NCBI GenBank assembly: GCA_017412025.1
Contig: JAFQOY010000241.1
Coordinates: 1-29,824 of the forward strand
Length of the DNA: 29,824 nucleotides
DNA from: Clostridia bacterium
Lineage (GTDB): Bacteria; Bacillota_A; Clostridia; Christensenellales; Aristaeellaceae
Reading direction: 5' to 3'
The notes below the pieces were generated by a model. The model had not been told where the DNA came from. It saw only the letters and a program-made list of their open reading frames with translations, and ran no database searches. Position numbers and translations under genes: made by a program. Each line of letters starts with the position of its first letter. Position 1 is the first letter of the stretch. This document shows, in pieces, positions 1 through 29,824 of the stretch.

Positions 1-22
1 CAGGATCAAACTCTCGTGTTTG
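1..22 (-). rRNA. 16S rRNA gene, 5' end only (partial)
   Basis: The first 14 bases are the reverse complement of AGAGTTTGATCCTG, the near-universal 5' segment of bacterial 16S rRNA. Transcription therefore runs leftward out of the window, and only about the first 20 nucleotides of the mature RNA are present. The mature 5' end is placed near 20-22 by analogy with other Bacillota and is approximate. A promoter and leader of the right kind lie immediately upstream, so this looks like the start of a complete rrn operon and not a stray match. Confidence 0.88.
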
Positions 23-186
23 ATTCTGTATTGAACCTTGAAGTCTCCTTCAAGCTCAAAACTCATGTACGAATTGACTGTCTCTCTTGATGCAGCTCGT
101 GAAAACTGCATCTCGCGTTCTTCTTGATTCTGTATCGTTTTCAAGGATCACTCGTCAGGTCGCGGTGTTGCTCGCTCGCTGACGAC
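23..186 (-). promoter_or_regulatory. rRNA operon leader with boxA-like antitermination site and two hairpins
   Basis: On the minus strand this is the transcribed leader between the rrn promoter and 16S. It carries a boxA-like element, TGATCCTTGAAAA (complement of 138-150), resembling the CTTTGAAAA boxA of other Bacillota, where Nus factors load for antitermination. There are two good stem-loops: 89-95 with 106-112 (7 bp) and 37-43 with 48-54 (7 bp, 4-nt loop). The 12-mer ATACAGAATCAA occurs twice in the same orientation (complements of 124-135 and 20-31). These are probably processing and folding elements; that role is inferred. Confidence 0.7.
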
Positions 187-192
187 TTGACT

Positions 193-255
193 AGTATACT
201 ACTGTCCCGCCCCTTTGTCAACACCTTTTTTCAAACTTTTTTACACTTTTTGTTT
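193..255 (-). promoter_or_regulatory. Strong rrn promoter with A-rich UP element
   Basis: On the minus strand the -35 is a perfect TTGACA (complement of 216-221) and the -10 is TATACT (complement of 193-198), with a 17-bp spacer (199-215). Just upstream on the minus strand, complements of about 222-255 form runs of A (AAAAAA blocks), as in UP elements bound by the RNA polymerase alpha subunit at rRNA promoters. The predicted start is near 186. Confidence 0.88.
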
Positions 256-345
256 TTTCTTCCGTTGAGCCGTTTTTCATCCCCCTCTCCCGGACACATC
301 TGCGCCTTTTCCGATTCTTTTTCTCTCCGGTCCGCCCTGCAGCGA

Positions 346-374
346 TTGAATGCGCACGCCGCTGCTGGTATAAT
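346..374 (+). promoter_or_regulatory. Promoter of the BMP-domain gene, extended -10
   Basis: TTGAAT at 346-351 and TATAAT at 369-374 are separated by 17 bp, and TGG directly before the -10 makes it an extended -10 promoter. The start should be near 381, leaving a leader of about 30 nt before the ATG at 412. It diverges from the rrn promoter, with about 125 bp of T-rich sequence between their -35 elements. Confidence 0.8.
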
Positions 375-411
375 TGGTATTGTATATGACACATTGAAAG
401 GATGGAACGCC

Positions 412-2334
412 ATGGCTCTTGATGATTACATGAAAGCGCGTAAAGAGGGGCTGCGCGAAATCCACGCCCGTCAGTCCCGTGGAGAGAGCGTCTCTCTTCC
501 AGTTCTTGACGACATCGTCCCCGGACTCAATCCGCTCTCTCAGGTTCCGCTGGGTCTGATGCAGATTCCCCTCAGCCAGATTGCCGGCACAGCCACAAAA
601 GGCCGCACGACCGCCTTCGCGCCGAACTTCATGCCACTGCTTGAGGGCAATTCCGAATTCGCCATCAAATGGAGCATGCTTTACGACGACGTGATCCTCA
701 ACGGCCTTCGCGATCCTGTGATCGCTTACGAATACTACAACCGCTTCTATATTGTAGAAGGAAACAAGCGCGTCAGCGTCATGAGCCTACTCGACGCTGT
801 CGCCATCGAGGCCAATGTAACGCGCATTCTGCCCGAGCCGGAGGATTCCGAGCGTTATCGGGCCTATCAGGAATTTCTTAAATTCTTCGCGGATACGCGT
901 ATCAATTTCATTTACTTTGAGCACGAAGGCAGTTTTGCCAGATTGTATGAAACGCTCGGCAAACAGCCCGGCGACAAATGGACCGAAGATGAACTGACCG
1001 ATTTCCAGTCCTGTTACCACCGGTTTTCTCAGGCCTTCCTCTCCTCCGCCGGCAAGAAGATTCAGATCGGCATTGGAGACGCCTTTCTCGTCTATATCGA
1101 CGTGTTCGGTTACGCCTCCACCGTCGGCAAGACGCCCGCGCAGCTGAAGAAGGATATTGAGAAGCTCTTCCCCGAGTTCGTCGTCGCGGCAGCCAACAAG
1201 CCCGCCGCTCTGCTCAATCAGCCCAGCGAAAAGCAGCCCACGCTGCTGCAGTCCATGCTGCGCCGGGTTCCCAATCCGCTGCGATGCGCTTTCGTCTACA
1301 ACCATTCTCCGCAGGCCGGCGCATGGACCTACAATCACGAGCTTGGCCGCAGAGCGCTTGAGGACACATTCGGCTCAAGGGTTGAAACCACTTATCGCGA
1401 GAATGTCGATCCTGCAAGCGCCGCGCGCGTCATCGACGAACTGGCCAACGAAGGCTACCACGTCATCTTCACCGCATCCCCCGTGCTGCTTGAGGCCTGC
1501 ATCAAACAGTCCATCGCTCATCCCGAAACCAAGATCCTCAACTGCTCGCTTCTGGCCAGTTATCACAACGTGCGCTCGTATTATCTGCGTATATATGAGG
1601 CGAAATTCATCCTCGGCGCAATCGCCGGCGCCATGGCCGACAACAACATGATCGGCTACATCGCAGATTACCCGATTTACGGCATTCCCGCCTCGATCAA
1701 CTCCTTTGCACTCGGCGCGCAGATGACCAACCCGCGAGCAAAAATCTATCTGAAATGGTCCTCTCTGCCCGACTCCAACCCCGAAGAGGAGCTTGCCGCA
1801 GACGGCGTGCGCATCATCTCCAATCGTGACATCAGCGCGCCGCAGATGGAATCCCGCGCCTTCGGCCTGTATCACGAGCTGGACGGCTACATTCACAACC
1901 TCGCCATGCCGGTGTGGAGCTGGGACAAGGTTTATCAGGGCATCGTGCGCAGCATTCTCTCCGGCGCATGGGAGGACGAGGCCAGCAGCAACGCCGATCG
2001 CGCGCTCAGCTATTACATGGGCATGTCCACCGACGCCATCGATCTGCTCTGCTCCAAGCGGCTGCCACCCCGCGTCGCGCGGCTTGTGGATCTGCTGCAC
2101 GAGCGCATCCGCTCCGGTTCGTTCCTGCCGTTCGTCGGCCCTATCCTCGACCAGAGCGGCGCAGAGCGCGTCGCTGCCGACGTGGTGCTGACGCCGCAGG
2201 ACATCATCCGCATGGATTACCTTGCGCAGAATGTCGTCGGGCGCATCCCTTCCGTAGACGAGCTGACCGACGTCGCCAAGGGCCTCGTCATGCTGCAGGG
2301 CCTCCACAAAAAGCCCGCAAAGGATATCAGGTGA
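412..2334 (+). CDS. Cytoplasmic BMP/PnrA-domain protein with ParB-like N-terminal region
   Basis: This is a 640-residue protein. Residues about 290-610 resemble the BMP/PnrA substrate-binding fold (PF02608): a start like VYNHSPQAGAWTYNHELG, then the family-typical stretch near 395-440 (YEAKFILGAIAGAMADN, followed by GYIADYPIYG). BMP proteins are normally lipoproteins that feed nucleosides to ABC importers, but this one has no signal peptide or lipobox and starts with charged sequence, so it should be cytosolic. Residues 100-128 contain YIVEGNKRVSV, similar to the ParB/sulfiredoxin-like core that contacts nucleotide or DNA. The open frame extends upstream to 124, but ATG 412 is preferred: it follows an AAAGGA site and the promoter at 346-374. 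The phosphoesterase gene follows with its SD overlapping this stop codon. A role in sensing a nucleoside-like ligand is inference. Confidence 0.8.
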   Translation: MALDDYMKARKEGLREIHARQSRGESVSLPVLDDIVPGLNPLSQVPLGLMQIPLSQIAGTATKGRTTAFAPNFMPLLEGNSEFAIKWSMLYDDVILNGLRDPVIAYEYYNRFYIVEGNKRVSVMSLLDAVAIEANVTRILPEPEDSERYRAYQEFLKFFADTRINFIYFEHEGSFARLYETLGKQPGDKWTEDELTDFQSCYHRFSQAFLSSAGKKIQIGIGDAFLVYIDVFGYASTVGKTPAQLKKDIEKLFPEFVVAAANKPAALLNQPSEKQPTLLQSMLRRVPNPLRCAFVYNHSPQAGAWTYNHELGRRALEDTFGSRVETTYRENVDPASAARVIDELANEGYHVIFTASPVLLEACIKQSIAHPETKILNCSLLASYHNVRSYYLRIYEAKFILGAIAGAMADNNMIGYIADYPIYGIPASINSFALGAQMTNPRAKIYLKWSSLPDSNPEEELAADGVRIISNRDISAPQMESRAFGLYHELDGYIHNLAMPVWSWDKVYQGIVRSILSGAWEDEASSNADRALSYYMGMSTDAIDLLCSKRLPPRVARLVDLLHERIRSGSFLPFVGPILDQSGAERVAADVVLTPQDIIRMDYLAQNVVGRIPSVDELTDVAKGLVMLQGLHKKPAKDIR

Positions 2335-2339
2335 GCGCC

Positions 2340-2945
2340 ATGAAGATACTGCTTCTTGCCGATCAGGCCGATCCAATGCTCTGGGAACACCTGGATAGAC
2401 GCAGACTCGAGGGCGTAGAGCTCATCCTCTCCTGCGGCGATCTCCCCGCCGAATACCTTTCCTTCCTCACCTGCTTCACGCAGGCGCCCATTCTCTATAT
2501 TCACGGCAACCACGACGGCAAATATCAGCGCAAGCCGCCCGAAGGCTGCATCTGCATTGAGGATACCGTCTACAACCATAACGGCGTGCGCATCCTTGGC
2601 CTCGGCGGATGCATGCGCTACAGCCGCGGCGACCACCAGTACACCGAGCTGCAGATGTACAAGCGCGTAAAGCGCCTTCGCTTCAGGCTCTGGCGCAGCA
2701 GGGGGATCGACATCCTGCTGACCCACGCGCCCGCTTATCAGCTGGGCGACGACACCGATCAGGCGCACAAGGGCTTTGAAACCTTCCTTTACATCATCGA
2801 CAAATACCAGCCAAAGCTGATGGCGCATGGGCATGTGCACCAAAGCTACCGCTACGACTTTAAGCGTGTACGCGAGCGCGGAAGCACGCAGATCGTCAAC
2901 GCCTGCGGCGCTTACGTCTTTGATCTGGATACTTCAAACCGCTGA
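2340..2945 (+). CDS. Metallophosphoesterase, small calcineurin-like
   Basis: A 201-residue calcineurin-like phosphoesterase. The motifs CGDL (32-35), GNHD (56-59), THAP (129-132) and GHVH (164-167) are the metal-binding residues of the family. The first motif, usually D-x-H, reads ADQAD (7-11), so one ordinary metal ligand is altered. I recall clostridial relatives with an acidic variant here, so this may be a subfamily trait. ATG 2340 lies 5 nt after the stop of the upstream BMP-domain gene, and its AGGTGA SD overlaps that stop, so the two are translationally coupled. A bidirectional terminator follows. The substrate is unknown; phosphodiester or nucleotide hydrolysis is the family norm. Confidence 0.85.
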   Translation: MKILLLADQADPMLWEHLDRRRLEGVELILSCGDLPAEYLSFLTCFTQAPILYIHGNHDGKYQRKPPEGCICIEDTVYNHNGVRILGLGGCMRYSRGDHQYTELQMYKRVKRLRFRLWRSRGIDILLTHAPAYQLGDDTDQAHKGFETFLYIIDKYQPKLMAHGHVHQSYRYDFKRVRERGSTQIVNACGAYVFDLDTSNR

Positions 2946-2951
2946 CTCTTC

Positions 2952-2974
2952 AAAAGGGCTCTTCAGCCCTTTTT
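2952..2974. terminator. Bidirectional rho-independent terminator
   Basis: AAAAGGGCT, loop CTTC, AGCCCTTTTT forms a 9-bp hairpin with a T-run on the plus strand and, read in reverse, on the minus strand. It sits between the convergent phosphoesterase gene and the minus-strand gene ending at 2977, and can serve both. Confidence 0.85.
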
Positions 2975-2976
2975 CT

Positions 2977-3573
2977 TTATGTCCGCATGATTTCGATCCG
3001 CTCAATCATTCTCCTCCCCTGCCCCGCAGGCACCGTGGAGGCCAGCGCCGCATCCACCACAGCCGCATTGGGCAGTATCCGCCGGACAAGACCCGCCCGC
3101 TCATCATAGCGCGGCGGCGCCCCCAGCGGCGCAAAGGGCAGCGGCACCGCCGCCTCGTATTCCGAAAGCTCGGCGCCGTCCTGCGCGCGCATCAGCAGAT
3201 ACTGCGCCTGCGCGTCGCCAGCAAGGCACATAGAAAGGTAGCGCAGCAGCACGCCGGGCACCGCCGCCTCCTCCCGTCCATCCGCATGCGCCTGTGCCTG
3301 CCGCGGCCGCAGCTCCAGCTGCACAACGCCATCCGGCCAGACGAGCGCATAGCAGCTTTCCTGCGGCTCAAGCCGCACGATCTTTCCCTCTTTCATCTCA
3401 AGCGCTACCGCTATCGTCCCGATCTGCGGCTCAAACGCCGCAAACTGGATATACGCCTGCGCATTCCGCCCCACAGGAAATGCCTGACCTTCCTTCTCCA
3501 GCGGACCGCAGAACTGACCGTTCACCGTCAGCAGCCCATCACAGGCGCACTCGATCATCAGCATCCGAACCAT
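2977..3573 (-). CDS. Hypothetical protein, 198 residues
   Basis: I do not recognise this protein. The frame is open further upstream (to 3792) across the dgoK terminator, but ATG at 3573 is preferred because it is preceded by GGGAGGGG at normal spacing. The product is mixed alpha/beta in appearance, with no transmembrane segment or signal peptide, several cysteines near the N-terminus, an alanine-rich centre and an Arg-rich end (GRRMIERIEIMRT). Pattern words such as GLLTVNGQFCGP and QAFPVGRNAQAYIQF suggest a beta-rich N-terminal domain. It is the last gene of the minus-strand run, separated from dgoK by a terminator, and ends at the shared bidirectional terminator. Confidence 0.6.
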   Translation of the reverse strand: MVRMLMIECACDGLLTVNGQFCGPLEKEGQAFPVGRNAQAYIQFAAFEPQIGTIAVALEMKEGKIVRLEPQESCYALVWPDGVVQLELRPRQAQAHADGREEAAVPGVLLRYLSMCLAGDAQAQYLLMRAQDGAELSEYEAAVPLPFAPLGAPPRYDERAGLVRRILPNAAVVDAALASTVPAGQGRRMIERIEIMRT

Positions 3574-3620
3574 GCCATCCCCTCCCGCTGATCCTATGCC
3601 GCGCACGCCGCCGGCATGAT

Positions 3621-3660
3621 AAAAGGAGCCTTTCCGCGCAAAGCGAAAAGACTCCTTTTT
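3621..3660 (-). terminator. Rho-independent terminator after dgoK
   Basis: On the minus strand AAAAAGGAG, an imperfect inner stem (TCTTTTCGC with GCGGAAAGG) and CTCCTTTT form a long hairpin ending in a T-run, 37 nt after the dgoK stop. It also separates dgoK from the 198-residue gene downstream. Read on the plus strand it likewise ends in CTCCTTTTT. Confidence 0.8.
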
Positions 3661-3697
3661 CATACAGTTTACGCTCAGCCCGCATGCCGCAGCATGT

Positions 3698-4684
3698 TTA
3701 GCAGAAAGCAATTTCAAGCACGCCCGCAAGGCCCATCTTCGCAGAGAGCTCCGTCGGCACCTGATGCGCAGAACCAGCCTCCAGCGCCTCAATCACATCG
3801 CACATGCACTGCTGCACGGGCGCTTTTCCGGCGACATACGCCTCGACGTTCTCCTGATCGCCGACAAACGCCTGCATCGCCTGCACATCAAGCGCCAGCG
3901 TTGCGCCCAGCAGATAAGACTGAATCGCAGAGCGATCCCTTCCGCCGAGCGTATTGAGAATGCGGCCCGCAAACGCGGCGCGGCCAAGTCCGCTCATCGC
4001 GCTTTCCCACGCGCCGTGCTTCGCCATGTCCCCGTCATAGGCGTCCGCCGCGACAAAGCTGTGCCCCACGGCGTCGGCCAGGATCGTGTGATGGGTCACG
4101 GCGTCCAGCAGCTCGCCGGAGATGGACGTCATACAGCCCAGGATCCTGCCCTGCTCATCCATCGAGACGAACTTGTTGTGCGAACCGGGCAGCACGAACA
4201 TCGCCGCGCCCTTCGGAGCGAGCAGCTTGTACAGGCCGATCGCCTCGACCTCTTCGCCGCGCATCATGTCCATCTCGGAGAAATTCTCCATATCGACCTT
4301 GCCTGCAAAGTTGCGCACGCCGGGAATGAACGCAATCGGGAACGGCGCGATATCCTCAAACACCTTCTCCTGCATTGCCGCGCGCAGCTCCGCGACGCCG
4401 GCAGGCGCGACGACGTGCGGAATCTCCAGCAGCCCCATATTGCTGGTGATCATGCCGGAAGCCACGCACTTTTTAACGTCCGCCATGCTGTAGCCGTTGC
4501 GGGAAAGCACCGTTTCCATGCAGTCGTGCAGCATGCTGCGCAGCCTGCCGTTGTGGCCGTCGATCGCCGTATGGCGCACGCCGCCCTCGCCCTTGACCGT
4601 ATCCAGCGGATTCTTATTTTCATCCAGCAGCGTTACGCGCAGATTCGTCGTGCCGCAGTCAATCACCAGATAGCACTTGCTCAT
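3698..4684 (-). CDS. dgoK: 2-dehydro-3-deoxygalactonokinase
   Basis: This 328-residue kinase phosphorylates 2-keto-3-deoxygalactonate (KDGal) to the 6-phosphate in the De Ley-Doudoroff route. The N-terminus KCYLVIDCGTTNLRVTLLDE matches the DgoK family (PF05035), an ASKHA-fold kinase with its phosphate-binding DCGTTN loop at the start; LPGSHNKFV and SGELLD are further typical motifs. Start ATG 4684 is chosen over one 15 nt upstream because it follows GGGAGG by 7 nt and overlaps the aldolase stop as ATGA, a classic coupling. The next step, aldol cleavage, is encoded directly upstream. No galactonate dehydratase or transporter is in the window, so the actual sugar acid is inferred. Confidence 0.9.
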   Translation of the reverse strand: MSKCYLVIDCGTTNLRVTLLDENKNPLDTVKGEGGVRHTAIDGHNGRLRSMLHDCMETVLSRNGYSMADVKKCVASGMITSNMGLLEIPHVVAPAGVAELRAAMQEKVFEDIAPFPIAFIPGVRNFAGKVDMENFSEMDMMRGEEVEAIGLYKLLAPKGAAMFVLPGSHNKFVSMDEQGRILGCMTSISGELLDAVTHHTILADAVGHSFVAADAYDGDMAKHGAWESAMSGLGRAAFAGRILNTLGGRDRSAIQSYLLGATLALDVQAMQAFVGDQENVEAYVAGKAPVQQCMCDVIEALEAGSAHQVPTELSAKMGLAGVLEIAFC

Positions 4685-5349
4685 TTTGCAGCCTCCCACG
4701 CTTTGATCGCATCGGTAAACTCCTTTGCGCGCGCCTCAATCGCAGCGTCGTCGCCGGACTTGACCGCCTTGGAAATCACCAGCTGTCCGCCGACGCCGAA
4801 GCCGCACACGCCCGCATTGAGGAAATCGCTCACGTTTTCCGGCTTCACGCCGCCCACGGCGCTCATCGGAATATGCCTGAGCGGACCGCGAACCGCCTTG
4901 ATATAGCCAAGGCCCAGCTCGCCCGCCGGGAAGAGCTTGACAATATCCGCGCCCATGTCGTACGCAGCGACGATCTCCGTGGGCGTCAGCGCGCCGGGCA
5001 TGGACACCATATCCAGCTCCTTCGCGCGACGGATGACCGCAGCGTCCACGTTCGGCGAGATCACCAGACATGCGCCCGCGCCGTGCGCAGCCTCCACTTC
5101 CTCCACCGTCAGCGCAGTGCCGCAGCCCACGAGCACCTTGTCGCCATAGTGTTCAACCGTGTAGCGGATCTTCGCCGCATTGGCAGCAAGATAATCCGCT
5201 TCGTCGTGATCAAACGTAAACTCCAGCACACGCACGCCGCCGCGCACCAGCGCGCCGACCACGCCGTCCACCCTGTCCATCGGCACGCCGCGCAGAATGG
5301 CAATCAGCTTGGCCTCCTGAATACGGGCCAGTACTTCCTGATGAGTCAT
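4681..5349 (-). CDS. KDPG/KDPGal aldolase (2-keto-3-deoxy-6-phosphosugar acid aldolase)
   Basis: A 222-residue class I aldolase of the Eda/DgoA family. It cleaves 2-keto-3-deoxy-6-phospho-gluconate or -galactonate to pyruvate and glyceraldehyde-3-phosphate. The Schiff-base lysine is K138 in VKLFPAGELG, the conserved glutamate is E43 in VLEFTF, and the phosphate loop SAVGGVKPENV follows. Length is normal. Paired by ATGA overlap with dgoK, it more probably serves the galactonate branch (dgoA-like) than Entner-Doudoroff glucose use, but sequence alone cannot separate eda from dgoA. The start follows AAAGGATG. The dipeptidase gene lies 41 nt upstream. Confidence 0.92.
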   Translation of the reverse strand: MTHQEVLARIQEAKLIAILRGVPMDRVDGVVGALVRGGVRVLEFTFDHDEADYLAANAAKIRYTVEHYGDKVLVGCGTALTVEEVEAAHGAGACLVISPNVDAAVIRRAKELDMVSMPGALTPTEIVAAYDMGADIVKLFPAGELGLGYIKAVRGPLRHIPMSAVGGVKPENVSDFLNAGVCGFGVGGQLVISKAVKSGDDAAIEARAKEFTDAIKAWEAAK

Positions 5350-5390
5350 GGCAAGTCATCCTTTCTATCCATCTGTCGTCTGTATCCGTT

Positions 5391-6770
5391 TTACGCGCAG
5401 AGCGCAACGATCGCATACGCATAGATACGCGCAGCCTTAAGATAGTTTTCCACGTCAATGCACTCGTTCGCCTGGTGCGCCAGCTCCGGCTCGCCGGGGA
5501 ACATCATGCCAAACGCCACGCCCTCTTTCAGATGGCGGGCATAGGTGCCGCCGCCGATAGCAAAGGGCTTTGCCTGCGTGCCCGTGATGCCGTTATATAC
5601 GGCCATCAGTCTGCTCACCAGCTCGCTGCTCTCCGGCACATGGTGCGGATGGCTGGCATGGCCCGGCTCCAGCACGAGGCCCGCCGGCGCCAGACGCTTT
5701 TCCACCGTTGCGCTGATGGTGCGGTCGTCAAAGAATACCGGATAGCGGCAGTCAAACGTCACGGACAGCTTGCCATCCTGCACAGAAAGGAGACCCAGAT
5801 TCAGCGTCAGCGCGCCGGAAACGGCGTCGCGTCCCGCGATGCCCATGGCCTCGCCCGCGCTGCCCTCGCCCGCAGCCTCATCAAGCAGCGCAACCGGCGC
5901 GCCGCCCAGACCCAGCTTTTTCAGCACGGCGATGAGCATCTTCGCCGCGTTCTTGCCCTGCTCCGGCGTAGACGCATGCGCCGGCACGCCGGTGACGGTG
6001 ACGCAGGTGTTGCCGTCCACAAGCTCCGTCTCGATGGCGCAGTCCTCGTCCTCCACGTCAAAGGCGTCCGCCGCCTGCTCGCGCCAATCACCGGCAAGCA
6101 CAGCCTTCGCCGTGCCCGGCACAACATTGGGACGGGTGCCGCAGGCAATGGAGAGCACGCGCGCGTCGTTCATCGCGCCGTGCAGCGTCATCTGCATGAT
6201 GCCCTTTTCCGTGTTGATCAGCGGGAATTCCGCATCCGGCGAGAAACCCCTATCCGGCAGACCGATTTTTTCCTCGTAGTATTCCAGATCCTGCATGCCG
6301 CACTCCTCGTCACAGCCCAGAATCAGGCGGCAGCGGCGCTTGAGCGGAATACCGGCGTCCATGATCGCCTTCATGGCAAACAGCGCGGCAACGCCCGGGC
6401 CCTTGTCGTCGCCCGTGCCGCGGCCGTACATCTTGCCGTCCACAATCTCCGCGCCATAGGGATCGTGATCCCAGCCGTCGCCTTCCGGCACGACGTCAAG
6501 ATGCGCCAGCACCGCAATCACATCTTCTCCTTCGCCGATCTCGGCGTCACAGCAGTATCCGTCGACGTCGCGCGGCTTCATGCCCAGACGCGCGATATCC
6601 TCCATCGCCGTATCCAGCGCGCGGCGCACCTCTGCGCCGAAGGGCGCGTTGTCCGCGCTCCTGTCCGCACGTACGCTCGGGATGCGGATCCAGCGCTGAA
6701 GGGTTTCAATCATGTCGGGATGCAGCGCCTCCAGCGCCGCGTCCAGCTTCGCAATGGCCTTGAACTCCAT
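5391..6770 (-). CDS. pepV: M20 family dipeptidase, PepV/Sapep type
   Basis: A 459-residue di-zinc metallopeptidase that removes residues from dipeptides in the cytoplasm. Visible zinc and catalytic positions are H90 and D92 in AHLDVVPEGDGW, D121-D122 in GRGTGDDKGP, E155-E156 in CDEECGMQDLEYY, D179 in FSPDAEFPLINTEKG and H432 in AHQANE. The GGGTYARHL segment is typical of the PepV subgroup. Length is standard. The start has an AAAGGGG SD. A weak terminator-like hairpin lies upstream, between it and malY, so it may be transcribed partly on its own. It is the first gene of a run with the aldolase and DgoK, with no obvious metabolic link. Confidence 0.9.
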   Translation of the reverse strand: MEFKAIAKLDAALEALHPDMIETLQRWIRIPSVRADRSADNAPFGAEVRRALDTAMEDIARLGMKPRDVDGYCCDAEIGEGEDVIAVLAHLDVVPEGDGWDHDPYGAEIVDGKMYGRGTGDDKGPGVAALFAMKAIMDAGIPLKRRCRLILGCDEECGMQDLEYYEEKIGLPDRGFSPDAEFPLINTEKGIMQMTLHGAMNDARVLSIACGTRPNVVPGTAKAVLAGDWREQAADAFDVEDEDCAIETELVDGNTCVTVTGVPAHASTPEQGKNAAKMLIAVLKKLGLGGAPVALLDEAAGEGSAGEAMGIAGRDAVSGALTLNLGLLSVQDGKLSVTFDCRYPVFFDDRTISATVEKRLAPAGLVLEPGHASHPHHVPESSELVSRLMAVYNGITGTQAKPFAIGGGTYARHLKEGVAFGMMFPGEPELAHQANECIDVENYLKAARIYAYAIVALCA

Positions 6771-6805
6771 ATCAAAAGACCCCTTTCTGTATCGAATGCT
6801 TTATC

Positions 6806-6825
6806 AAAACAACCGCCCGGCGGTT
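6806..6825 (-). terminator. Probable weak terminator or attenuator between malY and pepV
   Basis: On the minus strand AACCGC, loop CGG, GCGGTT is followed by GTTTT. The 6-bp stem is GC-rich but short and the T-run is interrupted, so partial termination is most likely. I found no convincing promoter between it and pepV. Confidence 0.45.
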
Positions 6826-6845
6826 TGATTTTCCGAATGATCGCA

Positions 6846-8021
6846 TCAGGCAAGCACGGTCTTCAGCCTCTCCAGCGCGCGCTCCAGCTGCGCGCGCGGG
6901 CAGCCAATGTTCAGGCGGATAAATCCGCGTCCCATCTCGCCGAAGAACAGGCCGTCGTTGACCTTCACATGCGCGGCGGCAATCCGGTCAAGCAGCTCCT
7001 GCTGCTCAAGCCCCAGCGCACGGCAGTCAAGCCACATCAGGTACGTCGCATCCAGCGGCGTCACACGGATCTCCGGCATATTCTCCGCCGCATAGCGCAT
7101 GACAAAATCACGGTTATCCGCCAGATACGCCTTGAGCGCATCGAGCCACTCGTCGCAGGCGGTATACGCCGCGCGCGTCGCCGCAAGCGCAAACGCATTG
7201 CCGCTGCGCACGCCGCCGGCGTTCATCTCATGATCGAGCGCATTGCGCATCTTTTCGTTTTTGCAGACGATGCTGCTCTGCTGCAGGCCCGCAACGTTGA
7301 ACGTCTTGCTCGCAGCGCAGAGCATGACGGCGATATCCGCCGCGCCCTCAATGCCCAGAATGCAGTGATGCCTGTCCGGCTCATAGACAAAGTCCGCATG
7401 GATCTCATCGCAGATCAGCGGCACGCCGTACTTGACGCAGAGCGATACGACCGCGGAAAGCTCTTCTTCGCTCCATGCCCTGCCGCAGGGATTATGCGGC
7501 GAGCAGATCATGACAGCCTTCGCCTCACGGGAAGCCAGCTTGCCCTCCATGTCGGCCAGGTTCATGCCAAAGCGGCCGTCCTCTCCCTGCACAAGCGGGC
7601 TTTCCACAATCCTGCGGCCGTTGTCTCGGATGGATGCAAAGAACGGACCGTATACCGGCGGATTGATCAATACGCCATCGCCCGGCTGCGTGAGCGCGCG
7701 CACAGCGACGCGCAGACCCGTGACCACGCATGGGCTCATCAGCACATCCTTCGTCTCAAAATGCATGCCGTGGCGGCGCACCCAGTAATCGCACAGCGCC
7801 TGCGCGTCGCGCTCGCCCGCAATCGTATAGCCCCAGGTTCCCCACGCCAGCACGCCGGCCAGCGCCTCCTCGATCGCGGGCGCGGAGCGGAAATCCATAT
7901 CCGCCACCCACATCGGAATCATATCCGGATCATGCGCCGCCTCGATCATCCCGTCCCACTTTTCGCAGTCGGTACCGATCCTGCTGACGCCCGCGTCAAA
8001 AAACGCCTTGTCCATTCTCAT
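6846..8021 (-). CDS. MalY/PatB family aminotransferase (cystathionine beta-lyase)
   Basis: A 391-residue PLP enzyme of fold type I. It carries the MalY/PatB signatures MWVADMDF near the N-terminus, SPHNPCGRAW, D205 in ICDEIHADF and the PLP lysine K239 in CAASKTFNVAGLQQS. Relatives cleave cystathionine or cysteine conjugates to homocysteine or thiol, pyruvate and ammonia; E. coli MalY also moonlights as a repressor of the maltose system. The start at 8021 is supported by a strong AAAGGAGG 8 nt upstream; the Met at codon 3 would be too far from it. Gaps are 81 nt to the upstream methyltransferase and 75 nt to pepV, so shared transcription is possible. Confidence 0.9.
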   Translation of the reverse strand: MRMDKAFFDAGVSRIGTDCEKWDGMIEAAHDPDMIPMWVADMDFRSAPAIEEALAGVLAWGTWGYTIAGERDAQALCDYWVRRHGMHFETKDVLMSPCVVTGLRVAVRALTQPGDGVLINPPVYGPFFASIRDNGRRIVESPLVQGEDGRFGMNLADMEGKLASREAKAVMICSPHNPCGRAWSEEELSAVVSLCVKYGVPLICDEIHADFVYEPDRHHCILGIEGAADIAVMLCAASKTFNVAGLQQSSIVCKNEKMRNALDHEMNAGGVRSGNAFALAATRAAYTACDEWLDALKAYLADNRDFVMRYAAENMPEIRVTPLDATYLMWLDCRALGLEQQELLDRIAAAHVKVNDGLFFGEMGRGFIRLNIGCPRAQLERALERLKTVLA

Positions 8022-8102
8022 AAAAACGGCCTCCTTTGTCTATCGCTCCGTTCATCTTCCGAATCCGTTTCCCAAGCCGCCCGGCTTATGCCAGCATACT
8101 GT

Positions 8103-8693
8103 TTACACATCGCAGCGGATAATCCAGTATCCGCCCTCGCGCTCAATCACTTCAGCCTTTGCATACAGCTCCCCGAGGAACTTGAGCGCGCTCGGCGCGC
8201 CCTGCTGCTTGCGGATGACCAGATAGAGCGCCCCGCCGTCCCGAAGATGCGCCTTTGCATCCTCAAACATCTTGTAAATCACGGCTTTTCCGGCCCGGAT
8301 AGGCGGATTGGTGATCACCGCGTCAAACATGCCTTCGATCTTCTCAAAGCCGTCGGAAAGCACGGCCTTCGCCTGCATATGGTTCTTCTCCACATTGGAT
8401 ACCGCAAGCGCCAGCGCACGCTCGTTGACGTCCGCCATCGTCATGCGCACGGCAGGGCACTTTGCCAGCGTCATGATCGTCATCGCGCCCCATCCGCAGC
8501 CCATGTCCAGCACATCGCCGGAAAGCTCCTCCGGCAGCGTTCTGCACAGCAGCTCACTGCCCGGATCGACATGCTGCTTGGAAAACACGCCGGCGTCCGT
8601 GTCAAAGGCAAGCACGCGCCCGGCGAACACAGCGCGGAAAGAACGCTCCTCATGTTCGCTTGACGGCGCCGCCGTATAGTAATGATCAGCCAT
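8103..8693 (-). CDS. Class I SAM methyltransferase, RsmC/YbxB-like
   Basis: A 196-residue methyltransferase. The SAM-binding glycine motif DMGCGWG is at 63-69 and the catalytic NPPIRAGK is at 129-136. The latter is the hallmark of RsmC-type 16S rRNA guanine-N2 methyltransferases (G1207), and this short single-domain form resembles B. subtilis YbxB. The N-terminus MADHYYTAAPSSEHEE matches that family. ATG 8693 follows GGAGGG by 6-7 nt; the open frame upstream overlaps rsuA and is not used. rsuA ends 25 nt upstream, so two 16S rRNA modification genes form one operon. Confidence 0.88.
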   Translation of the reverse strand: MADHYYTAAPSSEHEERSFRAVFAGRVLAFDTDAGVFSKQHVDPGSELLCRTLPEELSGDVLDMGCGWGAMTIMTLAKCPAVRMTMADVNERALALAVSNVEKNHMQAKAVLSDGFEKIEGMFDAVITNPPIRAGKAVIYKMFEDAKAHLRDGGALYLVIRKQQGAPSALKFLGELYAKAEVIEREGGYWIIRCDV

Positions 8694-8718
8694 CTGATTC
8701 CCTCCGTCTGTCCGTGCT

Positions 8719-9453
8719 TCAGTTTTCTTCGTTTGTTTCAAGCAGCGCCGCTTCCTCGTCGGTCATCTCGCGCCACTGCCCCGGTTCAAGCGCAGGGTCA
8801 AGCGCCAGCGCACCAATACGCTCTCGCCTGAGATAGACGACGGGCGCGCCGCGGCTGGCCAGCATCCGCTTCACCTGATGGTACTTGCCCTCCGTCACGC
8901 GCACGCGCACCTGCGATACGCCATCCTGTTCGCCCAGGATTTCAAGCCCTGCGGGCTTTGCGTCAAACTCGCCGTCCGCATCGCAGATGTGCAGCCCCTG
9001 CGCAAACGCCTCGATATCATGCGCGTCAAGCGCGCCCTCAACGCGGGCAAAGTACACCTTGCTCACGTCCTTCTTCGGCGAAATAATCCTGTGCGCCAGC
9101 TGACCGTCGGATGTGATCACAAGCAGGCCCTCCGTATCCTTGTCAAGCCTGCCTGCAGGCATACAGCCCATCGCCGCATACATCGGCGGCAGCAGATCCA
9201 TCACGGTTTTCTGCTTTTTGTCCCTCGCCGCCGTCAGCGTTCCCTGCGGCTTGTTCATCATCACATGGCGGACCGATTTGTACTCAAGCCGCCTTCCTCC
9301 CACGCACACCGCGCTGTGCTGCGCATCCACCTGCATTCCGGCGTCCCGCACGGGCTTTCCATCCACCGACACGCGCCCGGCACGGATCATATCCTTCACC
9401 TGCGCGCGCGTTCCCTCGCCCATCATCGCCAGAAGCCTGTCAAGCCGCATCAT
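8719..9453 (-). CDS. rsuA: 16S rRNA pseudouridine-516 synthase (RsuA family)
   Basis: This 244-residue enzyme isomerises a uridine in 16S rRNA to pseudouridine. It has an N-terminal S4 RNA-binding domain (about 1-55, MMRLDRLLAMMGEGTRAQVK onward) and the catalytic domain, with the active aspartate D104 in GRLDKDTEGLLV and the later motif EGKYHQVKRML. Family members begin MRLD, so I place the start at 9453 or 9450, after a modest GGCGG. An in-frame ATG at 9489 would add 12 residues and cannot be excluded. RluB/RluF-type relatives share this layout, so the exact target is inferred. The promoter lies at 9528-9556, with a hairpin in the leader. Confidence 0.88.
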   Translation of the reverse strand: MMRLDRLLAMMGEGTRAQVKDMIRAGRVSVDGKPVRDAGMQVDAQHSAVCVGGRRLEYKSVRHVMMNKPQGTLTAARDKKQKTVMDLLPPMYAAMGCMPAGRLDKDTEGLLVITSDGQLAHRIISPKKDVSKVYFARVEGALDAHDIEAFAQGLHICDADGEFDAKPAGLEILGEQDGVSQVRVRVTEGKYHQVKRMLASRGAPVVYLRRERIGALALDPALEPGQWREMTDEEAALLETNEEN

Positions 9454-9499
9454 GTTTCCGCCGGCCAATTGTTCGTCCTCCGCTTGCATATTTCCATCC

Positions 9500-9518
9500 G
9501 TCCGGCATTTTTCCGGAC
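9500..9518 (-). other. Leader hairpin upstream of rsuA
   Basis: A perfect 6-bp stem, GTCCGG (9500-9505) with CCGGAC (9513-9518) and a 7-nt loop, falls between the rsuA promoter and its start codon. There is no downstream T-run, so it is not a terminator. It may affect RNA stability or translation, or mean nothing. Confidence 0.4.
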
Positions 9519-9527
9519 TGTTTTATC

Positions 9528-9556
9528 ATTATACAGCACAATGTACGTTTTTGCAA
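9528..9556 (-). promoter_or_regulatory. Promoter of the rsuA operon
   Basis: On the minus strand the -35 is TTGCAA (complement of 9551-9556), the spacer is 17 bp, and the -10 is a perfect TATAAT (complement of 9528-9533). The start would be near 9521, about 70 nt before the rsuA start. Confidence 0.75.
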
Positions 9557-9640
9557 TTTAATCATCCTGTCAGTTCTTTTTCCGGCTTCACGCATTTTCC
9601 CCTTCGCGTTTTTCCGTTATGTTCTCCCTCGATTTATCCG

Positions 9641-9671
9641 GGACAAATTTCGCCCTCAAGGACAAATTTCG
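9641..9671 (+). repeat. 12-bp direct repeat pair, 19-bp spacing
   Basis: GGACAAATTTCG occurs at 9641-9652 and again at 9660-9671, a start-to-start distance of 19 bp (near two helical turns), upstream of the glgC promoter and behind the divergent rsuA promoter. Exact repetition at this spacing suggests a protein-binding site, but no regulator is identified. Confidence 0.7.
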
Positions 9672-9691
9672 ATCAAAAAGTCAGGTTCGGC

Positions 9692-9745
9692 TGCGCAGTT
9701 TAATTAAAACATCACATGAATTCGCTTTTCCTTTTGCGCAGTTTA
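9692..9745 (+). repeat. 11-bp direct repeat pair abutting the glgC -10
   Basis: TGCGCAGTTTA occurs at 9692-9702 and 9735-9745, 43 bp apart start to start. The second copy ends 3 bp before the glgC -10 hexamer, where a bound protein would affect polymerase. Each copy contains the palindrome TGCGCA. The sequence from 9561 to 9740 otherwise holds no gene that I can support. Confidence 0.65.
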
Positions 9746-9754
9746 TGATATAAT
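9746..9754 (+). promoter_or_regulatory. Extended -10 promoter of glgCDA
   Basis: TGA followed by a perfect TATAAT (9749-9754) is an extended -10. At 17-bp spacing the -35 position holds only TTTTCC, a poor match, which fits an activator-dependent or extended -10 promoter. The start is predicted near 9761, giving a leader of about 100 nt before glgC. Confidence 0.7.
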
Positions 9755-9779
9755 GCCTGTAAGTGGATAGTCGGAATAT

Positions 9780-9800
9780 GCATGCAGTTCGTCTGCATGC
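9780..9800 (+). other. Hairpin in the glgC leader
   Basis: GCATGCAG (9780-9787) pairs perfectly with CTGCATGC (9793-9800) around the loop TTCGT. No T-run follows, so it is not a terminator. Its place in the long 5' leader of the glycogen operon suggests an RNA-stability or regulatory role; this is inference. Confidence 0.5.
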
Positions 9801-9860
9801 CGTTTCGTGCGTTCAAACACATATGAACGAGTAACCCAAAATCACAGGAGTGTGTTCACT

Positions 9861-11042
9861 ATGATGAGGAAGAAGCAATGCGTTGCCATGCTGCTGGCAG
9901 GCGGCCAGGGCAGCCGTCTGGGCATCCTGACCAAGAATGTGGCCAAACCGGCAGTTCCCTACGGCGGAAAGTATCGAATCATCGACTTCCCGCTCTCCAA
10001 CTGCACCAACTCCGGCATTGACGTTGTCGGCGTGCTGACCCAGTATCGCCCGCTCGAGCTCAACGCCTATATCGGCTCCGGCTCTCCGTGGGATCTTGAC
10101 CTGTCCAACGGCGGCGTTTACGTCCTCCCGCCGTATCATTCCGGCAAGACCGGCGAATGGTACAAGGGCACGGCCAACGCAATCTACCAGAACATTCCGT
10201 TCATCGCGCAGTGGGATCCGGAGTACGTTCTCGTGCTCTCCGGCGACCACATCTATAAGATGGACTACAACGCCATGCTGCAGTCCCACATCGCCAACGG
10301 CGCCGACCTGACCATCGCCGTGCGCGAAGTGCCGTGGGAAGAGGCTCCGCGCTTCGGCATCCTGAACACGGATGAGAACAACCAGATCACCGAGTTCGAA
10401 GAGAAGCCGAAGAACCCCAAGAGCAACAAGGCCTCCATGGGCGTGTACATCTTCTCCTGGAGCAAGATGCGCAAGTATCTGGAGCTGGATGAGGCCGACC
10501 CGAATTCCGAGAACGACTTCGGCAAGAACATCATTCCGAACATGCTCGCCGACAATCAGAAGCTCTTCACCTACACCTTCGACGGCTACTGGAAGGACGT
10601 GGGCACCATCGAGTCCCTCTGGGAGGCCAACATGGACCTGCTGGAGATGCCGATGCCCATCGACCTGTACGACGCCCGCTGGCGCATCTATGCCCGTAAT
10701 CCGGGCATGCCGCCGCACTGCGTGGCCGACGGCGCGAAGGTCGTCAACTCCCTCATCACCGAAGGCTGCGAAGTCAAGGGCATTGTCAACCACAGCGTCC
10801 TGTTTGCGGGCGTGACGGTTGAGCCGGGCGCGGAAATCACCGATGCGGTCATCATGCCGGGCGCGGTCATCGAGCGCGGCGCCGTCGTCCGCAGGGCGAT
10901 CGTGGGCGAGAACGCGCACATCTGCGCCGGCGCCGTTGTCGGCGAAGAGACCGGCCTCATCGCGGTCATCGGCCCGAAGGCCGAGATCGCCTCTGGCGAG
11001 AAAGTTGCTGCCGGCGTTCAGATCGACGCCGATGCGCAGTAA
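9861..11042 (+). CDS. glgC: Glucose-1-phosphate adenylyltransferase, catalytic subunit
   Basis: This 393-residue enzyme makes ADP-glucose from ATP and glucose-1-phosphate, the committed step of glycogen synthesis. The nucleotidyltransferase motif [13 protein letters not shown] is at 12-24 with the following [20 protein letters not shown], the catalytic aspartate D129 is in [11 protein letters not shown], and [12 protein letters not shown] and [15 protein letters not shown] are family motifs. A left-handed beta-helix follows in the C-terminal third (repeated hexapeptides such as [15 protein letters not shown]). ATG 9861 is chosen because AGGAG lies 10 nt upstream; an ATG at codon 2 is possible, and an open frame from 9807 lacks an SD. 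glgD starts 14 nt after the stop. Confidence 0.96.
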
Positions 11043-11056
11043 GGAGGTACCTTCAC

Positions 11057-12175
11057 ATGAAAGACGTAATGGGTTTGATCTACACCGGTGAAAATGACAT
11101 TCATCTCGGTGAACTGACCAGCCAGCGCGCGGTTGCCGCGCTCCCGATCGCCGGTCGTTATCGCGTGATCGACTTCCAGCTCTCCTCCATGGTGCACACC
11201 GGCATCAAGAACGTCGGCGTCATCACCCAGAAGAACTATCAGTCCCTGATGGACCACATCGGCTCCGGCCGCGAGTGGGATCTGCACGGCAAGCAGGGTC
11301 TGTCCATCCTCCCGCCGTTCCTCACGCGCGAGAACATGGGCGTTTACTCCGGCCTGCTGACGGCGCTCAAGTCCAACAGCAACTTCCTCAAGCTCTCCAA
11401 GCAGGAGTACATCGTGGTGACCAACAGCCACACCGTCTACAACGCGGACTTCTCCGCCGCGCTCAAGCAGCACGAGGAGACCGAGGCTGACATCACCCTG
11501 GTCTACAGCAAGAACATGACCAGCACCGACACCGAGAACGCCACCTACATCTCCGTCGGCGAAGACAAGACCGTCTCCAAGATGGAAATCGGCCCGATGG
11601 TGCCCACCTGCGAGGGCGCGTTCATGAAGATCTACATCACCAGGCGCGAGCTGCTCCATCAGCTGGTGGAGGACGCCGCCGCCGCCGGCATGCAGGACTT
11701 CGACCGCGACGTCGTCCAGAAGTCCATCAACGACGGCAGCCTGAAGATCTGCGGCTACGAGTACGACGACCTGGCCGCCCAGATCGACTCCATCCAGTCC
11801 TACTTCAACTTCAACATGTCTCTGCAGGATGATACTGTGCGCCGCCAGCTGTTCCCGAAGGATCGCCCGGTGTACACCAAGGTCCGCGACGATATGCCGG
11901 CCCGCTACAACGAAGAGGGCAAGGCTTCCAACTCCCTGGTCGGCAACGGCTGCATCATCGAAGGCACCGTCATCAACTCCATCCTCTTCCGCGGCGTCAA
12001 GGTCGCCAAAGGTGCGGTTGTGAAGAACTCCATCGTCATGCAGGACGCCCAGATCCAGAGCGGCGCGGAAATCGACCACTGCATCCTCGATAAGCAGAGC
12101 GTCATCCGCCGCAACGGCCGCCTGATTGCGCCCGCGGCATATCCGATTGTGATCGCCAAGAACGTCGTGATCTAA
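11057..12175 (+). CDS. glgD: Glucose-1-phosphate adenylyltransferase regulatory subunit GlgD
   Basis: This 372-residue GlgC paralogue is typical of Bacillota and pairs with GlgC to form a hetero-oligomeric pyrophosphorylase. It keeps the fold (GRYRVIDFQLSSM, a C-terminal beta-helix with NSILFRGVKVAKGAVVKNS) but the glycine-rich ATP loop is replaced by GELTSQRAVAALPIAGR and the SGDH aspartate motif by TNSHTV, so it is probably not catalytic by itself. This agrees with the known regulatory role of GlgD. It has a very strong AAGGAGG SD. The same operon continues to glgA, but a terminator-like hairpin intervenes. Confidence 0.95.
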   Translation: MKDVMGLIYTGENDIHLGELTSQRAVAALPIAGRYRVIDFQLSSMVHTGIKNVGVITQKNYQSLMDHIGSGREWDLHGKQGLSILPPFLTRENMGVYSGLLTALKSNSNFLKLSKQEYIVVTNSHTVYNADFSAALKQHEETEADITLVYSKNMTSTDTENATYISVGEDKTVSKMEIGPMVPTCEGAFMKIYITRRELLHQLVEDAAAAGMQDFDRDVVQKSINDGSLKICGYEYDDLAAQIDSIQSYFNFNMSLQDDTVRRQLFPKDRPVYTKVRDDMPARYNEEGKASNSLVGNGCIIEGTVINSILFRGVKVAKGAVVKNSIVMQDAQIQSGAEIDHCILDKQSVIRRNGRLIAPAAYPIVIAKNVVI

Positions 12176-12184
12176 TACGTCAGC

Positions 12185-12234
12185 GGGACTGCACATAAAG
12201 GATTCGTTTTCTTTCTGTGCAGTTCCCCTTTTTT
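12185..12234 (+). terminator. Intra-operon terminator/attenuator between glgD and glgA
   Basis: GGGACTGCACA (12185-12195) pairs with TGTGCAGTTCCC (12216-12227), one bulged base, around a 20-nt loop that can pair further (AAAG with CTTT). Six T residues follow at 12229-12234, and the glgA SD (AAGGAGG) begins immediately after. It should terminate part of the transcripts or act as an attenuator setting the glgA level. Confidence 0.75.
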
Positions 12235-12252
12235 CAAGGAGGATTACCCAAT

Positions 12253-14022
12253 ATGAAGATTTTGTTTGCAGCGTCCGAGTGCGTCCCGTTTATCAAGACC
12301 GGCGGCCTGGCCGACGTTGTCGGCGCGCTCTCTCCGGTGCTCAAGCAGCAGGGCGTCGACGTCCGCGTCATCATCCCGCTGTATGCGTCCATCCCGGAAA
12401 AGTGGACTTCCCAGATGAAGCAGGAGTGCGAGTTTGAGGTTGAGCTGTGCTGGCGCAAGCAGTACTGCGGCATCAAGTCCCTGGAGTATCAGGGCGTCAC
12501 CTTCTACTTCGTCGACAACCAGTTCTACTTCGGCCGCAGCTACATCTACGGCCTGGGCGGCGACGAGTATGAGCGCTTCGGCTTCTTCAGCCGCGCGGTC
12601 ATCGACGCGCTCCCGCACCGTAAATTCCAGCCCGACATCATCCACTGCCACGACTGGCAGACCGGCATGGTTCCGGCGCTGCTGAAGATCCAGTACGCGC
12701 ACTTCCCGTTCTATCAGAACATGAAGACCGCCTATACCATCCACAACCTGCAGTATCAGGGCGTGTTCCCGATCAAGGCCGTGCAGGATACCCTGGGCCT
12801 GGGCGACAGCCTGTTCACCTCCGATAAGCTGGAGTGCTACGGCTGCGCCAACTACATGAAGGCCGGCCTCGTCTATGCCGACGAGCTGACCACCGTCTCC
12901 CCGAGCTATTCTGACGAGATCCAGACCGCGTTCTACGGCGAGCGTCTGGACGGCCTGCTCCGCGCGCGCAAGGATCAGCTCTCCGGCATCCTCAACGGCA
13001 TCGATATCGACGATTATGATCCGTCCAAGGATCCGATGATCTACGCCAACTACGACGCCTATCACCTGGGCGGCAAGGAAGTCTGCAAGGCCGAGCTGCA
13101 GAAGGAACTGGGCCTTGACGTCGATCCCGACGCGCCGGTCGTGGGCATCATCTCCCGTCTCTCCAACCAGAAGGGCCTGGATCTTATCGAGTGCGTCATC
13201 CGCGAACTGATGGACACCGGTATCCAGCTGGTCGTGCTGGGCATGGGCGAGGCGAAGTACACCAATCTCTTCTCCTGGGCGGAGAGCGAGTATCCGGGCC
13301 GCCTGGCTGCGCGCTTTGCCATGAATCATCAGCTTGCGCACCGCATCTATGCCGGCGCGGACATGTTCCTCATGCCCAGCCAGTTTGAGCCGTGCGGCCT
13401 GTCCCAGCTGATCGCCCTGCGCTACGGCACCGTGCCGATCGTGCGCGAGACCGGCGGCCTGCGCGACACCGTGCTCTCCTACAACAAGTTCACCGACGAA
13501 GGCAACGGCTTCTCCTTCTTCAACTACAACGCGCACGACATGCTCCACACTGTCCGCCGCGCTGTGCACTACTACAAGAACAACCGCGAGGTCTGGTACA
13601 AGCTGATCGTGCGCGGCATGGAGGGCGACTACAGCTGGACCGCCTCCGCCGCCAAGTATCTGGAGATGTACACCAGGCTTGCCGCTGCGGCTGAAGAAGC
13701 CGAAGAGGCCGCCGAGGAAACCGTAAACCCTAACGAAGCCCCGGTCATCGCAGAAGCTCCGGCCGCTGCGCCGGCTGAAGAAGCGCCGGCTGCCGCGCCG
13801 AAGAAGCGCGCCCCGCGCAAGAAGGCGGAGCCGAAGGCCGAGGCTGAAGAAGCGCCCAGGAAGCGCACCACGAAGAAGGCTGCCGCGAAAGCCGAAGAGA
13901 CCGCCGAGGCGCCCAAGAAGACCACCCGTAAGAAGGCCGCCCCGAAGGCGGAAGCCGCTGAGCAGGCGCCCAAGAAGCGCGCTCCGCGCAAGAAGAAGGC
14001 CGAGGAAGCCCCGGCCGAATAA
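12253..14022 (+). CDS. glgA: Glycogen synthase with lysine/alanine-rich repeat tail
   Basis: A 589-residue GT5 glycogen synthase that transfers glucose from ADP-glucose to growing alpha-1,4-glucan. The catalytic part (1 to about 475) is complete: K15-TGGL near the N-terminus for ADP-glucose binding, IIHCHDWQTG, GIISRLSNQKG, and E379 in PSQFEPCGLSQL. GlgA is usually about 475-480 residues. Here about 113 extra residues follow: an Ala/Glu-rich linker (477-515) and four repeats of about 19 residues rich in Lys, Arg, Ala and Pro (516-589), resembling histone H1 or bacterial Hc1/AlgP-type basic tails. The ATG at 12253 follows AAGGAGG; the terminator-like hairpin ends just before it. The extension is in frame with no sequence break. 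Its function is unknown; binding of nucleic acid, polyphosphate or partner proteins is speculation. Confidence 0.95.
   Translation: MKILFAASECVPFIKTGGLADVVGALSPVLKQQGVDVRVIIPLYASIPEKWTSQMKQECEFEVELCWRKQYCGIKSLEYQGVTFYFVDNQFYFGRSYIYGLGGDEYERFGFFSRAVIDALPHRKFQPDIIHCHDWQTGMVPALLKIQYAHFPFYQNMKTAYTIHNLQYQGVFPIKAVQDTLGLGDSLFTSDKLECYGCANYMKAGLVYADELTTVSPSYSDEIQTAFYGERLDGLLRARKDQLSGILNGIDIDDYDPSKDPMIYANYDAYHLGGKEVCKAELQKELGLDVDPDAPVVGIISRLSNQKGLDLIECVIRELMDTGIQLVVLGMGEAKYTNLFSWAESEYPGRLAARFAMNHQLAHRIYAGADMFLMPSQFEPCGLSQLIALRYGTVPIVRETGGLRDTVLSYNKFTDEGNGFSFFNYNAHDMLHTVRRAVHYYKNNREVWYKLIVRGMEGDYSWTASAAKYLEMYTRLAAAAEEAEEAAEETVNPNEAPVIAEAPAAAPAEEAPAAAPKKRAPRKKAEPKAEAEEAPRKRTTKKAAAKAEETAEAPKKTTRKKAAPKAEAAEQAPKKRAPRKKKAEEAPAE
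13798..14019 (+). repeat. Four tandem 57-bp degenerate repeats encoding the GlgA tail
   Basis: Repeat units start at 13798, 13855, 13912 and 13969 (the last is 51 bp). They encode PKKRAPRKKAEPKAEAEEA, PRKRTTKKAAAKAEETAEA, PKKTTRKKAAPKAEAAEQA and PKKRAPRKKKAEEAPAE. Each has a basic half (K/R) followed by an Ala/Glu half. The period is exactly 19 codons for three units, evidence of tandem duplication. Confidence 0.85.
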
Positions 14023-14075
14023 TCTCCGTTTCTCCTTGATCTGACTGCATTTTCTGCCGTTTGATACCAACATGT

Positions 14076-14113
14076 CCCCGCCCGCGTTTTCGCGGGCGGG
14101 GAAACGTGTTTCC
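14076..14113 (+). terminator. Very stable hairpin after glgA
   Basis: CCCCGCCCGCG (14076-14086) pairs perfectly with CGCGGGCGGGG (14091-14101) around TTTT, an 11-bp all-GC stem 53 nt after the glgA stop. A clean T-run is missing; instead a second palindrome, GGAAACGTGTTTCC (14100-14113), overlaps its 3' end. It marks the end of the glycogen operon, probably as a terminator or a 3' stabilising structure. No clear promoter was found before the next gene. Confidence 0.6.
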
Positions 14114-14148
14114 GTCTGTCTTTATTTCCGCTTTGCGAAGGAGTCCTT

Positions 14149-15927
14149 ATGGCTTTGATTCAAAAGCATCCCCGGCTGATCACTGCCCTGTCCATCATCA
14201 TGACCGCAGTGGCAGCCCCCTTTCTGATTCCCGAAAATCCGGACAGCGCCGTCTACCGCACAGGTACGCTCTGCGTTCTTCTGCTCTTTGGCTGCATGCA
14301 GCCCGTCTGGTATGCGCTGACGCATGCCGACAGGCGCACGCTGTTTGCAGGCATATGCTGGGGCTTTCTGTTTTCCTGCGCGCTGAGCATCGGTTCCGAG
14401 CTGTTCTTCTATGACGGCCTCCTCAAGGATCCCAGCAGCCTGCCGCGCCGTTTTTCCGTTCCGTTTCTGATGACCCCGATGCTGGGTATTCTCTCCACCC
14501 GCCTGATGATTATCCGGCGCGGCAAAACCCGGCAGCCGACGCAGATTCCGTATTTTGTCTTTTTTGCCGCCATCATGCTCATGTGGCTGCCCGTGCTGCT
14601 GGGGCATTATCCGGGCATGCTCAACTACGATTTCGTCGGCGAGTATTCCCAGCATCTGCAAAAGTCCTATTCCAACATCCATCCGCTGCTGCACAGCGCC
14701 GTCATGAACGGCATCATCAGCATCGGAGAACGTATGGGAGATCCGACGCTCGGCGTGCTGCTGATGTCGCTGTTCCAGATGGTGGCTTTTGCCGCAGCGC
14801 TTTCCTACGGCTGCACATTTGCCCAGAGGCACGGAGCGCCGCTGTGGTCGCTGGTGCTGATGACGCTGTTTTTCGGCCTCCATCCCATCTTCGCCGCACT
14901 GTCCGTCTCCATGACCAAGGATACGCTCTTTTCCGCCGCCGTGGTCGCGCTCTCTCTTCAGGTCTTTGAGATCATCGAGGATCCCTCCGCTTATTTGGCC
15001 AGGAAGCGCAATTGGGCGCTGTTCATCTTCCTGATGATTAACACGGCGCTCATGCGCAACAACGGCATCTTTGCGCTCGCGCTGATGCTGCCCGCCCTGC
15101 TCCTGACCGCAAAGGGATACAGAAAGCAGGTCATCCTGCTCTGCGGCTCCGGCGCGCTCGCGTCCGTTCTGGTTTTCTCCGGCCTGTCCGCCGTCTATCA
15201 GCCTGAAACGATGCCCTCCTTCCAGCTCTACAGTCTTCCGGCGCAGCAGCTTGTGCGCGCCTACAATCTGGGCGACATGACGGATGAAGAACGCGCGGAG
15301 CTTGAAGGCTGGTACACTTCCGAAAACGGCCTGATCCTTTATCCGCATCTGGCAGACGGCGCAAAGGGCTATCTGGATCGTCCTCGCCTTCAGATTGAAG
15401 GCGAGAAGTTCCTTGACCTGTGGAACCGCGTCGGAGAGCGCAATGCGCATGAATATGCCGAAGCGCTGCTGATGCTCAACATCGGTTCCTGGTATCCTGA
15501 CGATCTGACGCATTCCATCATCTATCCGGATCACAGATGGCGGAATATGGGCTATCTGCAGACAGACGATCAGGATATGTCCGAATACGGCATCATCAGC
15601 CGGAATATTCTGCCCTCCGTCGAGAGATTCTATCAAAAGATCTGTCACAACAACGAGTATCAGAAGTATCCGCTGATCACGCTGCTGTTCTGCACGGCGA
15701 CGCCATTCTGGGTCATCCTTTTCAGCTGCGCGCTTCTGTGCGCGCGCAGGCAGAGCCGCCTGCTTCCGGGCACGCTCGGCGCGCTGGGGCTGTGGCTCTC
15801 CTATCTGTTCGGCCCCTGCACGCTGCCGCGCTATACGCTGCCGCTGTTCTGCCTTGCGCCCGTGCTTCTGATCACAGCGCTGTGCCTTCCTGCGCTGAAC
15901 AAGACAGGAAAGGAGCTGGCCCCATGA
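14149..15927 (+). CDS. Polytopic membrane protein, DUF6020-like (copy 1)
   Basis: A 592-residue integral membrane protein with about 11-13 hydrophobic segments, starting near residues 10-30, and a C-terminal group at about 530-590. A soluble region at about 350-510 is probably extracytoplasmic. The pattern HYPGMLNYDFVGEY, then HPLLHSAVMNG, MTKDTLF, and ALMRNNG matches what I recall of the DUF6020 family, whose plan resembles GT-C glycosyltransferases with an Asp-bearing first loop. A role in cell-surface polysaccharide or lipid glycosylation is inferred from that likeness. The ATG has AAGGAG 5 nt upstream. It overlaps the second copy by ATGA. The shared motifs with copy 2 show a tandem duplication. 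Confidence 0.75.
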   Translation: MALIQKHPRLITALSIIMTAVAAPFLIPENPDSAVYRTGTLCVLLLFGCMQPVWYALTHADRRTLFAGICWGFLFSCALSIGSELFFYDGLLKDPSSLPRRFSVPFLMTPMLGILSTRLMIIRRGKTRQPTQIPYFVFFAAIMLMWLPVLLGHYPGMLNYDFVGEYSQHLQKSYSNIHPLLHSAVMNGIISIGERMGDPTLGVLLMSLFQMVAFAAALSYGCTFAQRHGAPLWSLVLMTLFFGLHPIFAALSVSMTKDTLFSAAVVALSLQVFEIIEDPSAYLARKRNWALFIFLMINTALMRNNGIFALALMLPALLLTAKGYRKQVILLCGSGALASVLVFSGLSAVYQPETMPSFQLYSLPAQQLVRAYNLGDMTDEERAELEGWYTSENGLILYPHLADGAKGYLDRPRLQIEGEKFLDLWNRVGERNAHEYAEALLMLNIGSWYPDDLTHSIIYPDHRWRNMGYLQTDDQDMSEYGIISRNILPSVERFYQKICHNNEYQKYPLITLLFCTATPFWVILFSCALLCARRQSRLLPGTLGALGLWLSYLFGPCTLPRYTLPLFCLAPVLLITALCLPALNKTGKELAP

Positions 15928-17690
15928 TCGTTTCTTTCATCCGGAAACACAGCCGGTTCTTCACGCTGGGTGCAGTGCTTTGCGCCTGCTTTGCCGCGCC
16001 ATATCTGGTGCCGACCGACCCAGACAGTCAGGTGTTCCGTTCCGGCTCTCTGGGCGCTATCCTGCTGCTCTTCTGCGCATTCCCCATCGAGGAAGCCGTC
16101 AAGCGGCACAGTCTGCGTTCGCTGATCTACGGCGCCTGCTTTGCGCTCATCTATGCGATGTGCCTGGGCGTCGGCAGTGAGATGGCGTTTTACGGCGGTC
16201 TTCTGCCCGGCTGCAGCAGCATGCTGCGCCGCATTGCTGTGCCCCTCATGATCACGCCCTTCATCGGCTGCCTGATTTCCTATCCTTTTGAATACTCGCG
16301 CAGCATCAGCAAATCCCGCTTCCGGATTCCCTGGTATATCTTCTTTGTGCTGTTTGCAGCCACCTATACTGCCGCACTGCTGGCGATGTATCCCGGTATC
16401 CTCAATTATGACTTTGAGTTCGAAATCATTCAGTACCAGACAGGGGTTTACGAGGCGAAGCATCCCGTATTCCACTCGATGCTCACCGGCGTGCTCTTTC
16501 AGCTGGGCGAAACGCTCTTTGGTTCCTTTACCGCCGGCGCAGCCACGTACAGCGTGTTTCAGATTCTGTGCATGGCCGCTATGTACACATACGTCTGCTG
16601 TTTTGTGCAAAAACGCGTGCCGATGTTCATGACCATGCTGCTGACCGCAGGCTTCGCCTTCCTTCCCTTTCACCATGTGCTGGCAATTTCCACCATCAAG
16701 GATACGCTCTTTGCCGGACTGACGACTGTCCTGTGCGTCATGCTCTGGGAAATCGCCGAAGAACCCGACGTCTTCCTCCAAAACCGCAGAAAGCAGGCTT
16801 TTCTCATCGTATTCTGTCTGCTGGCTGCACTGCTGAGGCATAATGCTGCGTTTGTCTACATTCCCGTATGCCTTTCCATTCTGTTTCTGTGCAGGAGCAG
16901 GCGCCGCTTCGCGCTTATTCTGTGCGCGCTGACGCTCGTCGTCTGTACCGCCGTTCCCAAGTCGCTCGAACTTGCCGTAGATGCGGAAGAAGCGCCGAGC
17001 TCCGAGCTGCTGAGCGTACCCGGACAGCAGATCTTCCGGACGGCAGAATACGCCGACCTGCCCCAGGACGAATACCTGGAAATCAACCGCTGGTTCTCCT
17101 ATGCCACCCATCGCTACCGTCCGCACTGCGCAGACCCGACAAAGGGCGGCAACTTTGACTACAGGCGGTATCAGAGCCAGCCGCAGGACTACTGGGCCAT
17201 GTACTTCAAGTACCTCAAAGAATATCCGCGCCTGTATCTGGAGGCATTCCTGGCCAACTGTCAGGGCCTGTGGCATCCGGACGATATCAGCCATGCGCAC
17301 TCCCTGAGCAGCGAGGAATGGGATTATGTCTACATGAAATCCGGCAACATCGTGCCGGAAGCAGCCGGCGTTATCGAGGAGAAATGCTATATTCCTGCCC
17401 TGCGCAATCTGATCAAGAGCGTTGCACACCATGCGCGCCACGAGAATATCCCGCTGCTTTCCCATCTGTTCCGGCCGTCATTCTACATCTTTGCGCTGCT
17501 TCTGGGCGTGATGATCGCCGTCAACAGAAAAGCAAAGTCCTTCATCCTGTGTACCCTGCCCGTCTGGGGCATATTCCTTTCCCTGCTCTTCTCCGCCGGC
17601 GTCATCATCCGCTATGCATACCCGATCATGGCCGCCGCGCCTGTGCTTTTCCTGCTGCTGTTCTTCTGCAAGCTGGATCACAAGGCCTGA
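15924..17690 (+). CDS. Polytopic membrane protein, DUF6020-like (copy 2)
   Basis: A 588-residue paralogue of the preceding protein with the same topology. Corresponding motifs line up: APYLVPTDPDSQVFRSG with copy 1's APFLIPENPDSAVYRTG, MYPGILNYDFEFEI, HPVFHSMLTGV, IKDTLFAG, LLRHNAAF and VPGQQIFR. The start ATG 15924 overlaps the stop of copy 1 (ATGA) and follows AAAGGAG; the frame is open further upstream but lies inside copy 1. Tight coupling implies equal production and perhaps a heteromeric pair. The gene ends 11 nt before a strong terminator. Function, as for copy 1, is unproven; a GT-C-like glycosyltransferase is the best guess. Confidence 0.75.
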   Translation: MIVSFIRKHSRFFTLGAVLCACFAAPYLVPTDPDSQVFRSGSLGAILLLFCAFPIEEAVKRHSLRSLIYGACFALIYAMCLGVGSEMAFYGGLLPGCSSMLRRIAVPLMITPFIGCLISYPFEYSRSISKSRFRIPWYIFFVLFAATYTAALLAMYPGILNYDFEFEIIQYQTGVYEAKHPVFHSMLTGVLFQLGETLFGSFTAGAATYSVFQILCMAAMYTYVCCFVQKRVPMFMTMLLTAGFAFLPFHHVLAISTIKDTLFAGLTTVLCVMLWEIAEEPDVFLQNRRKQAFLIVFCLLAALLRHNAAFVYIPVCLSILFLCRSRRRFALILCALTLVVCTAVPKSLELAVDAEEAPSSELLSVPGQQIFRTAEYADLPQDEYLEINRWFSYATHRYRPHCADPTKGGNFDYRRYQSQPQDYWAMYFKYLKEYPRLYLEAFLANCQGLWHPDDISHAHSLSSEEWDYVYMKSGNIVPEAAGVIEEKCYIPALRNLIKSVAHHARHENIPLLSHLFRPSFYIFALLLGVMIAVNRKAKSFILCTLPVWGIFLSLLFSAGVIIRYAYPIMAAAPVLFLLLFFCKLDHKA

Positions 17691-17701
17691 CCTGCAGGAT
17701 C

Positions 17702-17734
17702 AAAAGCCTCTTTCCGCCGGAAAGAGGCTTTTTT
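17702..17734 (+). terminator. Strong rho-independent terminator
   Basis: AAAAGCCTCTTTCC, loop GCC, GGAAAGAGGCTTTT is a perfect 14-bp stem followed by further T residues, just after copy 2 of the membrane paralogues. Confidence 0.92.
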
Positions 17735-17736
17735 CA

Positions 17737-17766
17737 TTGACATGATCTATGGATTTGAGATATACT
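17737..17766 (+). promoter_or_regulatory. Promoter of the amidohydrolase gene
   Basis: A perfect TTGACA at 17737-17742 and TATACT at 17761-17766 with an 18-bp spacer. The -35 begins directly after the preceding terminator's T-run. The leader to the ATG at 17814 is about 40 nt. Confidence 0.8.
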
Positions 17767-17813
17767 TGGCGTATTACTTTCAAATTGCTCCACGCAGGAA
17801 AGGAATCCCGACT

Positions 17814-19256
17814 ATGCCGATTGATCGATTCAAATCTTTCGTATGCCGCAGCGTCGATGCGCATGCGCACACATATACATCCGTAAGCGATTATATTTGG
17901 GATCATCCGGAGGTCAATTTTCACGAGGATCTTTCCGCTGCCGCCATCCGCGAACAGCTTGAGGAAAACGGCTTCACCGTCACAGACCTCCTGGGCGGCA
18001 TGCCCAATGCCTTCCGTGCGCAGTACGGCAGCGGCAGGCCCGTCATCGCGTACCTGGGTGAATTTGACGCCCTGAGCGCGCTGAGCCAGAAGGCCGGCTG
18101 CGCCGTCAAAGAGTCCATTGTCTCCGGCGGCCCCGGGCATGGCTGCGGCCATAACCTGCTGGGCGTAGGCGCTCTGGGCGCGGCCATTGCCGTCAAGGAG
18201 CTGATTGAGGCCGGCGAGCTCACCGGCACCGTTGTCTATTTCGGCACGCCTGCCGAAGAAACCGGCAGCGCCAAGACCTTCCTCGCCCGCGACGGATACT
18301 TCGACGGCATTGACGCCATGCTGACCTGGCATCCGTGGGACTATACCGGCATCTGGCCGGGCAGCTCGCTGGCCAATGTGAAAATGATCTTCCGGTTTAA
18401 GGGGCAGAGCGCGCACGCAGCAGGGAGCCCGGAGCTTGGCCGCAGCGCGCTTGACGCGCTGGAGCTGATGAACGTGGGCGTGCAGTTCCTGCGCGAGCAT
18501 GTGCCGGAGGATACCCGCATTCATTACGCCATCACCAACGCCGGCGGCGCGTCGCCCAACGTGGTGCAGGCCAGCGCAGAGGCCGTCTACCTCGTTCGTT
18601 CCCCGCGCCTTGCAGACCTTGAAGGGATCAAGCAGCGCGTGATCGACTGCGCGCGCGGCGCGGCCATCATGACCGGCACGACGATGGAGATGGAATTCGT
18701 CAAGGGCTGCTCCAACATCCTGCCCAACACCACGATGGAAGAGACGCTGGTCAAATGCCTGCATGCCATCGGCGTGCCCGCCTATGACGAGGAAGAGCTT
18801 GCCCTTGCCCGGTCGCTGCACGACGCGCTGGAGTCGCCGGAAAAGACGCTCGCCAAGATCACCCGCCTGTGCTCAAACAAAGTAAAGCGGGAGGTGATGG
18901 CGCATCAGGGCGAGCCGCTCTACACGTTCATCGCACCGCACACGCCGACCGATACGCCGCTGATCACCGTGTCCACCGACTCCGGCGACGCCAGCTGGTG
19001 CGCGCCGACGAGCCAGATATCCGTCGCCGCCTGGGCAGCCGATACGCCCGCCCATACCTGGCAGGCTGTCGCCATCGGCAAAAGCTCCATCGCCCACAAG
19101 GCGATGCTCTATGCCGCCAAGACGCTCGGCCTTGCCGGCGCGGCGCTCATGAACGACGCCCAGCTGCTTGCTCAGGCGCAGGAGGAATTCAGAGGCCGAA
19201 CGGAAGCTTCTCCCTATATCTGCCCGATTCCCGCCGGCGTCAAGCCTGCGTACTAA
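17814..19256 (+). CDS. abgB: M20D amidohydrolase, AbgB-like (p-aminobenzoyl-glutamate hydrolase subunit B type)
   Basis: A 480-residue metallo-amidohydrolase. It closely follows E. coli AbgB in length and order of motifs: IWDHPEVNFHE, LGEFDALSALSQKAGC (82-96), GHGCGHNLLG with metal ligands C111 and H113, EETGSAKTF with E148/E149, WHPWD with H173, SAHAAGSPELGRSALDA and HYAITNAGGASPNVVQA. AbgB cleaves p-aminobenzoyl-glutamate, a folate breakdown product; related M20D enzymes cut other N-acyl amino acids and indole conjugates, so the substrate is uncertain. No abgA or abgT partner is in the window. The ATG at 17814 follows AGGAAAGGAAT. It is monocistronic behind its own promoter, upstream of the arg genes. 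Confidence 0.87.
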   Translation: MPIDRFKSFVCRSVDAHAHTYTSVSDYIWDHPEVNFHEDLSAAAIREQLEENGFTVTDLLGGMPNAFRAQYGSGRPVIAYLGEFDALSALSQKAGCAVKESIVSGGPGHGCGHNLLGVGALGAAIAVKELIEAGELTGTVVYFGTPAEETGSAKTFLARDGYFDGIDAMLTWHPWDYTGIWPGSSLANVKMIFRFKGQSAHAAGSPELGRSALDALELMNVGVQFLREHVPEDTRIHYAITNAGGASPNVVQASAEAVYLVRSPRLADLEGIKQRVIDCARGAAIMTGTTMEMEFVKGCSNILPNTTMEETLVKCLHAIGVPAYDEEELALARSLHDALESPEKTLAKITRLCSNKVKREVMAHQGEPLYTFIAPHTPTDTPLITVSTDSGDASWCAPTSQISVAAWAADTPAHTWQAVAIGKSSIAHKAMLYAAKTLGLAGAALMNDAQLLAQAQEEFRGRTEASPYICPIPAGVKPAY

Positions 19257-19278
19257 GCGGAATGCCCAGGGATTTTGT

Positions 19279-19318
19279 TCTGTATTTTTATGCAAAGTAT
19301 ATTGCATACTTATTCACT
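19279..19318 (+). promoter_or_regulatory. Two ARG-box-like operators (ArgR/AhrC sites)
   Basis: Box 1 (19279-19296, TCTGTATTTTTATGCAAA) fits the E. coli consensus TNTGAATWWWWATTCANW at 14 of 16 informative positions; box 2 (19301-19318, ATTGCATACTTATTCACT) at 13 of 16. On the minus strand box 2 also resembles the Bacillus AhrC site. The boxes are 4 bp apart (centres 22 bp), close to the paired arrangement bound by the ArgR hexamer. Box 2 covers the -35 of the argB promoter, so arginine should repress the operon. Confidence 0.8.
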
Positions 19319-19331
19319 CGTGTGGTATAAT
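19302..19331 (+). promoter_or_regulatory. Promoter of argBC
   Basis: TTGCAT (19302-19307) and a perfect TATAAT (19326-19331), spacer 18 bp, with TGG before the -10 (extended -10). The -35 lies within the second ARG box. Confidence 0.78.
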
Positions 19332-19385
19332 CCTGAGCATACATTCGATTTTATTCTGAATATCCGATGAAAGAAGGACAACACC

Positions 19386-20303
19386 ATGCCGAAGGACCAG
19401 ATCATCGACAACACCGATACCGGTTTTATCAATAAAGCCAATATCCTCATTGAAGCGCTTCCGTACATCCAGCGTCTGTGGGGAAAGACCATCGTCATCA
19501 AGTACGGCGGAAACGCCATGAAAAACGACGACCTGACGCATAAGATTCTTGAGGACGTCACCCTGCTCAAGTACGTAGGCATCAACCCGATTCTCGTACA
19601 CGGCGGCGGCCCGGAGATCAACACCATGCTCAAGCGCGTAGGCGTGGAAAGCAGTTTTCACAACGGCCTGCGCATCACCGATGACGCCACGATGGAAATC
19701 GTACAGATGGTGCTCGCCGGCAAGCTCAACAAGAACATCGCATCCGATATCGGCCGCCTCGGCGGCAAGGCCATCGGTCTGTGCGGCAAGGACGCAGAGC
19801 TCATCAAAGTCAAGAAAAAGCCGCCGCTTGCCGACGGCGTGGATCTTGGCCACGTGGGCGACATCGTGAGCATCAACACCAGGCTGCTCGAAGCGCTCTG
19901 CGCCGATGAATATATCCCGGTCATCTCCTCCGTCGGCACCGACGAAAACGGACAGAGCTACAACATCAATGCCGATACTGCCGCAGCCGCCGTCGCCACC
20001 GCGCTCAAGGCCGAGAAGCTGATCTTCCTGACCGATATCGACGGCGTGCGCGCCGACGCAGAGGATCCTTCTTCTCTTCTGCCGATCCTCACCACCGATC
20101 ATGCGCTCGATCTGATCGCCGAGGGCGTCATCTCCGGCGGCATGATCCCCAAGGTCACCGCCTGCATCGACGCCATTGAAAAGGGCGTGCGCCGCGTGCA
20201 CATCATCAACGGCACGATTCCGCATCCGATCATTCTGGAAATCTTCACCGACCGCGGCATCGGCACCATGTTTGAAAAACCGAAGTTCAAGAAGGAGGCG
20301 TAA
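19386..20303 (+). CDS. argB: N-acetylglutamate kinase
   Basis: This 305-residue amino-acid kinase phosphorylates N-acetyl-L-glutamate, the second step of arginine synthesis. KTIVIKYGGNAM (34-45) is the ATP phosphate loop, VHGGGPEI (71-78) binds acetylglutamate, and the end GTIPHPIILEIFTDRGIGTMF is typical. It has an N-terminal helix before the core (NKANILIEALPYIQRLWG), as in hexameric, arginine-inhibited ArgB enzymes; feedback inhibition is therefore likely but inferred. The ATG has an AGAAGGA SD. argC starts 2 nt after the stop. An ArgR-type operator controls the promoter. Confidence 0.96.
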   Translation: MPKDQIIDNTDTGFINKANILIEALPYIQRLWGKTIVIKYGGNAMKNDDLTHKILEDVTLLKYVGINPILVHGGGPEINTMLKRVGVESSFHNGLRITDDATMEIVQMVLAGKLNKNIASDIGRLGGKAIGLCGKDAELIKVKKKPPLADGVDLGHVGDIVSINTRLLEALCADEYIPVISSVGTDENGQSYNINADTAAAAVATALKAEKLIFLTDIDGVRADAEDPSSLLPILTTDHALDLIAEGVISGGMIPKVTACIDAIEKGVRRVHIINGTIPHPIILEIFTDRGIGTMFEKPKFKKEA

Positions 20304-20305
20304 CC

Positions 20306-21256
20306 ATGGCAAAGCCAAAGATCTACATCGACGGACAGGAAGGCACGACGGGCCTGCGCATCTTCGAGCGCTTTGCCGGACGCACCGACATTGAAATCCT
20401 GACGATCGACCCTGCGCTGCGCAAGGACACGGATGAGCGCAGAAAGCTGATCAACGCCTCGGACATCACCTTCCTCTGCCTGCCGGACGCCGCTGCAAAG
20501 GAAGCCGTCTCACTGGTTGAAAACGACAGCGTCCGCATTATCGACGCTTCCACCGCGCACCGCACTGCGCCCGGCTGGGCATACGGCTTCCCGGAGCTTT
20601 CCGCCGCGCATCGCGAGGCCATCGCAAACGGCAAGCGCATCGCCAATCCCGGCTGCCACGCTACGGGCTTTGTTTCCCTCGTTCATCCGCTCGTCGCGTC
20701 AGGCGTGCTGAGCGCAGACAGCGCACTCGCCTGCTTCTCCCTCACCGGATACAGCGGCGGCGGCAAGAAGATGATCGCGCAGTACGGCGATGAAGCCCGC
20801 GACGCGGCGCTCGATTCCCCGCGCCTTTACGGCCTGACGCACAGCCACAAGCACCTGCCGGAGATGAAGGCCGTATGCGGCCTTGCGCAGGCGCCGCTGT
20901 TCACGCCGATCGTGGCAGATTATTACGCCGGCATGCTCGTCAGCGTGCCGCTGATGGCCTCCCAGCTCAAGGGGATTGACAGCCTCGCTCAGCTGCACGC
21001 GTGCTACGCGGACGCATACGCCGGCCAGAAGATGATCCGCGTCATGCCGCTCTCCGCACAGGCAGACGTCGGCGGCTTCCTCGCGTCCAACGGCTGCGCA
21101 GGCTGGGACGGCCTTGAAATCTACGTCACCGGCAACGACGAGCGCATGATGGTCTGCGCCCGGTTTGATAATCTGGGCAAGGGCGCATCCGGCGCCGCCG
21201 TGCAGTCCATGAACATCATGCTCGGCTGCGACGAGGCGACCGGCCTCAGCCTATAA
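20306..21256 (+). CDS. argC: N-acetyl-gamma-glutamyl-phosphate reductase, short type
   Basis: A 316-residue NADPH-dependent reductase that turns N-acetylglutamyl phosphate into the semialdehyde, the step after ArgB. The catalytic cysteine is C117 in NPGCHATG; IDGQEGTTGLRI near the N-terminus binds the cofactor, and THSHKHLPEM holds the conserved histidine. The length and the starting IDGQEGTTGLRIFERF identify the short (type 2) AGPR class rather than the usual 345-residue form. An AAGGAGG SD sits at the argB stop and the ATG follows 2 nt later, a tight operon. A terminator follows 7 nt after the stop. Confidence 0.94.
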   Translation: MAKPKIYIDGQEGTTGLRIFERFAGRTDIEILTIDPALRKDTDERRKLINASDITFLCLPDAAAKEAVSLVENDSVRIIDASTAHRTAPGWAYGFPELSAAHREAIANGKRIANPGCHATGFVSLVHPLVASGVLSADSALACFSLTGYSGGGKKMIAQYGDEARDAALDSPRLYGLTHSHKHLPEMKAVCGLAQAPLFTPIVADYYAGMLVSVPLMASQLKGIDSLAQLHACYADAYAGQKMIRVMPLSAQADVGGFLASNGCAGWDGLEIYVTGNDERMMVCARFDNLGKGASGAAVQSMNIMLGCDEATGLSL

Positions 21257-21263
21257 CATACAT

Positions 21264-21295
21264 AAACCTCATCCGTCTGTCCCGGATGAGGTTTT
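21264..21295 (+). terminator. Terminator after argC
   Basis: AAACCTCATCCG pairs with CGGATGAGGTTT around TCTGTCC, a perfect 12-bp stem followed by four T residues in all (TTTT). It separates argBC from argD, so argD probably has its own promoter or depends on readthrough. Confidence 0.8.
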
Positions 21296-21298
21296 CCC

Positions 21299-21365
21299 GA
21301 ATCTGTACCTTTGAATCCGTACTTCTATTCCGTACTTTTTTCCATATCTTGATTCTGTACCTTTG
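21299..21365 (+). repeat. GTAC-centred repeat cluster before argD
   Basis: TCTGTACCTTTG occurs exactly at 21302-21313 and 21354-21365 (15-mers from 21299 and 21351 differ by one base). Two related copies with CCGTACTT lie between them, giving GTAC centres at 21305, 21319, 21332 and 21357 (steps of 14, 13 and 25). The last copy runs into the argD SD. I see no clean -35/-10 pair for argD here. Candidate operator or RNA element. Confidence 0.6.
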
Positions 21366-21374
21366 GAGGTTCTT

Positions 21375-22565
21375 ATGCAGCTTTCTGACATCAAGGCGCT
21401 TGACAACGCGCATTTCCTCAGGGTGTTCGGCGACCGCGCTCCGGTCTGTTTCGTGCGCGGCGAGGGCAGCACGCTCTACGATCAGGACGGCAAGGCCTAC
21501 ACCGATCTGTTCGCCGGCATCGCCGTCAATTCCCTGGGCTACAACCATCCCGCCGTTACCGACGCGCTGATCGCGCAGGCGCACTCCGGCGTGCTGCACA
21601 CGTCCAACATCTATTACGTTCAGCCGCAGGCTGAGCTTGCCGCGCTGCTGTGCGCGCATACGTTTGCCGACCGCGTCTTCTTCTCCAACTCCGGCGCGGA
21701 AGCCAACGAGGGCGCAATGAAGCTTGCCTGCAAGTACTTCTACGCACAGGGCTCAAAGCGCTACAAGATCATCTCCGCCGACCACTCCTTCCACGGCCGC
21801 ACGCTGGCCACCGTCGCCGCAACCGGTCATGACTACTATCAGGAGCCGTTCCGCGCGCTGCTGCCCAAGGGTTTCACGCAGGTGCCCTACAACGATCTTG
21901 AAGCGCTCAAGGCTGCCATCGATGATGAGACCGCGGCCATCATGCTCGAGCCCATGCAGGGCGAGGGCGGCGTCACGCCGGGCAGCGCCGATTATCTCAC
22001 GGCCGTCCGCCAGCTCTGCGATGAAAACGGCATCCTGCTGATCTTTGACGAGGTGCAGACCGGCGTATGCCGCACGGGTTCCCTCTACTGCCATGAGCAG
22101 TACGGCGTCACGCCGGATATCATGACCAGCGCCAAGGGCCTTGGCTGCGGTTTCCCGATCGGCGCAATCCTTGCGACAGAGGAAGTCGCCTCCAGGATCT
22201 CCAAGGGCGATCACGGCTCCACATTCGGCGGCAACACGCTGGCCTGCGCCGTATCGCTTTCTGCGATGCGCTTCATGATCGAAAACGACTATGCCGCCGT
22301 CGCCAGAGAGAAGGGCGCATACCTGATGGACGCGCTCAAATCCATCAAAAGCGACAAGGTCTTGGAGGTCCGCGGCATGGGCATGCTCATCGGCCTGCAG
22401 CTTGCCAGCGATTATTCCGCAGGCGCGCTGATGGGCAGGCTGCTTGAACGCGGCTTCGTCGCCGGCACGGCCTCCGGCAATGTGCTGCGCCTTGCGCCGC
22501 CTCTGGTCATCTCCTACGAGGAGATGGACGCCTTTGTCGCCGCGCTCAAAGCCGAACTTGCATAA
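21375..22565 (+). CDS. argD: Acetylornithine aminotransferase
   Basis: A 396-residue class III PLP aminotransferase that converts N-acetylglutamate semialdehyde to N-acetylornithine using glutamate. The PLP lysine is K254 in TSAKGLGCGFPIGA; D225 in IFDEVQTGVCRTG binds the pyridine ring; SNSGAEANEGAMK and FHGRT are family motifs. ATG 21375 follows GGAGG by 5 nt; a TTG 12 nt upstream lies inside that SD and is rejected. It follows argBC after a terminator and the GTAC repeats, so its expression may be set separately. argJ, argF, argG and argH are not in the window. Confidence 0.95.
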   Translation: MQLSDIKALDNAHFLRVFGDRAPVCFVRGEGSTLYDQDGKAYTDLFAGIAVNSLGYNHPAVTDALIAQAHSGVLHTSNIYYVQPQAELAALLCAHTFADRVFFSNSGAEANEGAMKLACKYFYAQGSKRYKIISADHSFHGRTLATVAATGHDYYQEPFRALLPKGFTQVPYNDLEALKAAIDDETAAIMLEPMQGEGGVTPGSADYLTAVRQLCDENGILLIFDEVQTGVCRTGSLYCHEQYGVTPDIMTSAKGLGCGFPIGAILATEEVASRISKGDHGSTFGGNTLACAVSLSAMRFMIENDYAAVAREKGAYLMDALKSIKSDKVLEVRGMGMLIGLQLASDYSAGALMGRLLERGFVAGTASGNVLRLAPPLVISYEEMDAFVAALKAELA

Positions 22566-22577
22566 AACTGCATCATA

Positions 22578-22613
22578 AAGGGGATGGCCCGCGCGGTCAT
22601 CCCCTTGTTCTTT
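22578..22613. terminator. Terminator after argD (shared with convergent lipoprotein gene)
   Basis: AAGGGGATG (22578-22586) pairs with CATCCCCTT (22598-22606), 9 bp with an 11-nt loop, followed by TGTTCTTTT. It lies between convergent argD and the minus-strand gene ending at 22614. The reverse direction has only a short T-run (CCCCTTTAT), so termination that way is weaker. Confidence 0.75.
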
Positions 22614-23012
22614 TCAGTTCAGGTCGTCCGTACGCACGCCTTCGCCAAGCCTTTTGAGCTCATATTCGCCCTGCGCGTTTTTTTCATAGTCAAAGCCATA
22701 GGTGCCGCGCTTTCCCGCACGGTCAAACTCAATCACCACGATCACGCGCTCGCCGCTTCCGCTCTTGCTGGCCACGCGGGTATCGACGATTGACGCATCC
22801 GGCACGCCTTCGGCGAACATCTTTGTCGCCATGTCGCGCACGACGGGCACAAAGCTCCAGTCCATCGTGCTGGCGCTGTTGTCCTGCGGCGTCTTCAGCT
22901 GCGCCGCTTCAATCTCGTCGCCGATCTTCGCCAGCGCCTGCGTCGCAGATTCGCATCCGCTCATCACAAACAGCGCCAGCACCAGCAGCCCAGCAAGCAT
23001 TCCCTTCTTCAT
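22614..23012 (-). CDS. Small lipoprotein of unknown function
   Basis: A 132-residue exported protein. Residues 1-19 are a lipoprotein signal (MKK, then hydrophobic LAGLLVLALFV) and MSGC gives the lipidated Cys20, so it should be anchored on the outer face of the membrane. The mature part has a linker (about 21-55) and a single small domain (about 57-132) with alternating beta strands (ERVIVVIEFDRAGKRGTYGFDYE), resembling small DUF4878-like lipoproteins, which I cannot confirm. ATG 23012 follows GAGGAGG by 6 nt; two earlier Met codons lack a proper site. The SD overlaps the stop of the MocR gene 11 nt upstream, so it is the last cistron of that run. Confidence 0.75.
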   Translation of the reverse strand: MKKGMLAGLLVLALFVMSGCESATQALAKIGDEIEAAQLKTPQDNSASTMDWSFVPVVRDMATKMFAEGVPDASIVDTRVASKSGSGERVIVVIEFDRAGKRGTYGFDYEKNAQGEYELKRLGEGVRTDDLN

Positions 23013-23023
23013 AACCATCCTCC

Positions 23024-24382
23024 TCATTTCATCCATGCGCGTCTGAGCGCTTCAAGTCCCTGCACGATCATCGCTTCATCCATACCGGCAAAGCCCAGGA
23101 GCACCGTACGCTGGGCGTCGGCGTCCAGCTGCATCACGCCGTAATCCGTCAGCCTCGTCAGGCGCACGCCGGCATGGGCGGCCAGCGGCTCCAGCTCCTG
23201 CGCAGGCGTACGCCCGGCTACGCGCAGCAGCGCATACAGCCCTGCGCCGCATGGGGCCACCTCGCCAAGGCCCAGCCTCATTGCCGCCTGCTCAAGCGCC
23301 AGCAGCCTGTTTCTGTAGATCACGCGCATCCGCGCAACATGCCGTTCCATATATCCGCCTGCGATGAACTTACGCAGCGTCTCCTGCTCAAAGCCCGGCA
23401 CGCTGCACGCCGCATGCATCGCACGATAGCGGCCGACAAGCGCCTCAGGCAGCACCATGAAGCTCAGCCGCAGACCCGGCGCAAGCGTGCGCGCGAACGT
23501 ATTCATGTAAATCACCTGTCCGCTCTCGTCCATCGCGCGCAGCGCAGGCGCGCTCACACCCTGAAAGCGGAACTCGCTGTCGTAATCATCCTCCAGGATA
23601 TACGCGCCCGTCTCCTGCGCCCAGCGCAGCAGCGCCGCACGCTGATCTGCGCGCATCTCCTCGCCCATAGGGAACTGATGCGACGGCGTCACATAAGCCG
23701 CGCCCGCTCCGCTCATGTACAGCGCGCGCACATCGATCGCGCCTCCCGAGAGCGGCGTCGGCGCAATCCTTGCACCGCTGGCCACCAGAATGCGCCGCAC
23801 GCGGGCATACCCCGGATCCTCCACAGCAAATAGCTTCTCACGGCCCAGAACCGATACCAGCGCCGTGACCAGCACCTCCGTGCCCGCGCCCAGCACAATG
23901 CATTCCGGCGGCACGTCAATGCCCCGCATGCTGCGCATCATCGACGCAATCTCCTGCCGAAGCGCATACGATCCCTGCGGATCGCCGGAAAGAAGGAATG
24001 CCGTGTTCTGCTCGCTGAGCACCTCGCGCATCAGGCGCGCCCATGTCGCATACGGGAAGTGCTCCGCATCCGCCGCGCCGGTTGAAAAATCCCAGCGGAC
24101 GGGCACGCTCTCCTCATGCGCGATAACAGAAGCCTGCGGCAGCTCGGCGGCGACATACATGCCGCTTCTGGGTCTGCTCTCGCAGTATCCCTCAGCTGTC
24201 AGCCTTCCCAGCGCCGCTTCAACCGTCGCCGTGCTGATCTGCAGATGCGCCGCCAGCTGGCGCTTGGAGGGCAGCTTCGCACCAGGCCCAAGTTTTCCCT
24301 GTTCAATTTCCGTACGCAGCGCTCCGTAGAGCTGATCGGTCAGCGTCGTCCGGCTTTGCGCATCCAAACTGCAGGTAAACAC
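23024..24382 (-). CDS. MocR/GabR-type regulator with Arg replacing the PLP lysine
   Basis: A 452-residue fusion of a GntR winged-helix DNA-binding domain (about 10-78; LPSKRQLAAHLQISTATVEAAL) and an aminotransferase-like domain (about 95-450). EDDYDSEFRF (264-273) is the conserved aspartate region of MocR proteins such as GabR and PdxR. The next motif is normally TFSKxLxPxLR with the PLP-binding lysine; here it reads NTFARTLAPGLR, with R298 (codon CGC) in that place, so the usual internal aldimine cannot form. The protein start is GTG at 24382 with AAAGGAG 8 nt upstream. It lies between the TetM-like gene (33 nt upstream) and the lipoprotein (11 nt downstream). Target genes are unknown; autoregulation is possible. 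Confidence 0.88.
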   Translation of the reverse strand: MFTCSLDAQSRTTLTDQLYGALRTEIEQGKLGPGAKLPSKRQLAAHLQISTATVEAALGRLTAEGYCESRPRSGMYVAAELPQASVIAHEESVPVRWDFSTGAADAEHFPYATWARLMREVLSEQNTAFLLSGDPQGSYALRQEIASMMRSMRGIDVPPECIVLGAGTEVLVTALVSVLGREKLFAVEDPGYARVRRILVASGARIAPTPLSGGAIDVRALYMSGAGAAYVTPSHQFPMGEEMRADQRAALLRWAQETGAYILEDDYDSEFRFQGVSAPALRAMDESGQVIYMNTFARTLAPGLRLSFMVLPEALVGRYRAMHAACSVPGFEQETLRKFIAGGYMERHVARMRVIYRNRLLALEQAAMRLGLGEVAPCGAGLYALLRVAGRTPAQELEPLAAHAGVRLTRLTDYGVMQLDADAQRTVLLGFAGMDEAMIVQGLEALRRAWMK

Positions 24383-24415
24383 AATCAGCTCTCCTTTCCA
24401 TGCGATTGCATACGC

Positions 24416-26380
24416 TCATTTCAGCCTGCCAAGCGCAAGCTCCGCCTCTTCGCCGCAGTGCGCCCACTCGCCCACATGATCCCATGAGACATAAAATCCC
24501 GCGCCATGGCTGCAGAACACGCTGCCCGGCGGATTTTTTTCATCTGCCAGCGGGCTGTAGCCGTTCTCTTTAACGATGGCCTCCTGGTTTTTGCACGGCG
24601 CATAGCGGTCAAAGCCGGAGGCAAGCCTGCCGTGTCCGCGCGTGGACGCGGCAAACTTCTGCGGATAATCCCAGAACGCTGCCGCCGTGCACGTGCCGCC
24701 CATGATGATCTCGTCATCTCTGTATTCAGGCGCGTCAAGCTCCGCGCCGAGGCGAAGCAGTTCGCCTGTCACGCGGCTGAGACATTCCTGATGAAACGCC
24801 AGCTCAAACCGGACGACCGGCTCAAGAAGCACGTTCTGCGCATGCATCAATGCATTCCGGATTGCGCGGTACGTCGCCTCTCTGAAATCGCCGCCCTCCG
24901 TGTGCTTGAGATGCGCTCTGCCTGCAATCAGCTCCACACACACATCCGTCAGCGCGCTGCCGGTCAATACGCCCGGATGCACGCGCTCGCTCACATGGCC
25001 GGCAATCAGCCTGCGCCAGTTGAGATCGAGCGTGTTGGGCGCGCACGCGTCCCTGAATCTCACGCCGCTGCCCGGCTCGCCCGGCACAAGCCGCAGCCAT
25101 GCCTCGGCATAATGGCGCAGCGGCTCATAATGCCCAACGCCCACCGCAGGCGCGGCGATCGTCTCTTTATAGATGACTTTGGGCGGCAGAAACTCCACCT
25201 CGTCTGCAAACCTGTCGCGCAGGATGCTGCCCAGCACCTCAATCTGCACGGCGCCCATAATGCCCACGGACAAGCGTCCGTTTTCTGCACGTACGCTGAG
25301 CAGCGGATCCTCTTCCTCCAGCTCCCGCAGGTGCAGCAGCAGCTTCGTGCGGTCAAGCGCCCCTTTCGGCGTCACATCCACGCTCATCAGCGGCACAATC
25401 TGCTGCTGTTTTACGCCCGGCTCTGCGCCGATCTGCTCGCCCGGCCTGCAGGAAAGCCCCGTGACCACCGCCGTCTGTCCGGCGCAAACTGCGGAAACCG
25501 GCGTCAGCTTCCCGCCCTGCGCGCTGCAGATCGCGTTGACCTTCTGCGCGCCGTCCTTCGTCGCGACGTCCTCCCTCGCCGTCAGGCTGCCGGAAAGCGC
25601 CTTGATGTAGCAATAACGCATGCCGTCAATGCGGCGTACACGGTACACCTTCGCACAGAACGGCTCCTTCAGCTTCTGATCATAATCCGTCGCAAACAGC
25701 GACGCAATCGCTTCTTCCAGTTGGTCAATGCCCTGATCGGCAAGCGCGCTGCCCGGAAGCACCGGATACAGCTGCCCGGCCTTCATCGCGCGCTGTGCGC
25801 CAAGCAGATAATCCTGCGCCCCGGCTTCCTCCATCAGGTGCAGTTCCATGAGTTCCTCGTCGCGCATGGCCAGCTCTTCACGAAGCGCCTCTGTCTCCTG
25901 CGTCATCAGCGCGCAATCAGGCGACAGCAGGCGCTGCATCTGCTCCATCACCCTATATACGTCCGCACCCTCGCGGTCCGTCTTGTTGAGGAAGATGATC
26001 GTCGGAATTCCCCTGTCCTTCAGCAGACGAAACAGCGTCACGGTATGGCTCTGCACGCCCTCCGCGCAGGAGACGACAAGCAGCGCGCCGTCGAGCACCG
26101 ACAGCGCGCGCTCCATCTCACCCGAAAAGTCGACGTGACCCGGCGTATCCATCAGCGTCACACGAATGGTTTCGCCGTCGCTTCGCGCAAGCTCGATCGT
26201 CGCCTGCTCGCAGAAGATCGTGATGCCCCGCGCGCGCTCAAGCGCATGCCCGTCCATAAACGCATCGCCGTGATCCACACGGCCGCATCTGCGCAGCACG
26301 CCCGCATGCGCAAGCAGCTGCTCGCACAGCGTCGTCTTGCCTGCGTCGACATGCGCAGCCACGCCCAACGTCAGATTCAT
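24416..26380 (-). CDS. TetM/EF-G-like translational GTPase
   Basis: A 654-residue translational GTPase of the ribosomal protection protein group. The G motifs are AHVDAGKTT (9-17), RGIT (51-54), DTPGHVDF (78-85) and NKTDR (132-136); domains II to V follow. In TetM, domain IV loop III (YSPVS, about 506-510) enters the tetracycline site. At the matching place (about 490-500) this protein has HLKHTEGGDFREAT, and it ends in an extension with PPGSVFCSHGAGFYVSWD. It therefore belongs to a clostridial TetM-like branch, and tetracycline resistance should not be assumed. ATG 26380 follows GGAGG at short spacing. trmD lies 54 nt upstream in the same run. Confidence 0.87.
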   Translation of the reverse strand: MNLTLGVAAHVDAGKTTLCEQLLAHAGVLRRCGRVDHGDAFMDGHALERARGITIFCEQATIELARSDGETIRVTLMDTPGHVDFSGEMERALSVLDGALLVVSCAEGVQSHTVTLFRLLKDRGIPTIIFLNKTDREGADVYRVMEQMQRLLSPDCALMTQETEALREELAMRDEELMELHLMEEAGAQDYLLGAQRAMKAGQLYPVLPGSALADQGIDQLEEAIASLFATDYDQKLKEPFCAKVYRVRRIDGMRYCYIKALSGSLTAREDVATKDGAQKVNAICSAQGGKLTPVSAVCAGQTAVVTGLSCRPGEQIGAEPGVKQQQIVPLMSVDVTPKGALDRTKLLLHLRELEEEDPLLSVRAENGRLSVGIMGAVQIEVLGSILRDRFADEVEFLPPKVIYKETIAAPAVGVGHYEPLRHYAEAWLRLVPGEPGSGVRFRDACAPNTLDLNWRRLIAGHVSERVHPGVLTGSALTDVCVELIAGRAHLKHTEGGDFREATYRAIRNALMHAQNVLLEPVVRFELAFHQECLSRVTGELLRLGAELDAPEYRDDEIIMGGTCTAAAFWDYPQKFAASTRGHGRLASGFDRYAPCKNQEAIVKENGYSPLADEKNPPGSVFCSHGAGFYVSWDHVGEWAHCGEEAELALGRLK

Positions 26381-26434
26381 ACATCCTCCAGCATCTCACC
26401 GGCAGCAGATCGATCAAAACCGCGATCCTGCCCC

Positions 26435-27202
26435 TTATTCGTTTTCCGTTTCCTGCTCTTTCTTCAGCCGCTCGAATACCGCGTCCACCACCTTTTTCTG
26501 ATGGCGCGTAAACTTGCGGTCTTTCAGGTATTCTCTGGCCATCTCCGGCCTCTTCTTCATCGTCAGATACAGCGACTCGGAGAGCTGCCAGTCCATGATG
26601 TGCGCATGATTGCCGTTGAGCAGCGGTTCCGGCACGGTCAGCCCCTCAAACTCTCGCGGTCTCGTATACTGCGGATGCTCCAGCAGTCCGGAGGAAAAGC
26701 TCTCCGTCTGCGCGCTTTCCTCGCATCCAAGCACCCCCGGCACCAGCCGCGCCACACTGTCCACCAGCACCATCGCGCCCAGTTCGCCGCCGGTGAGCAC
26801 GTAATCGCCGATGGAAATCTCCTCGTCGATACACAGATCCAGCGCACGCTGATCGACGCCCTCGTAGTGGCCGCACAGGAGAATCAGCTCTTCCTCCCGG
26901 GCAAGCTCCTCTACCTTCTTCTGCGTCAGCGTTTCGCCGCGCGGGGAAAGGTAGATCCGCCGTCCCCTGAAGTTTTCGCCCTGCACGTCGCGGATCGCGT
27001 CCACGATCGGCTGCGCCAGCATCACCATGCCCGCGCCGCCGCCATAGGGGGCGTCGTCCGTGTTGTGGTGCTTGTTTTTCGAATATGCCCTTATATCCAC
27101 TTCCCGGATTTCAAGCAGCCCGGCCTTCTCCGCCCTGCCCAGTATGCTCGCATGCAGCGGCGTAAACATCTCCGGAAAGATCGTCAGAATCGTGATCTTC
27201 AT
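26435..27202 (-). CDS. trmD: tRNA (guanine-37-N1)-methyltransferase
   Basis: This 255-residue SPOUT enzyme methylates G37 next to the anticodon to prevent frameshifting. The trefoil-knot motifs are clear: LLCGHYEGVDQR and SIGDYVLTGGELGAMVLVDSVARLVPG; the N-terminal ITILTIFPEMF and DDAPYGGGAGMVM are conserved. Length is normal. ATG 27202 overlaps the previous gene's stop (ATGA) and follows GGAGG. In most Bacillota trmD sits between rimM and rplS in the rpsP operon; here none of those is near, and it follows a DNA methyltransferase and an unrecognised protein. Confidence 0.96.
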   Translation of the reverse strand: MKITILTIFPEMFTPLHASILGRAEKAGLLEIREVDIRAYSKNKHHNTDDAPYGGGAGMVMLAQPIVDAIRDVQGENFRGRRIYLSPRGETLTQKKVEELAREEELILLCGHYEGVDQRALDLCIDEEISIGDYVLTGGELGAMVLVDSVARLVPGVLGCEESAQTESFSSGLLEHPQYTRPREFEGLTVPEPLLNGNHAHIMDWQLSESLYLTMKKRPEMAREYLKDRKFTRHQKKVVDAVFERLKKEQETENE

Positions 27203-27792
27203 TCTTCCTCCGGCGGCAGCAGCGTCAGCCGCTGTTTTTCCATCTCTTCAAGGATCGCAAACATCTTCTCTTCCTGCGTGTCGATTTCCAGAATTTCGAT
27301 CTCGCGCAGGGTGATGACCTCCTCCTCCGCCTCGCGGCCGAAGAAATCGATCAGCCGCAGCTTCATGCGCAGTCCGTTGGCCTCCACCACGCGGCCCGTC
27401 GCCATCTCGTTGCCGATGATGACGCTGACGATCTCCTTTCTCGCCTTGCACTCCAGCAGCACGCTCAGCAGCAGATCCGTATCCTCCGCCGGCAAATCGG
27501 TAAAGAAGCACTTGTGATGCTGCTTGTGATAGGACAGCAGCATCGCCAGGCGCTGCTCGTATTCCTCGCCGGAAAGAATCTGCAGCACATCGCTGTTCCT
27601 GCGCACACGCCAGCCGTCAATCTGCCCCCACGGCGTCAGATCGCACATGAGCACATGCTGCGCGTCAACTGCCTCCACAAAGCCGGCGGAAAATCCGTCC
27701 GGATCCTTGGGATCGGTATAGATCGACGCAAGCGCGCCCTGCGCCGCCAGAATGCGCAGCAGGTACACCATATATCCATTGGGTAATGCCAT
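27199..27792 (-). CDS. Hypothetical protein with two similar beta-rich halves
   Basis: A 197-residue protein I cannot name. Two segments look alike: 34-73 (FSAGFVEAVDAQHVLMCDLT, GQIDGW, SDVLQIL) and 120-170 (EMATGRVVEANGLRMKLRLI, FGREAEEEV, REIEILEID). Each has a G-x-V strand, a second strand ending in a loop with G, and a closing strand, as in SH3-like or Sm-like small barrels; that fold is inference. A charged Glu-rich C-terminus (171-197) follows. No signal or membrane segment. The ATG at 27792 follows GAGGAG by 8 nt; the methyltransferase stop is 1 nt away, and trmD overlaps its stop, so the three are co-translated. It occupies the place where rimM often precedes trmD but does not look like RimM. 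Confidence 0.7.
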   Translation of the reverse strand: MALPNGYMVYLLRILAAQGALASIYTDPKDPDGFSAGFVEAVDAQHVLMCDLTPWGQIDGWRVRRNSDVLQILSGEEYEQRLAMLLSYHKQHHKCFFTDLPAEDTDLLLSVLLECKARKEIVSVIIGNEMATGRVVEANGLRMKLRLIDFFGREAEEEVITLREIEILEIDTQEEKMFAILEEMEKQRLTLLPPEEE

Positions 27793-27793
27793 A

Positions 27794-29062
27794 TCAATAT
27801 CTCCTCTTGGGCAGGTAAAACCGCCTGTTGCCAAAAACGTCCACAATCATGATGCAGGGTTCGCCCGCATATACGGGCATCTCCATCGTCACTTCCAGCT
27901 TCGGCGTGCCGACAGTCCGCACGCTGGAGATGCAGCTCCTGTATTCCTCGCCCTGCACAAAGCCCGCCGACCACTGATCCACCGCGTCCAGCCCGCTGAT
28001 ACCTGCCTCGCGCGCCTGCGGGCAATCAAACGAGATCAGATGCACCGTGTAGGAGCTGATCGCCGGAAAAACCTCCGCCTCCACCGTGCAGTCGTCTTCC
28101 CCGCAGGGAGAAAACACGTCGTAGCACACGCCCAGTGGCTTGCCCTTGGTCGTCTGATAGAGCCGCTTACCCGTCACAGCAATCGCCAGCGGACTCTGGT
28201 CAACGCTCAGAAACCTGCGGCCAAGCTGCGCAGCGGCTACCGCAGTCGTTCCGCTGCCGCCGAAGAGATCGCATACCAGATCGCCCTCCTGCGTTGAGCA
28301 GCGGATAATGCGTTCCAGCAGCCGGATCGGCTTCTGCGTGTCATAGCCTGTGCGCTGCGGATCCTTCTGCTGCAGATGGCTCACATCGTCCCACACGTCG
28401 CCCGGATAGGCGGGCTCGTCGTCGTAATATCTGTATTCCTTCCCGCCGGACATGATCGAGCGGTAGCTTCTTCCATCCTCGTCAACCCCGCGCTTCATGT
28501 GGTTGCTGCGCGCGTCATTGCGCCCAACGGGCACGGACTTGAGGCTGAAATAATACGAACGCGACTTGGCATAGAACAGGATAACGTCGTGCTTGCGCGG
28601 GAAATACGTGCGCGCCCGCCCGCCGGACTGATAGGACCAGATGATCTCGTTGAGGAAATTGCTCTCGCCAAATACCTCGTCCATCAGCAGCCGCATATGC
28701 GCATGCATCCGGCAGTCGATGTGCAGAAAGATCGTACCTTCCTTCTTCATCAGCGTGCGCGCAAGGATCAGCGTTTCACGCATCATGGTCAGATAGGCGT
28801 CCCTGTCCGGCCAGCGGTCGTCATAGGCGGGCAGAGAAAACGACGGCGAGCCGGTCTTGTAGCCCTTTTCGCCCACGCGAACCTTCATTTCGAACTGCTT
28901 GCCCGTATTGAACGGCGGATCCAGATACACCATCTGTACGGTACCGGCATACTTTTCAATCAGCTCCTGCGCGCATGCAGGCAGCGTGCCCTGAATCAGC
29001 GCGCCCATGCTCTCCCTGCCGGAATGGCGCTCCTGTGCGCAGCGGATATACGTCGCAGCCAT
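27794..29062 (-). CDS. Orphan site-specific DNA methyltransferase (N6-adenine or N4-cytosine)
   Basis: A 422-residue beta-class amino-methyltransferase (PF01555). Catalytic motif IV DPPF is at 48-51 (VYLDPPFNTGKQF), followed by a variable target-recognition region (about 140-235) and the SAM-binding motif I region CDLFGGSGTTAVAAAQLGRRF (264 onward). DPPF with this order suggests adenine methylation, but N4-cytosine cannot be excluded. About 120 residues after the core (300-422) form an extension I do not recognise. No restriction endonuclease is adjacent, so it looks like a solitary methyltransferase. The ATG at 29062 follows GGGGGAG; the promoter is at 29125-29153. It heads a six-gene run with trmD. 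Confidence 0.9.
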   Translation of the reverse strand: MAATYIRCAQERHSGRESMGALIQGTLPACAQELIEKYAGTVQMVYLDPPFNTGKQFEMKVRVGEKGYKTGSPSFSLPAYDDRWPDRDAYLTMMRETLILARTLMKKEGTIFLHIDCRMHAHMRLLMDEVFGESNFLNEIIWSYQSGGRARTYFPRKHDVILFYAKSRSYYFSLKSVPVGRNDARSNHMKRGVDEDGRSYRSIMSGGKEYRYYDDEPAYPGDVWDDVSHLQQKDPQRTGYDTQKPIRLLERIIRCSTQEGDLVCDLFGGSGTTAVAAAQLGRRFLSVDQSPLAIAVTGKRLYQTTKGKPLGVCYDVFSPCGEDDCTVEAEVFPAISSYTVHLISFDCPQAREAGISGLDAVDQWSAGFVQGEEYRSCISSVRTVGTPKLEVTMEMPVYAGEPCIMIVDVFGNRRFYLPKRRY

Positions 29063-29124
29063 ACTCTTTCTCCCCCGTTTTTCCTGTATTCGCTTGCAAA
29101 TTCTCATACAAAGCCTTATTGTAT

Positions 29125-29153
29125 ATTATACTGTTTTTGCCGCGCATTGACAA
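29125..29153 (-). promoter_or_regulatory. Promoter of the methyltransferase-trmD run
   Basis: On the minus strand the -35 is TTGTCA (complement of 29148-29153) and the -10 a perfect TATAAT (complement of 29125-29130), spacer 17 bp. The -35 overlaps the -35 of the divergent plus-strand promoter. Confidence 0.8.
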
Positions 29154-29175
29154 GGGAAACCGCCGCTGATATGAT
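29147..29175 (+). promoter_or_regulatory. Promoter of the cysteine-cluster gene
   Basis: A perfect TTGACA (29147-29152), a 17-bp spacer and TATGAT (29170-29175). It shares its -35 bases with the divergent methyltransferase promoter, so both cannot easily be occupied together. Confidence 0.82.
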
Positions 29176-29210
29176 GATAGCAGAAAAGATATACCAAGGA
29201 GGAACACGCC

Positions 29211-29693
29211 ATGTCCGCTATCGACGCCGTGCTCGCCGCCCGGGCTGAGCTTGAAAACCTTACGCCGCTGAAGAGCGACTGCGGCCGCCTGTGCGCCGCC
29301 GCCTGCTGCAAAGGGGATGCGGAAACCGGCATGCTGCTCTTCCCCGGCGAAGAGACGCTATATGCAGGCTGCAGGTTCGGCAGCGTAAAGGATACCGGCT
29401 TCGCGCTCGGCGGCTGCGAAGCCCGGCTCTTTGTCTGTCAGGGCAGATGCGACAGAGAAAACAGGCCGCTTGCCTGCAGGCTGTTTCCGCTGTTTTTAAA
29501 GTTTAAGGAGGACGGTAGCACAAAAATGCGCATCGACGTCCGCGCCAAAGCCGTCTGTCCCCTGACAGACTACGGCGTCAGGGCGCTTGATCCGGATTTC
29601 AGACACGCCGCGCGCCGGGCATACGACCTGCTGCTTGCAGACGATACGCAGGCTGCGTATCTCAAAGACCTTGACGACGCATTTTCACTCTAA
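29211..29693 (+). CDS. YkgJ-like cysteine-cluster protein
   Basis: A 160-residue protein with ten cysteines at 24, 28, 32, 33, 54, 69, 76, 80, 89 and 116. The arrangement CGRLCAAACC, then GGC, FVCQGRCDRENRPLACRLFP and a later C fits the YkgJ/UPF0153 CxxxCxxCC family, thought to bind zinc or an iron-sulfur cluster; the biochemical role is unknown. ATG 29211 has a strong AAGGAGG. The gene is monocistronic between its own promoter and a bidirectional terminator, and divergent from the DNA methyltransferase. Confidence 0.82.
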   Translation: MSAIDAVLAARAELENLTPLKSDCGRLCAAACCKGDAETGMLLFPGEETLYAGCRFGSVKDTGFALGGCEARLFVCQGRCDRENRPLACRLFPLFLKFKEDGSTKMRIDVRAKAVCPLTDYGVRALDPDFRHAARRAYDLLLADDTQAAYLKDLDDAFSL

Positions 29694-29697
29694 CGCA

Positions 29698-29724
29698 AAA
29701 GCAGTTCCGCGCCGGAACTGCTTT
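29698..29724. terminator. Bidirectional rho-independent terminator
   Basis: AAAGCAGTTCCG, loop CGC, CGGAACTGCTTT is a perfect 12-bp stem with T-rich flanks on the plus side and an A-run (29697-29700) giving a T-run on the minus side. It lies between two convergent genes. Confidence 0.88.
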
Positions 29725-29741
29725 CTTTTGCTCTTTTTTCT

Positions 29742-29824
29742 TTACAGCCTCACCTGCTGCGTATATCCCCTGGCGTCTCCCACATACAGCACGCCGTTCG
29801 CCGCCGACGCCGATTCAAATTGAC
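29742..29824 (-). CDS. C-terminal end of a minus-strand protein (possible beta-propeller repeat)
   Basis: Only the last 26 codons are visible, in the frame running from 29822 to a TAA at 29742-29744. They read QFESASAANGVLYVGDARGY followed by TQQVRL. The NGVLYVGDARGY words resemble a PQQ-type beta-propeller blade (NGxLYVG). The stop lies 17 nt from the bidirectional terminator, which supports a real gene. The rest lies beyond the window edge. Confidence 0.5.
   Translation of the reverse strand, partial: QFESASAANGVLYVGDARGYTQQVRL

Follow-up and report, generated by a model that had tools for sequence, protein, structure and literature searches.

A Lys/Arg-Ala-Pro repeat tail on the glycogen synthase of certain Clostridia and its possible role in holding glycogen to the nucleoid

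Why should an enzyme that builds glycogen end in a long, repetitive stretch of Lys, Ala and Pro, of the kind met in nucleoproteins? The question is raised by a glgA gene in the window, i.e. the whole stretch of 29,824 nucleotides of a Clostridia bacterium that was analysed (60% GC). The gene belongs to a run of glycogen genes, with the following features:

9807..11042, plus strand: glgC, glucose-1-phosphate adenylyltransferase, opening the glgC-glgD-glgA run (NF003670, 598 bits against a cut-off of 470)
11057..12175, plus strand: glgD, GlgD subunit (TIGR02092, 369 bits against a cut-off of 236.6)
12253..14022, plus strand: glgA, glycogen synthase with a C-terminal tail (589 aa, ATG start; NF001898)
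12253..13680, plus strand: catalytic GT5 core of GlgA, residues 1-476 (delimited by the profile ends and a mostly high pLDDT)

By family and by fold, the glgA product has an ordinary ADP-glucose glycogen synthase core. It is a member of the NCBIfam equivalog NF001898 (687 bits, cut-off 603) and of Pfam PF08323 (293 bits, cut-off 22.7), and the best PDB match of its AlphaFold model, which has a GT-B fold, is the E. coli GlgA 2qzs (E 5e-46; 35% identity in the fold alignment). In the profile search, NF001898 stops at residue 477 and TIGR02095 at residue 475, in agreement with the preliminary description of this DNA, which had the core ending around residues 475-480 and the frame running on for about 113 residues. 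Elsewhere in the window are found two adjoining and overlapping frames located 3' of glgA (14149-17690, plus strand), both of the duplicated family DUF6020 (PF19484), as well as, on the minus strand, an EF-G-type GTPase of 654 aa with the domains GTP_EFTU, EFG_IV and EFG_C (24416-26380) and an N6_N4 DNA methylase (27794-29107; PF01555).

The tail spans residues 477-589 (113 aa, DNA 13681-14019) and consists of an acidic spacer followed by repeat units of the Lys/Arg-Ala-Pro type, with basic and acidic halves (hereafter KAP tail):

13681..13797, plus strand: acidic Ala/Glu/Pro spacer, residues 477-515 (from the translation; pLDDT below 50 from residue 491)
13798..13854, plus strand: repeat unit 1, 19 aa, PKKRAPRKKAEPKAEAEEA (translation and unit comparison)
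13855..13911, plus strand: repeat unit 2, 19 aa, PRKRTTKKAAAKAEETAEA (translation and unit comparison)
13912..13968, plus strand: repeat unit 3, 19 aa, PKKTTRKKAAPKAEAAEQA (translation and unit comparison)
13969..14019, plus strand: repeat unit 4, 17 aa, PKKRAPRKKKAEEAPAE (followed by the stop codon at 14020-14022)

The acidic linker and four units initially described are indeed present, with the correction that units 1-3 have the 19 residues announced and unit 4 has 17. Taken as a whole, the tail holds 26 K/R against 22 D/E (net +4), and its repeat part 26 against 12 (net +14); the charges are segregated 6.7 SD beyond same-letter shuffles, as in a block polyampholyte. Residues 491-586 have a pLDDT below 50 in the AlphaFold model and the tail is predicted to be disordered. 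The likeness to histone H1 put forward at the outset is apt in so far as the tail is basic, disordered and of the H1/AlgP kind, but the picture of a strongly basic tail is not supported, the net charge being only +4, or +14 in the repeat part. Lys/Ala/Pro-rich disordered repeats are a feature shared with nucleoproteins of the HC2 (PF07382) or AlgP type; a Pfam search with the tail gave no match at E<=1, HC2 included, and two relatives (P0248 and P0250) scored 25.8 and 27.4 bits against PF07382, below its cut-off of 40. For the window GlgA, Pfam returned glycosyltransferase domains only, with no phasin or PHB-binding N-terminal domain. An AT-hook is a GRP/RGR core within a basic patch, and this label was rejected for the window tail, which contains no Gly and has no Pfam match; RGRK occurs in the tails of some relatives only (L007, L020, L021, L054, L059 and P0077). 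An artefact of assembly or frame was likewise rejected as the source of the tail, because such a tail is present in 121/121 proteins when the window GlgA is taken together with the best 120 of 7,996 homologues scored (101-232 aa).

Regarding the history of the repeat, the four unit starts (13798, 13855, 13912 and 13969) are spaced by exactly 57 bp, and the autocorrelation of the repeat part is strongest at a DNA lag of 57 (0.577) and a protein lag of 19 (0.35), which bears out the exact period reported before. The recent tandem duplication that had been read from this period is not borne out by the sequence of the units: Tandem Repeats Finder did not call the 57-bp array in the window, the units are 59% identical at the DNA level, and the codons for residues that the units share are the same 35 times out of 50, the codon usage of the gene predicting 32.5. 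Given this divergence and a codon agreement near chance, recent duplication was rejected, and the array looks old and maintained in register. That copy number may vary between strains, as anticipated, is true of relatives: P0061, P0080 and P0083 share cores at 99.8-100% identity but differ in tail length (133, 158 and 108 aa) by steps of whole 25-aa units, with the proviso that repeat counts may be off where genomes are short-read assemblies. The tail measures 113 aa in each of P0002-P0005, four proteins nearly identical to that of the window.

Searching GlgA homologues for the tail and comparing repeat numbers, as the preliminary description had suggested, gave a tail in every member of the best-scoring set mentioned above, and a repeat number that varies among the near-identical relatives just described; summed over its full length, the tail has a net positive charge in 90 of these 121 proteins (median +5). 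Applying our own thresholds for tail classes (at least 40 aa and 8 K/R), a KAP tail of 49-189 aa was found in 56 of the 76 GlgAs with a complete C-terminus from 80 related loci, the remaining 20 having short ends; L015, L018, L019 and L041, with incomplete C-termini, were left out of this count and of the final tree. One of the 56 KAP tails, L068, was read in a shifted frame; this glgA end shows an Arg/Pro-rich frame with the usual KAP frame beside it, the gene being either truly frameshifted or wrongly sequenced there. The nearest relatives of the window GlgA come from gut and rumen MAGs labelled as Clostridia, Candidatus Ventricola or Christensenella. The order was sampled evenly (121 genomes, of which 93 have GlgA), and KAP tails were present in 7 of the 89 C-termini read, including that of the centre genome G001, those of G084, G032, G077 and G071 (4/93) being unread or cut. 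A sample of the class (148 genomes, 108 with GlgA) added seven KAP tails (L269-L275) to that of G001, all listed frames above 515 aa being read except the split ones of G183 and G147, and several GlgAs being cut by contig ends. A sample of the phylum (149 genomes, 76 with GlgA, all listed frames above 515 aa) gave no KAP tail except that of G001. The KAP tail is a trait of certain clades and not of GlgA generally, and its absence from 20/76 relatives together with its presence in only 7/89 of the order indicates that it is dispensable.

A second group of Clostridia came to light with the class-sample member L324, as 117 of its 120 listed homologues, among them Candidatus Ornithomonoglobus and a member of the Oscillospiraceae, have KAK/KAP tails, net positive in 117/117 (median +13). 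On a FastTree phylogeny of 201 GlgA cores, the KAP state changes at least 13 times and the helix-hairpin-helix (HhH) state described below at least 7 times, these counts being minima on a single tree with several joined long branches, where gain and loss are indistinguishable. Other C-terminal ends were seen along the way. The tail of L156 looks different: built of AAKKA/GAKKAAEG repeats over 131 aa, it may form a helix of the basic amphipathic or LEA-like kind instead of being KAP. Tail-less relatives (L033, L035, L048, L058, L061 and others) often end in an EPNPVVV[DE]I-like peptide that may bind a partner; a peptide of this type is kept at the start of the tail in L020, L023, L030, L031 and L034, and VNPNEAPV is comparable in the window GlgA. 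Among P0025-P0121, a conserved [KR]PATDFxL or RPVTEFRL peptide opens many of the tails right after the core.

Across the clade, the tail sequence drifts nearly freely with its overall plan retained. The second half is net positive in all 56 KAP tails of the related loci and the whole tail in 51 of them, and charge segregation over 57 tails has a median of 2.9 SD, exceeding 2 in 36/57. Counts in the KAP tails of the related loci were 66 for the motif K[KP][KR]x(1-2)R[KR] and 12 for RG[RP], with 2.2 and 1.0, respectively, in shuffles. Over 15 whole genomes, a codon motif of the K-R-[AT]-[PT]-R-K-K type matched 14 times, every time at a GlgA tail (reversed motif, 3); the KPKRTRKK type matched seven times, six times at a GlgA or GlgB tail in G009 or G010 and once elsewhere in G003 (reversed, 0); and the KKTTRKPA type matched twice, in the tail of a branching-enzyme-like protein of G001 and elsewhere in G013 (reversed, 1). 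Together, 21 of the 23 matches fall by position in tails of GlgA or of branching or branching-enzyme-like enzymes. A phmmer search of the 15 genomes with the tail letters returned three GlgA tails only, probably because of composition correction.

Genome stretches were also scanned by composition, a looser criterion. Over 638 kb of G001, ten rows were obtained. Five of them (L336, L347, L348, L360 and L362) are frames that are internal, short or doubtful; the others comprise GlgA together with a frame that overlaps the GlgA tail, the branching-enzyme-like protein, the PSP1-domain protein L357 with a long Lys/Glu/Arg-rich end, and L338, a YacP-like NYN protein whose Lys/Pro/Ala end is weaker. 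Over 400 kb of G010, the six rows were GlgA, GlgB, the PSP1-domain protein L372 with an Arg/Glu-rich end, L378, a family-4 glycosyl hydrolase whose end is mildly charged, L374 with a basic Arg-rich end and an internal frame (L368). The 1.07 Mb comprising the window, the glgA loci and some other stretches yielded no scoring protein but GlgA and two GlgBs, besides frames overlapping glgA tails. The motif matches and these scans rule out that KAP tails are a general feature of these proteomes and show the repeat-type KAP tail to be concentrated on glycogen-building enzymes, although basic tails of other kinds also occur outside this group. Long C-terminal repeats rich in Lys/Arg/Glu on a PSP1-domain protein were observed in both genomes scanned (L357 in G001, L372 in G010). 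The PSP1 and YacP-like NYN families are tied to RNA.

Which other glycogen enzymes are concerned? Among the 15 genomes, GlgA is tailed in 11 and a branching or branching-enzyme-like GH13 protein in 5, namely G001, G002 and, with a short tail, G003, as well as G009 and G010, where it is GlgB. The tailed GH13 protein of G001 (711 aa) combines CBM48, alpha-amylase and C-terminal domains. Its highest scores are with GlgB models, all under cut-off (best NF008967, 293 vs 577 bits), and it is called branching-enzyme-like because it lies below every NCBIfam branching-enzyme cut-off; this comparison covers the G001 protein, the same designation being applied to the proteins of G002 and G003. Clear GlgBs adjoining glgA in the 80 loci bear a KAP tail in 2/32 cases (L022 and L023, i.e. 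genomes G009 and G010), and a few further ones have short Lys-rich ends. No KAP tail was found in the 22 phosphorylase (GlgP) C-termini, of which two have short K-rich ends, nor in the 11 C-termini read of a GlgA paralogue of the same genomes (40-46% identical), and neither GlgC nor GlgD was flagged in the 1.07-Mb composition scan. A tail on all glycogen genes was ruled out on the basis of GlgP (0/22) and of the scan without GlgC or GlgD match. Besides, a second GlgA (40-45% identical) represented by L091-L096 (G003 C170, G001 C20, G005 C18, G004 C39, G014 C114 and G002 C96) has at its C-terminus an SCP2-type (sterol-transfer) domain, PF02036 (E about 1e-9; Pfam run on 2 of the 6), an unexpected lipid-binding fusion.

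A different C-terminal module was uncovered in other GlgAs. Two GlgAs of the phylum sample end in HHH_3 (PF12836; E 3.8e-20 and 1.2e-17), and 86 of the 120 homologues listed share such an HhH end (85 by a two-hairpin pattern and P0122 by PF12836), the other 34 lacking it. Carriers include Halothermothrix orenii (P0136) and Orenia metallireducens, both of the order Halanaerobiales, Halanaerobium praevalens (P0195) and Fuchsiella alkaliacetigena. The best solved matches of this domain are EEPD1 and ComEA (8dfk, E 4e-12), and among the 85 pattern-matched GlgAs of the homologues listed, 67 have a net positive charge in the hairpin region. In Halanaerobiales, the C-terminus of GlgA is often a ComEA-type HhH domain in place of the KAP tail. 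ComEA-type hairpins bind dsDNA, and HhH domains can bind proteins too.

Tentatively, and somewhat short of probable, GlgA may combine a synthase and an anchor, the tail tying glycogen to the nucleoid via predicted DNA binding. The GlgA core would sit on the growing glycogen particle, a location suggested by GlgA elsewhere, the acidic spacer would hold the disordered arm off the core, and the repeated basic patches would bind DNA without sequence preference. With many GlgA molecules per particle, many weak arms could jointly hold it to the nucleoid, so that particles would spread along the nucleoid and be shared between daughter cells, provided that such tethering and its benefit at division hold. 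The tailed GlgA would then be to glycogen what PhaF and PhaM are to PHB and AlgP is to polyphosphate, and the HhH domain of Halanaerobiales GlgA would play this part in the manner of PhaH. The preliminary description had offered a tether to the nucleoid, polyphosphate, ribosomes or a partner, or an ordering of the granule; the idea of a tether fits the type of tail, and the recurrence of HhH on GlgA together with KAP tails on branching enzymes makes the nucleoid the best of these options, DNA binding being predicted. Glycogen marked by GlgA-GFP gathers at the old poles of an E. coli csrA mutant, with the chromosome excluded (PMC4836754), a problem that a tether would solve. Counted against a DNA tether are the low net charge (+4 in the window; positive in 90/121 with a median of +5), the absence of a Pfam match for the tail and the 20/76 tail-less relatives, as well as the charged tails on RNA-type proteins and the protein binding of which HhH domains are capable.

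Disordered repeats rich in Lys discriminate little between polyanions, and the tail could instead bind polyphosphate or RNA/ribosomes, coupling glycogen making to polyphosphate granules or to a condensate of RNA or polyphosphate, a reading deemed rather unlikely. AlgP, the closest compositional analogue, sits on polyphosphate granules (PMC9239181), and PPK1, found in 14 of the 15 genomes, tailed and tail-less alike, makes polyphosphate available as a ligand. The other charged tails of G001 and G010, being on PSP1 and YacP-like NYN proteins of RNA families, lower the confidence in a DNA tether and raise this rival. It is countered by the nature of the alternative GlgA module, a ComEA-type HhH of the dsDNA-binding kind (for PhaH, see PMC13052382) and, for polyphosphate, by G011, which has a KAP tail of 126 aa (L036) but no PPK1 match in a possibly incomplete genome.

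Two further readings dispense with a nucleic acid or polyphosphate ligand. As a scaffold, the basic blocks would pair with the acidic spacers of adjacent GlgA or branching enzyme and gather them on the particle; the block polyampholyte character of the tail (z 6.7) suits this arrangement, as does the occurrence of tails on both the synthase and the branching or branching-like enzyme in G001-G003, G009 and G010, but branching enzymes are tailed in 5/15 genomes against 11/15 for GlgA and the replacement by HhH is left unexplained, which makes it improbable. A disordered extension close to neutral and prone to slippage, providing only bulk or solubility and with a composition stemming from GC-rich repeat turnover, is a quite improbable account of the tail: tail length and repeat number do differ between near-identical strains, 20/76 relatives are tail-less and the window is 60% GC, but the second half is basic in 56/56 tails, the motifs exceed shuffles 30 times and 21/23 matches concentrate on glycogen-building enzymes.

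Returning to the nucleoid anchor in its broadest form, it is possible rather than probable that the enzymes producing bacterial glycogen themselves include a tether of glycogen to the chromosome, with histone-like arms in at least two groups of Clostridia and HhH in Halanaerobiales, i.e. the same two solutions as for PHB, the particles being distributed along the nucleoid and passed to both daughter cells instead of gathering at a pole. Should GlgA be its own tether, glycogen, a carbon store widespread among bacteria, would join the list of placed inclusions, and the question of who inherits it would become testable. Halanaerobium praevalens and Halothermothrix orenii are in culture and, since both have an HhH-GlgA, testing is not tied to uncultured gut bacteria. 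A 2025 review of inclusion placement covering carboxysomes, magnetosomes, PHB and polyphosphate does not contain the word glycogen (PMC13052382), nor does the available text of a 2024 review of bacterial alpha-glucan enzymes contain nucleoid, DNA-binding or helix-hairpin-helix (PMC11046441). A literature search for a GlgA tail, a GlgA-HhH fusion or a glycogen tether, with subscription papers mostly outside its coverage, found none.

Compared with known systems, the window GlgA shares its family and core fold with the GT5 glycogen synthases, but the solved chain of E. coli 2qzs has 477 residues and is hence tail-less. The PHB-granule-nucleoid tethers reported in PMC13052382, PMC9239181 and PMC3574117 are either histone-like, namely PhaF and PhaM, or HhH proteins, namely PhaH. 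PhaF and PhaM join a granule-binding N-terminal part to a histone-like C-terminal part, described as unfolded and DNA-binding for PhaF (PMC3574117) and as binding DNA nonspecifically in a review, and the plan proposed for the window GlgA is alike. They differ in having a phasin domain where the window GlgA has a polymer-making enzyme, and the tails of the latter and its relatives are near neutral overall, with longer units (17-25 aa) including an acidic half. AlgP from Pseudomonas aeruginosa has, as in the window GlgA, a histone-H1-like disordered repeat tail on a granule protein, and its C-terminal part is required for polyphosphate granule spacing, but its units are of the KPAA type, its net charge is +55 (+35 for PhaF), its granule is polyphosphate and it has no enzyme domain (PMC9239181). 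As for PhaH, the Caulobacter PHB tether, its module is of the same type as the C-terminal domain of Halanaerobiales GlgA, although the polymer is PHB instead of glycogen and the likeness concerns relatives of the window GlgA, not the window GlgA itself.
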